This document shows, piece by piece, positions 1 to 64,000 of a DNA stretch of 64,000 nt. The notes under the pieces were generated by a model, which worked only from the letters and a program-made list of their open reading frames with translations, was not told where the DNA came from and ran no database searches. The position numbers and the translations under genes are program-made. Each line of letters begins with the position of its first letter. Position 1 is the first letter of the stretch. Location of the stretch: the NCBI RefSeq assembly GCF_000025885.1, contig NC_014011.1, positions 1,240,001 through 1,304,000 on the forward strand, read 5' to 3'. Source of the stretch: Aminobacterium colombiense DSM 12261 (GTDB taxonomy: Bacteria > Synergistota > Synergistia > Synergistales > Aminobacteriaceae).

Positions 1-1664
1 CTTCCCCTATCTTCGCTGGGGAAAAAGCCTGTTCCCAAGAATCCAGCAATAAAAATTCCCAGGGCAAATATCCCTGCAGCAGCCCCTAACACAATGAATC
101 GGTGCTTTAAAGAAAAAGCCAGCCCTTTTTTATAGGCTTCTTCAAGGCGCACTAAAAATGCTTCTATTCTGAGGGCTATTTTGCCAGGATGATCTTTCCG
201 CAGAATACGAGAGCAAAGGAAAGGTGTAAGAGTCAAGGAAAGAACAAGAGAAATCACGATGGTCATAACCACTGTAATTCCAAAAGCATAGAAGAATCGT
301 CCGATAATGCCTCCCATAGACGCTATCGGTGCGAAAACACAAATTGTTGTAGCCGCACCAGCTAAAACAGAAAATCCAACTTCGCTGGTTCCTTCAGAAG
401 CTGCCTGCATGGGCAATTTCCCGTTTTCAAGATGACGGTGAATATTTTCCAGAACAACTGTAGTGGCGTCTACAACCATACCCACAGCCAAAGACAGCCC
501 CATCATGCTCAAGTTATTGATAGTAATCCCGAGTGCTCTAAGGACAATGAGGCTTCCAAGCAAACACACAGGGATGGTTACTACAGTTACAAAAGTAGCG
601 CGTATGGTACGCAAAAAGAAAAGCATAATCAGCGAGCAGAGCCCTATGCCTATGAGGGTGTCACTTAAAACACCAGCCATGGATTTGCGAATAAATCCTG
701 ACGTATCATCCAACATTTCTATTTTTACTCCCTCTGGAACCAACTTGTTAAGGGAGTCTAGCTCTCTATACACACCATCCGCTAAAAAAACCTCATTTGC
801 TCCTCGTTGTTTTCGAATTTCAAGCAAAATAACCGGTTCCCCATTATAAGTGGCAATTGAGCGAAGATCTTCGTAGCCGTCTTCTACTCTCGCCACGTCT
901 CGAAGGCGGATAACAGCTCCATTCCTAGAAACAATGGGAAGTTCCTCCAATTCTTGAACAGAAGCATATTCCCCTTCAAGACGAATGCTGAGTTCTCTGC
1001 GTTCTGACTCAAGACGCCCCGCGGGAAGTTCAACGTGTTTATCTTTAATGGCATCTTTTATATCTTTAACCGTAAGATTGCGGGATTCTAAAAGAGCTGG
1101 GTCAAGCCATATTCTGACCTCACGCTCTCGAAGGCCTATGGTTTCAACGCTGCCCACCCCATCTACAGTCTGAAGGTGTTCCTTCATCACTTTATCAGCA
1201 AAATGAGACTGTATCTTGTAGGGCGCCGTTCCCATTACACCTAAAGTTATGACTGGACTATCACCAGCGTTGAACTTCTGAACTATGGGCGTTTCGGCCT
1301 CTGTCGGCAAATCTGATATGGCGAGATTCACCTTATCGCGAACGTCAGCGGCCGCAGCGTCAATGTTCCGGCCCAGCTCAAATTCGACTATAACGAGAGA
1401 GCGGCCTTCGTAGCTGTTTGATCGGATATTTTCAATGCCGGAGATGGTGTTCAGTTTTTCCTCGAGGACGTCAGTTATGTCGTTATCTATAACTGTAGGG
1501 CTCGCCCCCACCATTGTTGTTGAAACAGCAACAACTGGGAAGTCCACGTCTGGAATTCGTTCCATTCCCATATTTCTCATAGCCAGGATTCCGAAGAAAA
1601 TAAGAGCAAAGGTTCCTATTAAAACTGTAACTGGCCTGCGTAAAGAGATATCTGTAACCTTCAT
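1..1664 (-). CDS. RND-family multidrug efflux permease (AcrB/HAE1 type), C-terminus off window
   Basis: Inner-membrane pump subunit that exports drugs or other hydrophobic compounds using the proton gradient. About 554 N-terminal codons are present; the rest lies left of the window. The start MKVTDISLRRPVTVLIGTFA is the typical RND N-terminus (cytoplasmic stub, then TM1), followed by the porter domain with IPDVDFPVV and SPTVIDNDIT, then the TM2-TM6 bundle from about residue 330 with GLSLAVGMVVDATTVVLENI, which carries the conserved charged residues of TM4. The start overlaps the end of the TetR gene by four bases, so the two are co-transcribed and probably translationally coupled. No membrane-fusion-protein gene lies between regulator and pump, so that partner must be elsewhere. 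Confidence 0.92.
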   Translation of the reverse strand, partial: MKVTDISLRRPVTVLIGTFALIFFGILAMRNMGMERIPDVDFPVVAVSTTMVGASPTVIDNDITDVLEEKLNTISGIENIRSNSYEGRSLVIVEFELGRNIDAAAADVRDKVNLAISDLPTEAETPIVQKFNAGDSPVITLGVMGTAPYKIQSHFADKVMKEHLQTVDGVGSVETIGLREREVRIWLDPALLESRNLTVKDIKDAIKDKHVELPAGRLESERRELSIRLEGEYASVQELEELPIVSRNGAVIRLRDVARVEDGYEDLRSIATYNGEPVILLEIRKQRGANEVFLADGVYRELDSLNKLVPEGVKIEMLDDTSGFIRKSMAGVLSDTLIGIGLCSLIMLFFLRTIRATFVTVVTIPVCLLGSLIVLRALGITINNLSMMGLSLAVGMVVDATTVVLENIHRHLENGKLPMQAASEGTSEVGFSVLAGAATTICVFAPIASMGGIIGRFFYAFGITVVMTIVISLVLSLTLTPFLCSRILRKDHPGKIALRIEAFLVRLEEAYKKGLAFSLKHRFIVLGAAAGIFALGIFIAGFLGTGFFPSEDRG

Positions 1665-2299
1665 AGTGTTCCTCCTTCAACCGGAGCGAGTAGACCGCGC
1701 AAAACAAAAGATGCAACATCCCTGGCCACTTCTTCCTTTGATATATCAATATCGCCCAGAGCTATCTGGCGGGAAATTCCTGAGAAAAGAGAATTGACCA
1801 TGGCTTCTGCCAAATTCGGATCTATGGGCCTGAATTCTCCATTATTAACGCCCTGAGAGATTACTTTATGTATAACTTCCCTCACATTTTGGTAGGGGTG
1901 GGACCGTGGATCAAATTTTCGCCGAAGTTCACCATCCTCATGAAAGGCCAGTATCATAGCCGATATTATTTTCTTATTTCTAATCAGCTCTACAATGACA
2001 GTTTCAACAATGGCTGATAAGGTGTCTTTCATCGTGGAGAACTTTTTTCTCTGAACTATAGTAATAACTTGCTCATTTATAGGTTCAATATTTTTCTCCA
2101 TAACCACCATCATAAGTTCGCGCTTATTTTTAAAATAGTTGTAAACCGTTCCCTTAGCTATGCCAGCCTCAGAGGCTACTCGATCCATGGTAGTACCAGT
2201 CCAGCCATACTGCTCTATGACAGAACGGGCCGCTTTATATACGGTTTCTCTCATTAGTTCACTGATAACTTCTTTTTTCTTTGATTGAATTCGGGACAT
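1661..2299 (-). CDS. TetR/AcrR-family transcriptional regulator of the efflux pump
   Basis: 212-residue TetR-type repressor. The N-terminal helix-turn-helix (residues about 15-62) shows the family signature: TTMDRVASEAGIAKGTVYNY followed by FKNKRELM. The C-terminal all-helical ligand pocket is divergent, so the inducer cannot be told. It is the first gene of an operon with the RND pump (ATGA overlap at 1661-1664). A strong promoter and a perfect inverted repeat lie just upstream, which suggests autoregulation of the whole operon with release by a pump substrate. Function as a local repressor is inferred from position and family. Confidence 0.9.
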   Translation of the reverse strand: MSRIQSKKKEVISELMRETVYKAARSVIEQYGWTGTTMDRVASEAGIAKGTVYNYFKNKRELMMVVMEKNIEPINEQVITIVQRKKFSTMKDTLSAIVETVIVELIRNKKIISAMILAFHEDGELRRKFDPRSHPYQNVREVIHKVISQGVNNGEFRPIDPNLAEAMVNSLFSGISRQIALGDIDISKEEVARDVASFVLRGLLAPVEGGTL

Positions 2300-2334
2300 A
2301 TAAACCCTCCCTGCCCGTTGACTAACAATCCATT

Positions 2335-2356
2335 AATATGACTAATCAGTCATATT
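2335..2356. promoter_or_regulatory. Candidate TetR operator, perfect 9-bp inverted repeat
   Basis: AATATGACT, spacer AATC, AGTCATATT: both arms are perfect complements. The site lies at about +6 to +28 relative to the predicted start of the tetR-pump transcript, where a bound repressor would block initiation or elongation. TGACT-type half-sites are common for TetR-family operators. Confidence 0.65.
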
Positions 2357-2368
2357 ACGACAAATGGT

Positions 2369-2397
2369 ATTATAAAGGGGTTTTTTGCCACAGTCAA
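2369..2397 (-). promoter_or_regulatory. Sigma-70 promoter of the tetR-RND operon
   Basis: On the minus strand TTGACT (2397-2392), 17-base spacer, TATAAT (2374-2369). This is near consensus and reads into the palindrome at 2335-2356 and the TetR gene. Confidence 0.7.
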
Positions 2398-2574
2398 GGA
2401 AGGATTTCATGGATTCCATTGAACAGAAACAATACTATTTCTAATAACCACGAAAAATGGAACACTATGATCGTTTCCTATCAATTTAATCTTTTAAAAT
2501 TTCATTTTTTTGTGTAGAATGGATGTTCAATATAAAATTAATATAAAAAAAGAAGAGGAATGTTAAAAGACTAA

Positions 2575-3675
2575 ATGATGGGAATTAACAAACAATCAAT
2601 TGACGCTAAATACCGAAGCGAGTTTGATTTTTTTCTGTGGCAGAAGAACATTAATCATATTTTTATTTTTTGCTGCTTGGGCCTTGTCCTTATTTTTGCT
2701 GATACAATCCATGTCTATAAGGTCGGATCCGATCGATACTTGCCTCTGTATGGTGCTCTTTATTGCGTGGTGTTCTTTATTTTCCCTTTTATTGCGTTTC
2801 TGAATAAAAGAAGATATATAGAAAGACCCCCCTATTCTCCACGCATTGAATTTTTATTCCTTTTGGATATCCTTATTTTTTCTGCATCTCTAAGTTTGAC
2901 AAATCAGTTCTATACTGAAGCTATTTCTGAATACCTAATCATACTCTTTTGTGCAGCTTCTTTTTTCTACGTACCTCTCCCTACCATATTGAGTATTTTA
3001 CTAATTGCTCATGGTTTTTTTGTCGGTACTCTTTTTTACGTGCAAAGCAATACTTCAGTTATACAAAACCACATCTTAATTTCGACAGGTGCGGTTGTGA
3101 TAGCCTTCATAGTGTCGAGAATCAGTTTTCAATTAAAAACAAGGACTTTCCTAGACGGAAAGATCATAGAGGAACAACTTGAGACATTAAAGGACCTTTC
3201 TATAAGGGACAGCATGACAGGGCTTTATAACCATAAACACATATGTCAGCGTCTCGAAGAAGAAATACGAAGGGCATTTCGCTACGATTCTCCCCTATCC
3301 GTAGGAATATTCGATCTGGACGGGTTCAAAAACGTAAATGATACATTTGGACATCAGGAAGGAGACGTGGTTATTTTGCGGGTTGCCCAAACCATGATAT
3401 TAACCTTTAGGAATACAGACATTCTTGGTCGATACGGTGGGGATGAATTTCTGGTTATCCTCCCTGAGACAAATTTGGAATCTGCCGTAACGTGTAGCGA
3501 GCGTTTTCGGAAAAACTTGCTGGAACGTCTTCAAGGAACACGAAACGATCTTTTATCCATAAGCGGAGGCGTAGCCACTCTTAAAAAAGATGATTCGGCG
3601 CAAAGTCTCATCCAACGAGCAGACACGCTGCTCTATGAAGCCAAAAAGCTGGGGAAAAATACAATAGTGTGGTAA
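2575..3675 (+). CDS. Membrane-anchored diguanylate cyclase (GGDEF domain)
   Basis: 366-residue protein that would make cyclic di-GMP from two GTP. Residues about 27-185 contain roughly six hydrophobic segments (an unclassified integral-membrane sensor). A short linker leads to a complete GGDEF domain from about 205: DSMTGLYNH near the start, FDLDGFKNVND for the metal site, and the active-site GGDEF at 288-292. An intact inhibitory site RNTD (279-282) lies five residues upstream, so product feedback inhibition is expected. The second codon is also ATG, so the start may be 2578. It is monocistronic, with a terminator directly after the stop. The input signal is unknown. Confidence 0.9.
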   Translation: MMGINKQSIDAKYRSEFDFFLWQKNINHIFIFCCLGLVLIFADTIHVYKVGSDRYLPLYGALYCVVFFIFPFIAFLNKRRYIERPPYSPRIEFLFLLDILIFSASLSLTNQFYTEAISEYLIILFCAASFFYVPLPTILSILLIAHGFFVGTLFYVQSNTSVIQNHILISTGAVVIAFIVSRISFQLKTRTFLDGKIIEEQLETLKDLSIRDSMTGLYNHKHICQRLEEEIRRAFRYDSPLSVGIFDLDGFKNVNDTFGHQEGDVVILRVAQTMILTFRNTDILGRYGGDEFLVILPETNLESAVTCSERFRKNLLERLQGTRNDLLSISGGVATLKKDDSAQSLIQRADTLLYEAKKLGKNTIVW

Positions 3676-3686
3676 TAAGACATAAA

Positions 3687-3712
3687 AAAAGCTGCCCATT
3701 GAGGCAGCTTTT
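3687..3712. terminator. Intrinsic terminator, probably bidirectional
   Basis: AAAAGCTGCC, six-base loop, GGCAGCTTTT. It sits between the cyclase and the tRNA-Ser gene, with A/T tracts on both sides, and can serve both convergent transcripts. Confidence 0.7.
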
Positions 3713-3720
3713 AATATTCA

Positions 3721-3808
3721 TGGCGGAGAAGGTGAGATTCGAACTCACGGAACCTCGCGGTTCAGACGCTCTCCAAGCGCCCGCCTTCGACCACTCGGCC
3801 ACTTCTCC
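3721..3808 (-). tRNA. tRNA-Ser (anticodon GGA)
   Basis: 88 nt including an encoded CCA. The 5' arm GGAGAAG pairs with the 3' acceptor strand CTTCTCC. The anticodon loop TTGGAGA gives anticodon GGA, the long variable arm is typical of serine tRNAs, and the T arm contains GTTCGAATC. Confidence 0.95.
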
Positions 3809-3863
3809 CTATCGGCAACGCTGGGTATTATAACAATTTCTTCAAAATTTTGCTACCCCCCTG

Positions 3864-3901
3864 TAAAAAAATGGGCAGATCGGCCCTGCCACCGTCTGCC
3901 C
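3864..3901 (-). terminator. Terminator of the usp-cupin operon
   Basis: Minus strand GGGCAGA ... TCTGCCC followed by a T-rich run, just downstream of the cupin stop codon. Confidence 0.65.
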
Positions 3902-3921
3902 ACGTTGAATGGAGGGGGTGT

Positions 3922-4278
3922 TTATCCATTACACTTTGAAGAAATAGCAATATATACTAACGGGTAACTGCCAATATTTTCCAAGGAATGCCTTAATCCC
4001 TTCTCTGTCAGAATCACATCTCCGGCACCCACCCGTTCTTTCTGCTTACCTTCAGTGTACATACCAATGCCATATATGATAATCTTAATTTCTTCACACC
4101 CTTCATGCTCGTGCTCTGGAATCAGAGCACGAGGCTCCATTTCCACCCAGCTTATTTCATGAAAATTACTTTCTTCATAAAATTCGTCAGGGGAAATGGT
4201 GCGGCTTCCTACCCCATCTAAAACGCCAAAAAGAGGATGGCTCTCAAGTTCTTCTATTTGACTCGATCGTATTATCAT
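3922..4278 (-). CDS. Small single-domain cupin protein
   Basis: 118 residues forming one cupin beta-barrel. The first metal-binding motif appears as PEHEHEGCEEI (about residues 54-64), and the second half as GDVILTEKGLRHSLEN. Such proteins are metal-binding sensors or small enzymes; the substrate cannot be told. The gene overlaps the universal stress protein gene by four bases (4275-4278) and is second in that operon. The partnership with a UspA protein suggests a stress-linked role, which is inference only. Confidence 0.8.
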   Translation of the reverse strand: MIIRSSQIEELESHPLFGVLDGVGSRTISPDEFYEESNFHEISWVEMEPRALIPEHEHEGCEEIKIIIYGIGMYTEGKQKERVGAGDVILTEKGLRHSLENIGSYPLVYIAISSKCNG

Positions 4279-4733
4279 GTTTTCGCCGGTTCCTCTGTTT
4301 CCTTCGGAAGGTGGACAAGAATATTACACGGAGCATGACGCACAACCTTAGCCGCTACGCTTCCAATGAAGAAGCGTTCAAGATTGCTCAGTCCCCGATG
4401 GCCGATGAGTATTAGTTCATATTTATTTTTTTCTGCCATCCTCAAAATCTCTTCGTATGGTGTTCCAGTGGCCAGCACAAACTCAAAGGGTGTGGCAGAA
4501 GCCCCTGACTCCCTCATGCCCTTTTCAATCATGTTGAGGAACGACTGGCGGATAGAATCTTCATTATAGTGAGGAGGATAGTCTACATAGCCTGGTATGG
4601 TCAGATCAATACGAGTTACGACATGAATAAAATCCAAGCGCTCAATACTATTTTTCTCAGCAAAACGAAAGGCGTAACTAATAAGTGACTGACTGTTTTG
4701 ACTCTGGTCGATAGCTACCAAAGCTTTTTTCAT
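4275..4733 (-). CDS. Universal stress protein (UspA family)
   Basis: Cytoplasmic UspA-fold protein of about 152 residues. The C-terminal half has the ATP-binding motif of the family, GHRGLSNLERFFIGSVA, followed by the usual VVRHAPCNILV strand. Two in-frame ATGs are present at 4739 and 4733. The AGGAGG lies one base from the first and seven from the second, so 4733 is chosen. It is the first gene of a two-gene operon with the cupin, behind a good promoter at 4760-4789. Confidence 0.9.
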   Translation of the reverse strand: MKKALVAIDQSQNSQSLISYAFRFAEKNSIERLDFIHVVTRIDLTIPGYVDYPPHYNEDSIRQSFLNMIEKGMRESGASATPFEFVLATGTPYEEILRMAEKNKYELILIGHRGLSNLERFFIGSVAAKVVRHAPCNILVHLPKETEEPAKT

Positions 4734-4759
4734 ATTCATCCCTCCTTTCGGTTAGAAGT

Positions 4760-4789
4760 ATTATAAACTAAATATAGAGAATTTTGCAA
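4760..4789 (-). promoter_or_regulatory. Promoter of the usp-cupin operon
   Basis: Minus strand TTGCAA, 18-base spacer, TATAAT, about 20 bases upstream of the ribosome binding site. Confidence 0.55.
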
Positions 4790-4904
4790 TGATGTATGCT
4801 AAGAAATATTTTCATTATTTCGTTGCCGAACAGAACAAAGAGTGATAGTCTTTCTCATGGTCAACAAATTAGAATTGAAGAGGAAACAGGCGGAGGTAAC
4901 GGGA

Positions 4905-6158
4905 ATGAAAATACAGGTTAACTCAGAGATTGGGAAGCTTCGTGCCGTCATTATGCAACCTCCTGGGAAAGGCATCGAACGATGCACTCCCCTTAATATC
5001 GGTGCTCTCGCATGGGACGCCGTTCCAAGCCCCCATAAAGCGGAAGACGAGCATAAGAAATGGGTTGCCACAGTAGAAAAATTTGGAGCCAGAGTTTTTC
5101 TAATGGAAGATCTTTTGCGAAAGATCCTTTCTGTTTCGAAAGTAAAAAAGGAGCTTATCTCTCAACTGGTTCAAACTGAAGAATCCTTTATTACAAGGCA
5201 GACTATGGACGTATTGCAAGAGTATCTTTTAGGTCTCTCTGCTCCTAAACTTGTAGACCAGTTGTTATTTGGTATAACAAAAGATGAGCTTAATAAAGCA
5301 GCCGGAGAGGTTTCCCTTGTAGACCTGGTGGATAAGAAAAATGAGTGGTGCCTCTTCCCCATGTCTAATGTACTCTATTCAAGAGATCCCGCCGCTGTGC
5401 TGGGAAACGGCATTGTTTACGGCAATATGTTTAATCGGGATCGAATTAAAGAGCCCTATTGTATTCGAGCTATTTTTAAACATCATCCTGAATTTCGAAA
5501 TTTGGAATTTAAAACCTGGTATGGAGAAGATCCTGATGATGCTACCCCTGTAGAGGGAGGAAACGTCCATTGTTATAGCCCCAACGTATTTATTATTGGC
5601 ATTAATGAACGAACCCACCCAGCTTCTATCGAAAAGATCGCACAAAGGACAATGGAAGATGGAGCGATCACGGATGTGCTGGCACTGATGTTCGAAAATC
5701 CGAGACTGAGCTCTACAGATTCCATAGGGTTGACTGTGCATGTTGACATGTTCCTCAATATGATTGATTATGATGCCTTTCTTTTCTTTCCTTATATAGA
5801 AAAGAAGATCACTGTGCTTCATATTACCCGCGGCAAGGGGGGGAGGCTTCATGTCAAACGGGAAAGCTCTCTTTTCGGCGCTATTAAAAAAGTGTTGAAA
5901 CTTGATAGTATACGTATTATCAAGGTGGGAGGGGATGAAAGCGAAGCCGTTGCCTTTTCAGAACAGAGAGCTGGCTCTGGAGGAAACACTTTCAACCTTG
6001 AGCCGGGTAAAGTCTGTATATGGGATCGAAATGTAGCGACTATGAAGGCCCTTGAAAAAGGCGGAATAGATGTAGTAGCCGTGGAAGCTGACGAGCTGGT
6101 CAAAGGGGGAGGGGGCCCCCGCTGCTCCACCATGCCTCTCTGGAGAGACGATATTTAG
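4905..6158 (+). CDS. arcA: Arginine deiminase
   Basis: Hydrolyses L-arginine to citrulline and ammonia, the first step of the ATP-yielding arginine deiminase pathway. It is 417 residues from the chosen ATG, which has GGAGG eight bases upstream; an ATG at 4842 would add a 21-residue tail with no ribosome site. Guanidino-modifying-enzyme motifs are all visible: SRDP near residue 160, VEGGNVH near 220, the His-x-Asp motif LTVHVDMF, and the nucleophile Cys407 in GGGGPRCSTMPL near the C-terminus. The carbamate kinase, ornithine transcarbamylase and antiporter genes are not adjacent, so the gene stands alone between oppositely oriented neighbours and has its own terminator. Confidence 0.95.
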   Translation: MKIQVNSEIGKLRAVIMQPPGKGIERCTPLNIGALAWDAVPSPHKAEDEHKKWVATVEKFGARVFLMEDLLRKILSVSKVKKELISQLVQTEESFITRQTMDVLQEYLLGLSAPKLVDQLLFGITKDELNKAAGEVSLVDLVDKKNEWCLFPMSNVLYSRDPAAVLGNGIVYGNMFNRDRIKEPYCIRAIFKHHPEFRNLEFKTWYGEDPDDATPVEGGNVHCYSPNVFIIGINERTHPASIEKIAQRTMEDGAITDVLALMFENPRLSSTDSIGLTVHVDMFLNMIDYDAFLFFPYIEKKITVLHITRGKGGRLHVKRESSLFGAIKKVLKLDSIRIIKVGGDESEAVAFSEQRAGSGGNTFNLEPGKVCIWDRNVATMKALEKGGIDVVAVEADELVKGGGGPRCSTMPLWRDDI

Positions 6159-6183
6159 GAGGGCTTGCGCCCTCCTATTTTTT
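6157..6183 (+). terminator. Terminator of arcA
   Basis: AGGAGGGC, loop TTGC, GCCCTCCT, then ATTTTTTATTTTTT, beginning at the arcA stop codon. Confidence 0.85.
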
Positions 6184-7471
6184 ATTTTTTCAGTTTAGGC
6201 AAAGTGTTGGCACCATGGGGCATGAGCCATGTTTTCAGATTGGTTCCCCGTTTTTGGTAGACCATATCGAGGGCTTCATCAAGAGTCTTTACAACGGTAA
6301 TGCCCGTTCCCTCAAATTTAGAAGGAGGCATTTCAGTCACCATATAGAAATCCCAGTTTTCAGCCACATATCCGATTGTATAGCCTACATATTTTGCAAT
6401 GGTAAATTCACGGCGGACTTCCTTTTCCCGTTCCACTGTGTTAGGAAATTCTTGAAGCATGAACTGAACTTCATCATTGCCGTAGCCTTCATTGCACGCG
6501 CTCAACACTATCATGGATCCGCCATGGGGAGCCGCTTCCATAGCGTTAAAGATGGTTTTTGATGTTTGATAAAAGTTAATATCTTTAGGGTAGCCCCCAG
6601 CCGTTGCAACAACAAGGTCAGCCAACTCTGGGATAGTAACTCCATCTTTTTTATCAACTATCCTGGCCCCTTCGTAAAATGCTTCTTGCCAGTCTCCCGC
6701 TACAGCGAAGGCTATTTTGCCATCGTTTCCAGGGATAGCGTTGAGCATAAAGGTCGGGTGCACCATAGCTGTAGCTTCCATCATATCCAGGTGCATGAGG
6801 TTGTTCTCAAAATTCCCCGATCTGCTGTTCATATTCCGGCCATTTCCAGGAACTGGGTCAAGCGCCAGAGCGTGATTAGCCATTATGGTCTCGTAGGAAG
6901 AAATGCCAGGGAGAATACCTTTGCGGCCTCCGCCCCACCCAGCCATAAAATGGTAGACTATGGCGCCAGTCACAACAATATGGTCGCACTCCAGGGCCTT
7001 TTTGTTCAAATGTACGGCTGTCCCATAGGATGTTGTCCCAACATGAACCATGTCTTCATGAGCCAGACAACGGTGGTCGGTTACAGAAAATCTTTTCGAT
7101 AATTCCGGCCCCAGCAACAAGGCATGTTCCTCTGCCGTCTGCTCTCTGTGGGTTCCCGTAGAGCTGAGAAAAAGTATATCTTCGTCCCGCACTCCTGCCC
7201 TATTAAGTTCTTCTACTATAAATGGTAAATATACCCACATCCTCTGCCAGGCCCTGGTTACATCAGATACTACAATACAAACTGTTTCTCCCGGTTTTAC
7301 GAGCTCACCCAATCTGGGTGAACCTATAGGATTCTCAAGAGCGTGGCGTGTCACTTCTTCTTCAGTACCGATAGATTCAAGGGGTTCGCTATCGATAACA
7401 CCGAGAAGGTTCTTCCGGGGAATCGAAAAAGCTACATCTCCTTTTCCATATTTTATGGTGCTCGAATACAT
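6182..7471 (-). CDS. larA: LarA-family nickel-pincer-dependent 2-hydroxy-acid racemase
   Basis: 429-residue DUF2088/LarA protein. Counted from the ATG at 7471 (AGGAG spaced correctly), the catalytic and nickel-pincer residues fall on the Lactiplantibacillus LarA numbers: His108 (GTHRE), His174 (YHFMAG), Lys184 (GGRKGILPG, which carries the pincer) and His200. LarA interconverts D- and L-lactate; relatives act on malate and other 2-hydroxy acids. It is the second gene after an LctP-family permease (12-base gap), which supports a lactate-like substrate. The leader upstream of the pair points to branched-chain amino-acid control, so a branched-chain 2-hydroxy acid is an alternative. The pincer-synthesis genes larB, larC and larE are not in this window. 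Confidence 0.88.
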   Translation of the reverse strand: MYSSTIKYGKGDVAFSIPRKNLLGVIDSEPLESIGTEEEVTRHALENPIGSPRLGELVKPGETVCIVVSDVTRAWQRMWVYLPFIVEELNRAGVRDEDILFLSSTGTHREQTAEEHALLLGPELSKRFSVTDHRCLAHEDMVHVGTTSYGTAVHLNKKALECDHIVVTGAIVYHFMAGWGGGRKGILPGISSYETIMANHALALDPVPGNGRNMNSRSGNFENNLMHLDMMEATAMVHPTFMLNAIPGNDGKIAFAVAGDWQEAFYEGARIVDKKDGVTIPELADLVVATAGGYPKDINFYQTSKTIFNAMEAAPHGGSMIVLSACNEGYGNDEVQFMLQEFPNTVEREKEVRREFTIAKYVGYTIGYVAENWDFYMVTEMPPSKFEGTGITVVKTLDEALDMVYQKRGTNLKTWLMPHGANTLPKLKK

Positions 7472-7483
7472 CAATACTCCTCC

Positions 7484-8989
7484 TCATGCAGGAAAAATAA
7501 CATATGTGTAGAACATGGCTAAGGATCCGAAGAAGAGAAAGAAACAGAAGGAAGGAATAAGGGTTTTTCGCATCACTTCCCCTTCACGACCCAAAATGGC
7601 TACACAAGCACACACTGCTACCACGTTGTTTGGACATATCATGTTGCCAATAGCTCCCCCCGTGTTCTGCGCTGCAACCACAGGAAGAACATTGATGGAA
7701 AGATTCTTAACCGCTTCTACGTGTAATGGATTAAACATCAGATTGGACCCGAGGTTCGTTCCTGTAACAAAGCTTCCAATCTGACCGATGAGCACTGCCA
7801 CTGCGGGATAGAAGAAACGGGCAATGGTTGCAAAGGTGACAGCCAGAGTGCTTATCTGCCCAGAAAGTTTCATACAATTCACCATGGCAAGAAGCAACCC
7901 CATAGCAACAAGTGCCGGGATAACCCGTTTGAAAGCTTTTACAGCGGATGATACAAAAAATTGGCTATACCCTAATATAAATGAAGCAACAAAGGCACTT
8001 GCTAAAATAACTGTACCTACCCAGACAGTGTAGCCGCCGCCAAAAGAAACAAGAGTTTTCAAGGGGAATGAAAGACGGACAACGACAAGTAACGCACTCA
8101 AGATGAGATAGGGCAACAATGAACGAATAAAGCTGAGTTGGGAACTCCTTTCTTCAGAGGTTTCTTCTGATAGGGATTCATTCTGAGAGTTAAATCTATA
8201 CTCTTCCGGCATTGCCGCGTCTTTTCTGAACCAGAGATATGCTCCAAACAAGAAGGTCCCAGTCATTCCTCCGATCAAACTGGTCAGTTCTGTAACGGAA
8301 ATCAGAAAGTTGCTCATGGTGAAGTTAATGCTTCCCATCATGAGGCCCATGACAACAATATCCTTCCAAATGCCCTTGAAGGCCTTTTTACCGAAGACAA
8401 ATCCGATAATAAGAACAGGAAGCAACAAGTAGCCCAGGGCCATAAAGCGACCGGTCATGGCAGAAACAGGAACAAAGTCAAGACCGGCAGCACCTGAGCC
8501 AACCACTGTTGTAACACCTGCCCCACCCCAGCATACTGGGCACGAGTTGCCAATAAGGCAAGCTGCGGCTGCAATAACGGGATCCATTCCGAGACCTACA
8601 AGGAAGGGGGCTGCCAGAGCTGCCGGTGCACCGGCACCTGCAGCGCCTTCAAGAAATGTTCCAAAGGGAATGGCTAAAAATAATACCATGAGCCTTTTAT
8701 CCCGAGTGACGTGAGAAAGCCCTTGCTTAATAGAATCCATAGCTTTCGAATCCACCATTATGATCAGGAGAGTAAAGGCCGCAAATATAAGCCATACGAT
8801 TCTAATTCCATCGAGAAAACCATTCCAGCTAGTAAGCAAAAGTGCTTCTACCGGGGATTTAAAAACCAGAAACCCAAGAAAAAGAGCGACTATCCAGCTA
8901 ACAGGAGCAACGACTTTCGAAGAGTAGTTAAGACCTGCCATTCCAACAATAATAATTGCAATAGGCAGCAATGCGAGTAAAAAATTCAT
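7484..8989 (-). CDS. LctP-family (lactate permease) transporter
   Basis: 501-residue integral membrane protein with about 13 hydrophobic segments, of the lactate/glycolate permease family. Conserved segments include FGTFLEGAAGAGAPAALAAP and GNSCPVCWGG in the first half and QIGSFVTGTNLGSNL in the second. The start at 8989 is chosen because GGAGG lies eight bases upstream and the protein then begins with a transmembrane helix; a reading frame extends upstream through the attenuator terminator but is not expected to be translated. It is co-transcribed with larA. The substrate could be lactate or another 2-hydroxy or 2-oxo monocarboxylate. Expression is probably governed by the Ile/Leu/Val leader at 9074-9293. 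Confidence 0.9.
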   Translation of the reverse strand: MNFLLALLPIAIIIVGMAGLNYSSKVVAPVSWIVALFLGFLVFKSPVEALLLTSWNGFLDGIRIVWLIFAAFTLLIIMVDSKAMDSIKQGLSHVTRDKRLMVLFLAIPFGTFLEGAAGAGAPAALAAPFLVGLGMDPVIAAAACLIGNSCPVCWGGAGVTTVVGSGAAGLDFVPVSAMTGRFMALGYLLLPVLIIGFVFGKKAFKGIWKDIVVMGLMMGSINFTMSNFLISVTELTSLIGGMTGTFLFGAYLWFRKDAAMPEEYRFNSQNESLSEETSEERSSQLSFIRSLLPYLILSALLVVVRLSFPLKTLVSFGGGYTVWVGTVILASAFVASFILGYSQFFVSSAVKAFKRVIPALVAMGLLLAMVNCMKLSGQISTLAVTFATIARFFYPAVAVLIGQIGSFVTGTNLGSNLMFNPLHVEAVKNLSINVLPVVAAQNTGGAIGNMICPNNVVAVCACVAILGREGEVMRKTLIPSFCFFLFFGSLAMFYTYVIFPA

Positions 8990-9073
8990 AGAATACTTCC
9001 TCCAATTCTCTTTTGAAATAGTGTAATCGTAGCTGCGGAGTACTCCATATATCTTCCCGGGATATTTGGGTAT

Positions 9074-9108
9074 AAAAAAAGAGGCCGGGACCTTAAGGTC
9101 CCGACCTC
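9074..9108 (-). terminator. Attenuator terminator ahead of the lctP-larA operon
   Basis: Minus strand GAGGTCGGGACC, loop TTAA, GGTCCCGGCCTC, then seven T. The 12-bp stem holds one G-U pair. It lies 84 bases before the permease start and 16 bases after the leader-peptide stop, so transcription of the operon must pass it. Its 5' arm (9097-9108) can instead pair with 9141-9152, inside the last leader codons: GGTCCT with GGGACC and CCTC with GAGG. Confidence 0.75.
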
Positions 9109-9123
9109 TCAACAGCCCATGCG

Positions 9124-9213
9124 TCACAGAACTGTCGCCCGAGGATAGGACCGACATGTAATAATGAGCACGAGTATAAGAATAAGAACTATTAATATCG
9201 TTGCTTCTCTCAC
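9124..9213 (-). CDS. Branched-chain-amino-acid leader peptide (29 residues)
   Basis: A GTG-initiated ORF nine bases after AAGGAGG on the minus strand. Residues 6-18 are ILIVLILILVLII, thirteen consecutive branched-chain residues (six Ile, five Leu, two Val), followed by a polar tail TCRSYPRATVL and TGA. The tail codons contain the strand (9141-9152) that can pair with the terminator 5' arm. A ribosome stalled for charged Ile, Leu or Val tRNA would leave that strand free to form an antiterminator; a ribosome reaching the stop would cover it. This matches the ilv-type attenuation design. The alternative is a tiny membrane peptide with one helix. Confidence 0.65.
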   Translation of the reverse strand: MREATILIVLILILVLIITCRSYPRATVL

Positions 9214-9264
9214 GGTCCGTTTCCTCCTTTTTTTAAGCAAACTGTTCTGATGCAATGACACGAG

Positions 9265-9293
9265 ATGTTACCAAAGCTTTGAGTTTTTGTAAA
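9265..9293 (-). promoter_or_regulatory. Promoter of the lctP-larA leader
   Basis: Minus strand TTTACA, 17-base spacer, TAACAT preceded by TGG (extended -10). The predicted start near 9258 gives an untranslated leader of about 45 bases before the peptide. Confidence 0.5.
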
Positions 9294-9336
9294 GTCTTGA
9301 ATTAAAAGGACTTTCTCCCATGGATACTTTGCTGGC

Positions 9337-10428
9337 TTATCGATCCAGACAGGCAAAGAGGTCTGAAGCTTTTTCAGGCGTAGCGATCCTGACATAATTC
9401 TTGCCCAGATTTGGGTAATCTTCACCAGACCTTACGTCGATTCCCTTTGAAGCAAAAACTTCTCCCAAATGAACATCTCGATCTGAAACAGAAACGAGAG
9501 ATATGGGGCAGCTGTTATATGTAGTTGCCACTCTATATCCTCTTTCTTTGAGTCCGGAAACGAGTACTTCTTTCTGTTCCCCTATCAATTTACGCACTGT
9601 TTCGAGAAGAGTCCCGCCTCGCAGGGCTTCCCGTGCTAAAAGGGCGCTTACTGAGGGCATTGGGAAGGGGAGGTCGCCTTTATCGTAGAATTTTCCAAGA
9701 TTTCCGCTAAACACCCCATAGCCCACACGAGTTCCAGCAAAGTGAAATCCTTTTGTCAATGTTCGAGTCACAATTACGTTCTCATATCTCGGCACAAGCT
9801 GCATGGCCGACGCTTCTTTCGGAGCATAATCACAATAGGCCTCATCCACTATGACAATGACTCCAAGTTTATGGGCCCTGGCTACAAGTGCTTCTATCTG
9901 GTCAAGAGGGATAAGCTGCCCTGTGGGATTATTAGGGTTATCTACATAGAGCAGGGTATGCCCTTCATTCAACGCGCCAAGCAATGGGTCCACATGAAAA
10001 CTGAAATTGTCTTCAGGGTTCATGGCAATGCCTTCGAAGCGAGCCCCGGTGACCCGCACTTCAGTAATATATTCTACAAACTGAGGAATATAGCCCAATA
10101 CTGAAGAACGATCATCAAGAAACACCTTGTTGATCCTTTCTAATACCTGCATGGAACCATAACCAACTTTTACCTGATCTTCTCTTATGTCTGCAAAGTC
10201 TTTCCAGTAATGACATATTTCTTCCAAAAGGGTTTTGTAAGAAGTATCCCCCGTTTTCCACATATTTGAAACCCAGTCAAAATTGCGAATGAATTCTTCG
10301 ACCCCCGGAACGTGAGGCAATGTCGACTCCAGGCCATTGCAATTAAGGACTACAGGATAGTGAGCTTCGTGAATGTAACTCCCCCGCTCAAAATCTTTGA
10401 GGTGGGGTTTTACTTTAGGGTTCCACAT
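9337..10428 (-). CDS. Class I/II PLP aminotransferase, HisC/aromatic type
   Basis: 363-residue fold-type-I aminotransferase. It shows the PLP-binding NPNNPTG (residues 164-170), VDEAYCDY with the Asp that contacts the pyridine nitrogen, Lys226 in TRTLTKGF as the Schiff-base lysine, and a C-terminal YVRIATP arginine for the substrate carboxylate. The family includes histidinol-phosphate and aromatic aminotransferases. The start at 10428 has AGGAGG upstream and overlaps the transporter gene by 14 bases, so the two are translationally coupled. No histidine genes are nearby, and the operon leader contains aromatic codons, so an aromatic amino-acid aminotransferase is the favoured role (inference). 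Confidence 0.85.
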   Translation of the reverse strand: MWNPKVKPHLKDFERGSYIHEAHYPVVLNCNGLESTLPHVPGVEEFIRNFDWVSNMWKTGDTSYKTLLEEICHYWKDFADIREDQVKVGYGSMQVLERINKVFLDDRSSVLGYIPQFVEYITEVRVTGARFEGIAMNPEDNFSFHVDPLLGALNEGHTLLYVDNPNNPTGQLIPLDQIEALVARAHKLGVIVIVDEAYCDYAPKEASAMQLVPRYENVIVTRTLTKGFHFAGTRVGYGVFSGNLGKFYDKGDLPFPMPSVSALLAREALRGGTLLETVRKLIGEQKEVLVSGLKERGYRVATTYNSCPISLVSVSDRDVHLGEVFASKGIDVRSGEDYPNLGKNYVRIATPEKASDLFACLDR

Positions 10429-11620
10429 GCACTTTCGCCTCCTCAAATTTATCAGGAACTGCCGGCATCTCTTTGCCACGCAGCCTCATAAGCCCTACAG
10501 TAGCCAGAGGAATAACCATCACCGCAAGAAAATACCACGCCATGAAAGAATAACCGCGAGCTATGAGAGCGACAAGACCGGCCTTGGCACAGATGAAGCA
10601 AACCACTAAAACGGCAAGCCCTACAACACCTCTCATCTTCGGAGACATCTCTCCTCCCTTTTCCTGGTAAACCGAATTGATCCGCTCATTGAGTCCGTGT
10701 ACAAAACCCGTAATTGTTTCTATACTTGTTCCAAAAAGCATCAACACATAGGCAGAAAGAAGAACTCCCCCTCCAAGGTGGCCTTTAAGAATGCCAAAGA
10801 TAGGAACCGACTCCTCCAGAACTGCCGGAAAAACAGGAGCCATGGCAAGGTATTCGATAAAGGCAGGAATCATCATAAGGATTGAAGCCACTATGCCGTT
10901 GATGACAGCATCCCGTCTTGTTTTTATTATATCTTGTAACGCATACAGCACCAGAAGAAATGAGACCATATTGTAAAGGGTGTATTTTATGCCCCCCATA
11001 AGCCAATTTGAACTTGTCGCGACACCATGGTCTCGAATAAAACTGCCAAAAACCCCATCCATTCCAAAGTGTCGAACTGTAGCTACAAGGAAAATAAACA
11101 TTACGGCATACAGGAAGAATGACCAGTATGAAAGAATGGTTGAAATTACTTTTCCTCCGGCAAACAGGAGAATGGAAGTACCTACAAGAAGGACAGTTAC
11201 GCCAACCCAGTAGGAAATGCCAAACCATTGCTGAAGAATGGTTCCAGCCGCAGAGGATAAAATGCCGCCCACAAGAACCACCAGGAAGATATATCCCGCT
11301 TCAAAAACAAGCCAGGTTGAGCCAGGAAGTAGGCTCTTAAAGAAGCTGCGGTAATTGTACAGACGAAATTTGCGAGCATAATCAAAGGTAAGGATGCCTA
11401 CAAGAGCAAAACAAACAGTAGAAACTACCATGCCGTATAAACCCTCGGCAAGTCCGTTCATCATGAAGAATTCAACAAGCTCCCTGCCTGTTGCGTATCC
11501 GCCGCCAATAAGCACAGACTGACATAAAAACCCAATCATCAGCCATCGGCTAAACCATTTGACCTGCGTAATATCCAGTAATTTTGAGATGATAGAACCC
11601 TTTGGGGCATCCTTTTTCAT
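10415..11620 (-). CDS. YkvI-like membrane protein, probable amino-acid transporter
   Basis: 401-residue protein with about 11 transmembrane segments, of the COG3949 (YkvI) family, distantly related to APC-type amino-acid transporters. The first helix carries the signature IGGGYATGRELVEFF, a broken helix typical of sodium-coupled LeuT-fold carriers. The ATG at 11620 is chosen (GAGGA 11 bases upstream); an upstream extension would run through the attenuator terminator. The gene overlaps the aminotransferase gene, which implies that the carrier and enzyme share a substrate. The leader at 11719-11912 suggests an aromatic amino acid. Confidence 0.82.
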   Translation of the reverse strand: MKKDAPKGSIISKLLDITQVKWFSRWLMIGFLCQSVLIGGGYATGRELVEFFMMNGLAEGLYGMVVSTVCFALVGILTFDYARKFRLYNYRSFFKSLLPGSTWLVFEAGYIFLVVLVGGILSSAAGTILQQWFGISYWVGVTVLLVGTSILLFAGGKVISTILSYWSFFLYAVMFIFLVATVRHFGMDGVFGSFIRDHGVATSSNWLMGGIKYTLYNMVSFLLVLYALQDIIKTRRDAVINGIVASILMMIPAFIEYLAMAPVFPAVLEESVPIFGILKGHLGGGVLLSAYVLMLFGTSIETITGFVHGLNERINSVYQEKGGEMSPKMRGVVGLAVLVVCFICAKAGLVALIARGYSFMAWYFLAVMVIPLATVGLMRLRGKEMPAVPDKFEEAKVHVEP

Positions 11621-11718
11621 CTTTTTCACCGTCCTCTTAAGAAAATAATTAAAACTCTGTTTCTTGAAATGGGGGCTCCATATCTCTGCTCCTTTCCACC
11701 CCCGAGATATAAAAATAT

Positions 11719-11763
11719 AAAAAAAGGGCGGGGCCCCTCTCATAGAAAAAAGGGGCCCCGCCC
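11719..11763 (-). terminator. Attenuator terminator ahead of the transporter-aminotransferase operon
   Basis: Minus strand GGGCGGGGCCCC, 14-base loop, GGGGCCCCGCCC, then seven T: a 12-bp all-GC stem about 100 bases upstream of the first gene. Its 5' arm (11752-11763) can instead pair with 11796-11807 (GGGTCCC with GGGGCCC), within the last leader codons. A further hairpin at 11782-11812 can sequester that strand. Confidence 0.75.
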
Positions 11764-11779
11764 TAAAAGACCAACGCAA

Positions 11780-11875
11780 TTAAGCGTCGATCCCAGGTGA
11801 GGGACCCACGCTAAACCAATAAAGGAAAAAGCGGTTTATCGATAATGTTTCTTGAGTTTTCTCTATATTCTTCAT
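11780..11875 (-). CDS. Aromatic-amino-acid leader peptide (31 residues)
   Basis: ORF of 31 codons with the run FFLYWF at codons 16-21 (TTT TTC CTT TAT TGG TTT). Seven codons later comes the strand that can disrupt the terminator stem, the same arrangement as in the branched-chain leader 2.6 kb away. An in-frame ATG at 11893 would add MIWFLT. No good ribosome site is visible before either ATG. The best promoter (11884-11912) would start the RNA at about the ATG at 11875, implying a leaderless message. The peptide is therefore less certain than its partner. Confidence 0.5.
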   Translation of the reverse strand: MKNIEKTQETLSINRFFLYWFSVGPSPGIDA

Positions 11876-11883
11876 GGTTAGGA

Positions 11884-11912
11884 ACCATATCATTTTTCCA
11901 TGGGGGCGTCAA
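11884..11912 (-). promoter_or_regulatory. Promoter of the aromatic leader
   Basis: Minus strand TTGACG, 17-base spacer, TATGGT, located just after the terminator of the tRNA-Ser gene. The predicted start is near 11877. Confidence 0.5.
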
Positions 11913-11925
11913 GCACTTTCCCCAT

Positions 11926-11952
11926 AAAAAACGGGCACGGCGATGTGCCCGT
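11926..11952 (-). terminator. Terminator of tRNA-Ser(CGA)
   Basis: Minus strand ACGGGCAC, six-base loop, GTGCCCGT, then a T run, nine bases after the tRNA CCA end. Confidence 0.8.
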
Positions 11953-11961
11953 AATATTCTC

Positions 11962-12054
11962 TGGCGGAGAGGGTGGGATTTGAACCCACGAGACGGGTAT
12001 GAGCCGCCTAATCGATTTCGAGTCGACCGCCTTCGACCACTCGGCCACCCCTCC
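11962..12054 (-). tRNA. tRNA-Ser (anticodon CGA)
   Basis: 93 nt including encoded CCA. GGAGGGG pairs with CCTCTCC (one G-U). The anticodon stem GTCGA/TCGAT encloses loop CTCGAAA, giving anticodon CGA. The long variable arm is serine type and the T loop holds GTTCAAATC. Confidence 0.94.
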
Positions 12055-12133
12055 GGTTGCGTTGACGTGAGCATTATAGCGATTTTAAATATAGATGTCC
12101 AGATAAGGGGAACTGTTCAAAATTTAATTAAAT

Positions 12134-12158
12134 AGAGGCCGCTTTAAAGGCGGCCCCT
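12134..12158 (-). terminator. Terminator of the rubrerythrin gene
   Basis: Minus strand AGGGGCCGC ... GCGGCCTCT followed by an A/T-rich tail, about 20 bases after the rubrerythrin stop codon. Confidence 0.6.
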
Positions 12159-12179
12159 GTTTTATTCACTTTCTCTCTA

Positions 12180-12716
12180 TTAGTAGTTTTCCGCTTTGAT
12201 CTCAAAATAAGCCTGAGGATGATCACAAACAGGGCATACTTCGGGGGCCTTTTCACCACAATGGATGTGGCCGCAGTTGGCACAATGCCAAACCTGTTTC
12301 TCTTCCCGCACAAAAATCTTTTCTTCTTTCAGGTTTTTTAGGAGCTTCAGATATCGTTCCTCATGCTCTTTTTCAATTTTTGCTACAGCCTTAAACAAAT
12401 ATGCAATTTTCGTAAATCCTTCTTCTTCGGCTTCCGCAGCAAATCTTGCGTACATATCAGTCCACTCGTAATTTTCGCCCTCAGCTGCATCTTTCAAATT
12501 TTGCTCTGTTGAAGGAATTCCATCATGCAAAAGCTTAAACCAGATCTTTGCATGTTCTTTTTCGTTGTTTGCTGTTTCTTCAAAAAAGGCCGCTATTTGA
12601 TTCAGCCCCTCTTTTTTTGCTTTAGATGCATAATAGGAATACTTGTTTCTCGCCTGAGATTCTCCGGCAAATGCTTCTCTCAAATTCGCCTCAGTTTTAG
12701 ATCCTTTCAAGTCCAT
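12180..12716 (-). CDS. rbr: Rubrerythrin
   Basis: 178-residue cytoplasmic non-heme iron protein that reduces hydrogen peroxide in anaerobes. The N-terminal four-helix ferritin-like domain (about 1-140) supplies the diiron glutamates: [26 protein letters not shown] and EKEHEERY. The C-terminal rubredoxin domain has two Cys pairs, CANCG and CPVCDHP, binding one Fe(SCys)4. The start at 12716 has GGAGG in place; an upstream in-frame ATG adds a lysine-rich stretch that reads through the ribosome site. It is monocistronic. Confidence 0.95.
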
Positions 12717-12843
12717 CGTTATTCCTCCTTCTGTGTAATTACCCTTCTTTTTTGTTAAAATCATATTTATTATAGAATATTAACATCTTTTATTCAAACC
12801 TTGATTCTGTTAGAAAACAACAAATTCGCGCGCCTGATTATGG

Positions 12844-13314
12844 TCATGGGGCGCTCGAATTCTGACGACGCTTTTTAAAGTAATCCCAAAGAAGATTGGC
12901 GCTTTCCTGAGCCAATACCCCTTTTATAACCTCGCACCTGTGATTCAGACGAGAGTCTTGCACTATATTATAAAGTGTTCCGCAAGCGCCGGCCCGGGGG
13001 TCCGCTGCTCCGTAGACAAGACATTTTATTCTAGACAGCACTATAGCGCCTGCGCACATGGGGCACGGTTCCAGCGTAACATAAAGGGTAGATCCCCTTA
13101 AGTTCCATGTCCCCAGCCTTTCCGTGGCTTCTCGAATAGCAATTATTTCAGCGTGGGCTGTGGGATCCAGATGTTTACTGTTGCTACCCTTCCCTATAAC
13201 TTCATTATTCCTAACCACTAACGCCGCAACTGGTACTTCTCCATGCTCTGCCGCTTTTCGAGCTTCGTCAAGAGCCATATTCATAAAAAAGATGTCGGTG
13301 TCGCTATGAATCAC
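12844..13314 (-). CDS. tadA: tRNA-specific adenosine deaminase
   Basis: 156-residue zinc deaminase that converts A34 to inosine in tRNA-Arg(ACG). The metal and catalytic motif HAE is at 54-56, with PCPMC (Cys84, Cys87) completing the zinc site. The start is GTG, four bases after the nitrilase stop, so it is the last gene of an operon with the nitrilase and probably the YhcH gene. Its substrate tRNA-Arg(ACG) is encoded in this window at 35880-35956. Confidence 0.93.
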   Translation of the reverse strand: MIHSDTDIFFMNMALDEARKAAEHGEVPVAALVVRNNEVIGKGSNSKHLDPTAHAEIIAIREATERLGTWNLRGSTLYVTLEPCPMCAGAIVLSRIKCLVYGAADPRAGACGTLYNIVQDSRLNHRCEVIKGVLAQESANLLWDYFKKRRQNSSAP

Positions 13315-13317
13315 GCT

Positions 13318-14889
13318 TTACTCTTCCTTTCGACTCGTATTCCTTAATTCTTTATAGGCATGGGGAAGTCTTCCCAGAACAACATCTGTCCCTGTAATGA
13401 CGGTCTTGCTATAGGCCTCTCCGAGAAGACAATAGGCAGAAGCGCTCTGGTCCATTCCTGGAACAGTTATAGCGCATATGTTTCCCGTAGGGGAAACTAT
13501 AAAAGAATTATCTTCTTTATCCCCACAACCTGCCCGAATTAAAAACACTCTATTTTCTGCTGCCCTGCATCGCGCTATTTTCTCGGTCATTGCGTGACGT
13601 TTGGCGTCAGCCCAGAAAAGTACCTGCACTCCCTCCAACATCATGCTTCTGGCAACTTCCGGCAAGAACATCTCTTCTTCGATGACAAGCCCTATACGTC
13701 CTGCTTCCGTGGAAAAGACTACGGGTCGACAAGCCTTATCTAAAAAGATAGGGCCGTAGGTGTTGTCCTTCGAAAACGCTATGGCGGCTCGCTTCTTATG
13801 ACCGTCTATTTCCGCAAGGCCTCCTACGCAGACAACCACTTTCGGATTAAGCAAGGGGCGCAGTTTGTGGACCACTTCGTCAAAATCAGCTTTTTTGCCG
13901 CAATCGGGGAGGGAGATCAGGGATGCGTCCTGATCTTGCAATACCCTGATCATGCGGGAGGCCATAGCTACATAATGATCCGCTGTTTCTGCTGAAAAAT
14001 GGGCTGCGGAGCAAACCGCTCCTGTTTCAGCTAAAACCATTGGTTTTGCCATTAGAGAGGTTACAGGCAACTTTTCTGTAGGGTCAGTAAGACGGGCGAA
14101 GCATCGGTTTTCTTTATCAGGCAGTGGATAGGATGCCATTTCTGTGTCTACTGTGGCTATGAGAGCTTCCGGCGTGTCGGAAGGTGAAGATCCTATAACG
14201 TGTCCCAAAGGATTGATGACACAACTTCGTCCTGTATTCATTATAGAATATGCTTCGAGCCCGACTTTATCACATAAAATAATCCAGACCCCATTCTCAA
14301 AGGCCCGGACTGGGAGCATATACTCTATCTGTGGGTTCATCAAAAGGGTGGTACTAGAGGCTGAGGAGACAAGGTTTGCCATGTCTATAATTACTTCGGC
14401 GCCCTTTTCTGCTAATATGCGGGCTATTTCCGGAGCGCGGCCATCAGCGCATATCATCATGCCAAGCTTTCCCAAAGAAGTGTCAATGACAGAAAAAAGT
14501 TCGCCGGCTTCAATAAACTTGCGGTCAAAATGCCAAAGATTCGACTTGTAGACGCGTCCTAGTATTTCACCTTCAGGCCCCCATAGAAAACCAGCGTTTC
14601 GTAACAGGCCGTTTTCCTGGACATAGAGCCCCATGGCAATGTGAACTCTGTAATGAGCAGCCCTCTGGGCCACTTCTTTCATAAAATTCGGCGTTCGCTT
14701 AAGGGCAAGTTCCGCAGCCTCTTCGTTCTCTCTAAGAAAATAGGCTGGCCAGGCACATTCTGGAAAAACGAGAAGATCCACTTTCTCTTCGCTGCAAAGA
14801 CTATCTATCCATTCCAGGATTTCTTTCTCCGTCTGCTCATACTGACTCACATCCCGGGCTTCCAGCTGGATACAGGCTACCTCAAACAT
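13318..14889 (-). CDS. Tandem carbon-nitrogen hydrolase (double nitrilase domain)
   Basis: 523-residue protein with two nitrilase-superfamily domains in series. The first (about 1-265) has the full Glu-Lys-Cys triad: Glu44 in VFPECAWPAY, Lys115 in GRVYKSN, and Cys147 in GMMICADGRAPE. It should hydrolyse an amide or nitrile. The second (about 285-515) keeps the fold but has LPDCG in place of the Glu motif and IEEEM where the Cys should be, so it looks inactive and may be regulatory or structural. The substrate is unknown. It is co-transcribed with tadA and lies 29 bases after a YhcH-family gene. Confidence 0.85.
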   Translation of the reverse strand: MFEVACIQLEARDVSQYEQTEKEILEWIDSLCSEEKVDLLVFPECAWPAYFLRENEEAAELALKRTPNFMKEVAQRAAHYRVHIAMGLYVQENGLLRNAGFLWGPEGEILGRVYKSNLWHFDRKFIEAGELFSVIDTSLGKLGMMICADGRAPEIARILAEKGAEVIIDMANLVSSASSTTLLMNPQIEYMLPVRAFENGVWIILCDKVGLEAYSIMNTGRSCVINPLGHVIGSSPSDTPEALIATVDTEMASYPLPDKENRCFARLTDPTEKLPVTSLMAKPMVLAETGAVCSAAHFSAETADHYVAMASRMIRVLQDQDASLISLPDCGKKADFDEVVHKLRPLLNPKVVVCVGGLAEIDGHKKRAAIAFSKDNTYGPIFLDKACRPVVFSTEAGRIGLVIEEEMFLPEVARSMMLEGVQVLFWADAKRHAMTEKIARCRAAENRVFLIRAGCGDKEDNSFIVSPTGNICAITVPGMDQSASAYCLLGEAYSKTVITGTDVVLGRLPHAYKELRNTSRKEE

Positions 14890-14918
14890 TCTGTCTCACT
14901 CCTTTTTATATAGTCTTG

Positions 14919-15380
14919 CTATGGGAGCTCAACCTTAACAACTATTTTACGAATTCTAGCAGGTCTCATCTGAGTTATACATCCCTTATGAACATCATGT
15001 GGAAAGAAAATTACAAACATACCGGGCTTTGTCTGAAAATATTCCCCGTCTCCATCATAAAGGGCAAAATCCCGAACAGCATCGTAAGCAAGAGCCTCTT
15101 CCATAGTTTTAAGAGGAGCATATCCTAACCACTCCTCCCCTGACAACAGACATTGTATATCTGCATATTTTTTATGGGCTTCCCACACTTGCGCTTCCTT
15201 AGGCTTTGTGGTTGCTGACTGTATGATGGCAAAGACTGATGGCCCATCTATCTCATATTTGCCATTTTCCAAAGAAGCCGGAATGAGGTTATCAAGAAAT
15301 TCAAAAGCTTTTCGAAACCGTTCTCCTAAACAAAAATATGTGGATGCATTATTTAACATATCAAATATCAATATCACCAC
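14919..15380 (-). CDS. YhcH/YjgK/YiaL-family protein
   Basis: About 150 residues of the YhcH/YjgK/YiaL (EbgC-like) beta-sandwich family, proposed to act on sugars or sugar acids, often with zinc. Conserved metal-site residues are visible in WEAHKKYADIQ and FFPHDVHKG. The start is unclear: two GTG codons lie 2 and 5 bases after GAGGGA, and TTG and ATG codons follow, so the true N-terminus may be up to seven residues shorter. Its position upstream of the double nitrilase suggests a common operon, but a substrate link is not evident. Confidence 0.82.
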   Translation of the reverse strand: MVILIFDMLNNASTYFCLGERFRKAFEFLDNLIPASLENGKYEIDGPSVFAIIQSATTKPKEAQVWEAHKKYADIQCLLSGEEWLGYAPLKTMEEALAYDAVRDFALYDGDGEYFQTKPGMFVIFFPHDVHKGCITQMRPARIRKIVVKVELP

Positions 15381-15451
15381 TCCCTCTTCAAGGCTTACGG
15401 CTTGGATGATGGTACAATATTTTTTGAATCAAAATGGAAAGGAGCGTTGTC

Positions 15452-15958
15452 ATGCTTTCAAAGATTTTTCGTGTTTTTGGAATTCGTACCAAACCTATGG
15501 TGCCTCTTTCTGCTCACGACATAGTGACCAGATCACGTCACGCCAGTAAAACAATAGAATGGAGCCGTAATAAACGTTTAACCATTTACAATCCCCCTTT
15601 TTGGGGTATCCACCATCTTTTTATAGATCCTGATCTTCATCACGCACTTATTGCCCTTAAAGAAGACGGGAACTCTTTTGTCTTTTATGGAAACTCCCAG
15701 GGGGCTGAACGCTGGGAAAAATACGATGCAAATCTCAATATGTGCGATTGCGGCATTGTAGAAAACCAGGCCCTTACGTGGCTCATATACGAAGATTATG
15801 TAATCTATAACGGCGCTATGCTTCCTGCTACAAATGCACCCTACCACTGGGGACGTGTAATAGACAACCAGCCTTTCTACGCTTCTATTAACGAAAAGTG
15901 GGCCTCTCAAGGCATTTCTGAAATCAGAGAATTGGCCCCTTCTTATTCGGAATCATAA
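15452..15958 (+). CDS. Uncharacterised 168-residue protein
   Basis: I do not recognise the family. The start has AGGAG seven bases upstream. No signal peptide or membrane helix is evident. The sequence is rich in aromatic residues (for example NPPFWGIHHLF and NAPYHWGRVI) with a lone MCDCG motif, suggesting a compact globular cytoplasmic protein. An extended -10 element (TGGTACAAT, about 15410-15418) precedes it. It is a single gene between oppositely oriented operons, and convergent with the ArsA-like ATPase gene. Confidence 0.75.
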   Translation: MLSKIFRVFGIRTKPMVPLSAHDIVTRSRHASKTIEWSRNKRLTIYNPPFWGIHHLFIDPDLHHALIALKEDGNSFVFYGNSQGAERWEKYDANLNMCDCGIVENQALTWLIYEDYVIYNGAMLPATNAPYHWGRVIDNQPFYASINEKWASQGISEIRELAPSYSES

Positions 15959-15967
15959 CAAACGCTG

Positions 15968-16924
15968 CTACATTTCATCCAGCTTTAAGATGAGAGGAGC
16001 TATCTCGCTAAGTTGCTCTATGCCCTTTATATCAGAATCTAAAAGGGGGATACGAGCAACGCCGAAACCACCAAACATCTCGTCGATCTGTTTTAGATAC
16101 TGTTCTTGGTCAACTCGGCGCTTTTCGAAAAATGGACCTGCCTCCTCAGGAATAACTTTATTTACAATAACTCCCCCTATTCCAATGTCATGTTTTTGCA
16201 ATATTTCAATGGCCCGCTTTGTTTCTATAATGGGGAGCTTTTCTGCATTAAGAACAAAATAAAAAGCCGTATTTTTTTTATCCGTCAATATCTTTCTGGC
16301 CAAAGCAAATTTGTCACGCCTCGCCTGAAGCGTATCGATGATGGGGTCTTCCTTTATCTTTTCCTGAAGGTCTTTGTCGTATTTTGCAGCAACTTTCATG
16401 AGTTCCATGGCATTGGCACGCTTTTCAATCAAATGCTCTATCCAAATTCCAAGTATTTCTGGCAGGGTTATAAGCCGCAATGTGTGACCTGTTGGAGCTG
16501 TGTCAAAAACAATAACGTCGTAAGGATTACCTATGGATTCCATTAGTTCAATGAATTTATCAAAAATTGCCGCTTCCTCTGCGCCGGGAGACATATAGGC
16601 TATCTCTATCTGGCGTTTTATCTCTTCAACGATTACGGCGCTGACGATGTGAAGCATTTTATCCTGAATGGCCTTCATATACTTTTTTGCTTCTTCTTCG
16701 GCATCAATTTCTATTCCCCAAAGATTTTCTGCCACAGGAATGACATCCAGGCCGATAGGCCTATTGAAAGCATCGGCAAGGGAATGGGCTGGATCTGTAG
16801 AAACCACAAGTGTTTTTATTCCTAGTCTTGAAAGAGCGTATGCATAGGCCGCGGCACATGTCGTTTTTCCAGTTCCGCCCTTCCCCCCAAAAAAAACAAA
16901 CTGCCTTTTCACATGATGAACCAT
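15968..16924 (-). CDS. ArsA/GET3-family ATPase, single domain
   Basis: 318-residue deviant-Walker-A ATPase. The P-loop FFGGKGGTGKTTCA is near residue 15, switch I VSTDPAHSLADAF follows, and IVFDTAPTGHTLRL contains the A-loop region of the family. Bacterial single-domain ArsA homologues pump oxyanions only when a partner ArsB is present; none is here, so a GET3-like or other role is possible. The start at 16924 has GGGAGG ten bases upstream. It sits just after a small unknown gene (16941-17249) that is probably a partner. Confidence 0.85.
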   Translation of the reverse strand: MVHHVKRQFVFFGGKGGTGKTTCAAAYAYALSRLGIKTLVVSTDPAHSLADAFNRPIGLDVIPVAENLWGIEIDAEEEAKKYMKAIQDKMLHIVSAVIVEEIKRQIEIAYMSPGAEEAAIFDKFIELMESIGNPYDVIVFDTAPTGHTLRLITLPEILGIWIEHLIEKRANAMELMKVAAKYDKDLQEKIKEDPIIDTLQARRDKFALARKILTDKKNTAFYFVLNAEKLPIIETKRAIEILQKHDIGIGGVIVNKVIPEEAGPFFEKRRVDQEQYLKQIDEMFGGFGVARIPLLDSDIKGIEQLSEIAPLILKLDEM

Positions 16925-16940
16925 CGAAAAAGAGCCTCCC

Positions 16941-17249
16941 TTAATCGAAGTCGTATTGAGCCGCCTTTTCAGCAATTATAAACTTGCGATTTTGCATTCT
17001 CCGCTCCCATGCGATAAGGTCTTCTGCAAAATAAGGAAGAACCTCGAGCATGTAGTAGGAAATAGGGTTGGGAATGCCTAAAAAATCACCAAAAAGGAGT
17101 AGCATCAGATTATCATTTACATCAAAGGCTTCTTTTCGAACAACAGCCATTCTCTTGTCTACAAAAGTTCCGTGAGTAAAGGCTCTTGCCCAGAAAAGAG
17201 CTTTCGAAAGAAGTTTGTCATTCTTTTTTTCGTTCTCTTCACTAAACAT
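16941..17249 (-). CDS. Small unknown protein paired with the ArsA-like ATPase
   Basis: 102-residue soluble protein, helical and rich in hydrophobic patches (NLMLLLFGDFLGIPNP, ISYYMLEVLPYFAEDLIAWE). I do not recognise a named family. The ATG at 17249 has GGGGTG six bases upstream; a GTG three codons earlier is an alternative. It lies 16 bases upstream of the ATPase gene on the same strand, so a physical or functional partnership is the best guess. Confidence 0.65.
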   Translation of the reverse strand: MFSEENEKKNDKLLSKALFWARAFTHGTFVDKRMAVVRKEAFDVNDNLMLLLFGDFLGIPNPISYYMLEVLPYFAEDLIAWERRMQNRKFIIAEKAAQYDFD

Positions 17250-17292
17250 TATGGACACCCCGATAGAAAAGCTCTATTTCTTATATTACTAA

Positions 17293-17484
17293 CTACTTAT
17301 TTTTGTCTGAAGCGAGTACGCCACCTACAGCAAAGTCTGTTCTTTCCATTTCCATAAGAATGATTCGGACAGCATCTGCCGGCACTTCGATACTATTGCA
17401 AATAGCCTTGGTAACCTCATCCACAAGACGCCGTTTTTGCTCCAATGTTCTGCCTTCAAAAAGATGCACGTTAACGATTGGCAT
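17293..17484 (-). CDS. 4-oxalocrotonate tautomerase-family enzyme
   Basis: 63 codons. After removal of Met the N-terminus is Pro (PIVNVHLFEG), the catalytic base of this family. The rest matches the usual 62-residue beta-alpha-beta subunit, with an arginine near the usual position (DAVRIILMEM). These are homohexameric keto-enol tautomerases; the substrate is unknown. The ribosome site AAAGGAGG is present. It may be transcribed with the downstream ATPase pair. Confidence 0.88.
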   Translation of the reverse strand: MPIVNVHLFEGRTLEQKRRLVDEVTKAICNSIEVPADAVRIILMEMERTDFAVGGVLASDKNK

Positions 17485-17538
17485 AGTGTTTCCTCCTTTT
17501 TGAATATAAATTCAAAACTGTTATGTATTATACCTTTT

Positions 17539-18972
17539 TTAATGAGCCATAGCTTCTTGGGCAGCAAAAAGCAGCATAAGATAAGGATCTTCAACAGTAT
17601 TATGATAAGGAGAATGGACAAAATAATGAGAAAATAGTCCAGAAACAGTTTCCCTTCTGGTAATGATATCGATAAAACGTTCCGTTAAAAAGAGTGGTGA
17701 TTCTCCATCAATAACAACTTGGAACCCTATAATTTGTCCCTTTTTCAGTCCTTTTTCGTCAGATGCAGAAACAACAACTTTCCAGAGTCCTTCCTTTCCG
17801 TTCACCATAGCCTTTTCTCGAGTATGATAGGGCAATGTGATGGAAAAAACCTGGATACCCAACGTATTTGCCAATTCCTCTGTCCACCCCACACTTCCCC
17901 AATGAAGATCGAAAATGGCACTCAGACCCCAGACCGTTGCAGGCGGCAAAAACATTTCTTTTCCCATAATATTGGCAGAGGCGACAAGTCCCTGACGCAT
18001 AGCAAGAGTGCCAATAAGAGGCAAAATAGGACGTCCCGTAACAGCATCGCTGATTTGAGCAGCGTCGCCAACAACATATATATCGGGATGTGATGACTGC
18101 ATTTTTTCGTTGACTACTATCCCCCGCTCAATAGAGAGTTCTGCACTTCGAGCTAACTTAACGTTAGGACGAACACCTGTCGCAAAAACAACGCCGTCAG
18201 TCTTTATCTCCGTGCCATCTGAGAGCACAACCCTGTCTGATCTGACTTCTGTCAGCTGTATGTTTTTATAAATTGAGACTCCCCATTCAGAAAGACGTTC
18301 GCTGACCTTCCCTGCCATATCCATATCCATTGCCGCGATAAGATGAGGCAGAGCCTCTACTAAAGTAACGGCAAGTCCTCTATCGTGAAGAGCCTCCACA
18401 ACTTCAAGGCCTATGGCCCCACTGCCTACGACAACAGCCTGATCGCTCTTTTCCGCAAAGGCATCAAGTGCGCGGGCATCATCCGCACCACGCATAACGA
18501 AGATATTTTCAGCTAGTTTCTCTTTAGAAACGTATTCGCTCCCAACCATAATTTCTGTCAGATCTCGCATGTAACCTTCCTTATCTGATAAAAGCCCCTT
18601 TACGGAAGGAAGCCAGGGGACAGCCCCAGGCGCGAGCAGTACTTTTTCAAAATGAATTTCAAAGGGACCCTCTGTACTCGTTCCCCTCGCTATATGGTTC
18701 TCTGCGTCCAGTTCAGTTACGACACCACGAATAGCATCCTCGACAATCTCAGGAGGCAAACGGTCCGAGTTAGCCAAATCAACAACTTCTTCTTCAGGAC
18801 CACCTGGAATAAGTTTTCTTCCAACGCCATAAGGAAGAGAACAAATAACTGTAGGATCCTCGTTCATCACAATTGAGAGGCTCTTTTCACCCATGCGTCG
18901 AAGTGTCATATAAGAGAATCTTCCTCCAGGACCTCCTCCGATAATAAGCACTCTTTTTCTTAATGTTAACAT
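17539..18972 (-). CDS. FAD/NAD(P) disulfide reductase, CoA-disulfide-reductase/NADH-oxidase-like
   Basis: 477-residue flavoprotein. The N-terminal Rossmann motif VLIIGGGPGGRFS binds FAD. Cys in ICSLPYGVG matches the single redox cysteine of CoA-disulfide reductases and NADH oxidases. The NAD domain follows with VVVGSGAIGLEVVE, then FATGVRPN and IYVVGDAA for the flavin. The C-terminal dimerisation domain is intact. The start at 18972 follows GGAGG. Likely roles are thiol or CoA-disulfide reduction or oxygen detoxification; exact substrates cannot be told. Confidence 0.85.
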   Translation of the reverse strand: MLTLRKRVLIIGGGPGGRFSYMTLRRMGEKSLSIVMNEDPTVICSLPYGVGRKLIPGGPEEEVVDLANSDRLPPEIVEDAIRGVVTELDAENHIARGTSTEGPFEIHFEKVLLAPGAVPWLPSVKGLLSDKEGYMRDLTEIMVGSEYVSKEKLAENIFVMRGADDARALDAFAEKSDQAVVVGSGAIGLEVVEALHDRGLAVTLVEALPHLIAAMDMDMAGKVSERLSEWGVSIYKNIQLTEVRSDRVVLSDGTEIKTDGVVFATGVRPNVKLARSAELSIERGIVVNEKMQSSHPDIYVVGDAAQISDAVTGRPILPLIGTLAMRQGLVASANIMGKEMFLPPATVWGLSAIFDLHWGSVGWTEELANTLGIQVFSITLPYHTREKAMVNGKEGLWKVVVSASDEKGLKKGQIIGFQVVIDGESPLFLTERFIDIITRRETVSGLFSHYFVHSPYHNTVEDPYLMLLFAAQEAMAH

Positions 18973-19049
18973 TACTCCACCTCCACAATAATCAGACAAT
19001 TTAATATACCGATTCTAACATACCATGGTGGGGTATATCAAGAGGCTAC

Positions 19050-19075
19050 AAAAAAGCCCGGTCCAGAACCGGGCC
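19050..19075 (-). terminator. Terminator of the M18 aminopeptidase gene
   Basis: Minus strand GCCCGGTTCTGGACCGGGC followed by TTTTTT, just after the aminopeptidase stop codon. Confidence 0.85.
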
Positions 19076-19082
19076 ACTAGCT

Positions 19083-20513
19083 TTATTTCGACTGAAGAAA
19101 GGCTCTGTATCCTTTCCATGCCATGAACAAATCCACTTTGCTGATCAGTTCCCATGGAGCATGCATGGAAAGTACTGGAACGCCGCAGTCAATAACGTCG
19201 GCTCCCCTGTTTGCAAGAATGTAGGCAATGGTTCCACCGCCTCCTTCATCAACTTTTCCCAGCTCACCAGTTTGCCATACTACGTTGTTCTCATCGTAGA
19301 GGCCGCGTACAAAGGCCATAAATTCAGCACTGGCATCGTTGGATCCATATTTACCTCGACTGCCTGTGTATTTGAGTATGACCACGCCATTCCCCATGAG
19401 AGAGGAGTTTCGTTTGTCAAAGGGTTCCGGATACGTTGGGTCGAAAGCTCCATCAACATCGGCAGAAAGAACCTTGCTGTTGCTAAAGGCACGGCGAAGT
19501 AAAAGCTCTGAATAGTTCTCACTTCCCAAGGCTACCAGTTCAGCCACGGTGTTTTCATAAAAAACAGACTCCATCCCCGTGCTTCCCATACTGCCAATCT
19601 CTTCTTTATCAACAAAAAGAGCTGATGCTGTATAGAGAGGGTGTTCCACCTCAAGGATGGCGCGCAAAGAAGCGAAAGCACAGGATCGATCATCATGGCC
19701 ATACCCAAGAATGAGACCACGGTCAAGACCAGCGTCGCGAGCTTTCCCCGCAGGTACGATCTCTATTTCTGCTGATGTAAAATCTGCTTCATCAACCCCG
19801 TATTCCCTGGCAAGGATTTGCAAAACACCAAGTTTGACCTTTTCTTTAATATCGGCATCTTCTACCGGGATGTGGCCAATGATAACATTCAGATCCTCCC
19901 CCGAAATTCCGTCGCTCATTTTTTTCGATGCCTGGGATTTTCCCAAGTGCGGGAGAATGTCACTAATAACAAAGAGAGGATCATCTTCTTTTTCTCCTAT
20001 GTTGAGGTGGACAAGAGTCCCATCTTTTTTAGCAAAAACCCCATGTATCGCCAAAGGCAGCGTAGCCCACTGATATTTTTTTATTCCCCCGTAATAATGA
20101 GTCTTGAGCAAGGCCATTCCCGAATCTTCATAAAGGGGCTGAGGTTTCAGGTCAAGACGGGGAGAATCAATATGACTCCCCACGATGCGAAGGCCCTCTG
20201 ATAAGGGTTTTTCGCCTATAACGAACAAGGCTACCGCTTTGTTTCTGTTTACAGCCATCACTTTTATGCCAGGTTCTAATTGCCGGCCAGCTTTAATCAT
20301 TTCTTCAAGCTCCACAAAACCGGCAATACGTGCCATGGAAACGATTTGCTCCACACATTCCCGTTCAATTTTCCCGTTATCAAGAAAATGCTTATAGTCT
20401 TCAGCTAAGGCGAATACCTGTTTTTTCTCCTCTTCCTGAAGTTTTTCCCAGGCGCTGGAGAAAGAGTAAAAGCCTTTTTCACGATATTTTGCTTCTATAT
20501 CTCGATTGCTCAA
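19083..20513 (-). CDS. M18-family aminopeptidase
   Basis: 476-residue cytoplasmic dizinc aminopeptidase, similar to aspartyl aminopeptidases, releasing N-terminal (often acidic) residues from peptides. Metal and catalytic motifs are GSHIDSPRLDLKP, GYGHDDRSCAFA, DKEEIGSMGS and DVDGAFDPTYPEP. The length is typical. The gene fits a peptide-fermenting lifestyle. It lies 37 bases after the glycerate-kinase gene on the same strand. Confidence 0.92.
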   Translation of the reverse strand: MSNRDIEAKYREKGFYSFSSAWEKLQEEEKKQVFALAEDYKHFLDNGKIERECVEQIVSMARIAGFVELEEMIKAGRQLEPGIKVMAVNRNKAVALFVIGEKPLSEGLRIVGSHIDSPRLDLKPQPLYEDSGMALLKTHYYGGIKKYQWATLPLAIHGVFAKKDGTLVHLNIGEKEDDPLFVISDILPHLGKSQASKKMSDGISGEDLNVIIGHIPVEDADIKEKVKLGVLQILAREYGVDEADFTSAEIEIVPAGKARDAGLDRGLILGYGHDDRSCAFASLRAILEVEHPLYTASALFVDKEEIGSMGSTGMESVFYENTVAELVALGSENYSELLLRRAFSNSKVLSADVDGAFDPTYPEPFDKRNSSLMGNGVVILKYTGSRGKYGSNDASAEFMAFVRGLYDENNVVWQTGELGKVDEGGGGTIAYILANRGADVIDCGVPVLSMHAPWELISKVDLFMAWKGYRAFLQSK

Positions 20514-20550
20514 ATTTTAAGCCTCCTGCCTTAATAAATATTGTTATTTA

Positions 20551-21801
20551 TTATACATCTTTCACTAGCAGCACTGTGAGGTCGTTGACATTCGTGCCAG
20601 TAGGACCTGTTTTTACGAGTGCGTCCACTCTTTGAAGGGCATGGTATGCATCGTTATTCTCGAGAAGGGCAAGGGGGTCGAATCCACTCTGCCGTATTTC
20701 TTCTGCCGTTGTTCCATCCACGATCCCTCCTGCTGCGTCTGTAGGACCATCTGTACCATCAGAGCCTACTGAAACAAGCACGACACCAGCTATATTCTGC
20801 ATCTCAAGAGCAGCAGCAAGAGCTATTTCCTGGTTACGTCCGCCTTTCCCCTTTCCTTTCACGTGAACGACAGTTTCCCCCCCTAAAATAATGGCGCAAG
20901 GCGGTTGGAGGGGGCGGGAATGCTCTGATTCCTCCCTGGCTATTGAGGCTAAGAAAGCTCCCGCATCTTTAGCTTCACAACTAAGAGTTGTTGTGAGTAT
21001 CAGTGTCTTATACCCTAATTCTGTGGCTTTTTCAGCAGCCTTTTCACAAAGCGTTGTTACGCTTCCAGTGATAAAGGTTTCTACGTTATTGAGGTCTTTA
21101 GGGGTTTCTTCTTCAAGTACCCTTAAAAGTCTGGAAGGCATTGTGAGATTATATCGAACCAAAATATCCAGGGTTTCTCTGGAAGTTGTAACATCCGGGC
21201 AGGCTGGCCCGGAGGCGATACTATCAAGCCGGTCACCTAGCACATCGGAAAGCACGATAGTATATACTTTAGCAGGGTTTACCCATTGAGCGAACCTCCC
21301 ACCCTTTACAGCGGAAAGACGCTTTCGGATCATGTTTATTTCCACAATATTAGCCCCGCAGCGAAGCATCTGATCTGTAATATCAACAAAATCCTTGAGT
21401 GAAACCCCCTCTTTCGGTTTTTCAAAAAGGGCTGAACCGCCCCCTGATACTAAAAAAAGCACCTGATCGCGGGGTGAAAGATTTTCTGTTATTTCAAGGG
21501 CTTCAGAAGTGGCCTTGAGAGAGTTTTCATCTGGCAAAGGATGACCAGCTTCCCATATAGAAAGTTTTTTTATTGGCCCCTGGCTATGCTCATATTTCGT
21601 TATTACGACACCCTTCGCTACCTGATCACCTAAAACATCTACGGCAGCCCTTGCCATACGCCACGCGGCTTTGCCTATTGAAACGAGGATAACCCGCCCT
21701 TCACAAGGCTTTTTTCGCAGCTGCTCCTTTACAGCATGTTCTGGCAACACTGCGTCAATAGCGTGGTGAATAATATGCATGACATCACGGTGAAGAGACA
21801 T
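20551..21801 (-). CDS. Glycerate 2-kinase (MOFRL family)
   Basis: 416-residue GckA/TtuD-type kinase that phosphorylates D-glycerate to 2-phosphoglycerate. The N-terminal DUF4147 domain has VSGGGSALFEKP; the C-terminal MOFRL domain carries ILGGETVVHVKGKGKGGRNQ and DGTDGPTDAAGG. The start at 21801 has AGGAGG seven bases upstream. It precedes the M18 peptidase gene and follows a divergent-family regulator; serine or glycine degradation via glycerate is a plausible context (inference). Confidence 0.9.
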   Translation of the reverse strand: MSLHRDVMHIIHHAIDAVLPEHAVKEQLRKKPCEGRVILVSIGKAAWRMARAAVDVLGDQVAKGVVITKYEHSQGPIKKLSIWEAGHPLPDENSLKATSEALEITENLSPRDQVLFLVSGGGSALFEKPKEGVSLKDFVDITDQMLRCGANIVEINMIRKRLSAVKGGRFAQWVNPAKVYTIVLSDVLGDRLDSIASGPACPDVTTSRETLDILVRYNLTMPSRLLRVLEEETPKDLNNVETFITGSVTTLCEKAAEKATELGYKTLILTTTLSCEAKDAGAFLASIAREESEHSRPLQPPCAIILGGETVVHVKGKGKGGRNQEIALAAALEMQNIAGVVLVSVGSDGTDGPTDAAGGIVDGTTAEEIRQSGFDPLALLENNDAYHALQRVDALVKTGPTGTNVNDLTVLLVKDV

Positions 21802-21899
21802 AGCCAAACCTCCTGATGTGAGTTATTGCAGGGTGGGTTCACGTCATCATCATAGACAATTCTGATAAAGAGCCAAAGCTTCCTCATCAAACTAGAAAA

Positions 21900-22562
21900 C
21901 TATTTGCTTTTTCTTATCTCTCTTAAATATCCATATATAGTAAAACGGCTCTTCCCAAGTTCTTTGCACAATGTATCGACAGCTCTTTTCAACCTGAAAA
22001 AACCCTTTTCCTCAAGAGACTGGATGATCTCAAGTTTCTCTTGTTTGGTCGTATAGCGAAGTGGTCTTCCGCCACGCTGAGCCCTTGTCTCGTCAATCAT
22101 TTTTTTAAGCAGCGAGTCAGAAGTTGGCACAAGAGTCTCAACTGAAGCTCCGGATGAGGATGATAAAGGAACAATTCTAGTCAGTTCTTCAGAAAGGTTT
22201 TTCAGCATTCGTGCTCGAGTCATATCGTAATTTATACAAAACAAACCAACAACCTTATTTCTTTTGTCACGTATCAGCGTTACGCTCGAACGCATAGGGC
22301 GGCCGTCAGAGGCACTGGAAGGGTAATTCGCAATAAAATCCACATCTTTATATTCGTCATTTTCTCGCAAGCTGGTGCCAAACTCAGTAAGGGGAGATTG
22401 TTCTGTACGTCCCGTTAGTTCTCCATGAGCTATAGCTACTATTTTATGCTTTGGACCTGAAACATCATGAAGCACAATCTCGTAATCAATCCCCAAAGTC
22501 CGATCTAACATTTGTACAACTGGTATAAGTGGAAGCAACAGAGGATGGCACTTTTGTTTCAT
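21900..22562 (-). CDS. YheO/DauR-type transcriptional regulator
   Basis: 220-residue protein with an N-terminal YheO-like PAS domain (LGIDYEIVLHDVSGPKHKIV) and a C-terminal helix-turn-helix ending in KELGKSRFTIYGYLREI. Relatives such as DauR control amino-acid catabolism (D-arginine utilisation), so an amino-acid signal is plausible. The likely start is 22562. Upstream lies a hairpin with a T run, beginning at about the predicted transcription start, so 5' end structure may affect expression. Targets are unknown; the adjacent glycerate kinase and TSUP permease are candidates. Confidence 0.82.
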   Translation of the reverse strand: MKQKCHPLLLPLIPVVQMLDRTLGIDYEIVLHDVSGPKHKIVAIAHGELTGRTEQSPLTEFGTSLRENDEYKDVDFIANYPSSASDGRPMRSSVTLIRDKRNKVVGLFCINYDMTRARMLKNLSEELTRIVPLSSSSGASVETLVPTSDSLLKKMIDETRAQRGGRPLRYTTKQEKLEIIQSLEEKGFFRLKRAVDTLCKELGKSRFTIYGYLREIRKSK

Positions 22563-22596
22563 TACAGCACCCTGCCTTTCTGCGTACCTGCCCAAC

Positions 22597-22620
22597 AAAA
22601 AAGGGCGGAATTCTCCGCCC
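22597..22620 (-). terminator. Terminator or attenuator between permease and regulator genes
   Basis: Minus strand GGGCGGA, loop, TCCGCCC, then TTTTTT. It ends the TSUP permease transcript, but it also lies between an extended -10 (TGATACAAT, about 22625-22633) and the regulator, so it may act as a 5' leader hairpin. Confidence 0.6.
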
Positions 22621-22693
22621 CACATTGTATCATGGCATTCTTTTCTATTACACAAGACATCCAGGGATATTAACAACATTATGTAACGATCTC

Positions 22694-23581
22694 TCAGACC
22701 CTGCTTTCACAATAGTTTTTCCTTTTAAAAAATTCCTCATAGAGCATTGACGCGCCAGAATAAAGAACGACACCGGCAGCAATCCACTGAAGGACAGCAA
22801 GGTTCAAACTTTTAACAATAGATACAGCGGCGAGAACACCTGCAACACCGAAAATGCTTGAGAAAAGTGTGATTTTACGCCCGTATTGTCCTAGGCGAAT
22901 AAACTCCATAGCACCCATAGGAACAGAGAATGTACACGCCCCCATCATTATGGGAAATACTGCTGCCGGATTCACGCCAAGAGCATAAATTGTTGCCATC
23001 GTGGGGGCACAAGACCCGACTCCCACATTATTCAAAGCTCCAAACACAAAGAGGAGAACCCAAGCTATGCCAAGCTTAACTCCGGAAAGACCGGTAGCAT
23101 CTCCGCCTAAAGGAATTATATTGAACTTTCCAGCCAAAATTAACACAGAAGTTAAAACAAACCCTACTCCCATAAAAGTCCTGATTGTCTCTGCTGGAAA
23201 TTTTACTGCAAAACGAGGGCAGATATAAGCTCCAAGCATCTGGGCCACAATACATGAAATAAGTGTTACCGTATCCACTCGAATGGTAGAAATATAAGCG
23301 AGGGCCATTATCGCTACTGGAATGGCACATTGGGTATTTAATGTTCCGGGAAGTTTCGAATCGCTTGTAAGTTTTCTAGCCCGATACAAAATCGTGGAGA
23401 GGGCAAAATCAGAAATACCAAAAGTTGCAAGAAAAAACGTGATAGCCCCCCATAATGCCAGAAAAACATTGTTTCCCGGTTCTGCCCATGCATCTTTTTT
23501 GTGTTTCAAAAAATCTGCGGCAAACTTGAAAGCATAAAGACCATTCACAAGAGTAATTAATACGAGCAGCACTCCGACCAT
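22694..23581 (-). CDS. TSUP (TauE/SafE) family membrane permease
   Basis: 295 residues with about eight transmembrane helices in two repeats, of the TauE/SafE/TSUP family that moves sulfonates, sulfite, acetate-like or other anions. Family features include long N- and C-terminal helices and the glycine/asparagine-rich loop FGALNNVGVGSCAPTM in the second half. The start at 23581 follows GGAGG. The substrate cannot be assigned. It is monocistronic, or weakly coupled to the downstream regulator gene. Confidence 0.82.
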   Translation of the reverse strand: MVGVLLVLITLVNGLYAFKFAADFLKHKKDAWAEPGNNVFLALWGAITFFLATFGISDFALSTILYRARKLTSDSKLPGTLNTQCAIPVAIMALAYISTIRVDTVTLISCIVAQMLGAYICPRFAVKFPAETIRTFMGVGFVLTSVLILAGKFNIIPLGGDATGLSGVKLGIAWVLLFVFGALNNVGVGSCAPTMATIYALGVNPAAVFPIMMGACTFSVPMGAMEFIRLGQYGRKITLFSSIFGVAGVLAAVSIVKSLNLAVLQWIAAGVVLYSGASMLYEEFFKRKNYCESRV

Positions 23582-23739
23582 TTTGCCCTCCATTTTAAGT
23601 GATAGCACCGCCAATCACTGCGTTCGCAAGGCATCTTATATAAATTCAACATAATTGTCAATATAACACTTTTTTGCTTGTTAGCCATGACATGCTTTTA
23701 GATGCCTATTTCAACTTTTAAAAGGGAATTTTCAATGTG

Positions 23740-23748
23740 TGGTATAAT
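23740..23748 (+). promoter_or_regulatory. Extended -10 promoter element
   Basis: TGGTATAAT, a perfect TGN-TATAAT. No clear -35 is seen at the expected distance. The predicted start near 23755 lies about 22 bases before the terminator hairpin. Confidence 0.5.
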
Positions 23749-23776
23749 ATGAGCTGTATTCTAACCAGAAAAGTTT

Positions 23777-23816
23777 AAAAGGCCGTTCTGGAAAGTTGGA
23801 ACGGCCTTTTTTATTT
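23777..23816 (+). terminator. Intrinsic terminator close to a promoter
   Basis: AAAAGGCCGTTC, ten-base loop, GAACGGCCTTTT, then TTATTTT: a perfect 12-bp stem. It would end an RNA of about 55 nt, or attenuate the small gene downstream. Confidence 0.75.
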
Positions 23817-23914
23817 TGCGGCACTTCCCGCCATGCAGTCACGATGGTACCGAAACGTCATACCGCATGTGTCGCTTATATCGGAATTTGTAAGAAAGGT
23901 GAGGGTTTATTTTT

Positions 23915-24073
23915 ATGAGTAAGAAACTTGTTTACGTTAATGAAGTCCCCTTCTGGATAACCCCTGAGGGTCGTTTAGAAGCAGTCGAGCTTCACAACGG
24001 ACATGTTGTGGAACGAATTATGCTTCGTACTTCCCGTGGGCTTCAGGTTCTAAGAAGCACCGCTTCTATCTAG
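23915..24073 (+). CDS. Uncharacterised 52-residue basic protein
   Basis: A complete small ORF with a ribosome site upstream and a strong terminator downstream. The protein starts MSKKLVYVNEVPFW and ends RGLQVLRSTASI; it is charged, without membrane helix or Cys motif, with alternating strand-like segments. I do not recognise the family. It stands alone with its own promoter-terminator leader, so expression is probably regulated. Confidence 0.6.
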   Translation: MSKKLVYVNEVPFWITPEGRLEAVELHNGHVVERIMLRTSRGLQVLRSTASI

Positions 24074-24122
24074 GAACAACATGCTGATTTAGAGGGACAT
24101 CATTGTTTCTTTAAAAATACCC

Positions 24123-24160
24123 GCCGACAGACTTCCGATTTGGAGGTCTGTCGGCTTTAT
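24123..24160. terminator. Strong terminator, shared by convergent genes
   Basis: GCCGACAGACTTCC, loop GATTT, GGAGGTCTGTCGGC, then TTTATT: a 14-bp stem with one G-U pair, between the small plus-strand gene and the convergent GH65 gene. Confidence 0.8.
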
Positions 24161-24164
24161 TAAA

Positions 24165-26576
24165 CTAAATTTTGAATTCTAAGATTTCTCCACAATCAAC
24201 TTTGATTTTTTTTGTTTTGCTACGGAAAGCTATCTTTATATATCCTTTTGGACTTGGAAAAGTTTTAATGGTTAGTTTTTCTGGAGTAATTGTAATTTCC
24301 ATAGGGTAACTTCGATATCGGATATGCATATGAAGTTCACCAAGTTCAGGGGGGATGGCGGGATTGAAGTAAAGAATGCCACCACGAGCCTCAATACCGG
24401 TATAGGCCCGCTGAAGAATGTCCACAGTCCCCGCCATGGCTCCTAAATGGATTCCCTCCGGAGTCGTCCCTCCTTGTATATCAGCTACGTCACTTTCAAG
24501 AGCTTCTAAAAAGAGCTCCCAGGATCCGCTTCTATTTGACCTTGCCAGCACCCACGAGTGCACCACCCTGCTCAGTGTAGAGCCATGGGACGTACGTTTA
24601 AGGTAATAATTGATATTTTGAGGGATTGTCTCATATTTAAAAGCATATCCCAGTTGTTTAAAAATACTCCTTAATTCTTCCGCTGAAAAGAGGTAGAAAA
24701 GCATGAGTACGTCTGCCTGTTTAGAAACCTTGTATCTGTTGGGCGAATCCCCTTCCGCTTCCAAAATACGATCAAGCCTCTGGATGTTCCCATATTTTTT
24801 TTTATATTCTTCCCAATCAAACTCCTCTAGCTGTTCATACCCCTCAAACTGACTCAGAATACCGTCTTTATGAAAAACGATCTTCATCTTTCGGGCAATA
24901 TTTTTCCAGTGCTCCCTTTCTTCTTCTGAAAAACCTATTTTTTCGCAAAGAGGATTACGATCCGTTTCAGGAAGAAGGTTCCATATTTCAAGAGCCCGGT
25001 TCAGTATCCAGACAGTCATAATATTAGTGTATGAGTTATTGTTAAGCCCTGGTTCGTTTGCTCCCGGATAGGCATCGTGATATTCGTCAGGACCCATTAT
25101 TCCAAGAATCTCGTACCGTCCAATCTCTTTGTTGAATGTCGTTTTGCTTGCCCAAAAACGGGCGATCTCTATAAACATTTCTGCTCCGTAAAAGGAAAGA
25201 AATTCAAGATCTTCCGTAACCTGATAATACTGCCAGATGTTATACGCCAATGCGGCGTTTACGTGCCGTTGAAGATGGGAATTGTCAGGGTTCCATCTTC
25301 CCGATTTCGGGTTTAGATGAAGTTTCTGAGTTTCTTCCCTGCCGCTACTTCCGCTCTGCCAGGGGTACATGGCCCCTCTATGCCCCAACTCCTGAGCAGC
25401 CTTACGAGCTTTATCGAGTCTGCGATACCTATACATGAGAAGTGAACGGGTTATTTCCGGCATTCTAAAGTTAAGCATAGGAAAAATAAATATCTCGTCC
25501 CAGAAAATATGCCCTCTGTAAGCTTCGCCGTGCCATCCCCTGCTGGGAACACCCACATCGAGATCCATGGAGTGTCTGGACGTGGTTTGAAGGAGGTGGA
25601 AGGTATAAAGGCGCAATATCCGAGACGTTCTCTTTCCTTTTTGAGGATCTGCAGGATAGTAATCTATCTCAAATCGATGCCAGAGATGTTCCCACGCGAG
25701 AGCATGGCTTTTCAAAATCTCTTCGAAGGAATCCGCCTCCACCACCGCAATTTTTGCCTGACAACCACATTCCGACATCCCTTTATCCCTCGATGTGTAG
25801 AGACTTACTATCTTTTCTAGACGTATTTCATCCCCTTCTGCCATTTCCATTGAAAAGGTTTGGCCGATATATCCAGGTTCCTTTATGCAGTATCTTTCAG
25901 GATTGACGAAATCTCCGTTTTTAAAAATTTGAGTTCTTGCTGCCTCTGCTATTCGAAGTTCAGACTGGTTTGTCTGAACTTTCAACAAGATGCTTTCCTT
26001 GTTTATTTCTTCTTCGCAAAGAGGATCAAGATGCCGATTTGACAAAGATTGATAACGTGGAACACCTCCATTTATCACTTTCCCATCCAGAGCCGTGAGA
26101 AATTCTATTTCTCCAGACCAGTTTTCCGCTCTTATTACAGTCTCCTGTCCGGCCAAATGCGGATTGCCCATATGAACTACCCTTCGATTCATCAGAACAG
26201 TTTTTCTCCCCTGCTGGTCGCGAAAGTGAATCACCCTACAAAGGATGCCTGACCTTATATTTAATTTTTGTTCGTAAGAAAGTATTTCAACAGATTCTAT
26301 ATGGAACCATTCGCCGCCATTCATACGAAAACTCAGCGGCAACCAGTTGGGAAGGTTGACCAAATCCTCATTTTCAATGATTTTCCCAGCTATTTCCGTT
26401 TTAAGCCTGTTATACCCACCAGCCAAATAGGTTCCCGGATAATGGATTGAATCAGCCCCATTTTCAGCGCAAGCTCCCCGCGTGGCAAAGTAGCCGTTGC
26501 CAAGAGTGCAGAGGGTTTCACGGAGTTTTTCCTTTTCGGGATCAAGACCTGTATATGTAAGATTCCAGGAGGTCAT
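24165..26576 (-). CDS. Glycoside hydrolase family 65 protein, probable trehalose/alpha-glucoside phosphorylase
   Basis: 803-residue GH65 protein. These enzymes phosphorolyse alpha-linked disaccharides such as trehalose, maltose or kojibiose to beta-glucose 1-phosphate and glucose. The N-terminal beta-sandwich (about 1-270) is followed by the (alpha/alpha)6 barrel. The catalytic acid is Glu498 in MGPDEYHDAYPGANEPG, and GWHGEAYRGHIFWDEIF is a family hallmark. The gene overlaps the upstream beta-phosphoglucomutase/trehalose-phosphatase gene by four bases. That partner makes trehalose and consumes beta-glucose 1-phosphate, so trehalose phosphorylase is the favoured activity. Confidence 0.88.
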   Translation of the reverse strand: MTSWNLTYTGLDPEKEKLRETLCTLGNGYFATRGACAENGADSIHYPGTYLAGGYNRLKTEIAGKIIENEDLVNLPNWLPLSFRMNGGEWFHIESVEILSYEQKLNIRSGILCRVIHFRDQQGRKTVLMNRRVVHMGNPHLAGQETVIRAENWSGEIEFLTALDGKVINGGVPRYQSLSNRHLDPLCEEEINKESILLKVQTNQSELRIAEAARTQIFKNGDFVNPERYCIKEPGYIGQTFSMEMAEGDEIRLEKIVSLYTSRDKGMSECGCQAKIAVVEADSFEEILKSHALAWEHLWHRFEIDYYPADPQKGKRTSRILRLYTFHLLQTTSRHSMDLDVGVPSRGWHGEAYRGHIFWDEIFIFPMLNFRMPEITRSLLMYRYRRLDKARKAAQELGHRGAMYPWQSGSSGREETQKLHLNPKSGRWNPDNSHLQRHVNAALAYNIWQYYQVTEDLEFLSFYGAEMFIEIARFWASKTTFNKEIGRYEILGIMGPDEYHDAYPGANEPGLNNNSYTNIMTVWILNRALEIWNLLPETDRNPLCEKIGFSEEEREHWKNIARKMKIVFHKDGILSQFEGYEQLEEFDWEEYKKKYGNIQRLDRILEAEGDSPNRYKVSKQADVLMLFYLFSAEELRSIFKQLGYAFKYETIPQNINYYLKRTSHGSTLSRVVHSWVLARSNRSGSWELFLEALESDVADIQGGTTPEGIHLGAMAGTVDILQRAYTGIEARGGILYFNPAIPPELGELHMHIRYRSYPMEITITPEKLTIKTFPSPKGYIKIAFRSKTKKIKVDCGEILEFKI

Positions 26577-28168
26577 GACCTTCCTCCTTTTGAGGGGAGT
26601 TTCACTAACTTTTGCAGGAATTCTCTAACTTCAGTTGTATCCTCCAGACAATACTCTGCCATTGACTCTCTCTTTCTTTCTCCATCCTTTACCACAATGC
26701 CTATTCCTATGCTTTGCAGAGTTTTGAAAGCATCTTCATCAGTTATGTCATCTCCAATATAAAGAGGAAGTGTTTTCTCAACTTCCAAACCCATGGCTTC
26801 TATGAGCCAGATAAGAGCCCGTCCCTTATCCCAGTCAAGATCGGGCTTAAGTTCAAAAACCTTTTTCCCCAGCCCCTTCCTCAGTTTAGGTTCATGGTCC
26901 AGAACTTTGTCTACCAGAGACTCAACATCCTTGACGCGACTTTCGGCAACTAAGCGATAATGAAGAGCCAGTGAAAATTTTTTTCGTTCAAGAAGGGCTC
27001 CTTCTATCTTTTCAACACTTTTTTCGAGGGATCGTTGAACCCTGTCCAATATGGGAAGATATTCTCTTCCAATCTGAAAATCGAGGTTCATGCCAGGCGG
27101 GCTTGAAATATCGAAACCGTGGCTTCCTGCATAAATAACAGTGTGAAGCTTGATAAAGTTCTTAATGTCCCTCACGTCTCGACCACTTATGATGGCAACA
27201 GGATATTGTTCGGCAAGCCTCTTTAAGGTCACTCGCATTTCTGGGGAAAGAAGTGCCATTTCAGGCCTTTCTACAATGGGTGTTAAGGTTCCATCGTAAT
27301 CAAGCGCAACAAAAAAATTATGAGACTGGAGTTTTTCTTCTATGTATGGCAGGAGCATCATGGCAGATGGAATTTCCCCCATAGTCTGGGTAACGACTAC
27401 TGTTTCCCCCTCTACTGCCAGCGCAGCCAGGTCGTCTATAACCAAATCGGCTCCCCTTTCTTCAAGAGCTTTTTTCTGTCCTCCTCTATCTACACCAATG
27501 ACACATCCAAAGTTTCCAGCTCTTCCTGCCTCTATGCCAGCAAGGGCATCTTCAAAAACGATCGATCGCTTCGGCTTTACATAAAGCTGAGTGCTCGCTT
27601 CAAGAAACGTGTCGGGAGCAGGTTTGCCCTTCAATTTCAGGTGAGCTGCAATACGACCATCGACCTGCACATCGAAAAGATTTTCAAGACCTGCAGCTTT
27701 CAATACTATGGAACAATTTTTGCTCGAAGTAACCACAGCGGTTTTAAACCCTTTCTGTTTTAGAAGGAGTAAAAGTTCCCGCGCCCCATGGTGGAGCGCT
27801 ACCCTATTTTTCTTCAAAAAATTACGGAAGTATTTATTTTTACGATTGCCCAATCCGCAAATGGTTTCCTCTTCAGGCGAGTCTTCAGGTTCTCCATAAG
27901 GCAATAGTATCCCCCTTGACTCAAGGAAGGACTTCACCCCTTCATAACGTGGCTTTCCATCTACATAGGTACGGTAATCATATTTCAAATCGAAGGGCCG
28001 CTTGTCTTTTTCAGGAATGCGGTCTGTTGCGGATATATAATCATCAAAGAGTTTTTTCCACGAAAGGGAATGAATTTGGGCGGTTTTCGTTATGACACCA
28101 TCGAGATCAAAAAGCAATGCATCGAAATCCCTTCTGCTAATGTTGAATAATTCTTTATTCATCCTCAT
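26573..28168 (-). CDS. Bifunctional fusion: beta-phosphoglucomutase-like HAD plus trehalose-6-phosphate phosphatase
   Basis: 531 residues with two HAD phosphatase modules. The first (about 10-260) is beta-phosphoglucomutase-like: LLFDLDGVITKT (Asp21, Asp23), VTSSKN and the late IVFEDALAGIEAG. The second (about 283-530) is OtsB-like: LDYDGTLTPIVERP (Asp290, Asp292), AIISGRDV, and the C-terminal GDDITDEDAF. Expected reactions are beta-glucose 1-phosphate to glucose 6-phosphate, and trehalose 6-phosphate to trehalose. Three in-frame ATGs are present; 28168 is six bases after AGGAGG. Domain order followed by GH65 matches the single mycobacterial OtsB1 (Rv2006) polypeptide. No otsA is visible here. 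Confidence 0.87.
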   Translation of the reverse strand: MRMNKELFNISRRDFDALLFDLDGVITKTAQIHSLSWKKLFDDYISATDRIPEKDKRPFDLKYDYRTYVDGKPRYEGVKSFLESRGILLPYGEPEDSPEEETICGLGNRKNKYFRNFLKKNRVALHHGARELLLLLKQKGFKTAVVTSSKNCSIVLKAAGLENLFDVQVDGRIAAHLKLKGKPAPDTFLEASTQLYVKPKRSIVFEDALAGIEAGRAGNFGCVIGVDRGGQKKALEERGADLVIDDLAALAVEGETVVVTQTMGEIPSAMMLLPYIEEKLQSHNFFVALDYDGTLTPIVERPEMALLSPEMRVTLKRLAEQYPVAIISGRDVRDIKNFIKLHTVIYAGSHGFDISSPPGMNLDFQIGREYLPILDRVQRSLEKSVEKIEGALLERKKFSLALHYRLVAESRVKDVESLVDKVLDHEPKLRKGLGKKVFELKPDLDWDKGRALIWLIEAMGLEVEKTLPLYIGDDITDEDAFKTLQSIGIGIVVKDGERKRESMAEYCLEDTTEVREFLQKLVKLPSKGGRS

Positions 28169-28380
28169 GGTCATCCTCCTATTCGGAGTGACTTCTCAGC
28201 AGAAAAGCGTGAGCATCAAAACAGATTATATATACATTGTAACGCAAAGAGTGGTGAAGTAAAAACGCATATAAACTGACTGGCACTTTACACTGTATAT
28301 TTGCTCTCTACCATATGAAATTTTTTCTGTTTGGAGACGACATCATTCCTGACTTTAATGGCATTCAATGTCTTATAGAC

Positions 28381-28410
28381 TTGACACAAAGAGTTTGACC
28401 AGTTAAACTC
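28381..28410 (+). promoter_or_regulatory. Promoter with overlapping operator of the feo operon
   Basis: TTGACA (28381-28386), 17-base spacer, TAAACT (28404-28409). An imperfect 20-bp palindrome, GAGTTTGACC AGTTAAACTC (28391-28410), covers the spacer and -10. It is a candidate binding site for the DtxR-type regulator encoded directly downstream, acting with iron as co-repressor. Confidence 0.6.
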
Positions 28411-28437
28411 TTCTCGAAATAACAAGAAAAGGGGAAG

Positions 28438-29133
28438 ATTGCCATCGTATCGTCAAGAATAGAAGATTATCTTGAAGAAATTTTTGCCCTTGAAATGCAT
28501 GGTGACGAAGCCACTGTAACACTCCTCTCTGAACGTCTGGACGTCACGAAGGGCACTGTGGTTTCCGCTATAAAAAAACTTGTAGAGGCTGACATGCTCG
28601 ACCACGAGAGATACGGCTCTGTAGCTCTAACAGAAAAAGGCAGAGAACAGGCATTGAATATTTATAGACGGCATGCTCATCTTTCTTTTCTCTTTACTGA
28701 AATTCTCGGTTTTGACAAAGAAAAGGCTCAAAATCTGGCATGTATTATGGAGCATGAAATGGATAGCGAAACCGATGGCAGGTTATTTGCCCTGACAGAT
28801 TATTTTTGTCAGGCTTTGAGGGAAGGAGCCGCGTGGTTTAAAGAACTGCGCGTTGAAATGGATGACCCTTCCAGACTTCCCACTCCTCTTGTCGCACTGA
28901 AACCAGGCATGAAGGGTATTGTAAATCGAGTAACTTCAAACGGTTTGCTCAGAAAACGACTTATGGAAATGGGCCTTGTCCCTGGAACAGAAATTACATT
29001 TTTAAAAACATCTCCCCTTGGAGATCCACTGGAATTTGAGATTGGGGGCAGAAATCTTGCGCTACGGCGTAGTGAAGCCGCGACTGTGTGGGTACGGCGA
29101 AAAAAGGAGAATGAAAGCCATGATGCCACTTAG
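28438..29133 (+). CDS. DtxR/MntR-type iron-dependent regulator with C-terminal FeoA domain
   Basis: About 231 residues. The winged helix-turn-helix (SSRIEDYLEEIF, then ERLDVTKGTVVSAIKKL), the dimerisation/metal domain with HEMDSET, and a C-terminal FeoA/SH3-like domain (GLLRKRLMEMGLVPGTEI) follow in order. Homology begins about 15 residues upstream of the first ATG (28495), and no ATG, GTG or TTG exists in that stretch. The best start candidates are ATT at 28438 or ATC at 28444, just after GGGG. It probably senses Fe2+ and represses its own feo operon through the promoter palindrome. Confidence 0.85.
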   Translation: MAIVSSRIEDYLEEIFALEMHGDEATVTLLSERLDVTKGTVVSAIKKLVEADMLDHERYGSVALTEKGREQALNIYRRHAHLSFLFTEILGFDKEKAQNLACIMEHEMDSETDGRLFALTDYFCQALREGAAWFKELRVEMDDPSRLPTPLVALKPGMKGIVNRVTSNGLLRKRLMEMGLVPGTEITFLKTSPLGDPLEFEIGGRNLALRRSEAATVWVRRKKENESHDAT

Positions 29134-29341
29134 TTTCGTTAGAGAAGGCGCAGTTGTAAAGGTTGAAAATCTCGCGGGAGGAATGTCGTTTCGCAAAAGG
29201 ATGGCAGAATTAGGCCTATTGCCGGGTTCTGTGTTTACTGTTTTGCGTACGGGCGGCGGCCCATTTTTGCTTAAAATAGGCGAAACTCGTCTTGCCCTTG
29301 GACAGGGCGTGGGGAATCGCATTTTTGTCAGGGAAATTTAG
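29120..29341 (+). CDS. feoA: FeoA-domain protein 1
   Basis: 73-residue stand-alone SH3-like FeoA domain; the family core RKRMAELGLLPGSVFTVLRTGG is visible. FeoA proteins bind or regulate the FeoB iron transporter. The start overlaps the end of the regulator gene by 14 bases and has AAGGAG upstream. A small terminator-like hairpin follows before the second feoA. Confidence 0.87.
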   Translation: MMPLSFVREGAVVKVENLAGGMSFRKRMAELGLLPGSVFTVLRTGGGPFLLKIGETRLALGQGVGNRIFVREI

Positions 29342-29344
29342 CCT

Positions 29345-29370
29345 AAAAGAGCACCGCTCTTTTTTTTATC
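29345..29370 (+). terminator. Internal terminator in the feo operon
   Basis: AAAAGAGC, loop ACC, GCTCTTTT with continued T run, between the first and second feoA genes. It should lower, not abolish, transcription of feoB unless a second promoter exists in 29371-29400. Confidence 0.6.
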
Positions 29371-29409
29371 ATTTTAAATGTTTTACCAATCAAACAAAGA
29401 GGTGGAGAT

Positions 29410-29700
29410 ATGGGTACTCCAAAGTTAGTTCTACTCAGCGAATTGCCAGCGGGTAGTCTTGCTATCGTTTTTCGTATTGATGGGAATCCTGAACTGAAAC
29501 GGAAAATGCTGGAAATGGGCCTTGTGCCGGGAACTGAGCTCTTAATACAACGAAAGGCCCCCCTGAACGACCCTATATCTGTTTCATTTCGTGGCTATGA
29601 ACTGAGCCTTAGAGTATATGAAGCTGAAAGTATTCTGGTGAGGAAAATCGAATTGGGTGGTTGCGACGGTAATTGCAAAACATGTTGGGGGTGTCATTAA
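29410..29700 (+). CDS. feoA: FeoA-domain protein 2 with cysteine-rich tail
   Basis: 96-residue FeoA domain (KRKMLEMGLVPGTELLIQRK) that adds a C-terminal Cys cluster, GGCDGNCKTCWGCH, with four Cys and a terminal His. Such a tail could bind iron or another metal; similar Cys-rich segments occur in FeoC or at the FeoB C-terminus in other bacteria. It has GGTGG before the ATG and ends two bases before the feoB start. Confidence 0.87.
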   Translation: MGTPKLVLLSELPAGSLAIVFRIDGNPELKRKMLEMGLVPGTELLIQRKAPLNDPISVSFRGYELSLRVYEAESILVRKIELGGCDGNCKTCWGCH

Positions 29701-29702
29701 CT

Positions 29703-31736
29703 ATGGGCAACATAACTCTGGCTTTGGCCGGCAATCCTAATACAGGAAAAACAAGTTTGTTCAATCTTTTGACAGGCTCCAGACAGCATGTTGGGAACTG
29801 GCCTGGAGTTACCGTTGAGCGAAAAGAAGGGCATTTTTCCTACGAGGGAATGAACTTTACTCTCGTTGATTTGCCAGGAATTTATAGCCTGGGAGCTGCT
29901 TCCATAGATGAACAGGTAGCGTCTGAATTCCTCATTAAAGAAAAACCTGAACTTGCCATCACTGTGGTAGATGCTTCAAATCTAGAAAGAAGCCTCTATC
30001 TTGTGGTGCAAATGCTCGAAGCCGGGCAGCCTCTGATCATAGCGTTAAACATGGCTGATGTTGCAGAAAACAAGGGCATCCGTATCCATCGCGAGAAACT
30101 GGAAAAAGCGTTGGGAGTTCCAGTTGTTCCCACTGTGGCCAGAGAGAGAAAAGGCTTAGAGGACCTTGTTAAAAGAGTGAAGGACAGATTTGAAAATGGC
30201 GTTTCCCTATCTCTTCTTGCCATACCTTATGGCGAGAAGGTAGAGCAATCTTTGGACAGGATAGCAAAAAACGTAAGTTCTGCACTGCTGAGAGAAGCAA
30301 ACATTGATCGTCGTTTAGCCTCCATAAAAATAGCAGAAGGGGATCCTTTGATTATCTCCATGCTTGAAAAATTAGGAGAAGCAAAAGAGGTTACGGCCAT
30401 TGTGGAAGAAGAAAACGAACGTCTGGAACTGGAGCTTGGCTACGATCTCTTAACCGCCGTTATAGAACGGCGCTGGAATTTCATTTCCGCCATTACACAA
30501 AAAGTCGCAGAACGAAATCTTTCTTTAAAGAAAAATCTGTCTCCCTCTGACAAAATAGACCGAATTGTAACCCATAAGATTTGGGGATTGCCCATATTTC
30601 TTATTATTACTTGGTTCATGTTTCGCTTCACTTACGCAGTAGGTGACCCTATTGCGGATTATCTCGACGGAACTATTTCGGCACTGGGAGAAAGAATCGC
30701 ATTTTTAATGGAAACTGCCGGGTTTCCACTTTTTGCGGGAAGTTTTGTGGCAGACGGCGTTATTGGAGGTGTAGGGTCAATTGTAGTCTTTTTTCCACAT
30801 ATAATGGTCCTCTTTGCCTTTATCGCCATTCTTGAAGATTCTGGCTATATGGCACGAGGTGCCTTTGTTATGGACAGAATTATGAGAGCAATGGGCCTGC
30901 ACGGAAAGAGTTTTATACCCATGCTAATGGGCTTCGGCTGTAATGTCCCCTCTATTATGGCTACCCGCGTTCTGGAACGCCCCCGCGACCGCATGATTAC
31001 TCTTTTGGTTCTTCCTTTTATGAGCTGCTCTGCCCGACTTCCTGTATATTTGCTTTTTGCAGGTATATTTTTTGGCAACCATGCTGGAACCATTGTATTT
31101 TCGTTGTACGTACTTGGAATTGCAATAGCTGTCATTTCAGCCAAGGTGTTGGGCAGTACTCTTTTTAAAGGAGAATCGTCACAATTTGTAATGGAACTGC
31201 CCCCATATCACCTGCCCCAGGCTGGTTCTGTATTAAAGAGCGCCTGGGAGCGTGCCAGTCTGTTTTTGAAAAAAGCTGGGACTGTTATTTTTGGAGCCGT
31301 TATTATCGTTTGGGTTATGGCTAGCCTCCCTCTTGGAGTTGAGTATGGCTCTCACGAAAGCATTGTCGGCCGTATTGGAGACATGCTGGCTCCTCTATTT
31401 GCTCCTGCGGGGTTCGGTTTCTGGCAGGCTGGCGTAGCACTCTTCTTCGGCTTTTTTGCAAAAGAGATTGTGGTAGGAACTCTCGGAACATTACTAGCTG
31501 GAGGCGAAGCAGGTCTTGCATCAGCATTGCCAGCCCTTTTCTCTCCCTTAAGCGCTTATGCTTTTCTTGTAATGACACTGCTCTATGTTCCGTGTATCGC
31601 TGCCGTAGCGGCTTTTAAACGGGAAACGAACAGTTGGAAATGGACCTTCTTTATGATCGCATACACTACTCTCATAGCATATGGCGCCGCCGTTATCGTT
31701 TATCAGGGAGGGCAGTTGCTACTCGGTTTGTCATAA
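29703..31736 (+). CDS. feoB: Ferrous iron transporter FeoB
   Basis: 677-residue inner-membrane Fe2+ importer. The N-terminal G domain has G1 GNPNTGKTS (residues 10-18), G3 DLPGIYSLG and G4 NMAD, followed by a helical GDI-like region. The membrane part (from about 275) shows Gate motifs with conserved Cys: GFGCNVPSIMATR and LPFMSCSARLPVY. The start at 29703 is chosen because GGGGGTG lies ten bases upstream; an earlier ATG at 29673 lies inside the feoA2 gene. It is the last gene of the operon. Confidence 0.95.
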   Translation: MGNITLALAGNPNTGKTSLFNLLTGSRQHVGNWPGVTVERKEGHFSYEGMNFTLVDLPGIYSLGAASIDEQVASEFLIKEKPELAITVVDASNLERSLYLVVQMLEAGQPLIIALNMADVAENKGIRIHREKLEKALGVPVVPTVARERKGLEDLVKRVKDRFENGVSLSLLAIPYGEKVEQSLDRIAKNVSSALLREANIDRRLASIKIAEGDPLIISMLEKLGEAKEVTAIVEEENERLELELGYDLLTAVIERRWNFISAITQKVAERNLSLKKNLSPSDKIDRIVTHKIWGLPIFLIITWFMFRFTYAVGDPIADYLDGTISALGERIAFLMETAGFPLFAGSFVADGVIGGVGSIVVFFPHIMVLFAFIAILEDSGYMARGAFVMDRIMRAMGLHGKSFIPMLMGFGCNVPSIMATRVLERPRDRMITLLVLPFMSCSARLPVYLLFAGIFFGNHAGTIVFSLYVLGIAIAVISAKVLGSTLFKGESSQFVMELPPYHLPQAGSVLKSAWERASLFLKKAGTVIFGAVIIVWVMASLPLGVEYGSHESIVGRIGDMLAPLFAPAGFGFWQAGVALFFGFFAKEIVVGTLGTLLAGGEAGLASALPALFSPLSAYAFLVMTLLYVPCIAAVAAFKRETNSWKWTFFMIAYTTLIAYGAAVIVYQGGQLLLGLS

Positions 31737-31780
31737 AACGAATAAAATGTTTTAAAGCACCAATCCTCTCAAACCCAGCA

Positions 31781-31816
31781 TAAGTAAAGAGGCCTCTTTC
31801 GAGGCCTCTTTACTTA
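31781..31816. terminator. Bidirectional terminator
   Basis: A 16-bp perfect stem, TAAGTAAAGAGGCCTC with its complement around loop TTTC, between the convergent feoB and pncA genes. It abuts the pncA stop codon. Confidence 0.85.
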
Positions 31817-31817
31817 T

Positions 31818-32399
31818 TTAAAACTCCACCGCCTCGTAACTTGTGGTAAGCCAGGCCCCCTGCTGATCAAGCTCTTCAAGAGCACGGCTGCTGTCATCAG
31901 GCTGAACATTTACGCCCTTTATCCCATCTGTAACTATGAAAACCTCAAAACCTTCTTTCAAGGCATCAAGGGCGGTGCTTTTTACACAATAATCTGTTGC
32001 AAGGCCACAGATAAACACCCTTAAAATAGACTGGTCCCTGAGCATTTCCAATAATTCAGTGCCGTCAAAAGCAGAATAGGCATCTTTATCCGGGCTAGCC
32101 GCCTTGCTTATAACCGCTGCACTTGAAGGAATGTACAGTTCGGGATGAAAGGCTGCCCCCTTCTGTCCCTGAACACAATGGGGCGGCCACGGTCCCCCTT
32201 GTTCCTTAAAACTTATATGGTTCTCTGGATGCCAATCTCTGGAGAAAAACATGGGGATTTGGCGGCTTTCACAATATTGAACAAGGCCATTAATCACAGG
32301 CACAACATCCTCCCCGCCAGGAACAGCTAACGATCCCCCTTCACAGAAATCATTCTGAACATCTACTACAATAAGCGCATCTCCAGTTGTAATAGCCAT
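31818..32399 (-). CDS. pncA: Nicotinamidase
   Basis: 193-residue cysteine hydrolase converting nicotinamide to nicotinate for NAD salvage. The catalytic triad is visible as Asp13 (VVDVQNDF), Lys99 (ISKAAS) and Cys138 (GLATDYCVKS). Metal-site residues appear in SRDWHPENH and near PPHCVQG. The length is standard for the isochorismatase-like fold. It is monocistronic. Confidence 0.93.
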   Translation of the reverse strand: MAITTGDALIVVDVQNDFCEGGSLAVPGGEDVVPVINGLVQYCESRQIPMFFSRDWHPENHISFKEQGGPWPPHCVQGQKGAAFHPELYIPSSAAVISKAASPDKDAYSAFDGTELLEMLRDQSILRVFICGLATDYCVKSTALDALKEGFEVFIVTDGIKGVNVQPDDSSRALEELDQQGAWLTTSYEAVEF

Positions 32400-32430
32400 A
32401 GGGTCATCACCTCTCCTGTTATTATAAAAT

Positions 32431-32457
32431 AAAAAAGCCGAAGCGAATCACTTCGGC
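32431..32457 (-). terminator. Terminator, possibly the original tRNA-Arg terminator
   Basis: Minus strand GCCGAAGTGATTCGCTTCGGC, then TTTTTTATTTT. It lies 15 bases beyond the displaced tRNA-Arg 3' fragment at 32472, the position expected for the tRNA's own terminator before insertion of the islet. Today it ends the opine dehydrogenase transcript. Confidence 0.7.
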
Positions 32458-32471
32458 AATGTAACTTCAAT

Positions 32472-32494
32472 ATGGCGTTCCAGACAGGATTAGA
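32472..32494. repeat. Displaced copy of the tRNA-Arg 3' end (candidate att site)
   Basis: ATGGCGT-T-CCAGACAGGATT-A-GA matches 35879-35901, the 3' end of tRNA-Arg(ACG), at 21 of 23 positions and in the same orientation. The interval 32472-35879 (3.4 kb) is therefore bounded by direct repeats, the usual footprint of integration into a tRNA 3' end. No integrase remains between them. Confidence 0.6.
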
Positions 32495-32538
32495 TTTTTT
32501 ATAGTGATATATAACGATTTTTTATAAGGATATAAAAC

Positions 32539-33618
32539 TTACAATGTGCGCATTTCTTCTACAGAAACGTTTTCCAGACCAAGTTCTTTTAGTCCTACTC
32601 CTGTCTCAAAATAGTTTTGACCATTTACGACGCTTGATAAATGAATGATGCTATTAATTGTAGGAGCGGCAATTCCTAATTTTTGTGCCAAGGCCGAAAC
32701 AGGAACGAGAAGATAGGGCACATCTTCTATGAGATATCTGTAATTCATTGAAGTTGGTGCATCCGTTCCGTGACCACAGTAAACGCTGTTATTCAAAATA
32801 GTTTCTCTTAAAGTTTTTCCCTCAAGGTTATATAGTTTCTTCATATCGTCCATAGTCGACAGTAGATCTATTCCAAGTGCTTCCCCAATGAACATGCGTT
32901 CCCGATCCATCGCTTCCATAACGCTACAGACAGATTCTGTCATGCCATCACCGTAAAATCTAAAATTGCCGTTTTCGGACTCGATTCTTCCCGCGTTCAT
33001 AATCATAGTGGGACAGTGGAGAATCATATTTGTATTATATAAACCTATAGCTATGACGTTAGGAGCTGCTTTTAATTGTATAGGAAAGGCCTGTTGTATT
33101 TGAGATATAAAAGTTTCAGTCTGATTTCCAGGCAGAGTAGCTATGGAAAGATGCTGTTTTATACCCCATATGTTGACTCTTCCAAGTGCTTCCAAACGAC
33201 ATGCATAGGGCATGGTGTCGGCTTCTGCCATTTTCAAAGATGTAGTATTTCCTATTTTCTTAAGGTAGCTTCTGAAAACGAGTGAACCAAAATTCCCTGG
33301 CATAAGTACAAGTTTTTGATTGTCTTCTATATAAGGAGCTATTGATTCCAAAATTGGTTTTTGAGCGAAACTCGGAGCAAGAAAGTAAATAATATCGGCT
33401 CCTTTTATAGCTTCTTCAGCACTTGTCGTTACGTTGGCAAGATGCCCCTTTTTCTCCATTATTCCTGTTAAAGTGATGGTTTTACTTTTTTTCAAATCTG
33501 CTATTTTATGCTCTAGTTGAGGGTGCTCAAAAAGTGTTACTTCAAAATCCTGTGAGGCAAGATCTCCTGCGAGGGCTTGCCCGCCGTTCCCTGCTCCAAG
33601 CACTGTTATTCTAGTCAT
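32539..33618 (-). CDS. NAD(P)-dependent opine dehydrogenase family enzyme
   Basis: 359 residues. The N-terminal Rossmann motif ITVLGAGNGGQALAGDLA binds NAD(P); the C-terminal all-helical domain has YNTNMILHCPTMIMNAG with the His and Asn typical of octopine/nopaline dehydrogenases, and HGTDAPTSMNYRYLIEDVPY. These enzymes reductively join an amino acid to a 2-oxo acid or run the reverse. The start at 33618 follows GGAGG. It is divergent from a periplasmic binding protein and an ornithine cyclodeaminase-like gene within the tRNA-Arg islet, so opine or amino-acid use is the likely theme. Confidence 0.87.
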   Translation of the reverse strand: MTRITVLGAGNGGQALAGDLASQDFEVTLFEHPQLEHKIADLKKSKTITLTGIMEKKGHLANVTTSAEEAIKGADIIYFLAPSFAQKPILESIAPYIEDNQKLVLMPGNFGSLVFRSYLKKIGNTTSLKMAEADTMPYACRLEALGRVNIWGIKQHLSIATLPGNQTETFISQIQQAFPIQLKAAPNVIAIGLYNTNMILHCPTMIMNAGRIESENGNFRFYGDGMTESVCSVMEAMDRERMFIGEALGIDLLSTMDDMKKLYNLEGKTLRETILNNSVYCGHGTDAPTSMNYRYLIEDVPYLLVPVSALAQKLGIAAPTINSIIHLSSVVNGQNYFETGVGLKELGLENVSVEEMRTL

Positions 33619-33748
33619 CGTTAAAGCCTCCATTTTAAAACTAATAAACCGAATTACACTCATAGACTATAAAATAAAATTAAGTTATAATAAGCACTTC
33701 TTCCGTTTCATAGCAAAAAATATACTATCATATATGGAGGCGCTACAA

Positions 33749-34525
33749 ATGTTGAAAACATCAAAAATTTTCATATTGAGTGTGATTATGTCTTTAATCG
33801 TTGCTGCTCCCTCTTTAGCCGCGAAATCGGTAATGGATCGTACCGTGATCCGTGTGGGGACAGAGGCAACTTACCCCCCCTTCGAGTACAGAAGTGAGAA
33901 AAATGAAATTGTAGGATATGACATCGATGTCGTTAAAGCTCTTGGAGCTCATTTAGGTAAGGACGTAGAACTTGTTGACATGTCTTTTGACGGCCTTATT
34001 CCTGCTTTGCTTACCGGAAAAATTGATATGATTGCCGCGGGAATGACAAATACGGAAGAGCGCAGAAAAAAGGTTGATTTTTCCGATGTTTACTATGAAA
34101 TTGAAAATGCCTTTGTTACAAAATCAGATGATGAATCCATATCTAAAATAGAGGATCTTGCAGACAAAGTAGCTACCGTTCAAATCGGAACAGCGCAAGA
34201 TATCTTTATTACTAATACGAAACTTCCAAAAGAAATTAAACGTTTTCAGAAAAATGACGATGCTTTGAGGGAAGTCTTATTGGGACGATCAGATTTTTGT
34301 GTTGTTAATCTTACAGTAGCCAATGCATACCTTAGAAATAACGACGCCTTTGGCAGCACGTTGAAAATTGCTTTTCGAAACTTTATACATAAACAAGGGG
34401 AAGGCATTGCCTTAGCTATTCCGAAAGGTGACACGACTTTTCAGGAAGCTCTCAACAAAGTTCTGGATGAAATGAAAAAGAGCGGGGAGCTTTTAGGGCT
34501 CAAGAAAAAATATCAGATAGACTAA
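33749..34525 (+). CDS. Family 3 amino-acid/opine solute-binding protein, orphan
   Basis: 258-residue exported binding protein. The signal peptide is MLKTSKIFILSVIMSLIVAA with cleavage near SLAA; no lipobox Cys is seen. The family 3 signature appears as TEATYPPFEYRSEKNEIVGYD, followed by DMIAAGMTNTEERRKKVDFS, as in amino-acid-binding proteins. The start follows GGAGG by eight bases. No permease or ATPase gene is adjacent, so it must use a transporter encoded elsewhere. It lies 13 bases before the ornithine cyclodeaminase-like gene, in one operon. Confidence 0.9.
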   Translation: MLKTSKIFILSVIMSLIVAAPSLAAKSVMDRTVIRVGTEATYPPFEYRSEKNEIVGYDIDVVKALGAHLGKDVELVDMSFDGLIPALLTGKIDMIAAGMTNTEERRKKVDFSDVYYEIENAFVTKSDDESISKIEDLADKVATVQIGTAQDIFITNTKLPKEIKRFQKNDDALREVLLGRSDFCVVNLTVANAYLRNNDAFGSTLKIAFRNFIHKQGEGIALAIPKGDTTFQEALNKVLDEMKKSGELLGLKKKYQID

Positions 34526-34538
34526 GGGGAAGTAAAAA

Positions 34539-35531
34539 ATGGCTCGGTTGTTGTGTCAATCTCAAATAAGCAAAATGATTACGATGCATGATGTCGTAGA
34601 AATAATTGATAAAACATATAAAGGTATGGGAGAAGGAACTGTAATAAACCCAACGAAAGGAACATTGGATTTAGGCGAAAGTTCTCCATATCCCCCCTAT
34701 CACGCAGATATAAACTCTATGCCTGCATATGTAGGATGGGTAGATACAGCCGGCATCAAATGGGCAGGAGGCTGGATGGATAACCCTAAGCAGGGGTTGC
34801 CTTATGTAAGCGCTATCATTGTATTAGTCAACCCAAGAAATGGCATCTTTACTGGAGTTCTCGACGGTACCCTGATAACAAACATGAGAACCGGCGCCCA
34901 AACAGCTGTCGCTTTAAAATATCTTTATCCGGAACAAAAATCATTAACAGTGGGGCTTTTTGGAGCAGGAGTTCAGGGGCGCACCCAAATAGCCGCTATT
35001 TCAGAAGTTTTCGATATAGACGAATTAAAAATATATGATGTTGCACCTGAATCTGCAAAACTATTTGCGGAAGAGATGGGCAGCAAGATCTCGGGGAAAA
35101 TCACGATTTGCACCCAACCTCAAGAGGCAGCTCAAGGTCATGCCGTTATAACTGTAACTCATGCAAAAGATGGCTTCTTTAAAAAAACGTGGTTTGAACC
35201 TGGAACAGTGCTCTTCCCCATGGGGTCTTATAAGGAGTGCGAAGATGAGACTCTTTTGACTGCGGATTACATTGTTGTAGACCATGTGGCGCAGTGCCTT
35301 CACCGCGGGGCATTAAAGGATCTCGCAGAAGCTGGCAAAGTGTCGCAAGAGGATATTACGGCTACGTTGGGGGAATTGTCAGTAGGTGCAAAAAAGCTCA
35401 CTGCTTCGTCCTCTTCTCGCGTTCTTTGTGTTCCTATTGGGACAGGTGCTATGGATGTTGCTGTGGCATCAGTTGTTTTACAGCGAGCGGAAAAGGAAGG
35501 GATAGGAGACACATTTAATTTCGCTATATAA
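34539..35531 (+). CDS. Ornithine cyclodeaminase / mu-crystallin family dehydrogenase
   Basis: 330-residue NAD(P)-dependent enzyme. The substrate domain has GIKWAGGW with the catalytic-site lysine and TGVLDGTLITNMRTGAQTA; the nucleotide domain has LFGAGVQGRTQ. The C-terminal PIGTGAMDVAVA contains the Asp needed for ornithine cyclodeamination. Members deaminate ornithine to proline, oxidise alanine or reduce ketimines. Co-location with an opine dehydrogenase and binding protein suggests processing of an imported opine or amino acid; the exact reaction is not fixed by sequence. Confidence 0.87.
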   Translation: MARLLCQSQISKMITMHDVVEIIDKTYKGMGEGTVINPTKGTLDLGESSPYPPYHADINSMPAYVGWVDTAGIKWAGGWMDNPKQGLPYVSAIIVLVNPRNGIFTGVLDGTLITNMRTGAQTAVALKYLYPEQKSLTVGLFGAGVQGRTQIAAISEVFDIDELKIYDVAPESAKLFAEEMGSKISGKITICTQPQEAAQGHAVITVTHAKDGFFKKTWFEPGTVLFPMGSYKECEDETLLTADYIVVDHVAQCLHRGALKDLAEAGKVSQEDITATLGELSVGAKKLTASSSSRVLCVPIGTGAMDVAVASVVLQRAEKEGIGDTFNFAI

Positions 35532-35839
35532 TTATTTCATTTAACCTTGCTATTTTGCTCAAATAACATCATTCTCTTTTCATACCATTAAAACAACAAG
35601 TCCTCGACAGCCCTCGAAAGGGGGCTGCTTTTTATGTCGAAAGATAAAACTTGGAATACGTTTTGGCCTAAGAGGCTTACTAAATAGCAAAGCTTGGATA
35701 GGGGCTTTCACCCATCCATATGGAGAGCTAAGGCATTTACGTACCCTCTTGTCACGTGTTTGCATTAATCAACGACAGCCTTTTGCGCTAGTGAAAGTTA
35801 TTCATCAGTTGCAATGTTTCGGTCTTCATTTTTAGACAA
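35532..35839. other. Gene-free end of the tRNA-Arg islet
   Basis: About 310 bases with no convincing gene. They hold the terminator of the cyclodeaminase-like gene at 35608-35633. Beyond it, on the minus strand, an imperfect hairpin near 35697-35722 (GGATGGG, TGAAAG loop, CCCTATCC) stands out, but I recognise no known structured RNA. Possible decayed remnant of the mobile element. Confidence 0.4.
35608..35633 (+). terminator. Terminator after the ornithine cyclodeaminase-like gene
   Basis: CAGCCC, loop, GGGCTG, then CTTTTTAT. It is about 75 bases after the stop codon. Confidence 0.65.
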
Positions 35840-35869
35840 CAAAAAAACCGCTCTTTAAAAAAGAGCGGT
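35840..35869 (-). terminator. Present terminator of tRNA-Arg(ACG)
   Basis: Minus strand ACCGCTCTT, five-base loop, AAGAGCGGT, then seven T, ten bases after the CCA end. Confidence 0.85.
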
Positions 35870-35879
35870 GATATCCAAA

Positions 35880-35956
<77 letters not shown>

Positions 35957-36074
35957 GTATATCTTGAACGCAGGAAATATTACCACGGAACAGGCATTCA
36001 TGCAACCTTTAGGGAATATTTTACCTCATTTTCTTCCATTATAAAAAACCCTGCACTATCCCATAGGCCACCAT

Positions 36075-37112
36075 TTAGATAGCTTTTAAATCAAGTGCAT
36101 ATTCATATGATATTTTTTGTTTATTAGAAGTCTTAGTATAAGCAATTTCTTCATGTGATAGGTTAGTTAACTCTTTCCCTTTTAGAGGGCCCAACGCCTC
36201 TAAAACCTCATCAATAAGTTTCTTTTCTTGCTCAGACAAAAGACCACAATGCGAAGAATTTTGAGGAAGCAAAATCCAATGTTGAGTTTTTTCATCCTCA
36301 CATTCAATTATATCGATATCTAAGGCACCAACTTCATTTAAATATTCATATATCGTGTAACTGAATGCTCCTCCAGGAACAGGGCCATATTGCATATTAA
36401 CATACTGAAGCCCTGTAATAGAGCGAGTTAAGGTTTTAAAGGCATAAAAGTCACAGTAGAATAAGAGTTTATTCAGTTTCAAATATGATACCCTTTCCCC
36501 CATCTTAGAGAGAAGATAAACTACGACCCACTTGAGCTTTTCAAGAGAAAACGCCTGAAATCCATTTAATAAATTAGGTTGTTTATCAGTCCCACAAATT
36601 TCACACTCCAAATACCTAGCCTTCTCAGAAGAACAATCAATGCTAGTTTCCATTGCACTAATAATAGCGCTTTTTACTTTTTCGTAGTCTGCCACAGACA
36701 TTAGAGATTTATGTTGGTTTAAAATTTGTAAATAGGAATCTGGGTTTTTCGCTAACTCTAAAATAGTATGTACCGATTGGTTTGGAATAGAACCTTTTTC
36801 ATATCTCTGAAGAGAAGCTTCTCCAATACCAAGAGAACGCGCAAAAAGCGATTGTGATAATTTATAACGCTTTCGAATATCCACAACATCAGCAGCAGAC
36901 ATAAGATCATTTCTCTTCCTATACTCTTCGTATGCTTTGTCAAGCAAAGCAGCGTAGAGCTTGTCGCCAATAGGCTCATTGCAATAAGGGCAAAAATGGA
37001 TATTGGAACTAACCTTAATTTTTTCCCCTTTTATTTCAAATATTTTTGTGAATGCTCTTAAAATTTTCTTTGAGAAAGTTCGCCCACATTTCGAACATTC
37101 ATATTTAAGCAT
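36075..37112 (-). CDS. Antitoxin with MqsA-type zinc finger, HTH and Panacea (SocA-like) domain
   Basis: 345 residues in three parts. Residues 1-48 form a YgiT/MqsA-type zinc finger with Cys6, Cys9, Cys41 and Cys44. Residues about 75-125 form an XRE-like helix-turn-helix (SQSLFARSLGIGEASLQRYE). Residues about 185-335 form a Panacea/DUF4065 domain with LKLNKLLFYCDFYAF (211-225) and QYGPVPGGAF. Panacea proteins neutralise many unrelated toxins. The gene lies 56 bases after a small MqsR-like toxin gene, with GGGAGGGAG as ribosome site. It probably also represses the operon through the palindrome upstream. Confidence 0.85.
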   Translation of the reverse strand: MLKYECSKCGRTFSKKILRAFTKIFEIKGEKIKVSSNIHFCPYCNEPIGDKLYAALLDKAYEEYRKRNDLMSAADVVDIRKRYKLSQSLFARSLGIGEASLQRYEKGSIPNQSVHTILELAKNPDSYLQILNQHKSLMSVADYEKVKSAIISAMETSIDCSSEKARYLECEICGTDKQPNLLNGFQAFSLEKLKWVVVYLLSKMGERVSYLKLNKLLFYCDFYAFKTLTRSITGLQYVNMQYGPVPGGAFSYTIYEYLNEVGALDIDIIECEDEKTQHWILLPQNSSHCGLLSEQEKKLIDEVLEALGPLKGKELTNLSHEEIAYTKTSNKQKISYEYALDLKAI

Positions 37113-37168
37113 AATATAGCTCCCTCCCTATTACACTTCAAAAACTTAAAGCTTGGTTACCCTTTTCT

Positions 37169-37393
37169 TTAAAATTCGTCAAATTCATGAAAAGATAAAA
37201 CCTTACAATGCTTACAATCTGGACTTAGCTTAAGTTTGACATACATCTTTACTTGATCGGAATGAATTTCTGTAACAATTTTAAAGACGCACACTTTGCC
37301 TGGATATTTTAAGTTGTCATCTTCTACTGGAAACGAATAGTAATCATGCGGTGTCAACTTTAGACAAAGATCATACACATCTTGGAATCGCAA
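37169..37393 (-). CDS. Probable MqsR-like toxin partner of the Panacea antitoxin
   Basis: At least 74 residues from a TTG start after AAGGAAG. The core KLTPHDYYSF, the strand MYVKLKLSP, and the ending CKVLSFHEF resemble the RelE-fold MqsR-type toxin family (mRNA interferases). The open frame continues upstream without ATG or GTG; a 15-residue extension (PREKNEVFLRKYL region) looks family-like and could start at an ATT at 37438 preceded by GAGGA. The longer form is plausible. It is the first gene of the toxin-antitoxin operon. Toxicity is inferred from context. Confidence 0.65.
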   Translation of the reverse strand: MRFQDVYDLCLKLTPHDYYSFPVEDDNLKYPGKVCVFKIVTEIHSDQVKMYVKLKLSPDCKHCKVLSFHEFDEF

Positions 37394-37438
37394 TAAGTAC
37401 TTCCTTAAAAAAACTTCGTTCTTTTCTCTAGGTATAAT

Positions 37439-37690
37439 TTCCCTGTTTCCTCTGATATAAGAGCTCGCTTAGCATGTAAAAGAAATAAAACTACTGGTAA
37501 TGGGTCAGAAATAGCACTCACCATCTTACATCAATTGATGTTATCTTTTGATGTAAACTATATGCCACTATTTATACTTGGTCAAACAAGAAATAGTGTC
37601 TCATGTTTACTGTTGACAGTCTTGTGTTCTTTTTCAGTACTTTCAAATCATGTTATCCTATACTTATGAATATCTTAGGAGGTGATCTTT
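37439..37690. other. Divergent control region of the toxin-antitoxin operon and a small gene
   Basis: 252 bases between divergent genes. It carries the palindrome at 37528-37541 and repeated TTGATGT elements to 37554, a TTGACA at 37613-37618 without a well-placed -10, a TATACT near 37657, and the AGGAGGTGA ribosome site of the plus-strand gene at 37678-37686. Confidence 0.45.
37528..37554. promoter_or_regulatory. Candidate operator of the toxin-antitoxin operon
   Basis: Perfect 14-bp palindrome ACATCAATTGATGT (37528-37541), then a second TTGATGT half-site at 37548-37554, 13 bases (about one and a quarter helical turns) from the first at 37535. Suited to binding of the HTH antitoxin. Confidence 0.5.
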
Positions 37691-37924
37691 ATGGCAAACA
37701 AAAAGGACTCCACCATTTACAGAAAAATAGATAGCGAAGGCAAAACTTTTACCTGGTATTACGCTATTCAAGAAGGCAAAAAATTCGTGCTTTATCAAAG
37801 CAACACAGAGGAAGGAACGAGAGAAAAAACTGCCATTTACGGAGCCGATCCCTCAGAGCTTCTAAAAAATCTTATTAATCAAACGTCATGTGAATACCGA
37901 ATTATAGTTGAGGAGAAGCCATAA
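37691..37924 (+). CDS. Uncharacterised 77-residue protein
   Basis: Small soluble protein with a very good ribosome site (AGGAGGTGA before the ATG). The sequence has alternating beta-strand-like segments (TFTWYYAIQEGKKFVLYQ) and charged ends, with a single Cys. I do not recognise the family. It is divergent from the toxin-antitoxin operon and precedes the racemase gene on the same strand by about 70 bases. It could belong to the accessory segment. Confidence 0.6.
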   Translation: MANKKDSTIYRKIDSEGKTFTWYYAIQEGKKFVLYQSNTEEGTREKTAIYGADPSELLKNLINQTSCEYRIIVEEKP

Positions 37925-37994
37925 AAGGCCTTTTTCTTTGAAGGAGCCACCCAAATTAAGACGTTAAAAAACTGCAAAATCCGGAGGATAGATA

Positions 37995-38681
37995 ATGAAG
38001 AAAAGTATTGGAATACTTGGAGGAATAAGCTTAGCGTCCACAATACAATATTACAAAACGATCACTGATTTGTATTATGAACGGAACAAGGACTATTATT
38101 ACCCCGAAATGGTTATCAAGAGCTTAGATTTTCAATACTTTACTGACCTTGAGAATGAAAGAAGAACTGAAGAATACATCGACTACATAGTTAAAGGAAT
38201 CAAATCATTAGAAAGTGCAGGAGCCGATTTTGCAATTATGGCAGCAAATTCTCCCCATTCAGTTTTTGATAAGGTCGTAGAAAAAGTTGAACTCCCGATA
38301 ATAAGCATAGTTGAAACGACAGCAAAAAAAGCAGTTGAGCTCAACCTTAAAAAGGTTTTACTAACTGGGATTAAATACACTATGCAGGGGAGATTTTATC
38401 AAGATGGGCTTGAAAAATACGATATTGAAGTGATAACACCAACGGAAAATCATCAAGACGAGATAAATTCAATTATATTTCAAGAACTGGTGATTAATAG
38501 ATTTTCAGAAAAGACCAGATCCAGAATGCTGGAAATTATTAGTAGTTATAATGTTGAAGGAGTTATTTTGGGATGTACCGAACTCCCATTGTTGTTAAAT
38601 CAGGAACACTCTCATCTAAAGCTGTTGGATACATTAACATTACATGCTAAAGCTGCTTTGGAATTTTCGCTAGCTGCTTGA
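37995..38681 (+). CDS. Aspartate/glutamate racemase family protein, one catalytic Cys missing
   Basis: 228 residues with the Asp/Glu racemase fold. It starts with SIGILGGISLASTIQYY, where family members usually have GGMGP. The first catalytic cysteine is replaced: MAANSPHSVF has Ala84 where CNT is expected. The second, Cys194 in LGCTELPLL, is kept. Single-Cys members such as Escherichia L-Asp/Glu-specific racemase use Thr at the first site; Ala is more drastic. It may be a one-base racemase, an isomerase/decarboxylase relative, or inactive. It has GGAGG before the ATG and a terminator after the stop. Confidence 0.83.
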   Translation: MKKSIGILGGISLASTIQYYKTITDLYYERNKDYYYPEMVIKSLDFQYFTDLENERRTEEYIDYIVKGIKSLESAGADFAIMAANSPHSVFDKVVEKVELPIISIVETTAKKAVELNLKKVLLTGIKYTMQGRFYQDGLEKYDIEVITPTENHQDEINSIIFQELVINRFSEKTRSRMLEIISSYNVEGVILGCTELPLLLNQEHSHLKLLDTLTLHAKAALEFSLAA

Positions 38682-38707
38682 GTGGCACATATAACAGAGA
38701 TAGAGAG

Positions 38708-38745
38708 AAAGTCGCATGGTCAAAAAAGACCGATGCGACTTTTTA
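38708..38745 (+). terminator. Terminator of the racemase gene
   Basis: AAAGTCGCAT-GGTC, A-rich loop, GACC-GATGCGACTTT, then TTATTT. Confidence 0.85.
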
Positions 38746-38881
38746 TTTGGGGATATTCACTGCACTGACATAAGTTGTCGCTGCTCATTGTTACACTAAA
38801 AATATAGTTGATAAAAACGTAGCAAAGGCGGTTTTTAGAAATGAAAAACATCTGAGATTAAAAAAAGGAGGAGGAATACTT
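38746..38881. other. Intergenic stretch before a small ORF
   Basis: 136 bases, A/T rich, with a TATAGT near 38811 that may be a weak promoter and the strong ribosome site GGAGGAGG at 38867-38874. Nothing else recognised. Confidence 0.4.
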
Positions 38882-39036
38882 ATGAAAGAGAAAAAAGTTT
38901 GCACAAATATGGACCATAACTATTTGCCCCCCGGGTAGAACCAGAAAGCCTATCTAATGCTAGAACTTACCGCTCCAGTCACAGAAGCCGCGGGCTTCAG
39001 CTTGATAAAAAGATGGAAATTGTCGTTTTAGTTTGA
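38882..39036 (+). pseudogene. Small ORF interrupted by a frameshift at a C6 run
   Basis: A strong GGAGGAGG precedes an ATG. The frame runs 18 codons to a TAG just after CCCCCCGGG. A -1 shift on that run (or one missing C) opens a continuous frame to TGA at 39034-39036, giving a 51-residue charged protein ending RGLQLDKKMEIVVLV. In the original frame, codons after the TAG are also open for 30 residues. I recognise neither version. The best reading is a small gene broken at a homopolymer, by mutation, sequence error or programmed slippage. Confidence 0.4.
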
Positions 39037-39061
39037 CAAGATCGGCCTCTGTTTTTACAAT
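39033..39061 (+). promoter_or_regulatory. Near-consensus promoter of a small RNA
   Basis: TTGACA (39033-39038), 17-base spacer, TACAAT (39056-39061), reading directly into a structured segment that ends in a T run. No ORF with a ribosome site follows. Confidence 0.6.
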
Positions 39062-39066
39062 TTGCG

Positions 39067-39152
39067 TTGAGGACTGGTAGTCCTCAAGCCCCGCAAGGCT
39101 CCTTCACCGGGCAAGTATAGCCCGGCTGCATCGAGCCAGGCGGAGCTTTTTT
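39067..39152 (+). ncRNA. Candidate small RNA of about 85 nt, unknown family
   Basis: It starts about six bases after a near-consensus -10 and ends in TTTTTT. Hairpin 1: TTGAGGACT, GGT, AGTCCTCAA (39067-39087), nine perfect pairs. Hairpin 2: CCGGGC, AAGTATA, GCCCGG (39107-39125). The closing stem GCTCC (39098-39102) with GGAGC (39142-39146) precedes the T run. The segment lacks a plausible ORF. It is not 6S, SRP, tmRNA or RNase P RNA by the motifs I can see. Confidence 0.5.
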
Positions 39153-39196
39153 GTGTTGCATACCGTAATCGCTCTTCAGCTTATTAAGCACCATTC

Positions 39197-39706
39197 CTAA
39201 ATCAGGTTTTCTTCGTGCAGGATTTCAATTACATAAGCTGCTGCCTTAGCACAAACTGACGGGCACTTGTCATCATGACCGCCAGCTTCTAAAAAAGCGG
39301 CCTTTTCATCAGGAATCCTTAAATCAAAGGATCTGCCCATTATTTTTGTTTGAATGCCTTTACACTCTGAAGTTCCGAATTCCTCTTCAAATTTACTCTG
39401 TAGTTTATCTGCTAAACGGAAGCTTTTGAAACGTTCTCCGCCAGGATCAGAAAAATGAGCATAATCACGGCCAAGATGACAACTCAATGCCATTACACCG
39501 CCTGTAAGAGCACCGCATGAATTGCCTGTCAGCCCTATGCCACCGGACAAACCAGTCGCAGCCTTAAACACATCATCACTAATTCCACCAATAGTTTCCT
39601 TTATGGCGGCAAGCACACACTGGGAACAGCCGCCATATTCTCGCTCATATTTCGCTGCCAGTTCAGAAGCTTTAACTTGTAACAGTTCGAGGTCCTTTGC
39701 TTCCAT
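39197..39706 (-). CDS. C_GCAxxG_C_C family redox protein
   Basis: 169-residue protein with the conserved cysteines of the C_GCAxxG_C_C family: GGCSQCVLAA near residue 26, GNSCGALTGGVMAL near 62, CKGIQ near 115, and a C-terminal CPSVC. These proteins probably bind an Fe-S cluster or act in redox chemistry and are common in strict anaerobes; the exact role is unknown. The start is at Met, followed by a normal helix, with AGGAGGGACC upstream. It is monocistronic. Confidence 0.85.
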   Translation of the reverse strand: MEAKDLELLQVKASELAAKYEREYGGCSQCVLAAIKETIGGISDDVFKAATGLSGGIGLTGNSCGALTGGVMALSCHLGRDYAHFSDPGGERFKSFRLADKLQSKFEEEFGTSECKGIQTKIMGRSFDLRIPDEKAAFLEAGGHDDKCPSVCAKAAAYVIEILHEENLI

Positions 39707-39784
39707 GAATGGTCCCTCCTGTTTAGATCTTCTTATGTGTCATGTTTGTAGGCTGCAAACAAAGCCAGCGCATGCAACCACCCA

Positions 39785-40174
39785 TTACGACTTTAAAATA
39801 AATTCCACTATGGGCCAATCTGCGGGGGCCATGTCAAGTCCCCTTAACTCTTCTGGATTGAGCCACGACAGGGCCTGGTGTTCATTATTTTTAAGTTTGC
39901 CAGACTGCCATTCACACGTATAGGCCATGAGTTCTATAGAAATATGGTTGTAATCAAAAAACGATGAGCAGAGGTATTCTTTGACTTTAATGTCAATATT
40001 GAGCTCTTCCTGAATTTCTCTTTTAAGGCAATCTTCCGGAGTTTCATTTTCTTCCATTTTGCCGCCTGGAAATTCCCACTTGTTTGGGAGAGAGCTTTCA
40101 GGACTACGTTGCGCTACTAAAACTTTTCCGTTTTTGAAGATCACGGCTGCTGTAACTTTTTTTCGTTCAGACAT
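39785..40174 (-). CDS. Nudix hydrolase, MutT-type
   Basis: 129 residues. The Nudix box is complete: GGKMEENETPEDCLKREIQE followed by ELNI. The N-terminus (VTAAVIFKNGKVLVAQR) and C-terminal ELRGLDMAPADWPIV match MutT/CtfA-type enzymes that hydrolyse 8-oxo-dGTP or related oxidised nucleotides. It is a single gene. The substrate is inferred from similarity to MutT. Confidence 0.9.
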   Translation of the reverse strand: MSERKKVTAAVIFKNGKVLVAQRSPESSLPNKWEFPGGKMEENETPEDCLKREIQEELNIDIKVKEYLCSSFFDYNHISIELMAYTCEWQSGKLKNNEHQALSWLNPEELRGLDMAPADWPIVEFILKS

Positions 40175-40295
40175 TTTGGGCTCCTATTGTAGTTAGACAT
40201 GTTGCTTGGTCGGTTAAGTTCCGTTAATAGCTTGTTATTGCCCCTACGATAATTATTATCATAACAAATATATAAAGGAAGTACTAAAGACAAAA

Positions 40296-40325
40296 AGAAA
40301 AGCCCAGGCTTTTAAGAGCCTGAGC
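40296..40325 (-). terminator. Terminator of tRNA-Ser(GCU)
   Basis: Minus strand AGCTCAGGCT, loop, AGCCTGGGCT, then TTTTC and further T, about 20 bases after the CCA end. Confidence 0.75.
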
Positions 40326-40345
40326 TTTTGTAGCTTTATATTAAA

Positions 40346-40435
40346 TGGCGGAGAGAGAGGGATTCGAACCCTCGGGGGCGGCAAAGCCCCACTCACTTAG
40401 CAGGCGAGCGCCTTCGACCACTCGGCCATCTCTCC
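40346..40435 (-). tRNA. tRNA-Ser (anticodon GCU)
   Basis: 90 nt with encoded CCA. GGAGAGA pairs with TCTCTCC. The loop CTGCTAA gives GCU, and the variable arm is long (GGGGC...GCCCC). Third serine isoacceptor of the window. Confidence 0.95.
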
Positions 40436-40520
40436 TTAGACTGCGGGAACTATTCTATTAAGGGAACCTAGTTCTGTCAAGCTTTTTCAAACTTTTATTT
40501 CTTGTTATGTAGTCTTCCTA

Positions 40521-41591
40521 TTAGTCTTTTTTCTCTTCTTTCTGCTCATCTGCGACTGGCTGAGTTGTGTTTTCCGCTTCTTGTGTTTCTTCTACTGGTT
40601 TTGGGAAAATAGATTCATCCAGAATAACAACTTTCGCATTTTCTTTAAGTTCGCTGACAAATTTCATCTGGGCTTCTTCGTTCTTCTGATTCGTCAGCAG
40701 AGCTTTGATATCGTTGCTGACTTCATCAAAGGAAACAGTGCTCGCTTCAAGAACTTCTTTATTGAGAACAACCATTATGTCGTTGCTCGTAATCTCGATG
40801 GGAGGAGCTACCTGGCCAACAGAGAGGTCTTTCAGCGTTTCGAATTTATCCTGCATGCCTGACTCAGGAACAAAGACTGGAGCTTCATAGCCAATGCTTT
40901 CTTTCTTGTCTTCTGAAGTTACCTCTTCCAGCAGGGCATCCCACTTGGAGCCGTCTTTTTTTAGCTCTTCGTAGATTTTGTCTGCCGCTTCTTTATTGCT
41001 GAAACGGGCATAAACAACCTTTCGCCCTGCCGGCCGGCTAAAGAAAGCATCCTTGCCTTTGTCGTAGAATTCCTGAACTTCTTCAGGGGTCACCACAACT
41101 GTGCTCGCAGCCTGCTCAACAACCTTCTGTTGAGAAAGCTGGGTGCCTATATTGGCTCTCAAGGCATCCATCTTGATGTCATTGTCGGAGAGATGCTTCT
41201 GGAAGGCCTCTATTGTAGGAAACTGGTTGCTTATCTGCTTGATAACATCGTCAATTTCCTGATCAGAAGCTTTAACTCCCCTGCTTTCAACAGCTTTGGC
41301 CAGCTCTGTTTCTATGATCATGCCGTCAAGAACAGCCTGACGGATCGCCATCAAATCATTGGATGAAACGTCTTTTACATTGTTTCTCTCTACATAGTTC
41401 ATTACGTTTGCTTCTAAGGTTGAACGCATAACTTTTTTGCCGTCTATCTCAGCAACTGCGTAATCTTGTACCCCTTCTCCCTTTGGAGCTCGCTGCCGCC
41501 CGCTGAAGCCATACATCCCAAAAATTGAGAGCACAAAAATAACGACAAAACCAAACATGATCCAACGCATATTTTCCCTTAATGAACGCAT
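40521..41591 (-). CDS. SurA/PpiD-like membrane-anchored chaperone (peptidyl-prolyl isomerase family)
   Basis: 356 residues. A short basic N-terminus and a single membrane helix (WIMFGFVVIFVLSIFGMYGF) anchor the protein. A SurA_N-type chaperone domain follows (AVAEIDGKKVMRSTLEANV and the helical part to about 170), then a degenerate parvulin-like region, and an acidic Lys/Glu-rich tail. It would assist folding of exported proteins outside the membrane. A TTG at 41597 is an alternative start, since GGGAGG lies ten bases before it but 16 before the ATG. It is transcribed after polA on the same strand. Confidence 0.83.
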   Translation of the reverse strand: MRSLRENMRWIMFGFVVIFVLSIFGMYGFSGRQRAPKGEGVQDYAVAEIDGKKVMRSTLEANVMNYVERNNVKDVSSNDLMAIRQAVLDGMIIETELAKAVESRGVKASDQEIDDVIKQISNQFPTIEAFQKHLSDNDIKMDALRANIGTQLSQQKVVEQAASTVVVTPEEVQEFYDKGKDAFFSRPAGRKVVYARFSNKEAADKIYEELKKDGSKWDALLEEVTSEDKKESIGYEAPVFVPESGMQDKFETLKDLSVGQVAPPIEITSNDIMVVLNKEVLEASTVSFDEVSNDIKALLTNQKNEEAQMKFVSELKENAKVVILDESIFPKPVEETQEAENTTQPVADEQKEEKKD

Positions 41592-41678
41592 TAACAAAGC
41601 ACATCTGCCTCCCTTGACATAAACCAATGCTAACGGCGTATTCTAACATATATTCGACTAATAAGGCTACGTAAAAAC

Positions 41679-44243
41679 CTAGACTTCTGCCAGAGAATGC
41701 CCCCAGGTTGCTTCTACTTTAAGGGGTACAGATAGCGTGGCCGCTGATTCCATAATGTCTGTCAAATCTTTTACGACAGCTTCTTTTTCTTCTGCTGCAC
41801 ACTCACAAACGAGAGAGTCGTGAATTTGCAAAACAAGATGAACATTCTGCCGTTTCTCAAAATGCTTATAAAATTTGATCATGGCCATTCTGGCAATATC
41901 AGCAGCTGTTCCCTGAATAGGGGTGTTTACTGCGATACGTTTCAAGGCTCCTCGATCCCGCGGGTTCACAGAAACTTCATCCAGCGGACGGATTCTGCCG
42001 AAGTCTGTAACAGCATAACCACGTTTCCTGGCGTCCTGATAGCTTTTTTCAATATAATCCCGAACCTTCGGGAGGGCCCTAAAGTACCTGTTAATAATAT
42101 CTCCTGCCTCTTGCTGTCCGATGCCTAGGCGGCTTGCCAGGCCAAAAGAACTCATGCCATAAAGAAGGCCGAAGTTTACAACTTTCGCGAAACGGCGAAG
42201 TTCCGGCGTTACCATCTGGGGATTTACATTAAAGATCCAGGATGCTGTTTCTGTATGGATATCACGCCGTGCTTCAAAGGCTTCTTTTAAACGTTTCTCA
42301 TCACAGAGATGGGCTAAAACTCGAAGTTCCACCTGAGAATAGTCTGCGGCTACAAATATGTTTCCGTCCTTATGAGGAACGAGCCCCTCTTTAAGACGGG
42401 TGGACCATTGTCCAAAGGCTGGCAGGTTCTGCAGGTTGGGGTCTCGGCTGCTCAGGCGTCCTGTTCCGGTAGAAGTGGATTCGAAAGTACCGTGGATCAG
42501 GTCTGTATTTTCATCAGCGGCACTCACAAGGGGATGAACAAAGCCAGATCGCATTTTAGAAAGCTCGCGGTGTTCAAGTATAAGTTCCGGCACTTCTTTC
42601 TCGGGGAGCCCCATTTTAACAAGTTCTTCAAGAACGGTAACGTCGGTGGAGTACCCTGTTTTTGTTTCTTTTATAGGCGGCATGTTCAATTTTTCAAAAA
42701 GAAGCCAGGCCACCTGTTTCGGCGAGTTGAGATTTATCCGTTCTCCGCCCTTTTCTGCTATGGTATCTTCTATTTCAACAATTCTTATTTCAAGGTCTGA
42801 ATCCAGACCATTGAAGGATTCTCTATTAAGGCCTATCCCCCACGTTTCCATACGCCATAACACTGGAATAAGTGGGATCTCAACATCTCGCATGAGCTTA
42901 TCCAGGCCTTGATACTGAGCGATATTGCTGCTTAAGTCATTTTTTACTCTCCAGAGCTGCCCTGCGATTTCCACTGGATCCGCTATGCTTTCTGCGGCCC
43001 AGCTTTCTGGACCGTGGGATTTTGCGTCGGGGTGCAGTAAATAGTGGGCGATTTGGGCATCCCACACACGGTCACTTAAAGGAGCGTCTTCTTTAAAAAA
43101 ACCCTGCATCATTTTATAATCAGAAGTTATGACATTACCTGTCTTTAGCCACTCAAGAAGGGAAGCTGGTGCGGCATGAGCATTTACGACGCCATGCCAG
43201 TAGCTTCCGCTCTGGGCCCGCAGGGCAATACGGGCCTTTTCCAGCTTCATGGGGTAAAAACCCTCAGGAAGACAGTAAAAGGCCAATTCTTTTTCATGCA
43301 GGATTTCCGCCAGGTTGCCCTCCACTGCTTCGCCTATTTCAAGCTGAACCTCTTCCTTCGTTGTTTCGTATTCCCCCGATTTTCTAACCCGCTCCAGAAT
43401 CTTGTGCAGGCCCAGACGCCGGCAGAGCTCTTCAAAGGATTCAAAGTTCACTTCTGTCTGCGTGAACTCTTCCACAGTTAAGGGGAGATCGCACTTTAAA
43501 CGTATCAGCTCGCGACTTTTAAACGCCGTTTCCTTCGCTTCTATAAACTTTTTTTGCAGCCCTGGCTTTAGTTCATCAAGGTGGTCATAAATATCTTCGA
43601 GTGATACGTATTGTGAGAGTAGTTTTTTTGCTGTTTTTTCTCCCACTCCCGGAACTCCCGGTATATTATCCACTGCGTCACCTAGAAGGGCTAAGTAGTC
43701 TGGCATGACAGTGGGAGGGAAACCCCATTCCTCTTCAAAGGAGGCCTCATTGTATTCCGTAAAAGTCGAGACCCCTTTTATGGGGCGGATGATTCGAACT
43801 CCAGGCTGAAGCACCTGAAGAATATCCTTATCTGAAGTAAGAGCGATAACCTTTACACCAAGCCTTGCGGCGCCGCACACCGCCGAGGCGATGACATCGT
43901 CAGCCTCTACCCCTTCTTTCACCACTACTTTAATGCCCATAGCCCGTACCACTTGCTGCAGCAAGGGAACTTGCACCTTGTACTCTTCAGGTGTAGGGCG
44001 ACGTCCCATTTTATATTCCGGGTAGATCTCGTGCCTGAACGTAGCTCCTGGAGCGTCGAAAACAACGGCTGTCATGTCAGGGTGGCAGTCATCTATAGTT
44101 TTGAACATCATGTTGATAAAGCCAAGGATCGCGTTTGTTGGCGTTCCATCTGGCGCCGTCAGTTCAGGCAATGCATAAAAGGCACGAAAGGCAAGGGCAT
44201 GGCCGTCTACAAGAAGTACCGTTTTATCTTTCAGGGTATTCAA
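41679..44243 (-). CDS. polA: DNA polymerase I
   Basis: 854 residues. The 5'-nuclease domain (1 to about 290) starts with VLLVDGHALAFRAFYALPEL and contains EADDVIAS and GVPGVGEKTA. The middle 3'-5' exonuclease-like domain lacks the catalytic Asp-x-Glu (region LAFYCLPEGF), so proofreading is probably lost, as in Taq. The polymerase domain is complete: DYSQVELRVLAHL, RRFAKVVNFGLLYGMSSFG and QIHDSLVCE. It functions in repair and Okazaki-fragment processing. The start overlaps the end of the pyrophosphatase gene by four bases. Confidence 0.96.
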   Translation of the reverse strand: MNTLKDKTVLLVDGHALAFRAFYALPELTAPDGTPTNAILGFINMMFKTIDDCHPDMTAVVFDAPGATFRHEIYPEYKMGRRPTPEEYKVQVPLLQQVVRAMGIKVVVKEGVEADDVIASAVCGAARLGVKVIALTSDKDILQVLQPGVRIIRPIKGVSTFTEYNEASFEEEWGFPPTVMPDYLALLGDAVDNIPGVPGVGEKTAKKLLSQYVSLEDIYDHLDELKPGLQKKFIEAKETAFKSRELIRLKCDLPLTVEEFTQTEVNFESFEELCRRLGLHKILERVRKSGEYETTKEEVQLEIGEAVEGNLAEILHEKELAFYCLPEGFYPMKLEKARIALRAQSGSYWHGVVNAHAAPASLLEWLKTGNVITSDYKMMQGFFKEDAPLSDRVWDAQIAHYLLHPDAKSHGPESWAAESIADPVEIAGQLWRVKNDLSSNIAQYQGLDKLMRDVEIPLIPVLWRMETWGIGLNRESFNGLDSDLEIRIVEIEDTIAEKGGERINLNSPKQVAWLLFEKLNMPPIKETKTGYSTDVTVLEELVKMGLPEKEVPELILEHRELSKMRSGFVHPLVSAADENTDLIHGTFESTSTGTGRLSSRDPNLQNLPAFGQWSTRLKEGLVPHKDGNIFVAADYSQVELRVLAHLCDEKRLKEAFEARRDIHTETASWIFNVNPQMVTPELRRFAKVVNFGLLYGMSSFGLASRLGIGQQEAGDIINRYFRALPKVRDYIEKSYQDARKRGYAVTDFGRIRPLDEVSVNPRDRGALKRIAVNTPIQGTAADIARMAMIKFYKHFEKRQNVHLVLQIHDSLVCECAAEEKEAVVKDLTDIMESAATLSVPLKVEATWGHSLAEV

Positions 44244-45862
44244 CTCCTTTTTATTGCTTCTAACAACTGTGGTATTACCTGCTTTTTTCTCGAAATGACC
44301 TTGGGCAAATAAAAGCTTCCGCCGCTTATTGGCACTCCGAATGCGCTGGAAAGAAATTCTTCATGGTTTCCTACGTACAAAATTTCTGAACCTTCATTAA
44401 TAATATCAGTAAGCATAAGAAGAAGCATATCATAGCTTCCCTGGAATTTTCGCTGTTTCATAAAATCGAGAAGGGCTTTTCTATGAAAAGAACGCTCCGT
44501 ATTATAGAAAAACACCTGACTGATGCCGACCTTAAAATCAGCAACATCAAAAATTTTAAAATCTGTAAAGAATATCTCTTCTGCAGATTTCCCCTCAAGA
44601 GAGGTCCCCGCCTCAAACATGGAGCGGGAGAATGTCTCGATATCCATACCTGCAATTGTTGCAAGCTCCTGGGCGGCTTCTCTATCCTGAGTGCTGCTAG
44701 TGGGCGATTTGAACATAAGAGTATCAGAGATGATGGCCGCACACATAAGCCCGGCAATTGACGATGGCGGCTTTATCCCGTTGTCTCTGTAAAAGCCATA
44801 TACAATAGTCGCAGTACATCCTACAGGGCGATTTATAAAAACAATAGGATATAGCGTTTCTATACTCCCTATTCTATGGTGGTCAATAACTTCAAGTATT
44901 TGAGCCTGCTCCAGACCTTCTGCAGATTGTGACTCTTCGTTATGGTCAACCAATATTACCTTTTTCCCGGTAATATTGAGAAGGTTCCGGCGTGATAACA
45001 TTCCTACAGGAATTTTATTGTCGAGTATTGGGAACTGACGATATTTATGTTTAAGCATAATCTCTTTTGCGTCATCAACCTCTTCTTGAAGACTGAAGGT
45101 AATGAGTGATTGAGATTTTGCTACATACTGAACTGGTATGCTTTGCCCAATACGCTTAACTGTTGTGAAAGTATGGTATGGCACTGTGATAAGGTTGACT
45201 TTTTTCTCTTTAGCCAGATTTAAAACTTGGTCTGAAACCTTTGAACCCCCTGTTATTATAAGAGTGTGGACTTCTTTCTTCAAAACTGAGATCTGCACAT
45301 CTTCTCGATCGTCTACGATGATGAGTGTTTTCTCATCAAGTCGTCTTTCCAAAGTCGCCAACTCCATTGCAGCCACGAGAATGTTGCCGCTGAAGGTTTT
45401 TTTGTAAGAACACAAAATCTGGCCGTCGAGGGTGCGCTCTATGTTTTCAAGGGGAATAGCCACTCTTGAAAGGTCTTCTGATATTTCAAGGCTTGCTCTT
45501 GCTATGTCTCCTACTGTCACAAGTCCAATGAAAAAGCCTTCTTCATCCACTACATTGACCGTATTTGTAATGTTTTTACCCATAATGTTCCAAACATCGG
45601 ATAGGGGCGTTTCTTTTTTAACTGAAACAGGCTCATCGAAAGCTATGTCAGAGAGCTGGGTGTAAAGGTTTTCGATCAGCTCAGGAACCGGTTCCTTGAA
45701 ATAATCAAGGACAAACCCTGTTTCATTGTTTACAGGCCCAAGTCTAACCGGAGAGTAGTTGTTTTGGGGGGAAATGATCCTCTTAAAGTAGCTGTAGGCT
45801 ATTGCAGAACAGATAGAGTCAGTATCAGGATTTTTATGCCCCATAACATAAATAGTATTCAT
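44240..45862 (-). CDS. Mn-dependent inorganic pyrophosphatase with CBS-DRTGG-CBS insert
   Basis: 540-residue family II pyrophosphatase. The N-terminal DHH half begins MGHKNPDTDSICSAIAY and resumes after the insert with ILVDHNEESQ and VIDHHRIGS. Between residues about 65 and 300 lie a CBS domain, a DRTGG domain (LIITGGSKVSDQ) and a second CBS domain; such inserts bind adenine nucleotides or Ap4A and tune activity. The C-terminal DHHA2 domain has PISGGSFYLPKVISRKKQ. It hydrolyses PPi in the cytoplasm and is transcribed with polA. Confidence 0.93.
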   Translation of the reverse strand: MNTIYVMGHKNPDTDSICSAIAYSYFKRIISPQNNYSPVRLGPVNNETGFVLDYFKEPVPELIENLYTQLSDIAFDEPVSVKKETPLSDVWNIMGKNITNTVNVVDEEGFFIGLVTVGDIARASLEISEDLSRVAIPLENIERTLDGQILCSYKKTFSGNILVAAMELATLERRLDEKTLIIVDDREDVQISVLKKEVHTLIITGGSKVSDQVLNLAKEKKVNLITVPYHTFTTVKRIGQSIPVQYVAKSQSLITFSLQEEVDDAKEIMLKHKYRQFPILDNKIPVGMLSRRNLLNITGKKVILVDHNEESQSAEGLEQAQILEVIDHHRIGSIETLYPIVFINRPVGCTATIVYGFYRDNGIKPPSSIAGLMCAAIISDTLMFKSPTSSTQDREAAQELATIAGMDIETFSRSMFEAGTSLEGKSAEEIFFTDFKIFDVADFKVGISQVFFYNTERSFHRKALLDFMKQRKFQGSYDMLLLMLTDIINEGSEILYVGNHEEFLSSAFGVPISGGSFYLPKVISRKKQVIPQLLEAIKRS

Positions 45863-45920
45863 TTCGAACCTCCTCCCATGGAGGAATAATTTGCTCTTAT
45901 ATTATATTATTGAAAGAAGT

Positions 45921-45951
45921 TTGGGAGAAATATATTAAGAACATGTATAAT
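45921..45951 (+). promoter_or_regulatory. Promoter of gltX
   Basis: TTGGGA, 19-base spacer, TATAAT (45946-45951), 42 bases before the start codon. Confidence 0.5.
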
Positions 45952-45992
45952 AGCTGCGTTGATGAAATTTGATGTGAGGAGGCAATTTAGAA

Positions 45993-47312
45993 ATGAACAA
46001 GGAAGCACGTGTCCGTTTTGCCCCAAGCCCCACAGGCGCCTTGCATATCGGTGGAGGGCATACGGCGTTGTTCAACTGGCTTTGGGCCAGGCATACAGGT
46101 GGAAAGTTCATTCTTCGCATAGAAGATACCGACCGCGAACGTTCTACGAAGGAATATGAAGAGACCATTATGGCTGGGATGACATGGATGGGTCTGGACT
46201 GGGACGAAGGCCCTGATATAGGAGGCCCTTACGGTCCTTATCGCCAGTCAGAACGGCTGGAAATCTACCATAAATACGCGCAGCAGCTTCTTGATGAGGG
46301 CAAAGCCTACACTGAGGGCCCCGCGATAATCTACAAGGTACCAGAAGGGATATCCCTTGCTTTTGACGATATTGTTTACGGCCGAATCGAAGTTAGAAGC
46401 GAAACACTGAAAGATATTGTCATGATCAAAAGCGACGGCATGCCTACTTACAACTACGCTGTGGTCATCGATGATTACACCATGGGCATTAATTACGTCA
46501 TACGAGGGGAGGACCATATTTCAAACACCCCCAAACAGCTGCTCATTTATAAGGCGCTGGGGTGGGAAGAACCCCAATTTGCCCACCTCCCCATGATTCT
46601 TGGAAAAGATAAGAAAAAACTTTCTAAACGTCATGGCGCTACAAGCGTATATGAGTATCGCGATCTGGGATATATGCCAGATTCTGTGTTCAACTTCCTC
46701 GCAATCCTGGGCTGGTCTCCTGGAGATGACAGGGAAGTCTTTTCCAGAGAAGAGGCCATTAAGCTTTTTGATCTTAAAAGGGTCACAAAGCGTGCTGCTG
46801 TCTTCGACATGGACAAACTCAACTTTATCAATCAGGAGCATCTCAAGGAGCTTGACCCCATGGTTCGCCTGGAAATGGTGGAACCCTTCTGGAAAGAAGC
46901 GATGTTGCCTGTTGAAAAGCATTCAAGGGAATATCTTGCCCAGGCTCTCGAGCTTATGGGCGGACGTGGAAGAACAACCAAAGAGCTCGCCGAATACTCC
47001 GATTACTTTGTCTCTTTTGAGCCAGTGAAAAATAGATACGATGGAAGCGACGTGTCGGAAGAGGATAAGGGCATTCTTAAGAACTTTTTTGGGGATCTAC
47101 TGAAGCTTGATTCCTGGAAGGCTGAATCTATGGAAGAATTTGCCCGTAGCTGGTCTAATGAAAAAGACGTTAAGATGAAAAATCTTGCCATGCCATTACG
47201 ATGGGCTTTGACAGGCGTAAAAGTAAGTCCTGGGATTTTTGAAGTGGCGGAACATCTGGGTCGGGATGAAGTAAAAGAACGACTGGCCTATTATGGATTT
47301 GTAAACCCGTAA
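45993..47312 (+). CDS. gltX: Glutamyl-tRNA synthetase
   Basis: 439-residue class I synthetase. The HIGH-type motif is in FAPSPTGALHIGGGHTALF, KMSKS-type KLSKRHG is near residue 210, and LRIEDTDRERS binds the acceptor end. It is somewhat shorter than the Escherichia enzyme (471), with a reduced C-terminal anticodon domain. Whether it charges tRNA-Glu only or also tRNA-Gln cannot be read from sequence. AGGAGG precedes the ATG. It is monocistronic with its own terminator. Confidence 0.94.
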   Translation: MNKEARVRFAPSPTGALHIGGGHTALFNWLWARHTGGKFILRIEDTDRERSTKEYEETIMAGMTWMGLDWDEGPDIGGPYGPYRQSERLEIYHKYAQQLLDEGKAYTEGPAIIYKVPEGISLAFDDIVYGRIEVRSETLKDIVMIKSDGMPTYNYAVVIDDYTMGINYVIRGEDHISNTPKQLLIYKALGWEEPQFAHLPMILGKDKKKLSKRHGATSVYEYRDLGYMPDSVFNFLAILGWSPGDDREVFSREEAIKLFDLKRVTKRAAVFDMDKLNFINQEHLKELDPMVRLEMVEPFWKEAMLPVEKHSREYLAQALELMGGRGRTTKELAEYSDYFVSFEPVKNRYDGSDVSEEDKGILKNFFGDLLKLDSWKAESMEEFARSWSNEKDVKMKNLAMPLRWALTGVKVSPGIFEVAEHLGRDEVKERLAYYGFVNP

Positions 47313-47347
47313 AATAACTTAGGGGGGCTTGAAGCCCCCTAAGTTAT
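47313..47347. terminator. Bidirectional terminator between gltX and the hydrogenase operon
   Basis: AATAACTTAGGGGG, seven-base loop, CCCCCTAAGTTATT: a 14-bp stem serving the convergent gltX and mbhN ends. Confidence 0.8.
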
Positions 47348-47358
47348 TTCTGGATATC

Positions 47359-48021
47359 TTATTTTTCTTCCGGTGCCGCTTTGGCTGCCTGAGCAGCAAC
47401 TTCGACCTGATGGATCGCATCCTTCGGACAAAGTTCGGCACATTTGCCGCATCCCACACACTTTTCCTTGTCTATGACATGGGGCTTTTTCAACTCCCCG
47501 CTAATTGCGTTGACGGGGCAGTTTCTAGCGCATTTTGTACATCCAATGCACTTTTCCTCGTCTACTTCATACTTCACTGCGCTTTCAACTACAATGTCTT
47601 CTTCCTTTTTCTTTGTTGGGCCCGAATCGCGAACTATTTGAGCCTTCCGATCGTAAGAAGATATCAAATACTCCTTCGACATGGAGAGGCACTTCACCGG
47701 GCAAATTTCAGTGCATTGAGCGCAGAAGCAGCAACGATCTACGTGGATCTGTATTTTCTTTTCTTCCTCAAGAAACTCTATGGCATTCGCGGGACACACG
47801 CGAATACAGAGCTTGCACCCTATACAGCGTTCCTTGTCATAATCGAGCCGACCGCGAAAATAGCCCTGGGGCTCAATAGGCGGATTGAGTTTTATTTTTC
47901 CCTCCTCCGCTGCTTTCAGTGCGGCAGTAAGAGAGTCAGGCATAGAAGGCACCGGGAAGGGGTTTGTAAAAACTTTGTCCACCCATTGGCGCAAAAGCTG
48001 TAACGACATTCTGTTAAGCAT
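47359..48021 (-). CDS. mbhN: Mbh hydrogenase ferredoxin-like subunit with four [4Fe-4S] motifs
   Basis: 220-residue NuoI-like subunit, last gene of the operon. It should pass electrons from ferredoxin to the small subunit. Four complete CxxCxxCxxxCP motifs are visible: CIGCKLCIRVCP, CCFCAQCTEICP, CIGCTKCARNCP and CVGCGKCAELCP. The archaeal MbhN has two clusters in about 140 residues; this protein adds a linker with many charged residues and a second two-cluster ferredoxin module at the C-terminus. The second of two close ATGs (48021) is better spaced from GGAGG. Confidence 0.88.
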   Translation of the reverse strand: MLNRMSLQLLRQWVDKVFTNPFPVPSMPDSLTAALKAAEEGKIKLNPPIEPQGYFRGRLDYDKERCIGCKLCIRVCPANAIEFLEEEKKIQIHVDRCCFCAQCTEICPVKCLSMSKEYLISSYDRKAQIVRDSGPTKKKEEDIVVESAVKYEVDEEKCIGCTKCARNCPVNAISGELKKPHVIDKEKCVGCGKCAELCPKDAIHQVEVAAQAAKAAPEEK

Positions 48022-48036
48022 GGTCATCCCCCTCCC

Positions 48037-49032
48037 TTAAAGGATTACATCAATAGACAAGAGAATCATGCCGGCCAAAGAAAGACCAGCAATTTTAACC
48101 CAGTAGAACTGGGAAGCCTGCCATATTTTCAGTCGCCCAAAGGCTGTTCTGATAAATGTAACGCCAAAGACCTGCACCGCAAAGACTTTGACCCAGAACC
48201 AGAGAAAGTCAACAACAAAAAGCAGCGGCCCTGTAAGGCTAAGGACCTTTCCAAGGGACCAAGGAAGGAACAAGGCCACTATGATCGCTGACATGGCCAG
48301 GGCCCTCAAGGCAAAAGTAATTTTAAATAACGCCAGATTTGTGCCCGAGTATTCTATAATGAGTCCCTCAAGAATCTCTGTCTTCGCTTCAGGAATGTCC
48401 ATAAAGCCCTTTCCTGTTTCGCCAGGAACCACCATGAGCAAGGCAGCAAAAAGACATAGAAGACCAAGAAGTCCCATTTTGCCCACTATGCCCCAGAGAG
48501 GCATTCCCACAAAGGTTTCAAGGCTAAAGGGCTGTCCTGGAATGCCATGCTTGTAGGCTACCCAGGCCATTGTTGTGACAACTACTGCCAAGGGCAGCTC
48601 ATAGCTCATCATGAGAATCATCTCACGCTGGGCGCCAACGTTGGCAATGGGGTTTCCACTGGCAAATCCTCCTATGGCCATGGCGACACCGGCAAGACCG
48701 AGAAGATAGATAACAAGAATCAAATCGCCCTCAGTTCCAAGTATGGGCGGCAAAGAGCCGATAGGGATATAAAGAAATAGCAACAACATAGTTGACGCGG
48801 CAACCCAAGGGGCTCCGTTAAATGCCCATTTCACTGCTCTTCTGGGAACGATATTTTCTTTTCCAAGCAATTTCAGAATGTCGTAAAAAGGCTGAAAAAG
48901 AGGCGGTCCCCACCGCCGTTGCATTCTGGCATGGATAACCCGGTCTGCCCCATCAAAGAGAATGGCCACAACTGATACGAGCAACATTAGGGCAATGCCT
49001 GCCACTAGTTTCATTACTACGTTGATAATCAT
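48037..49032 (-). CDS. mbhM: Mbh hydrogenase membrane anchor subunit (NuoH-like)
   Basis: 331 residues with about eight transmembrane helices. Family landmarks: DRVIHARMQRRWGPPLFQPF near residue 30, ANVGAQREMILMMSYELPLA near 130, and IPEAKTEILEGLIIEYSG near 210. It links the catalytic module to the ion-pumping arm. It overlaps mbhL by four bases. Confidence 0.92.
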   Translation of the reverse strand: MIINVVMKLVAGIALMLLVSVVAILFDGADRVIHARMQRRWGPPLFQPFYDILKLLGKENIVPRRAVKWAFNGAPWVAASTMLLLFLYIPIGSLPPILGTEGDLILVIYLLGLAGVAMAIGGFASGNPIANVGAQREMILMMSYELPLAVVVTTMAWVAYKHGIPGQPFSLETFVGMPLWGIVGKMGLLGLLCLFAALLMVVPGETGKGFMDIPEAKTEILEGLIIEYSGTNLALFKITFALRALAMSAIIVALFLPWSLGKVLSLTGPLLFVVDFLWFWVKVFAVQVFGVTFIRTAFGRLKIWQASQFYWVKIAGLSLAGMILLSIDVIL

Positions 49033-50267
49033 GCCTTCTTCAGCCTCCTCGTCTTTTCTCTGCTCATTTCCAACAGCTGATTTTTCGAGTAGACCTGTCC
49101 GGCCTTTTCACTATTTCCAGTGATAAGGGTTCTTTCCATACAGGAGATACATGGATCAATGCTATTAATAATAAGAGGGGCATCGGCCAATTCGTTGTTG
49201 CGGAACATTATTGGCCATGAAACAGCGTTGGAATAGGTCGGGGCTCTCACTTTCCACCAATAGACGTTCTCCTGGCCGCCTTTCAGTTGTACTACGTGAG
49301 TATCATCTCCACGGGGAGCTTCAATAGAACTCCATCCTTCTCCATCAGCAGCCTTTAGAATATTCAGCACTTTCACAAGGCTTTTCTCAAAAACGATGTC
49401 TCCCTCTGGAAGTCCTTCGATAATCTTTTCAAGAATGTCAAGAGATTGGTAGAGCTCAAGAACCCGCACGAGGAAGCGGTCAAAAACGTCGCCATAGGCC
49501 TTTCCAAAATAATCCTGGGGTACCACAGGTTTTACATCGAGGTCGGCATAGGCTTCATAGGGTGAAGACCAGCGAAGGTCGCACCTCACCCCGCTAGCCC
49601 GGGCAGTAGGCCCAAGGGCGCAGTAGCGCATAGCCTCTTCGTATGTAAGAATTCCAACGTTGCGCATTCTGGCATGAGCCACTGGATCCTCTGTTACCAC
49701 ATCGTAAAATGCTCCCAGTTCGTCCCGATAAAACTGGATCATTTCTTTGATCACGCGGACTGTTTCCGGGGTAAGGTCCCATCGGACACCGCCGACAGTG
49801 CCAACACCATAATTTACGCGGTTCCCAGTGTAGGATTCGAGGACATCCATAACCTTTTCACGAAGCACCATGCCAAGGTGAAATGCGGAGTCAAATCCAA
49901 TGCTGTAACATGCCACTCCAGCCCACAGAGCATGAGAGTGGACTCGTTCAAGTTCAAGCACCAGGGCCCGAATATACTGGGCTCTGGGAGGAACTTGTAT
50001 TTGAGCGGCATCTTCCACTGCCCTTAAAAAGGCAGTAATATGGCTGAAAGAACAAATTCCACAGATCCGCTCTGCAAGATAAATTATCTGAATAGGGTTT
50101 CGCTCACGTGCCATAAACTCTATTCCTCTGTGAATAGCACCGGGACGAACCCTTGCGTCTACTATTTTTTCTCCGTCAAGGTCGAGCCATGCTGTAATGG
50201 GTTCTTTCAACCCTACATGGACAGGACCTATCGGCACTTTGTATGTCTGAGTTTTTCCACTCGCCAT
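49029..50267 (-). CDS. mbhL: Mbh [NiFe] hydrogenase large subunit
   Basis: 412-residue catalytic subunit (NuoD-like). Both nickel-ligand pairs are intact: Cys69/Cys72 in RICGICSFSH and Cys373/Cys376 in DPCISCMER, so it should evolve H2 and is not an Mbx-type sulfane reductase that has lost ligands. The protein continues 36 residues beyond the last Cys pair. Maturation genes hypA-F are not in the window. Confidence 0.93.
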   Translation of the reverse strand: MASGKTQTYKVPIGPVHVGLKEPITAWLDLDGEKIVDARVRPGAIHRGIEFMARERNPIQIIYLAERICGICSFSHITAFLRAVEDAAQIQVPPRAQYIRALVLELERVHSHALWAGVACYSIGFDSAFHLGMVLREKVMDVLESYTGNRVNYGVGTVGGVRWDLTPETVRVIKEMIQFYRDELGAFYDVVTEDPVAHARMRNVGILTYEEAMRYCALGPTARASGVRCDLRWSSPYEAYADLDVKPVVPQDYFGKAYGDVFDRFLVRVLELYQSLDILEKIIEGLPEGDIVFEKSLVKVLNILKAADGEGWSSIEAPRGDDTHVVQLKGGQENVYWWKVRAPTYSNAVSWPIMFRNNELADAPLIINSIDPCISCMERTLITGNSEKAGQVYSKNQLLEMSREKTRRLKKA

Positions 50268-50279
50268 AATCGTCCCCTC

Positions 50280-50825
50280 CTAAGAGAGTTCCCGAAGGTG
50301 TTCAGCATCAGGACCTGTTTCGTCTCTGCGCCACGGTTTAATCGACTCATCCCAGTCTTCGGGAAGAAAGACAAGAGCCTTGTTCTGAAGTCCTTCAAAA
50401 TCTATTCCCAACATTTCACGCATTTCCCGTTCGCTATACTCTACTCCCGGAATGGTTTTGAAGAGAGAGGGCATGACGAGGTCAGATTTAGGAATTGCCA
50501 CGCTCACTGTTACACCCAATCTTTTATCGCGACCCGCTACCCTGAAAAGACTGAAGTGATAATTCAATGACACAACATCACCATCGTCATTGCCTGAGAG
50601 TACGTGGAAATGAAGGAAATCGAACCCGAAAAGAAACTCCACCAACTCAAGAAACTTCTCTCTTGATGTGGTCAGCCATATTTGGTTGTAGATCACTGCC
50701 TGATCATTTCCGGCACGGTATTCTCTCACGTCTTTCACCACATTCTCACCAAAGGAATCTCGAAGAGATGAGAGAACGTTTTCAAGAGGAAGAGCGTTCT
50801 GTGCGTAGTTCATTGGAGTCTTCAT
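50280..50825 (-). CDS. mbhK: Mbh hydrogenase subunit K (NuoC-like)
   Basis: 181 residues with the 30-kDa complex I subunit fold: VKDVREYRAG and the family motif PGVEYSEREMREMLGIDFEG near the C-terminus. It supports the large subunit in the peripheral arm. It overlaps the end of mbhJ by one base. Confidence 0.88.
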   Translation of the reverse strand: MKTPMNYAQNALPLENVLSSLRDSFGENVVKDVREYRAGNDQAVIYNQIWLTTSREKFLELVEFLFGFDFLHFHVLSGNDDGDVVSLNYHFSLFRVAGRDKRLGVTVSVAIPKSDLVMPSLFKTIPGVEYSEREMREMLGIDFEGLQNKALVFLPEDWDESIKPWRRDETGPDAEHLRELS

Positions 50826-51286
50826 TATTTATCAACACCTGCCTTAAGCAGTTCTTCCCGCTTTGATTCCAGCTTCAAGACAGCCTTCGCCACTCCTTCT
50901 ATAATGGCTTCTGGGCGTGGAGGGCAGCCATGGACATATACATCCACTGGAATAATGTTATCGACTGGGCCCTCAAGGCTATAGGATTTATAGAAAACAT
51001 CCCCAGATGCGCCACAGTTCCCAACAACAACTACAACCTTAGGATCCGGTATCTGGTTATAGATTCGCAGCAGCCGATCCTTCATATACTTCGTTACCGG
51101 GCCTGTAACCACTAACACATCAGCATGCCGGGGCGTTCCAACAAGTTTCATGCCAAAGCGCTCTATATCATAACGGGGGCTGATTGTGGCGACAATTTCG
51201 ATGTCACATCCGTTACATGATCCGGAGTTACATGTCATAACCCAAAGGGATTTGGGCAACACTTCAAGATATTTTTCTAGCCTCAT
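50825..51286 (-). CDS. mbhJ: Mbh [NiFe] hydrogenase small subunit (NuoB-like)
   Basis: 153 residues. The proximal [4Fe-4S] ligands are visible: Cys24 and Cys27 in SCNGCDIE, then VGNCGASG and VHGCPPRPE. It takes electrons from MbhN and passes them to the [NiFe] site in MbhL. Confidence 0.92.
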   Translation of the reverse strand: MRLEKYLEVLPKSLWVMTCNSGSCNGCDIEIVATISPRYDIERFGMKLVGTPRHADVLVVTGPVTKYMKDRLLRIYNQIPDPKVVVVVGNCGASGDVFYKSYSLEGPVDNIIPVDVYVHGCPPRPEAIIEGVAKAVLKLESKREELLKAGVDK

Positions 51287-51297
51287 CTTTCAGCCTC

Positions 51298-51639
51298 CTA
51301 AACCACGAGGATCAGCGCAGCTATCACTGCGGCGGAAAGCACAAAATATCCCATATAGTCGCGCATATGGCCGCTATGCATGGAGATCAAAACCTTGTAG
51401 TAAGGTTCCAGTGCTTTTCTAAATCCCCAGTAGGAAGAACTGGCCGGCACAGAAATTTCCGCCCCATCTTCAGGGACGACGTTACCAGACCAATAAATCT
51501 CATCCTGCTCTGTTCCTTCTTTATAGTCACGCCGCCCTACTGAACGAAGCCAGAGAGCAAAAAAGGAGGCGATAAAAAAGAAGATCAGCCAGGATATGAC
51601 ATCCCAATAACCAAATCCTGTGAAGACCTTATTCCACAT
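51298..51639 (-). CDS. mbhI: Mbh hydrogenase membrane subunit I
   Basis: 113 residues with an N-terminal membrane helix (VISWLIFFFIASFFALWL), a soluble loop and a C-terminal helix. By position and topology this is MbhI, which in the archaeal complex has a lateral helix that ties the antiporter module to the hydrogenase module. It overlaps mbhH by one base. Confidence 0.8.
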   Translation of the reverse strand: MWNKVFTGFGYWDVISWLIFFFIASFFALWLRSVGRRDYKEGTEQDEIYWSGNVVPEDGAEISVPASSSYWGFRKALEPYYKVLISMHSGHMRDYMGYFVLSAAVIAALILVV

Positions 51640-53204
51640 TACAGCCCACCTCCCATAACTGCTTGTATAAACCCGCCCTGATCCACAAGAGCCTTAGCCG
51701 CTGGCTCCACTAAATGGGAAAGAGCCCATGTGGGGAAAAGGGAAAGACCAATAATTGCCACCGTTAAAACGGCCATGCCCACAATCATGCTGGTGGGAAC
51801 TTCTTTTACCGTTGCGTAGCAGGCTTTTTCCGGCCCCAGATAGGCGGTCTGAAAAACCTTTACGAAAGATGCCAAGGTAAGCACAGATGTTACAAGGGCA
51901 GCCACTGCCAAGAACGGATGTATTGCGAAAACTGACTCGTAGATAAGTAATTTCGATACAAAACCATTGAAAGGCGGAAGTCCTGAAATGGCCGCGGCCG
52001 CAATGGCAAACATAAATGTGGTATAAGGCATTTTCCGAGCCAAACCCCCGAGTTTGTTTAAATCCCTTGTTCCGGTGGCATAGTAAAGAGCTCCTGCGGT
52101 CAAGAAGAGCAGGGCCTTATACATGGTGTAGTTAAAGATATGGTAGATACCGCCTTTCATAGCAGTAAACCCATAATCGGCCATAGCCTGAGGGCTTCTC
52201 AGCGCCAACAGACCTACGCCAAGAGCCAAAAGCATGTACCCTACCTGGGAGATGGAGTGATATCCCATGAGACGTTTCACTTCGTGCTGAACTACAGCCA
52301 TTGAAACGCCGAAGAACATGGAAGCAGTTCCAAGAATAACAATTACCCAGGGAACAAAAGTGCTGCCGAGTGTGGCGCCATACAAGCTAAAGCAAACTCT
52401 CATCAAGCCATAAAATGATGCCTGGCTTACTGCAACGAGAAGGCATGTGACTCCTGCCGGAGCTTCTGCATAGGCATCTGGCATCCACATATGCATGGGG
52501 AAAGTTCCGCACTTCATTGCCAGCGCTGCTACAAGGAATGCCAAGACGCTCTTTTCCACAACGCCAAGCTGAAGCATATGGGCCACTCCTGCCATATTCA
52601 GGACATTGTAGCGTCCATAAAGCATGCCGATGGCTATAAGCACCATCATCGCTGCAAGCTGGGATACCAGCATATATTTTAAGCTTGCCTCAACGGCTTC
52701 GGGCCGATCTCTCCAGAAGGCGATAAGACCGAAGGATGCCGCAGAAGCTATTTCGAGAAATACAAAAAAGTTGAAAAGGTCTCCAGTAACCATAAGACCC
52801 AGCATTCCTGCTGTCAGAAGAAAATAGAGAGATGTAAAACGGCTCATACCCGAAAAGCGATCCATAAAATGGACTGAATAGAGTGCACCGGCAAAGGAAA
52901 CGATACTGCCGGCCAACGCCATAAATGCGCTGAACGCATCTATCTCAAGAATAATCCTTATGGGATAAGCCATACCAGAAGGAAGGGTGAGAGTAGTCTG
53001 TTCCCCTCCCATCACATAGACCATCACGCCGTTGGCCGTAACAGACTTCCAAATTAAAAATGCTAAAACCAACGTTAAAAACGAAAGACTGACCATCCAA
53101 ACGTTTCGCAGCGTCTTTCCGCCTAATGAAAATAGAGGCGTTGCGAAGGCCCCAAGAAGAGGGATGGCCAATATTAATGCTGGAAGGTGTTCTTGCCAGT
53201 TCAT
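51639..53204 (-). CDS. mbhH: Mbh hydrogenase proton-pumping subunit (MrpD/NuoN-like)
   Basis: 521 residues with about 14 transmembrane helices. Core motifs of the proton-conducting membrane family are present: FVFLEIASAASFGLIAFW, the lysine and histidine helix MWMPDAYAEAPAGVTCLL, and VKRLMGYHSISQVGYMLL. It pumps protons (or another cation) on ferredoxin-driven H2 formation. Confidence 0.92.
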   Translation of the reverse strand: MNWQEHLPALILAIPLLGAFATPLFSLGGKTLRNVWMVSLSFLTLVLAFLIWKSVTANGVMVYVMGGEQTTLTLPSGMAYPIRIILEIDAFSAFMALAGSIVSFAGALYSVHFMDRFSGMSRFTSLYFLLTAGMLGLMVTGDLFNFFVFLEIASAASFGLIAFWRDRPEAVEASLKYMLVSQLAAMMVLIAIGMLYGRYNVLNMAGVAHMLQLGVVEKSVLAFLVAALAMKCGTFPMHMWMPDAYAEAPAGVTCLLVAVSQASFYGLMRVCFSLYGATLGSTFVPWVIVILGTASMFFGVSMAVVQHEVKRLMGYHSISQVGYMLLALGVGLLALRSPQAMADYGFTAMKGGIYHIFNYTMYKALLFLTAGALYYATGTRDLNKLGGLARKMPYTTFMFAIAAAAISGLPPFNGFVSKLLIYESVFAIHPFLAVAALVTSVLTLASFVKVFQTAYLGPEKACYATVKEVPTSMIVGMAVLTVAIIGLSLFPTWALSHLVEPAAKALVDQGGFIQAVMGGGL

Positions 53205-53548
53205 CCTCGCAACCTCCGTATTTCGTCAATATTCAAAGTTCCATAATGGCGATAGATCAGCATCAAGAGCGAAAGCATGAGAGCTGTTGTCGCCAAAGCA
53301 ATAACGATGGCCGTCAGAGTTAAAGCCTGGGGGGTGGGCAAAACCATGAATTTCTCCCCGCCTGCAAGATATCTCACAGGAATTGAGCCGCCGGTTCTAT
53401 AACCGAGCACAATGAGAAACATATTCGTTGCCGATTCAATAACACTGATGCCAATGGCTATTTTAAACAGGTTCCTTTCTGTCAAAACGGCAACAAGCCC
53501 TATGAGAAACAGCACGCCAACTACAAAAAAAGGGGCATTACCGATCAT
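53201..53548 (-). CDS. mbhG: Mbh hydrogenase subunit G (MrpC/NuoK-like)
   Basis: 115 residues, three transmembrane helices, as in MrpC/NuoK: LIGLVAVLTERNLFKIAIGI with the NuoK-like intramembrane glutamate, then ATNMFLIVLGYRTGG and ALTLTAIVIALATTALMLSL. Four-base overlap with mbhH. Confidence 0.9.
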   Translation of the reverse strand: MIGNAPFFVVGVLFLIGLVAVLTERNLFKIAIGISVIESATNMFLIVLGYRTGGSIPVRYLAGGEKFMVLPTPQALTLTAIVIALATTALMLSLLMLIYRHYGTLNIDEIRRLRG

Positions 53549-54020
53549 GGCCGCTTTCCCCTCCTATCTCGTAGGTATCGAAGAGGCGTGTGCCCTTGAA
53601 CATGTGAATAATGAGAAGGGATAATTCTCCAACCACCTCAAACCCCACCGCAAGGTTCATCAATGCTATAGTTCCTGAAGGATGAAAAATACCATGGCCC
53701 GACTTCGCCACTTCCGCCGCAGGAATAGAAATAAAGTTATAAAAGAAGGAAGTGGGCATTCCCATAAATCCCAAAACTATAAAGCTTAGAAGGCCAAAGC
53801 CTATCATTCCATTATAGATGCCCTCGTTAAGCCAGTTTTTGAGTCTTTTCCAACCATAGGCAACAAGCAGAAGAGCAATAAAAGTGGCCGCCACTGCTCC
53901 TCCCTGAAATCCTCCGCCGGGAGTCATAACTCCATGAATAATCACGTAGGATCCGAACACGACCATAAACCAGGCGAAAATATCGCAGCCCGTTCGAACA
54001 ACTACTGATAGAGGCTTCAT
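53538..54020 (-). CDS. mbhF: Mbh hydrogenase subunit F (MrpB-like)
   Basis: 160 residues with about four helices, of the MrpB domain: VIIHGVMTPGGGFQGGAVAA and MNLAVGFEVVGELSLLIIHM are characteristic. Part of the cation/proton antiporter module; overlaps mbhE and mbhG. Confidence 0.9.
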   Translation of the reverse strand: MKPLSVVVRTGCDIFAWFMVVFGSYVIIHGVMTPGGGFQGGAVAATFIALLLVAYGWKRLKNWLNEGIYNGMIGFGLLSFIVLGFMGMPTSFFYNFISIPAAEVAKSGHGIFHPSGTIALMNLAVGFEVVGELSLLIIHMFKGTRLFDTYEIGGESGHDR

Positions 54021-54289
54021 TTCTTTTTGCCCCCTTCCCTGAAAAGAGCTAAGACGGAAGTTGCCGCTGTGAAAAGGACAGCAGCTTCGCCAAGAGTATC
54101 AAACCCTCGAAAATCAAAAACAATGGATGTGACGGCATTTTCAGCAGAACGATCTGCCATTGCGTGTTCCAGAAAATAATTATCCATAGCTACCTGGCCC
54201 GGTTCACCAAAGGGATGAATGGTATCGAGAGCTCCCCAGACCAAACCGCTGAGAATAAGAGCCGCTATTACAAAGAGTGTCTTCTTCAT
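54017..54289 (-). CDS. mbhE: Mbh hydrogenase subunit E
   Basis: 90 residues: N-terminal helix, a hydrophilic loop and a second helix with FRGFDTLGEAAVLFTAA, the MrpA C-terminal/MbhE signature. Four-base overlaps on both sides show tight operon structure. Confidence 0.88.
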   Translation of the reverse strand: MKKTLFVIAALILSGLVWGALDTIHPFGEPGQVAMDNYFLEHAMADRSAENAVTSIVFDFRGFDTLGEAAVLFTAATSVLALFREGGKKK

Positions 54290-54561
54290 CGCATGTCACC
54301 CCCGGTTTTAGTCCGAGCTTTTCCGCAACCCCTCAAGGCGATAAGATAGATGGCCGTGCTCAGCCCTGCACCTATGCCTGCCTCTGCTATGGCTACATCT
54401 GGGGCTCGCAAGAGGTAAAATTCAATAGCCAGTATCAAACTGAAAACACCAAGGGAAATAACCGACGACAAAAGGTCGCGAAACCAGATGGCAAAAAAAG
54501 CCGAAATAACGAGCAACGTGAGTATAGCTATATGGAAAACTTCACTCACTGACAACACCAC
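54286..54561 (-). CDS. mbhD: Mbh hydrogenase subunit D (MrpA C-terminal-like)
   Basis: 91 residues, three helices, of the MbhD/DUF4040 type: RDLLSSVISLGVFSL and RAPDVAIAEAGIGAGLSTAI. This corresponds to a fragment of the MrpA C-terminal region in multisubunit antiporters. Confidence 0.88.
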   Translation of the reverse strand: MVLSVSEVFHIAILTLLVISAFFAIWFRDLLSSVISLGVFSLILAIEFYLLRAPDVAIAEAGIGAGLSTAIYLIALRGCGKARTKTGGDMR

Positions 54562-54925
54562 CTTTACGCTCTTCTGCCTCAGCCAGACGGTCTACCACTG
54601 CCATCTTAGGTAAAATGCCGCTTCTATGGGCTGCTCGCGCTATGGCATGTGCCCCAGTCGCATTCGTAATAAGAAGCACCATAACAGCTATAAGAGCGTG
54701 AATAATGAGAACTGCAAAACGGCTCCCCCCACCTTGATACATGCGAAAGGCTGCATAAGCCACAACACCAAGCGACATAAAGATGCTGCCAAATGTTGTA
54801 CATTTCGTAGCCCCATGAAGCCTCGTATAGACATCTGGGAATCGATACAAAGAAATTGCACCGAGAGTATTGAAAATAAGCCCTATAATTACAAGAATAC
54901 CAACGACATACTGCTCAGCAGCCAC
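54542..54925 (-). CDS. mbhC: Mbh hydrogenase subunit C (MrpG-like)
   Basis: 127 residues with three N-terminal helices of the MrpG/PhaG family: LIFNTLGAISLYRFPDVYTR followed by LHGATKCTTFGSI, then a cytoplasmic tail. It overlaps mbhD by 20 bases. Confidence 0.9.
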   Translation of the reverse strand: MAAEQYVVGILVIIGLIFNTLGAISLYRFPDVYTRLHGATKCTTFGSIFMSLGVVAYAAFRMYQGGGSRFAVLIIHALIAVMVLLITNATGAHAIARAAHRSGILPKMAVVDRLAEAEERKGGVVSE

Positions 54926-54926
54926 G

Positions 54927-55187
54927 CTACATCCCTCCCTCTATAAAACGGGCAATGAACATGGTCCCTACAAAGGAAAGGGCTGCATAAACAATGGCTA
55001 CATCGATCATGACCACAGAATCGTACACCGCTGACAACAAGACCATAATAGCCACCACCAGAGTATTTACTGTATCTAAAGCGACAGCTCGATCAGGTAT
55101 TGTAGGTCCGGCGATGAGACGGCCAAAAATTACAACGGCCAATATACCCAAAACTGCAGCTCCCCACATCAATAGTTGAGTACTCAA
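54927..55187 (-). CDS. mbhB: Mbh hydrogenase subunit B (MrpF-like)
   Basis: 86 residues with three helices: GPTIPDRAVALDTVNTLVVA and VVMIDVAIVYAALSFVGT are MrpF signatures. The best start is TTG at 55187, eight bases after GGAGG and overlapping the mbhA stop codon as TTGA. Confidence 0.9.
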   Translation of the reverse strand: MSTQLLMWGAAVLGILAVVIFGRLIAGPTIPDRAVALDTVNTLVVAIMVLLSAVYDSVVMIDVAIVYAALSFVGTMFIARFIEGGM

Positions 55188-55669
55188 TCCGCTAACCTCC
55201 TTGCCCAACGTGCAAAAGAACCATACACCTGCTCCTCCTTAGGAGACACATCAAGAACATTGATCCAGTGGATATAATAGGCCCCGTCATCGTCTACATC
55301 CACTGTAAGTGTTCCTGGAGTTAACGTAATAGAATCTGCAAGGATCATTTTTGCCAGATCAGTTTTCAGGCCTGGCTCCAGTTTGACTATCCCTGGATTG
55401 ATATGTCCCGTAACGACTCGCATTGCGACATCGAAGTTGGCTTTGATGAGTCCTATCGCAAAAGGTACACAGATGTAATAGATAAAGGTAAGCCAATGAA
55501 GAGGATTCAAAATTTTGAAACTGAAAGATTTTGTGGGGTTCCATGAATGAAAGGCGAATGCGAGAACAGTAGCAAGAACAACTCCTATACCTACCTCAAA
55601 CACAGGTATGCTGCCTCCAGACCAAACAAGCAGAAGATACATTGATAAGGATGCGACAAAAACAAACAA
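55184..55669 (-). CDS. mbhA: Mbh hydrogenase subunit A (MrpE-like)
   Basis: 161 residues, first gene of the 14-gene operon. MrpE-family: two to three N-terminal helices, then a cytoplasmic domain with LTPGTLTVDVDDDGAYYIHW. The start appears to be TTG after GGGGGTG. A TATAAT box about 65 bases upstream (near 55709) is the likely operon promoter. Confidence 0.9.
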   Translation of the reverse strand: MFVFVASLSMYLLLVWSGGSIPVFEVGIGVVLATVLAFAFHSWNPTKSFSFKILNPLHWLTFIYYICVPFAIGLIKANFDVAMRVVTGHINPGIVKLEPGLKTDLAKMILADSITLTPGTLTVDVDDDGAYYIHWINVLDVSPKEEQVYGSFARWARRLAD

Positions 55670-55947
55670 TGTTTACACCCCCTCTACGTAAAGTATATTC
55701 AATTGGCATACATTATACTCCATTCAACTTTAAATTGTAAATGAAAGTTCCTTTCACTCAAAAGTAAGAACCCTCTCATCGACGTGATTGGTTATTTTTT
55801 TATATGTCTTATTCCCTTTAGTTTTCTAAATTAATTGATCTATTTAATCTATAGTTTATAATATCTATGGTGATAAGGTTTTTATGATATACTCTGATAT
55901 ACTCTAAAGTCCTGCCCTGTAGGAAAATATTTATGGGAGTGTCGTCT
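55670..55947. other. Divergent promoter region, hydrogenase operon and DMT permease
   Basis: A/T-rich 278 bases. It contains a minus-strand TATAAT near 55709 for the hydrogenase operon and, on the plus strand, a tandem repeat of GATATACTCT at 55886-55905, each copy bearing a TATACT -10-like element ahead of the permease gene. Confidence 0.45.
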
Positions 55948-56868
55948 ATGCCCTGGTTAAACCGTTATAAAGTACTTATCGCTGATGGAGCCCTTGTCCT
56001 CATAGCATTGTTCTGGGGCGTAGGATTTGTAGCTATGAAAGATGCCCTCGTTAGTTTTTCCCCCTTCTGGCTGCTGGCCCTTCGATTCACAGCCTCTTTC
56101 ATTCTTATGGCCATCATCTTCAAAAAGCGTTTGCGAAAGCTTACGGCTGCCAACCTTAAAGCGGGTCTTTTAATAGGGGTTTTCCTCTTTCTCGGCTTCG
56201 CTACACAAACAATCGGGCTGACATTCACTTCTCCCGGCAAACAGGCTTTTATAACCGCTACCTATGTTGTAATCGTTCCATTTCTTTCGTGGGGACTCAA
56301 AAAAATTTTTCCCGGCTACCTCTCTTTCGTTGCATCCCTCATTTGCCTTGCGGGGATGGCCCTTCTCACTCTTCAAGGCAACGGTGATACACTCTCTACT
56401 TTTAACAAAGGTGACCTACTGACTTTTGCCTGCGCTATTTTCTTCGCGTGTCATATTCTGGCAATCGAAATGTTTGCTTCCAAGATGGATCCGCTAGTGC
56501 TTGCCACTCTTCAGATTGGAACTACAGCGCTCCTGAGCTTTGCCTGTGCCCTGTTATTTGAAGAATGGCCCGGTTCCATTGCATCAAGCGCATGGTGGAG
56601 TATCGCTTTCACAGTTCTCTTCTGTACTGTATTTGCCCTTTCCATTCAAAATGCAGCTCAAAAATTTACACCTTCAACCCATGCTGCGATCCTACTTAGC
56701 CTAGAATCTGTATTTGGAGCACTTTCCAGCGTTTTGATACTTGGTGAAGTTTTTACTATCCCTATGGTTTTGGGATGTTTTTTAATCCTGATTGCCGTCT
56801 TACTCACTGAAACTGGTCCTACTTTATTGGGAAAACTGCAAATTATCAAGACTATTTTCTATCTTTAG
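55948..56868 (+). CDS. DMT-superfamily (EamA) permease
   Basis: 306-residue membrane protein with ten helices arranged as two EamA repeats: first half ALFWGVGFVAMKDALVSFSP, second half STHAAILLSLESVFGALSSV with the typical ESVFG element. Members export amino acids or metabolites. The start at 55948 has GGGAG eight bases upstream. The 3' end overlaps the convergent neighbour gene by 17 bases. Substrate unknown. Confidence 0.88.
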   Translation: MPWLNRYKVLIADGALVLIALFWGVGFVAMKDALVSFSPFWLLALRFTASFILMAIIFKKRLRKLTAANLKAGLLIGVFLFLGFATQTIGLTFTSPGKQAFITATYVVIVPFLSWGLKKIFPGYLSFVASLICLAGMALLTLQGNGDTLSTFNKGDLLTFACAIFFACHILAIEMFASKMDPLVLATLQIGTTALLSFACALLFEEWPGSIASSAWWSIAFTVLFCTVFALSIQNAAQKFTPSTHAAILLSLESVFGALSSVLILGEVFTIPMVLGCFLILIAVLLTETGPTLLGKLQIIKTIFYL

Positions 56869-57550
56869 ATGATATATCGCAAGATGCAACATCATCTGAA
56901 ACAACATCGTCTGATACAACTTTTGCTTTCTTTTCCTCTGGTGGTAGTTCACCAATTAATTTCACTCGATCTGCCGGAATGGTAAAGGTGAACCCTATTT
57001 TATCCCCCCTAACATCAAGTTCGGCATCCGAGATCTCGGCATCTATTCCCGGGATGAAGTCAAGGGTTCCCTGCATTGTCTCTTTGGCTTCCTCTTCAAT
57101 GGATTCTTTGAGCTTCTGCCCTTCTTCCAGAATATCGTCAACTACGGGAAGGGAAACCACATTCTCCTTCGAAGCTTTCTTTGGTTTTATCTGAGCCTGT
57201 ATTTCCCGCAATTCTTCTTCCCTTGATTTTTGCTTTGGAAGAACCTCGGGCTGTGATGGATGTTTTATATCCACCTTTAGGGGTATCTGTTGCTTTTTTT
57301 TGGGCGAAACCGGAGTTCCTTCTCTTTTAACCGGAGTGGCTACTATGTTAGAAGAAGGCTTCTGGTTTGAGGCAGGAGCAGTCATTTTTGTGGTAGGGGA
57401 CATGATAGGGAGGGTTTCAGAAAGATGAAGCAGTGGAGAGTCGTTTTCTGAAACTTTTAGATTTTCTCTCACGTTCAAATATAATAAACTTCCAGTCATG
57501 GCCCCAATAAAAGCAAGGGCACAAGCCAAAAGAAAGGAAAATCTCTTCAT
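56852..57550 (-). CDS. Uncharacterised anchored protein with basic Pro/Lys-rich linker and acidic tail
   Basis: 232 residues. A single N-terminal helix (FLLACALAFIGAMTGSLLYL) is followed by a low-complexity Ser/Pro/Thr/Lys region, a predicted helical segment (about 105-145) and a compact C-terminal part with GTLDFIPGIDAEISDAELDV. The tail repeats VVSDD twice (VVSDDVVSDDVAS). I do not recognise the family. It follows the YgiQ gene on the same strand with AGGAGG ten bases before the chosen ATG, overlapping nothing; probably an operon. Envelope location is inferred. Confidence 0.65.
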   Translation of the reverse strand: MKRFSFLLACALAFIGAMTGSLLYLNVRENLKVSENDSPLLHLSETLPIMSPTTKMTAPASNQKPSSNIVATPVKREGTPVSPKKKQQIPLKVDIKHPSQPEVLPKQKSREEELREIQAQIKPKKASKENVVSLPVVDDILEEGQKLKESIEEEAKETMQGTLDFIPGIDAEISDAELDVRGDKIGFTFTIPADRVKLIGELPPEEKKAKVVSDDVVSDDVASCDISSKDRK

Positions 57551-57554
57551 CTCT

Positions 57555-59414
57555 CTAGTGCCTCCTCTTAGACTTGCCTTTCTCGCGCCTTTCTTGTCTT
57601 TCTCTTGATTCTTTTTTTTCTGGCGGGACAAGACATTTTTCGCCCCAGCCTATAAGATCTTCACGACCGGCAATCTTTAATGCTTCTCGCACAAAACGAT
57701 GGTTAGAAGGGTTACGATATTGCAACAACGCCCTTTGCAATTTTCTTTCATGGCTGCTTTTAGGTACATACACCGCTTCCTTTGTTAATGGGTTGATTCC
57801 TGTGTAATACATGCAGGTTGCCAGGCTTCCGGGGGTTGGGATAAAATCCTGAACCTGTTCAGGCATGAAGTTCAGATCTCGAACAAATTCTGCCAGTTCT
57901 ATTGCTTCTTTCAAACCAGCCCCGGGATGGCTGGAAATAAAATATGGCACAAGATACTGTTTTTTCCCCAGTTTCTTATTCATATTCTCGTATTCCTTCA
58001 TAAATTGTTCATATACATGTTTCCCTGATTTGCCCATTAACGCGAGCACATTCTCAGAAACATGCTCCGGAGCCACTTTTAACTGGCCACTTACGTGATA
58101 CCTGCAAAGCTCCTCGAGAAAGCGTCTACTGCTCTTTTTATCCGCTAGAAGGTAATCGAAGCGAATTCCAGATCGTATAAAGACCTTTTTGACACCTGGT
58201 AACGTTCTAAGCTCGTGCAATAGCTCTAAGTAGCCTTCATGGTCTACACGCAAGTTCCCGCATGGAACAGGGCCAATGCACTGTTTGTTCTTACATGTTC
58301 CTCGCAGGAGCTGATCATCGCACGACGGTCGGTTGAAATTCGCAGTGGGCCCCCCAACATCGTGAATGTATCCCTTAAAACCAGGGAGCTTCGTCAGGAG
58401 GATGGCCTCGTCCATGATAGATTCTTCTGAACGACTCTGAATTATTCGGCCCTGATGAGACGTTATGGCGCAAAAAGCACAGCTTCCAAAACATCCTCGG
58501 TGAGTAGTGAGGCTGAACTCCACTTCCTTGAGAGCTGGCACTCCTCCGTCCTTTTCATACATGGGATGCCATGTGCGTGTGTAGGGAAGCTGATAAACAG
58601 AATCAAGCTCTGATGTGCTCAAGGGTGCAGCCGGTGGATTCTGAATAACGTAGAAAGTATCATGGCGCTGTACTACCGTTTTCCCTCTCACTGGATCCTG
58701 TTCAATGTACTGAATGCGAAAAGCTTCAGCAAAGGCCGCCTTATCACTCACAACAGATTCGAAAGAAGGACATTCTTCATAATTCCAAAGTCTTTCAATA
58801 CTCTGGTTTTTATAGCAAGTTCCATGTATATCCCGTATTTCTGAAACCGGTATCCCCTTTTTCAATAACTCTGCGATCTGGATGATCTGCTTCTCTCCCA
58901 TTCCATACACCAGCAAATCAGCCTGGCTATCAATAAGGATGGAACGACGAACAGCATCTGACCAGTAATCATAGTGGGCAAACCGGCGCAAACTCGCTTC
59001 TATCCCGCCGATTATAAGAGGGATGTTTCCCCAAAGTTCACGAATACGATTGCAGTAGGCTATAGTCGCTCGGTCTGGGCGCTGCCCAGCCTTTCCTCCA
59101 GGGGAATAACTGTCCGTGCTTCTGCTTTTTTTAGAAGCTGTCAGTTTGTTCAGCATTGAGTCAAGGTTGCCAGCTGAAACAAGCACCCCCAATCGAGGGC
59201 GTCCCAACCTGGCGAAGTCCTTCGTGTCACGCCACTCTGGCTGCGGTATAATACCTACCTTAAAGCCTGCATTATCAAGGATGCGCGTTATAATAGCATG
59301 GCCGAAACTAGGATGATCTACATAGGCATCAGCACTTATGAAAAGGAAATCAAGGATGTCCCAGTCTCTTTGCTCCATATCTTTTTGCGATACTGGTAAA
59401 AAGGAATGCGTCAA
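57555..59414 (-). CDS. YgiQ-family radical SAM protein
   Basis: 619 residues. The N-terminal domain begins [20 protein letters not shown]. The radical SAM [4Fe-4S] motif is [16 protein letters not shown] near residue 310, followed by a barrel with FTP/PEHVSE-type elements ([15 protein letters not shown]). The C-terminus carries the family's basic tail, here RRERGKS-like. It is a UPF0313/YgiQ protein, conserved in anaerobes; its reaction has not been established. The next gene on the strand is the anchored unknown protein. Confidence 0.9.
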
Positions 59415-59456
59415 AAAAACCTCTCCTCAAAAAATATTTGGAATAGAATATTATAA

Positions 59457-60479
59457 TCACTCATCGTCCTTTTTGGGTAGTTTCTCAAGAATCGCCCGCT
59501 CAATGTTTTGTATTTCCAAACGCTCTTCTTCGTCGAGAGCCGTCATTACCTCTTTTCTAAATGCCATTGCCAGGGCTGTCCGCGGTCTTTCCCGTTCACT
59601 TCTAGGCACGTCTTCCCCCCCTGGAATCTCTCCCCACGATATTTTTTTCCTGTTGAAGTAAAGATCGAGGTCGACAAACCGCTCTCCTGTTTCTGTATAT
59701 TCAAGCCCCATGAGGGCCCTTTTTACCATTCCTGAGTCAAGGAAGGTCAATATGCGTATGCAATAGACCGGTACAGGCATGAGAATGTGCGCATAATCTT
59801 TGCCCCATCCCTCTCCGATGGTAATGCTGACTTCCAGTCCTTCCAAAGTCAGCCTTAGTCGTCGAGAGTGAAGCCAGTACTGCTTGTTTGCATCATAAAC
59901 TCGAATTTCCATGACGTTCCAATCGCGGCTGCCCAGACCAGCATTGAAATAGTGAAAAGCTCTGTTGTTCAGCCGTTTAAAGAGCTCTTCAAAGGGCATG
60001 TCTATAAAAAGAGCTTCTTCAAAAAGATCTCCCTCTTTAAATGCCAAACCATGTTTTAAAGACTTTTCTGTAAAACAAACAGGAACGCCGCTAGTCTCTG
60101 AAAGAAAAATTAGATCTGAAGATACCTGCTCACACCGGCCGCCAAAGTCATTCTGAATTTCCTTTAACACTGTGCGATAGTCACCAAATACTCTAAAGAA
60201 AATGACCCTGGGCAATCGTTCTACATATTCAAATACATCTGTAGCTTTTTCGTTAATAATACGCTCCAGTATTTTGTCGGGGTGATTCATGGTAACTAGA
60301 ACAACTGGGAGAGTCTCGGTGCAAACCTTCAAATCGCTGACAAGCAAAACTGCCCTGCTCTCTTCAACAGATGCCAGTGTTTCTTCAAAGGATCTTTCAT
60401 TAGCGGAAAAAAGTTCAACATCGAAATTTTGTTGAAGCCATTGTACAATCCGCACTTTATCTCCTTTAAGAACAAGCAT
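59457..60479 (-). CDS. Uncharacterised 340-residue protein
   Basis: Soluble protein of unknown family. The N-terminal 120 residues look like a receiver/Rossmann-like alternating fold (MLVLKGDKVRIVQWLQQ, AVLLVSDLKV, VVLVTMNHP) without a clear phospho-acceptor pattern. The C-terminal half is beta-rich with many Trp and Tyr (MEIRVYDANKQYWLHSRRL) and ends in a charged helix. The ATG at 60479 follows AAGGAG; a GTG at 60509 would add ten residues and touch the sirtuin stop codon. It is downstream of the sirtuin gene and probably co-transcribed. Confidence 0.65.
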   Translation of the reverse strand: MLVLKGDKVRIVQWLQQNFDVELFSANERSFEETLASVEESRAVLLVSDLKVCTETLPVVLVTMNHPDKILERIINEKATDVFEYVERLPRVIFFRVFGDYRTVLKEIQNDFGGRCEQVSSDLIFLSETSGVPVCFTEKSLKHGLAFKEGDLFEEALFIDMPFEELFKRLNNRAFHYFNAGLGSRDWNVMEIRVYDANKQYWLHSRRLRLTLEGLEVSITIGEGWGKDYAHILMPVPVYCIRILTFLDSGMVKRALMGLEYTETGERFVDLDLYFNRKKISWGEIPGGEDVPRSERERPRTALAMAFRKEVMTALDEEERLEIQNIERAILEKLPKKDDE

Positions 60480-60509
60480 CGGAGCTCCTTTTCTAATGAC
60501 GTTAATCAC

Positions 60510-61247
60510 TTAATGGCCCCCCTCTCTATGCATTATCTGTTGAATTCTTTCTAAAGCATCCACAAGGTTTTCACGAACTACAAAAGATGCCATAGAGTCA
60601 TATTGGGTGGGTTCTCTGTTGAGAATAATAAGTTTAGCTCCTGCCTCATGGGCCTCTAAAGGGAAAAAATTAGCAGGTGAAACATTTAAGGATGATCCCA
60701 GAACCATAAATACATCACTTTTTAATGAAAGTTCATGAGCCCGCTTCATAGGAGTATCGGGCAACATTTCACCAAAAAGGACCACTCCTGGGCGAAGGAT
60801 GCCCTTGCAGTCCGGGCAAAGCTCTTCTGTTAATAAGAGCTCAGAAGGAAATTCATTTTTACAGCGGCTACACCTCGCTTTCCTAAGGGTGCCATGGAGC
60901 TCTACAACATTCCTACAGCCAGCTTCCTGGTGAAACCCGTCAACATTCTGGGTTATTATGCCTTGGAGAAGGTTTTCTTCTTCCCACTTTGACAATATGC
61001 AGTGACCAAGATTCGGCGAGGCATTCTTCAAAGCATTGATACGATATCGGTAAAAATCCAGAAAGGCTTCTCTATTGTTTTCCATCGCGTCTATAGACGC
61101 CAATGCCATTGGGTTATAACGAGACCATAGCCCCTGGGAAGATCTGAAATCAGGCAAACCCGATGAGGTGCTCATCCCCGCACCTGAAAAAATAACGAGG
61201 TGATGAGCGCTGCCCAGACATTCCGCAATTTTTTTATATTGGTTCAT
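60510..61247 (-). CDS. Sir2-family NAD-dependent protein deacylase (sirtuin)
   Basis: 245 residues. NAD-binding GAGMSTSSGLPDFRSS, catalytic QNVDGFHQEAG (His acts as base), and the zinc ligands CSRC and CPDC are all present. It removes acetyl or other acyl groups from lysines using NAD. The second of two ATGs (61247) is placed seven bases after AGGAGG. The gene belongs to the group with the unknown 340-residue protein. Confidence 0.92.
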   Translation of the reverse strand: MNQYKKIAECLGSAHHLVIFSGAGMSTSSGLPDFRSSQGLWSRYNPMALASIDAMENNREAFLDFYRYRINALKNASPNLGHCILSKWEEENLLQGIITQNVDGFHQEAGCRNVVELHGTLRKARCSRCKNEFPSELLLTEELCPDCKGILRPGVVLFGEMLPDTPMKRAHELSLKSDVFMVLGSSLNVSPANFFPLEAHEAGAKLIILNREPTQYDSMASFVVRENLVDALERIQQIMHREGGH

Positions 61248-61296
61248 ACCCATCCCTCCTAAGAATTATCTTCTTCTCGTGATGCAAGCATGTGGT

Positions 61297-61413
61297 TCAT
61301 GCCGGGGTATTAGCCGCAAAGATACGCGCGGTGATAATCAGCTAACCAACCACCAGCCATAGTGAAACTTCTGCCGGAGAAAGAACTCTATCGATAGCTC
61401 CCCATAGATTCAT
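61297..61413 (-). pseudogene. Small TAG-interrupted ORF coupled to corA
   Basis: The ATG overlaps the corA stop (ATGA). After 23 codons a TAG is followed by 14 further in-frame sense codons to TGA. The combined product would be a 38-residue peptide with one membrane-like segment, LWLVVG-x-LIITARIFAA. The TAG could derive from TGG (Trp) by one transition. A second short frame then runs to a TAG at the sirtuin ribosome site. Probably a decayed small membrane peptide gene; chance cannot be excluded. Confidence 0.3.
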
Positions 61414-62480
61414 AACCACTTCTTTCTCTTAAACAAATAGATCATGGCAAAAGCAATAAAGCCCATTATTACCCATACGAATGGGTATCCCAATTTCCAC
61501 TCAAGTTCTGGCATGTATTTAAAATTCATCCCATAGATACCTACTATAAAGGTTAGGGGAATAAAGAGAGTGGCAATGACCGTAAGAACTTTCATCACAT
61601 CGTTCATACGGTTGCTTAAGGAGGAAAGATAGAGGTCAAGCATTCCAGAAACTGTTTCTCTGAAATTTTCCACAGTGTCTATGTTTTGAATGACATGATC
61701 GTAAAGATCACCGAAATAGGTTCGGGTTTGGAGCTGGATAAGGGAGCTTTCAGTTTTACGAATAGTATTTACAGCTTCCCGGAGAGGCCATACGGCATGT
61801 CTTAATATCAAAAGTTCCCGTTTCATTTTATAAATTGAACGAACCGTTTCCTGGTCAGGATGAGCTAGCAGAAGGTCTTCTGTATCCTCTATCTGCTCTC
61901 CCAGACGTTCCAAAATAACAAAATAACGGTCAACAACTGAGTCCATGAGGGCATAAAGAAGGTAATCGGCACCAAGACGTCTAAAGCGCCCTGCTGTACT
62001 ACGTATTCGTTCCCGGACGGGTTCAAAAACATCCCCAATACGCTCTTGAAAGGATATTACGAGATTATCTTTCAGTATGAAGCTAACTTGTTCTATGGTG
62101 AGGTCTCCTGTTTGCTCATCAATGTCGAGCATCTTAAGAACGACATACAAAAAATCTTCATATTCGTCTGTTTTGGGTCGTTGCTCTGTATTAAGAATAT
62201 CTTCAAGAACAAGCGGGTGGATAGAAAAAGTTTCGCCAATCTCTTCGATAAGTGGCGCTTCATGAAGCCCCACTACATCAAGCCAGTCTATTACCCCTGC
62301 TGAATCTTTTCTTTCATAATCATGAAAGTCGGATAAAGACCTCTCATCTAAAACATCCACACCATATCGCATCAAATGCAACGCAACATCACCCATTTTT
62401 TTCTCTCCAACATGGATAAGGCTCCCAGGCGGAAGCCCCGCCTTGTCAGAACGGCGATGCTTCTTTAGCTTTTGTGTCAT
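61410..62480 (-). CDS. corA: CorA-family magnesium/cobalt transporter
   Basis: 356 residues. A long cytoplasmic N-terminal alpha/beta domain and coiled stalk helix are followed by two C-terminal membrane helices with the selectivity motif YGMNFKYMP (GMN at 317-319). The C-terminal basic KRKKWL is typical. A homopentameric Mg2+ channel is expected. The start codon is preceded by GGGGAGA. Confidence 0.93.
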   Translation of the reverse strand: MTQKLKKHRRSDKAGLPPGSLIHVGEKKMGDVALHLMRYGVDVLDERSLSDFHDYERKDSAGVIDWLDVVGLHEAPLIEEIGETFSIHPLVLEDILNTEQRPKTDEYEDFLYVVLKMLDIDEQTGDLTIEQVSFILKDNLVISFQERIGDVFEPVRERIRSTAGRFRRLGADYLLYALMDSVVDRYFVILERLGEQIEDTEDLLLAHPDQETVRSIYKMKRELLILRHAVWPLREAVNTIRKTESSLIQLQTRTYFGDLYDHVIQNIDTVENFRETVSGMLDLYLSSLSNRMNDVMKVLTVIATLFIPLTFIVGIYGMNFKYMPELEWKLGYPFVWVIMGFIAFAMIYLFKRKKWL

Positions 62481-62530
62481 TAGTATCTCCCCTTTGTCAG
62501 TTATCCAGGGACAGATGCGGCTCCTAAATC

Positions 62531-63055
62531 TTATTGAAAAATAAGAAGTCCGGCCAGACCAAAGAGTATAAAAAGAAGAGGGGGGTTATTTTTAAATATA
62601 CGAAGCTGAAAAAGAACAAGGCCCAAACAAAACAGAGCGGCCGTCTGCCACTGGGAAAGAGCGGTTTTTAAAAGAGGAACCACTGCAAGAGTCAATAGAG
62701 CTCCCACTGCTGGACGCAACGATCTTTTAAAATGATCAACTTTCTCGTCGGAACTTTTCTTCATCATGAGAAGAACTAAAAACAAGATAAGAAGAGGCGC
62801 TGAAGCAACAGAAAGAGTTGCTATAAGAGAACCTAAAACACCAGCCTGATGATATCCTACGAAGGTCGCGGCATTGATGGCAATAGGTCCTGGAGTGACC
62901 TGGGCTAAGGCCAAAACCTGATTGAACTCTTCGAGAGTCAACCAGCCATAATTCATGACAAGTTCATGCTCTATAAGAGGGATGGTTGAAATACCGCCAC
63001 CAAAGGCCCCTATCCCAATACGGGCAAAGGCCAGGGCGAGCAATAGAAGCTTCAC
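62531..63055 (-). CDS. Chromate transporter half-subunit (second)
   Basis: 174 residues of the CHR family (single-domain form), with about five helices. The motif FGGGISTIPLIEHELV and the LAQVTPGPIAINAATFVG helix are the CHR signatures. It pairs with the upstream half-gene, which it overlaps by four bases. Short CHR pairs assemble as heterodimers; physiological substrate may be chromate, sulfate or another anion. Confidence 0.9.
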   Translation of the reverse strand: MKLLLLALAFARIGIGAFGGGISTIPLIEHELVMNYGWLTLEEFNQVLALAQVTPGPIAINAATFVGYHQAGVLGSLIATLSVASAPLLILFLVLLMMKKSSDEKVDHFKRSLRPAVGALLTLAVVPLLKTALSQWQTAALFCLGLVLFQLRIFKNNPPLLFILFGLAGLLIFQ

Positions 63056-63582
63056 GACTTTTTCTCCTTTCTAAGCCATTGAATGGCTACCCCCCCAGCC
63101 ACAGCAAAAAGTGGGTGGATATTAAAGAAGACCATTAAAAGGATAACGAAGGCATAGGGGACTAAATTCAAGAGATCAGGAAGAAGAATGGATTTCAGTT
63201 GTCGGACTACAACATTGACCAATAGCGCAGCTACTGCACAAATAACGCCAAGGAAAAAAGCCTTTAATGCAGGGGAGTTGTGATACTTCAACACAAGGTT
63301 CGAAAGGAGCAAAATAATAGTAAAAGGAGGAACTAAAACCCCTAAAACTGCCATGAACGCGCCCCTAATACCACTATAATGCTTCCCTATAAGAAAAGAG
63401 GATGATACAGCTATAGGCCCTGGCATTGCCGCGGATAGGCTCACTATGTCCAATAAATCCTGTTCAGACATGTCACCTCGTTTGCGAACTTCAGTTTCTG
63501 CCATGCCAAGGATAACTACGCCGCCTCCAAATGTTACGGAACTAATTTTAAAAAACATTTTAAACAGCTGCCACGGTGTCAT
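63052..63582 (-). CDS. Chromate transporter half-subunit (first)
   Basis: 176 residues of the CHR family, first of the pair. Signatures: FGGGVVILGMAETEVRKRGD and SLSAAMPGPIAVSSSFLIGK. It shows opposite predicted topology relative to its partner, as usual for split CHR pairs. A GTG/ATG start with no strong ribosome site is visible. Confidence 0.9.
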   Translation of the reverse strand: MTPWQLFKMFFKISSVTFGGGVVILGMAETEVRKRGDMSEQDLLDIVSLSAAMPGPIAVSSSFLIGKHYSGIRGAFMAVLGVLVPPFTIILLLSNLVLKYHNSPALKAFFLGVICAVAALLVNVVVRQLKSILLPDLLNLVPYAFVILLMVFFNIHPLFAVAGGVAIQWLRKEKKS

Positions 63583-63673
63583 AGTAATGCGTCAATCCTT
63601 TCCTCCGTTTCGGCACCATTCATGTCAAAAGCAAAAAAATCATGAATAGCCTCTAGAGGCATTGTACATAAAT

Positions 63674-64000
63674 TTAACGACTTTTACAGCTTAAAAAGGG
63701 CAAGGGTATCTCTGTAAAGGGAAACGCTGGCAACCCGAGATTGCCATTCCCATCAAAAAGGGTTTGAGCCTGACTTCGTATCTGTTGCCACAAAAGGGGT
63801 TTGATACTTCCATCCTGTGTTTCGACAACAGCAGAACAGCTTTCAAGCCAGTCTCCAGTATTGCAGTAAAGAAGGGCTCCAATCTTCTTCATGACAGGGC
63901 GATGGATATGTCCGCAAATAATGCCTTCCACATTATATTTCTCTGCGGTTTCCGTGATCTTTCTTTCGTATCCGCTTATGTACTTTACAAATTCCTTTAC
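63674..64000 (-). CDS. LpxH-like metallophosphoesterase, N-terminus off window
   Basis: C-terminal 108 residues of a calcineurin-like phosphoesterase similar to UDP-2,3-diacylglucosamine hydrolases. The second metal motif ICGHIHRPVMK and YCNTGDWLESC are visible, both typical of LpxH-related proteins that cleave the pyrophosphate of lipid A or related precursors. The catalytic N-terminal DxH and GNHD motifs lie beyond the right end. Confidence 0.8.
   Translation of the reverse strand, partial: VKEFVKYISGYERKITETAEKYNVEGIICGHIHRPVMKKIGALLYCNTGDWLESCSAVVETQDGSIKPLLWQQIRSQAQTLFDGNGNLGLPAFPFTEIPLPFLSCKSR

Follow-up and report, generated by a model that had tools for sequence, protein, structure and literature searches.

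Predicted leader-peptide attenuators with branched-chain and aromatic control codons in Aminobacterium colombiense and related leaders across the Synergistota

The window analysed here, i.e. the whole stretch of 64,000 nucleotides from Aminobacterium colombiense DSM 12261 (NC_014011.1, positions 1,240,001 to 1,304,000), contains two minus-strand operons that are each preceded by a short leader ORF and an intrinsic terminator. The following genes lie behind the leaders:

6182..7471, minus strand: LarA homologue (PF09861; NF052525), nearest family LarAH10 (hydrophobic 2-hydroxyacid racemase)
7484..8989, minus strand: LctP-family transporter (Pfam PF02652), first gene of the operon with the Ile/Leu/Val leader
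9337..10428, minus strand: PLP aminotransferase, HisC-like (PF00155; TIGR01141), overlapping the end of the transporter gene
10415..11620, minus strand: transporter of predicted LeuT fold, without Pfam or NCBIfam family, first gene of the operon with the aromatic leader

The LarA homologue scored 490.6 bits against NF052525, which is below the cut-off of 540 and makes it the best family by more than 100 bits. LarAH10 is given as the nearest family only and the protein is not counted as a member. Enzymes of this type mostly use hydrophobic 2-hydroxy acids, the characterised ones of the group prefer linear over branched side chains, LarAH10 itself may act on gluconate, and the true substrates of the group were termed uncertain (PMC11770544). 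A hydrophobic 2-hydroxy acid would fit as substrate of lctP-larA. The aminotransferase scored 165.8 bits against TIGR01141 (HisC), under the cut-off of 276.6. For the transporter, Foldseek with the predicted model pointed to a LeuT fold, and a sequence search against the sequences of solved structures found nothing. It may be YkvI-like; a plasmid tblastn search with it returned mostly proteins named 'hypothetical' or 'membrane protein', so the name is tentative.

The leader of the lctP-larA operon (leader 1) carries Ile/Leu/Val control codons and comprises these features:

9265..9293, minus strand: promoter-like site TTTACA-17-TAACAT with TG preceding the second hexamer (consensus scan)
9223..9228, minus strand: Shine-Dalgarno (SD) sequence AGGAGG (strand 1)
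9124..9213, minus strand: leader ORF 1, GTG start at 9213, encoding VREATILIVLILILVLIITCRSYPRATVL and a stop
9160..9198, minus strand: Ile/Leu/Val control codons
9141..9153, minus strand: antiterminator strand (tail, strand 2) CGGTCCTATCCTC, within leader ORF 1
9112..9135, minus strand: hairpin spanning the stop codon, nested in the antiterminator (fold)
9072..9110, minus strand: intrinsic terminator and U tract (strands 3 and 4), -27.1 kcal/mol

The SD-led ORF (9213-9124, GTG start), whose peptide is also written ILIVLILILVLII, ends with the stop codon at 9126-9124, followed by 13 nt and the terminator at 9110-9079. AGGAGG and the following ..GGACC resemble the 5' arm of the terminator and could pair with the tail as well. 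When the window was resampled 40 times with a first-order Markov model that kept the local composition, no comparable unit of SD, ORF and terminator arose, while the real window has one, namely leader 1; an SD was required in this test, so that leader 2 was excluded from it. Orthologues of leader 1 were found in G001, G013, G029, G073 and G074.

Leader 2, in front of the transporter and aminotransferase genes, carries Phe/Tyr/Trp codons:

11884..11912, minus strand: promoter-like site TTGACG-17-TATGGT with TG preceding the second hexamer, kept in 3 species
11780..11875, minus strand: leader ORF 2, ATG 11875, probably leaderless, encoding MKNIEKTQETLSINRFFLYWFSVGPSPGIDA and a stop
11813..11830, minus strand: aromatic control codons FFLYWF (ORF reading; orthologues)
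11783..11812, minus strand: tail, with the antiterminator core GTGGGTCCC at 11809-11801
11769..11792, minus strand: hairpin spanning the stop codon, nested in the antiterminator, -12.7 kcal/mol
11718..11764, minus strand: intrinsic terminator and U tract, -38.1 kcal/mol

The stop codon (11782-11780) is followed by 15 nt and the terminator at 11764-11725. The tail also folds on itself (self-hairpin, -19.6 kcal/mol), which could serve as a competing structure. No SD was found for leader 2. ATG 11893, given as its start in the initial annotation, was rejected because it overlaps the -10 hexamer of TTGACG-17-TATGGT, and leader 2 therefore probably starts leaderless, the 5' end of the transcript being deduced from the promoter-like site. 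The conserved start is ATG 11875, 8 nt past the -10 hexamer, in all three Aminobacterium genomes. As leader 2 has no SD and lies outside the chance scan, its support comes from conservation: 2 congeners and about 15 other genomes have it as well. The initial annotation had placed leaders, terminators and complementary tails correctly on the minus strand, with a spacing of 16-17 nt between stop and terminator that differs from the 13 and 15 nt measured here.

The absence of such leaders from relatives had been named as a refutation; they do occur there. A covariance model trained on 14 transporter leaders only (R1) found the family upstream of unrelated genes in 114 of 185 Synergistota genomes, and the retrained model (R2) in 116 of 185. 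Among 35 genomes outside the phylum, the model search yielded nothing below E=1e-3. Further family matches picked by rank all had an SD-led leader ORF (40/40). About a dozen transporter homologues in Synergistota were without a recognisable leader. Leader 2 matched R2 with E=5e-19, being itself in the training set. Leader 1 was missed by R1 and matched R2 with E=0.0019 (92 kb searched), so that its place in the sequence family is supported by structure and by its orthologue in G029, which lay outside the training set and matched R2 with E=2e-11.

In orthologous leaders, the codon class is kept while the peptide changes. The control codons agree with genes of known function: Leu codons precede LeuA, Thr codons homoserine dehydrogenase, Ile/Leu/Val codons IlvN and Met codons MetN, MetQ and OAH sulfhydrylase. 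LeuA, homoserine dehydrogenase, IlvN and OAH sulfhydrylase exceed their curated cut-offs; MetN and MetQ are best matches below theirs. For the two operons of the window, a match between control codons and pathway is a prediction. Genes for PaaK-like aryl-CoA ligases are also among the targets. In genome G178, three tails that lie within some 7 kb of one another are almost identical; Phe/Tyr codons go with one of them and Ile/Leu/Val codons with the other two.

The pairing of tail and terminator arm was studied comparatively. A fixed column register in a MAFFT alignment was blurred by one-base register shifts, and swap tests were used instead. Tail and terminator arm of the same leader matched far better than swapped ones (z=-15.3, n=89; z=-9.8 for the nonredundant n=27), and so did tail and SD region (z=-7.4, n=89; nonredundant z=-5.6), while a control on the start of the ORF in 40 later matches gave z=+0.9. 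For the LctP leaders, the tail:arm swap test gave p=0.0055. The tail variants GGGTCC, GGGACC, GGATCC and GGGTTC are each complementary to their own arm. In a ribosome-masking model, arm pairing was high with the ribosome at the control codons and little or none with the ribosome at the stop codon for most leaders. Most antiterminator folds of single leaders were not significant against dinucleotide shuffles since the GC-rich arms are sticky; as the E. coli ilvL control was not significant either (p=0.11), we discarded the shuffle test as evidence. What proves the antiterminators is the comparative swap tests, not folding by itself.

Each leader combines a start signal with a short ORF, control codons, an intrinsic terminator and a mutually exclusive antiterminator as in classical attenuators. 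Judged by sequence, both are very probably ribosome-mediated transcription attenuators, and the earlier view of two such elements with aromatic and branched-chain specificity as a notable case in Synergistota is supported. With plentiful amino acid, the ribosome would reach the stop codon and cover the tail, and the terminator would form. With scarce charged tRNA, it would stall at the control codons, the tail would pair with the 5' arm of the terminator and the operon would be transcribed. Tail–arm complementarity and covariation are observed; what the ribosome does in either case is inferred. For most family members, a possible alternative partner of the tail is the SD region of its own leader, for which covariation was likewise observed. 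An untranslated or already translated leader would thereby default to termination with its own start silenced. Leader 1 would read Ile/Leu/Val and control the uptake (LctP) and stereo-inversion (LarAH10-type) of 2-hydroxy acids that are hydrophobic and probably branched, with about an even chance that the operon serves to salvage them into branched-chain amino acids. Leader 2 would read Phe/Tyr/Trp and control an aromatic (hydrophobic) amino-acid transporter and the aminotransferase; a salvage role of this operon is equally a toss-up.

Both leaders appear to belong to, or derive from, one Synergistota cassette whose control codons were exchanged while the tail-terminator part was kept. We slightly favour the wider proposal that one ancestral cassette (SD-mimicking arm, tail and stop hairpin) spread through the phylum by duplication and acquired new targets by control-codon exchange alone, with the same RNA device reading starvation for Leu, Ile/Val, Met, Thr and Phe/Tyr/Trp, and that the tail doubles as an anti-SD strand limiting translation of its own leader. 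The initial annotation had instead seen a regional module, in which the two adjoining attenuators together tie aromatic to branched-chain amino acids by way of transport, transamination and racemisation. The two operons are indeed adjacent in G000 and G001, but G002 has the transporter operon and no lctP match, each operon occurs elsewhere without the other, and seven more family leaders lie far from the window in the same genome. As the same layout precedes unrelated genes across genome and phylum, such a module is highly improbable, and there is no support for a chain from amino acid to 2-oxo acid to 2-hydroxy acid that spans both operons.

The tail peptide is conserved (GSPPG, GSPSWRG, GPSP) and could, as in TnaC, arrest the ribosome in amino-acid excess and switch the genes on, which would suit the transport and catabolic-type targets (LctP, PaaK-like). 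However, the tail codons track base-pairing covariation and not a fixed peptide, tails vary (GSPPG, VGPPLRADA or CRSYPRATVL), the control residues come as runs from one class and not as a single fixed residue, and the biosynthetic targets LeuA, IlvN and homoserine dehydrogenase call for starvation control; nascent-peptide arrest is thus very unlikely. Plain terminators or T-box/riboswitch elements, the short ORFs being incidental, are extremely improbable. T-boxes are common in the phylum (133/185 genomes) and coexist with the attenuator family, but neither leader nor the sampled family members matched Rfam, the window has no RF00230 match, and the ORFs have kept both SD and codon class and occur in every rank-picked match.

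Most descriptions of leader-peptide attenuation concern Proteobacteria and Actinobacteria, and a few scattered ones Firmicutes. The open-access literature searched yielded none for Synergistota, and the family of ribosome-mediated attenuators described here is apparently undescribed so far, although one Synergistota genome, that of Thermovirga lienii, had been screened for RNA motifs (PMC6429828). The layout itself, contrary to the earlier claim, is not unusual: in E. coli leuL and ilvL, too, a leader some 30 codons long has its control codons in mid-peptide, the tail follows within the same peptide, and the terminators lie 18 and 20 nt past the stop. They differ in phylum and lack an R2 match, and in Synergistota a single tail-terminator cassette is combined with Leu, Ile/Val, Met, Thr or aromatic codons and has a tail that co-varies with the SD region of the leader. 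Actinobacterial attenuators (trp, leuS, ilvB, cys; PMC1262725) share a leader peptide and a terminator and antiterminator from complementary triples, but differ in targets and sequences, and no cassette across amino acids is described there. The leaderless trpL of Sinorhizobium meliloti (PMC7298713) encodes a peptide beginning at the transcript 5' end, as is probable for leader 2, but belongs to Trp biosynthesis, has 14 residues and a known 5' end. Staphylococcal and other firmicute leader peptides (PMC5794164, PMC2965389) are likewise amino-acid leaders outside Proteobacteria and Actinobacteria, but concern single operons and other RNA folds. The mechanism, ribosome-mediated attenuation, is the classical one; new are the phylum, the common cassette whose codons can be exchanged, the strand that competes for the SD region and the substrate clues.

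As the control codons tell which amino acid is sensed, the family can be used as a built-in annotation code. It would indicate aromatic amino acids for the unclassified transporter family of predicted LeuT fold, branched-chain metabolism for the LctP-LarAH10 operon and a biosynthetic or salvage role for the PaaK-like aryl-CoA ligases. Some Ile/Leu/Val leaders are followed by a gap in which no tRNA or Rfam element was found; it contains a small ORF.

Two leaders lie in the window, one with Ile/Leu/Val control codons before the lctP-larA operon (leader 1) and one with aromatic codons before a LeuT-fold transporter (10415..11620, minus strand) and an aminotransferase (leader 2). The antiterminator strand within the last codons of each reading frame is referred to as the tail.

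9213, minus strand: leader 1, start codon GTG, with the Shine-Dalgarno (SD) sequence AGGAGG
Minus strand: leader 1, control codons ILIVLILILVLII
Minus strand: leader 1, tail CGGTCCTATCCTC
9126-9124, minus strand: leader 1, stop codon, followed by 13 nt and a 14-pair terminator
Minus strand: leader 2, control codons FFLYWF
Minus strand: leader 2, tail GTGGGTCCC
11782-11780, minus strand: leader 2, stop codon, followed by 15 nt and a 17-pair terminator

The mechanism is classical attenuation. The layout had been called unusual in the initial annotation, but E. coli leuL and ilvL share the order of parts, with 18 and 20 nt between stop and terminator, and it is therefore not unusual. That annotation's assignment of the DNA to a probable member of the Synergistota was right, as the window belongs to Aminobacterium colombiense. 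Leader 1 was recovered from the window by a scan for an SD, a class-rich ORF and a terminator, which gave no unit in 40 Markov resamplings. Judged from the promoter, translation of leader 2 is probably leaderless or nearly so, because TTGACG, 17 nt, a -10 box, exactly 8 nt and an ATG without an SD follow each other in this order in three Aminobacterium genomes. The ATG at 11893, previously chosen as its start, was rejected as it falls within the -10 box.

For leader 2, folding gave -34.9 kcal/mol for the antiterminator, formed by the tail and the 5' arm of the terminator and enclosing a hairpin (-12.7 kcal/mol) that spans the stop codon, -38.1 kcal/mol for the terminator and -19.6 kcal/mol for a self-hairpin of the tail. 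The leader 1 antiterminator and terminator reached -29.7 and -27.1 kcal/mol. As single-leader folding was not significant against shuffles for most leaders, these energies illustrate the mechanism and do not prove it. Twelve leaders were run in a masking model in which the ribosome's footprint on the RNA extends 13 nt beyond the A site; in most of them, the terminator arm was highly sequestered with the ribosome at the control codons and little or not at all with the ribosome at the stop codon.

The transporter is preceded by a leader in about 18 Synergistota genomes, mostly of 28-31 codons with a Phe/Tyr/Trp-rich middle and the tail GSPSWRG, GTPP or GPSP, and of the 80 named loci, drawn from many phyla, only Synergistota ones had a convincing leader. 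Ile/Leu/Val leaders precede lctP in A. colombiense (G000) and five relatives (G001, G013, G029, G073 and G074), with a weak case in G053. A recognisable leader was absent at several homologues examined. A covariance model (R1) built only from the tails and terminators of 14 transporter leaders had hits with E<=0.01 in 114 of 185 Synergistota genomes, and its retrained version (R2) had hits with E<=1e-5 in 116 of 185, E-values that are only rough because calibration was shortened; neither gave anything below E=1e-3 in 35 genomes outside the phylum. The 39 top R1 matches read lie nearly all away from the transporter, and in almost all of them an SD-led leader ends where expected. Another 40 matches were selected on rank, irrespective of whether a leader was present, and all 40 had one. 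At least nine leaders of this kind occur in the A. colombiense genome, including the two of the window and the following (genome positions).

81635: Ile/Leu/Val codons
91738: Leu codons, before 2-isopropylmalate synthase (LeuA)
525115: Thr codons, before homoserine dehydrogenase, by similarity to locus L230
557222: Phe/Tyr codons, before a PaaK-like gene
596762: Ile/Leu/Val codons, before an SNF symporter
1709951: Met codons, before a MetN-like gene
1846479: aromatic codons, before a membrane protein; model score weak

Attenuators of this kind in Synergistota were not found described in the open-access papers searched. A T-box model matched 133 of the 185 genomes (47 over cut-off), and thus T-boxes and leader-peptide attenuators coexist in the phylum.

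If tail and arm pair, a swap test should show a tighter fit of each tail to the arm of its own leader than to those of other leaders. Tails paired with -28.3 kcal/mol to their own and -22.7 kcal/mol to others' arms (z=-15.3, n=89); for 27 nonredundant leaders z was -9.8, with p as low as 20,000 permutations can resolve. The core hexamers change jointly, namely GGGTCC with GGACCC or GGGCCC, GGGACC with GGTCCC, GGATCC with GGATCC and GGGTTC with GAACCC. The tail also covaries with the SD-containing 20 nt immediately upstream of the leader ORF (z=-7.4; nonredundant z=-5.6), and the negative control, in which the tail was tested against the first part of the ORF in the 40 later matches, gave z=+0.9. 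Therefore, the leader's own ribosome-binding region is the strand in competition with the antiterminator. During a stall in the control codons, a following ribosome on the SD could block this pairing; alternatively, the stalled ribosome itself might do so by standing between both strands. Aminobacterium leader 2 lacks an SD; there, the self-hairpin of the tail could be the competing structure.

On one contig of genome G178, a stretch of about 7 kb includes three leaders whose tails and terminators are nearly identical (G178:C7:10147, 13280 and 17184; L163, L226 and L227), with Phe/Tyr codons before the transporter and Ile/Leu/Val codons before a symporter-like gene (by eye) and before a transporter paralogue. 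R1, trained on transporter leaders only, also found ilvN, met and thr leaders. Both this result and the trio are better explained by a single cassette, duplicated and given different control codons, than by leaders that arose separately; part of the likeness could be mimicry through shared pairing constraints.

The control codons agree with downstream genes of known function. Leu codons precede LeuA, Thr codons homoserine dehydrogenase, Ile/Leu/Val codons the acetolactate synthase small subunit (IlvN) and Met codons O-acetylhomoserine sulfhydrylase, all matched above curated cut-offs. Ile/Leu/Val codons also precede IlvC-like operons, recognised by eye only, and Met codons MetN and MetQ, best matches below their cut-offs. 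PaaK-like aryl-CoA ligases are preceded many times by Phe/Tyr attenuators (L193, L197, L204, L209, L211, L215, L217, L219, L221, L225, L278, L281 and G000:C1:557222), which suggests salvage of arylacetates to aromatic amino acids and not degradation alone. Oddly, the PaaK-like ligase at L206 (G008:C113) follows a leader with Met codons (MMMCMM).

The transporter had no family in Pfam and NCBIfam searches. Its structural model (pLDDT 82.7) shows a LeuT fold, with amino-acid and solute symporters as the closest structures. With control codons that are aromatic in most genomes and Ile/Leu/Val before one paralogue, our best guess is that it carries hydrophobic amino acids. LarAH10 is the family that the LarA protein matches best, with a score below the curated cut-off. 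This group racemises mainly hydrophobic 2-hydroxy acids; its tested members preferred linear chains, and, according to the authors, the real substrates of two of the three may have been missed (PMC11770544). Control by Ile/Leu/Val starvation suggests that lctP-larA serves to recover branched-chain amino acids from branched 2-hydroxy acids. An arginine deiminase gene (4842-6158, below the curated cut-off) converges on the end of larA, with a strong terminator at 6156-6177.

Aromatic or mixed leaders precede a membrane protein of 393-397 aa (L216, L229 and G000:C1:1846479), which had no family match above cut-off and is followed by a hydrolase-looking gene. Behind Ile/Leu/Val leaders, an ORF of 39-55 codons with a divergent N terminus and the nearly invariant C terminus (W)RGPFEGYR was observed; no match to it was obtained in Pfam, NCBIfam or the papers searched, and it is a candidate for a new small protein or peptide.

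L212 464-605 (G000:C1 about 81803-81944): (W)RGPFEGYR ORF of A. colombiense
L196, L200-L202, L210, L213, L214, L220, L224, L279, L280 and L282: further loci with this ORF, in L214 as two tandem copies

Follow-up and report, generated by a model that had tools for sequence, protein, structure and literature searches.

A putative leader-peptide attenuator responding to branched-chain amino acids in front of a lctP-larA operon in Synergistota

Control by a leader peptide is known from the ilvGMEDA and leuABCD operons of Escherichia coli and from the ilvD leader of Staphylococcus aureus (PMC5794164). These have in common a short open reading frame (ORF) that is led by a Shine-Dalgarno sequence (SD) and rich in Ile, Leu and Val codons, a Rho-independent terminator, an alternative antiterminator and a presumed response to charged tRNA. 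For racemases of the LarA superfamily, there are published selectivity rules in which the residues F, F, W and E/Q mark lactate racemases (LAR), H/Q and K mark malate racemases, and F or Y at the position of W358 marks the hydrophobic 2-hydroxy-acid racemases (HHRs). Substrates of the HHRs include 2-hydroxyisovalerate and 2-hydroxyisocaproate, and the characterized enzymes somewhat favour linear side chains; the native substrates of LarAH10-type racemases are given there as unsettled, and the available passages on HHRs contain no mention of control responding to branched-chain amino acids (BCAA) (PMC11770544).

The sequence-level features that define an ilv/leu-type attenuator, namely an SD-led ORF, control codons, a terminator and a mutually exclusive antiterminator, are all met in front of a lctP-larA operon on the minus strand of the window, by which the whole 64 kb stretch of DNA analysed here is meant; the antiterminator is weak in two of the relatives (L004 and L006). 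The features are the following:

9293-9265, minus strand: sigma-70-like promoter TTTACA-17-TAACAT with TG before the -10 hexamer, from a consensus scan; both hexamers are also conserved in the sister species (L002)
9227-9223, minus strand: Shine-Dalgarno sequence GGAGG of the leader ORF, read from the sequence
Minus strand, around that GGAGG, which it includes: possible segment 1 (GGAGGaaacGGACCG), with complementarity to segment 2; the 1:2 duplex is not significant alone
GTG 9213-9211 to TGA 9126-9124, minus strand: leader peptide ORF VREATILIVLILILVLIITCRSYPRATVL, 29 codons and TGA; the frame is kept in L002
9160..9198, minus strand: control codons 6-18, 13 consecutive Ile/Leu/Val codons (ATA TTA ATA GTT CTT ATT CTT ATA CTC GTG CTC ATT ATT)
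9153-9141, minus strand: segment 2 (CGGTCCTATCCTC), codons 21-25, in the peptide tail; it mimics the 3' arm of the terminator and pairs with the 5' arm as antiterminator
Stem 9110-9081 and T7 9080-9074, minus strand: intrinsic terminator GAGAGGTCGGGACC-TTAA-GGTCCCGGCCTC-TTTTTTT (segments 3 and 4), from a detector and RNAfold
7484..8989, minus strand: lctP-family permease; TIGR00795 289.6 bits, PF02652 293 bits
6182..7474, minus strand: LarA-superfamily racemase of LarAH10/HHR type; NF052525 490.6 bits, selectivity residues and both catalytic His

A sequence-only reading of this DNA had described the promoter, the ribosome site, the 29-codon ORF with its 13 branched-chain residues and the terminator, and both description and coordinates were right. 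It had also proposed that the peptide tail at 9141-9152 pairs with the 5' arm of the terminator; the pairing holds, and the boundary has to be moved to 9153-9141. The terminator stem comprises 14 pairs according to the detector and 12 pairs with -24.3 kcal/mol in RNAfold, while the duplex of segment 2 with the 5' arm amounts to -18.7 kcal/mol. The leader stop is separated from the terminator by 13 nt and the terminator from the lctP start (8989) by 84 nt, and the 181-nt leader as a whole folds with z = -4.2. No leader or riboswitch family in Rfam matches the window leader at gathering score. A "protector" duplex of segments 1 and 2 that would cover the SD of the leader is appealing on inspection, but as an energy statistic it is not significant in most loci. 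Between the terminator and lctP lies a block (9034-9066, minus strand, ATATCCCGGGAAGATATATGGAGTACTCCG) that is nearly invariant in the sister species and contains the 10-bp palindrome GGAGTACTCC, with CCCCGGGAGT seen again in L003 and L004; this block is possibly an operator or an RNA element.

LctP searches of Synergistota yielded seven genomes, including that of the window, with an LctP at least 61% identical to the window's (range 61-84%). In all seven, an SD-led leader ORF of 24-31 codons followed by a terminator stands before lctP, with these leader peptides:

L001 (window): VREATILIVLILILVLIITCRSYPRATVL
L002 (sister species): VCNVEAIVALILILALIIRCRSYPRATVL
L003: MSRDRQSVGIILLVLLSILCGLIL
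L004: MRTNRQPVGIILLGVLLSVPGGLIL
L005: MSRTRRFASSLLALILILTNRGPDLRR
L006: MRAFSAETFILCISTPALSWSSPMTT
L007: MGRSFFKYNLGLLLAIIDVLTCGSSGGVVGV

Six of the seven leaders are clearly rich in branched-chain residues; that of L006 is only weakly so (FILCISTPAL, 4/10, a value reached by 26/400 shuffles). Between the window and its sister species, 17/57 nt are changed in codons 1-19 and 1/33 nt in codons 20-30, as expected if the pairing tail is under constraint at the level of RNA. In the terminator of the sister species G-C is replaced by G-U and U-G by U-A, and the stem stays fully paired.

Segment 2 imitates the 3' arm of the terminator at codons 19-27 in all seven Synergistota leaders. When a ribosome is set codon by codon on the window leader so that only the RNA downstream of it is free to fold, 11 bases of the terminator arm are sequestered with A-site codons 6-17, 9 with codon 18, 5 with codons 19-20 and almost none from codon 21 onwards, a drop which coincides with the end of the Ile/Leu/Val run. 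Broadly the same course, high within the run and falling right after it at codon 18-20, is found in L001, L002, L003, L005 and L007; L004 is the only one of the seven in which this folding gives no drop at the run end, and the switch statistics of L006 and L007 are unremarkable individually. When the switch statistic is summed and compared with shuffled versions of the sequence that follows the run, p is ~1e-4 over five divergent lineages and 5e-5 over all seven leaders. The limits of each run had been drawn by eye on the peptides, which leaves this test not fully blind. The arm-pairing energies alone are moderate in the seven leaders (z -0.1 to -4.4). A further candidate for an attenuator of this type, L008 (G013), was rejected, as it has a long leader and a terminator and no detectable switch. 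By computation, then, the leader, the terminator, the alternative pairing, their conservation and the match of control codons to switch are in place. The sequence-only reading would have been refuted if neither the peptide nor the alternative stems had been conserved in relatives; both are conserved in Synergistota, and the ilv-type attenuation logic it put forward gains support from them and from the switch model, with regulation itself remaining an inference in the absence of transcription data.

Such a leader would work as follows. With all three charged tRNAs plentiful, the ribosome would cross codons 6-18 and cover segment 2, the terminator would form and the transcript would end near 9074. 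If any one of the charged tRNAs ran short, the ribosome would be expected to stall within the run, leaving segment 2 free to pair with the 5' arm of the terminator and permitting read-through into lctP-larA. The reading we favour, with good confidence and without expression or transport data, is a ribosome-mediated attenuator that senses charged Ile, Leu and Val tRNAs before an operon which most likely brings in branched-chain 2-hydroxy acids as BCAA precursors and racemizes them. Candidate substrates may be 2-hydroxyisovalerate, 2-hydroxyisocaproate and 2-hydroxy-3-methylvalerate. The direction of regulation, import as opposed to export, the substrate, and its conversion to 2-oxo acids and then to amino acids are all inferred.

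The composition of the window leader is not readily obtained by chance. Its Ile/Leu/Val content (10/10 residues) was matched in none of 400 dinucleotide shuffles of the 200 nt preceding the terminator, with a best value of 7 among the SD-led small ORFs of the shuffles. A mechanical criterion (SD-led ORF no longer than 62 aa, 7/10 or more Ile/Leu/Val, terminator not more than 60 nt from the stop, both strands) has exactly one match in the window, the lctP leader at 9213-9124, and seven in 332 kb of other loci, six of them directly before lctP and the remaining one in L036 and unrelated to lctP. Taken together, seven of eight matches stand directly before lctP. As the 332 kb were gathered by lctP, this demonstrates positional specificity and not genome-wide rarity.

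Leader peptides are not restricted to lctP in these bacteria. The leuA gene of the window genome (G000, L092) is preceded by the leader MKERYENKNMHAVSSLSLLLGCWFLPGTPAAL and a terminator, an arrangement conserved in L091, L095 and L097 (four genomes); for this leader, too, the pairing energy drops at the Leu codons. This implies that leader-peptide attenuation is normal in the lineage. Synergistota leuA genes with Leu-codon leader peptides and terminators were seen in L091, L092, L093, L095 and L097, with no Rfam family at gathering score for the leaders of L092, L093 and L097.

The identity of the two proteins bears on the substrate. The permease falls below the cut-off of 341 bits for TIGR00795, and its substrates are probably branched-chain 2-hydroxy acids, with transport inferred. 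The racemase is matched best, of all LarA models, by LarAH10 (NF052525), ahead of the malate and lactate racemase models and below the cut-off of 540 bits; LarAH10 also ranks first in all leader-bearing operons that were scored, as well as in the Intestinimonas locus L038. The selectivity residues F176, M177, Y362 and V363, aligned to F175, F176, W358 and T359 of LarA1, form a hydrophobic pocket that fits the HHR rule and not those for LAR, MAR, HGR or GntE, and both catalytic His are kept. An identity as lactate racemase was rejected because it requires F, F, W, E/Q where this protein has F, M, Y, V. The racemase of L032 carries H, and not F/Y, at the W358 position. The window racemase resembles the HHRs (LarAH10/52/66, PMC11770544) in the family model that fits it best, in having F/Y at the position of W358, in its hydrophobic selectivity residues and in both catalytic His; it differs in a score under the curated cut-off and in that its substrate is inferred.

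The neighbours of related lctP genes extend this picture. A dehydrogenase of the L-lactate/L-2-hydroxyisocaproate family adjoins lctP in Oscillospiraceae (L112-L114), in Synergistota (G013 and G135) and in L036, L043 and L055, and for the Oscillospiraceae enzyme 1hyh (L-2-hydroxyisocaproate dehydrogenase) is nearly tied for first place among the structural matches. The gene that follows in L113 and L114 encodes the branched-chain aminotransferase IlvE, identified by 445 bits against a cut-off of 307 in the former and by a near-identical N-terminus in the latter, and in G014 a 2-oxoacid:ferredoxin oxidoreductase lies downstream of lctP. In the Synergistota homologues L060 (G135) and L008 (G013) the L-2-hydroxyisocaproate/lactate-type dehydrogenase stands in place of LarA; a class-wide search for further LctP-HicDH operons gave no additional member. 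Just upstream of the window's leader are a HisC-like aminotransferase (9337-10431, minus strand), a possible source of the transamination step, and a membrane protein of 421 aa with no Pfam/NCBIfam match (10415-11680, minus strand), in an order repeated in the sister species (L116).

Neither ilvB nor ilvC has a match over the cut-off in the window genome or its sister, while leuA is present in the window genome. Imported 2-hydroxyisovalerate, once oxidized, could therefore supply Val and, via LeuA, Leu, an inference for which the dehydrogenase has not been found: no L-HicDH homologue turned up in the seven leader-bearing genomes searched, in a search without positive control. The lack of ilvB and ilvC matches over the cut-off closes the usual acetolactate route from lactate to Val and Leu, which weighs against a true BCAA attenuator on a lactate operon, where lactate imported under BCAA limitation would be converted to pyruvate as a precursor of Val and Leu. 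Membership of the permease in the lactate permease family would suit such an operon, as would the presence of ilvC in four of the eight leader-bearing genomes (G039, G043, G079 and G013), from which it also follows that auxotrophy is not general. With the acetolactate route closed in the window genome and its sister, a racemase signature of HHR and not LAR type, and related lctP genes paired with IlvE in two genomes, a lactate operon is nevertheless unlikely, and the lactate exchange tied to BCAA supply that the earlier reading had offered as its alternative is unlikely in the window genome, where no ilvB or ilvC match exceeds the cut-off. No convincing association exists between the leader and loss of ilvC, which is absent from 4/8 leader genomes as compared with 55/188 in the phylum.

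Support for import of branched-chain 2-hydroxy acids also comes from outside Synergistota. In an Intestinimonas MAG (L038), an Rfam T-box (96 bits, 4682-4914) lies directly before lctP (4998) and larAH10 (6515), with the specifier AUC (Ile), followed by G and CC, as read from the model alignment. No T-box was found up to E 0.5 before the nearest Bacillota homologues (L033, L035, L041, L044 and L036), and its retention in relatives of Intestinimonas could not be traced, with no close lctP in the genus and no Rfam match in family-level loci; the Ile T-box thus remains a single case. Upstream of lctP in L070-L072, Ile/Leu-rich leader ORFs are followed by terminators, and in L036 and L042 hydrophobic ORFs and hairpins occupy the leader position. 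In the Oscillospiraceae leaders arm pairing continues well beyond the Ile/Leu run, without a clean switch in folding. The Oscillospiraceae loci L070-L072 and L112-L114 have lctP with an L-2-hydroxyisocaproate/lactate-type dehydrogenase under Ile/Leu-rich leaders of 70-77 codons that contain an internal GGACGCC/GGCGTCC inverted repeat. Branched-chain tRNA control seems to have evolved at least twice on the lctP family, and this repeated origin is the strongest argument for a branched-chain substrate. That the pair handles branched-chain 2-hydroxy or 2-oxo acids, as had been suggested from the sequence alone, is accordingly backed over plain lactate by the racemase signature, the dehydrogenase and aminotransferase neighbours and the T-box on a homologous operon, with specificity and transport inferred. 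We lean, by no great measure, towards a wider proposal in which this LctP subfamily, together with LarAH10-type racemases or HicDH-type dehydrogenases and IlvE, constitutes a widespread anaerobic salvage of BCAA from environmental 2-hydroxy acids that came under branched-chain tRNA control more than once, through leader-peptide attenuation in Synergistota, through the Ile T-box of a single Intestinimonas and, probably, through separate Ile/Leu-rich leaders in other Oscillospiraceae.

Synergistota ferment amino acids, and carriers of the LctP family could in principle run in either direction. Export of branched-chain 2-hydroxy acids arising from reductive amino-acid disposal during fermentation is thus conceivable; it remains highly improbable, since attenuation of this kind activates the operon under a shortage of charged branched-chain tRNAs, whereas getting rid of excess amino acids would require the reverse, and the Ile T-box on the homologous operon follows the same logic. 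Least plausible is a small membrane protein acting together with the permease, its Ile/Leu/Val run being a transmembrane helix and the terminator merely tuning downstream expression, for although the run is hydrophobic and of membrane-spanning length in L001 and L002 and longer hydrophobic ORFs take the same position in L036 and L042, the stretch of L005 (LLALILIL) is too short for a membrane and that of L006 and L007 is broken, constraint in the pairing tail acts on nucleotides and not on amino acids, the terminator/antiterminator switch is matched to the run end, and leuA is preceded by the same design.

If the attenuator does control uptake of branched-chain 2-hydroxy acids, the pathway can be told from its regulator. 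Genes that carry lactate permease and lactate racemase annotations would then stand under BCAA control in several lineages, a hint at what LarAH10-type racemases act on physiologically, and amino-acid-fermenting anaerobes without ilvB and ilvC would have a way to make Val, Leu and Ile out of hydroxy acids released by their neighbours. In the open-access literature, the only papers searched, neither T-box nor leader-peptide/attenuator control of a lactate permease was found, nor, among the papers listed, any operon linking 2-hydroxyisocaproate, transport and attenuation. The mechanism of attenuation is already known, and it is the target that appears to be undescribed. The T-box of L038 (RF00230) resembles the window attenuator in exerting branched-chain tRNA control by antitermination on the same downstream gene pair and differs in that it senses uncharged tRNA by direct binding, without a leader peptide, in one Bacillota genome. 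The leuA leader of the window genome, and so of the same lineage, is alike in architecture and has a similar terminator core, whereas its control codons are for Leu only (SLSLLLG) and leucine synthesis is what it controls. In the S. aureus ilvD leader the proposed antiterminator captures the poly-U of the terminator (PMC5794164), whereas that of the window pairs segment 2 with the 5' arm. Finally, the known ilv and leu leader attenuators control genes of BCAA synthesis, whereas the one in the window precedes a permease and a nickel-pincer racemase.

Follow-up and report, generated by a model that had tools for sequence, protein, structure and literature searches.

A predicted aromatic-amino-acid attenuator in Aminobacterium colombiense and its putative relatives across Synergistales

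In the parts of the open-access literature covered by our search, accounts of leader-peptide attenuation concern Proteobacteria, Actinobacteria and a portion of the Firmicutes, and that same search returned no description of an attenuator from Synergistota. The classical trp, phe, his, thr and ilv attenuators of Proteobacteria and Actinobacteria combine a leader ORF, a run of regulatory codons that matches the operon, an intrinsic terminator, a protector hairpin and a mutually exclusive antiterminator. The same parts are seen in the element described here, where the match between codons and operon is a prediction; it differs from the classical systems in belonging to Synergistota, in having a nested antiterminator whose outer stem (region 1 with region 4) closes around an inner hairpin that holds the stop codon, and in using one sequence-recognisable chassis across operons for different amino acids. 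The rnTrpL transcript of Sinorhizobium meliloti begins at the leader AUG (PMC7298713); there this start is stated, whereas for Aminobacterium it is predicted from promoter spacing, and the S. meliloti trpL leader attenuates the trp operon, whereas the Aminobacterium leader carries mixed Phe/Tyr/Trp codons. The Lactococcus leu/phe leader (RF01743) is likewise a Phe-involving leader RNA of amino-acid genes; with 15.6 bits, where the gathering score is 70, our leader was rejected as a member. Histidine leader peptides of Firmicutes, as presented in two studies (PMC9413887, PMC2965389), are a further case of attenuation outside Proteobacteria that was found by leader comparison, and they differ from the Synergistales leaders in phylum, amino acid and RNA. 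The mechanism is of an established kind; to the extent of our checks, novelty lies in the shared chassis, in the nested antiterminator and in the phylum.

The window, a 64-kb stretch of the 1,980,592-bp genome of Aminobacterium colombiense, contains the element wholly on its minus strand, in the order promoter, 31-codon ORF, hairpin A, hairpin B, terminator and YkvI-like transporter gene (Table 1). The initial annotation had reported a 12-bp GC-only terminator between a promoter and this gene, preceded by a 31-codon ORF with five aromatic residues in six codons, and both parts of this description were borne out. The leader peptide ends in …RFFLYWFSVGPSPGIDA, directly before the stop codon. When we counted ORFs of 10-70 amino acids with five aromatic codons in six throughout the window, the leader ORF was the only one on the minus strand and two were present on the plus strand; shuffled versions of the leader region yielded such an ORF in 13 of 2,000 cases. 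A tRNA gene upstream has its own terminator (11952-11931), which separates it from the leader transcript. No Shine-Dalgarno sequence precedes the leader ATG, which lies 8 nt from the −10 element, while other leaders in the same genome (those of leuA, metN and the phenylacetate-CoA ligase gene) do have one. Since the distance from −10 to ATG is identical in three Aminobacterium species, none of which has a Shine-Dalgarno sequence, a leaderless transcript is the natural reading, and we predict that the leader mRNA is leaderless. The absent ribosome site had been noted before as a weak point, with leaderless translation offered as a way out; the comparison between species and with other leaders strengthens this idea.

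Table 1. Features of the leader locus and of other predicted attenuators in the A. colombiense genome (window positions, unless a contig is named)
Feature	Coordinates	Strand	Evidence or remark
−35 element TTGACG	11907..11912	-	promoter scan; TTGACG kept in both sister species
−10 element TATGGT	11884..11889	-	17-nt spacer to −35; TAATCT in sister species
Leader ORF MKNIEKTQETLSINRFFLYWFSVGPSPGIDA plus stop	11780..11875	-	ATG 11875, TAA 11780; 31 codons; predicted leaderless
Sensor codons TTT TTC CTT TAT TGG TTT (F F L Y W F)	11813..11830	-	5/6 aromatic
Protector hairpin A (1:2), AGCGUgGGUCCC/GGGAUCgACGCU	11783..11812	-	−19.6 kcal/mol alone; kept in sister species
Region 1, antiterminator 5' arm GGGUCCCUCACCUG	11794..11807	-	pairing and folding analysis
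Inner hairpin B (2:3), GAUCgACGC-UUAAUU-GCGUuGGUC	11769..11792	-	nested in antiterminator; stop UAA in loop
Region 4, terminator 5' arm AGGGCGGGGCCCC, doubles as antiterminator 3' arm	11752..11764	-	
Intrinsic terminator	11718..11764	-	stem 11764-11725, 17 pairs, plus T tract; −38.5 kcal/mol
tRNA-Ser(CGA)	11962..12054	-	upstream of leader
YkvI-like transporter, first regulated gene (predicted)	10415..11620	-	homologue search
HisC-like class I aminotransferase	9337..10428	-	PF00155 1.4e-35; TIGR01141 1.2e-48, below cut-off
LctP-family permease	7484..9157	-	TIGR00795, PF02652
Nickel-pincer 2-hydroxyacid racemase, nearest LarAH10	6182..7474	-	NF052525 490.6 bits, cut-off 540
Leu-run attenuator before leuA (L213)	G000:C1:91739-91866	-	A. 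colombiense genome
TTTTTMTT-run attenuator before homoserine dehydrogenase (L214)	G000:C1:525116-525223	-	A. colombiense genome
MMMCMC-run attenuator before MetN/MetI (L215)	G000:C1:1709944-1710057	+	A. colombiense genome

The RNA downstream of the sensor codons can adopt mutually exclusive structures. A scan of one kilobase gave 10 terminator-like sites, compared with 1.2 in total in shuffles; the terminator, with its 12-bp GC-only core GGGCGGGGCCCC/GGGGCCCCGCCC, outscored the other nine. The leader region as a whole folds with a z of −4.8. The pairing of later leader codons with the terminator arm, proposed at the outset, beats shuffles (z −3.3, p 0.004, the duplex tested including hairpin B), and the third hairpin that was thought to sequester the antiterminator strand corresponds to hairpin A. 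What the initial annotation did not contain is the strand and hairpin B, which is nested in the antiterminator and carries the stop codon in its loop. We then folded the leader with the ribosome masked at different positions. Without a ribosome, hairpin A forms before region 4 is made, and the full leader folds into the terminator plus hairpin A. A ribosome stalled on the aromatic run leaves RNA that, up to and including the 5' arm of the terminator, adopts the antiterminator fold (−34.9 to −24.2 kcal/mol, depending on the codon), and with a ribosome at the stop codon the terminator alone is left. In Aminobacterium, hairpin A is predicted to compete with the antiterminator and to be masked by the stalled ribosome. 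These three folding states give expression at low charging of Phe/Tyr/Trp tRNAs as the predicted sense of the switch, in agreement with the earlier proposal. At equilibrium the terminator outcompetes the antiterminator even when the ribosome is stalled, so timing matters, and the antiterminator must form before the terminator 3' arm, as in other attenuators.

Close relatives without aromatic codons at the corresponding site would speak against such a reading; instead, the two other Aminobacterium genomes carry the leader in front of the transporter orthologue, with FFYYWFSVGPSPGVDA and FFYFYFSVGPSPGIDA, each followed by a stop. The aromatic run, protector, hairpin B, antiterminator and terminator are kept in all three genomes. 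Substitutions in the run stay among Phe, Tyr and Trp, apart from Leu to Tyr, and the reading frame is intact in both sister species, despite a 30-nt in-frame insertion in one of them. The ends of hairpin B pair as GAUC/GGUC, GGUC/GAUC and GAUC/GAUC in the three species. A search across Synergistales for AGCGTGGGTCCCTC with one mismatch allowed gave, outside the three Aminobacterium leaders, no leader in the contexts inspected, which indicates that the architecture is conserved and not that 14-mer.

Given these observations, the element is very probably a classical ribosome-mediated transcription attenuator that senses the charging of Phe-, Tyr- and Trp-tRNA. RNA polymerase would start at about 11875, so that the mRNA would be leaderless and would open with the initiation codon of the leader peptide. 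When the three tRNAs are charged, the ribosome would clear FFLYWF and reach the stop codon, where it would block both hairpin B and the antiterminator, because the stop lies in the loop of B; after its release hairpin A could form, and the terminator would end transcription. When aromatic tRNAs are uncharged, the ribosome would stall on FFLYWF and cover the foot of hairpin A, so that region 2 pairs with region 3 in hairpin B and region 1 with region 4 around it. The terminator would then be blocked and the transporter and aminotransferase genes transcribed, and the operon would supply aromatic amino acids, either by import or by transamination of aromatic oxo acids.

We found a homologue of the transporter in 34 of 180 Synergistales genomes. 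YkvI homologues of about 40% identity in several Synergistales families are preceded by the same leader layout in different sequences, and for many of the homologues examined, again from several families, the upstream short ORF has an aromatic cluster, then G-x-P and a stop, and a terminator follows; measured from where the run starts, its T tract begins 105-121 nt downstream. Region 1 consists of the G-x-P codons, and its pairing with the 5' arm of the terminator persists though both arms vary between lineages. This duplex is stronger than in shuffles, with a combined p of about 1e-10 over 18 loci that are not phylogenetically independent. When the segment that runs from region 1 through the 5' arm of the terminator is folded singly, the nested antiterminator (outer stem 1:4, inner hairpin 2:3) forms in 18/18 cases, and in nearly all YkvI leaders the stop codon is located in or near the inner hairpin. 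The outer stem formed in 96/96 native folds versus 87% of chimeras that joined 5' and 3' halves of different members, which by itself is only modest evidence, since the chimeras fold too, GGG/CCC runs being shared. The antiterminator was missed by an RNAalifold consensus computed from the raw MAFFT alignment, because registers shift between families, and we therefore relied on individual folds and on an alignment fitted to a covariance model.

The leader is not universal among YkvI homologues. In other phyla, aromatic leaders before these genes are absent bar a few short unrelated ORFs, and at several homologues within Synergistota a recognisable leader is missing. Some homologues or paralogues carry Ile/Leu runs instead, so that aromatic specificity is not a property of the YkvI family. 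In one genome (L071, G171:C7), two YkvI paralogues about 7 kb apart have the runs FYGYFFYF (aromatic) and NIIILL (Ile/Leu), and a transporter-like gene between them has the run SIIILL; this arrangement lends itself to asking, within a single genome, if substrate follows codon run. Three leaders of family f5 (L024, L025 and L028) have the same layout with weak or no aromatics, as in FIYAGLHRH…SGAPS and LCLVPPDVSGPS, both ending at a stop, which suggests drift of the sensed amino acid.

A covariance model built solely from the 18 YkvI leaders hits numerous further sites in Synergistales, and a search of 100 stretches with it yielded 104 places. Over 130 Mb of sequence from 40 genomes not named Synergistota produced just two weak hits (E 0.34 and 0.42). 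Both sides have changed at 15/15 of the modelled antiterminator pairs, the covariation score was reached by 0/500 shuffles, and versions of the alignment that were slid all scored lower. This alignment was fitted to the structure and its score leans towards the structure accordingly; the 18 per-sequence folds are free of such bias. The codon runs agree with the genes behind them. Poly-Ile runs precede the gamma subunit of 2-oxoacid:ferredoxin oxidoreductase (PorC/VorC) in 15/15 cases, and Ile/Leu/Val runs precede the small subunit of acetolactate synthase, also in 15/15; the gene that usually follows the latter looks like ketol-acid reductoisomerase. For phenylacetate-CoA ligase (PaaK), the run is Phe/Tyr in 19/20 cases as scored by script, the remaining one being VFSF. 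One gene with a Phe run in front encodes a family-3 solute-binding protein, which may be a cyclohexadienyl dehydratase although its family matches are to solute-binding proteins, and we also observed Met runs before MetQ/MetN and O-acetylhomoserine sulfhydrylase and a Cys/Met run before a sulfonate-type permease.

Within the A. colombiense genome, three more attenuators are predicted (Table 1, last rows), before genes that we take from their translations to be leuA, homoserine dehydrogenase and MetN/MetI. They are weak model matches (E 0.06-0.15), kept only because their runs match their genes; a fourth candidate (L216, E 0.5) had no matching run or gene and was dropped. The phenylacetate-CoA ligase homologue (G000:C1:556091-557158, minus strand) is preceded by the leader MFLDVIASSNCFFEYYYASEGPHWRASA and a stop (L281), with the run FFEYYY and a Shine-Dalgarno sequence; the covariance-model search of the genome did not list it. 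An aromatic leader is thereby a feature of this ligase gene in the genus as well. Some loci show further arrangements. In L238 (G024), a SAM riboswitch (RF00162, 70.8 bits) lies directly upstream of a Met-run attenuator before metQ/metN (149-252 and 405-500), a tandem of ligand sensing and tRNA sensing. An Ile/Leu/Val-run attenuator (E 7e-6) at L208:534-641 (G000:C1:81633-81740) and L209 has an FAD-dependent oxidoreductase gene 371 nt beyond it and no obvious gene between, and Ile/Val-run attenuators at L196, L197 and L246 lie 350-400 nt upstream of a gene for an 818-872 aa protein.

The transporter behind the aromatic leader has no Pfam or NCBIfam match, and we presume it to be YkvI-like on the strength of the initial annotation and general knowledge. 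The aminotransferase start overlaps the transporter end by 14 nt, and an aminotransferase gene neighbours the transporter in most homologous loci. Judging from the concordance of codon runs and genes elsewhere in the family, the carrier and the aminotransferase would handle aromatic amino acids. The 179-nt gap before the LctP permease contains one weak promoter-like site and no minus-strand terminator, and permease and racemase are possibly a separate unit. One sister genome has kept both, the other the racemase alone. LarAH10 is a racemase of 3-phenyllactate and other hydrophobic 2-hydroxyacids (PMC11770544), and the predicted functions of permease and LarAH10-like racemase fit aromatic 2-hydroxyacids. 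Chorismate synthase is absent from the A. colombiense genome and present in 14/14 control genomes, so that aromatic amino acids are probably not made de novo and their import or salvage makes sense. The alpha subunit of indolepyruvate:ferredoxin oxidoreductase scores above its cut-off in this genome and the phenylacetate-CoA ligase homologue below; the gene content is consistent with import plus salvage from arylacetates or aryl-oxo acids by the HisC-like aminotransferase.

Three other explanations have to be weighed against tRNA sensing. Aminobacterium ferments amino acids, and the leader peptides share a conserved tail (G-[SP]-P) behind the run, both of which would suit a TnaC-like nascent-peptide arrest in which a leader peptide with a G-x-P tail stalls the ribosome on a free aromatic amino acid, so that plenty induces a catabolic operon. 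However, the identity of the run varies with the operon (Ile, Val/Leu, Thr, Met or aromatic) while the tail stays constant, as expected for tRNA sensing, and since the tail codons are the antiterminator arm, the conservation of the tail is explained at the RNA level. The same switch also precedes biosynthetic genes (acetolactate synthase, leuA and homoserine dehydrogenase), and we consider such an arrest very unlikely. Another way to obtain the aromatic ORF is chance, with the terminator belonging to an independent small RNA or being constitutive and the operon having its own promoter; a 9/12 promoter-like match (11743-11714) with a −10-like TATATT beside the terminator could serve as one. Set against this are the conservation of aromatic run, stop position and pairing across genera, the concordance between runs and genes, and the low frequency of such an ORF among leader shuffles given above, which leave this explanation a chance slightly slimmer again.

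T-boxes commonly control amino-acid genes in Firmicutes, and a terminator/antiterminator pair, present here, would also be expected of a T-box or another riboswitch that binds tRNA or a ligand without translation. Yet at gathering score, Rfam found nothing in the leader and 20 related loci but tRNAs and one separate SAM riboswitch, and no T-box model is among the matches of the leader up to E 5. The best permissive match, anti-hemB (22.8 of 49.5 bits, over the terminator), is not credible. What is conserved is instead a short coding sequence, complete with its amino-acid run and stop codon. We regard a riboswitch as the least probable of the three explanations.

Common descent of the cassette is likely, though convergence on GC-rich region 1 sequences may account for the family resemblance instead. 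On balance, we favour the view that Synergistales possess one homologous attenuator cassette, which would have been copied in front of many amino-acid operons and retuned by swapping the codon run alone, and which would do the work done elsewhere by T-boxes or by repressors specific for one amino acid; the sequence would then directly reveal what an operon does and what its transporter carries, and the aromatic copy of Aminobacterium would be read from a leaderless mRNA. Attenuation with one recognisable RNA chassis appears to be in use throughout an order of anaerobes that ferment amino acids, where it would govern genes for aromatic and branched-chain amino acids, for Thr and Met, and possibly for Cys. 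If this reading is true, the codon run would predict the substrate of uncharacterised transporters such as those of the YkvI family, and aromatic and Ile/Leu copies could be told apart within one genome. Phenylacetate-CoA ligase and 2-oxoacid:ferredoxin oxidoreductase, which are usually read as catabolic in such organisms, would be tied to starvation, with aromatic and branched-chain amino acids being made from acids.
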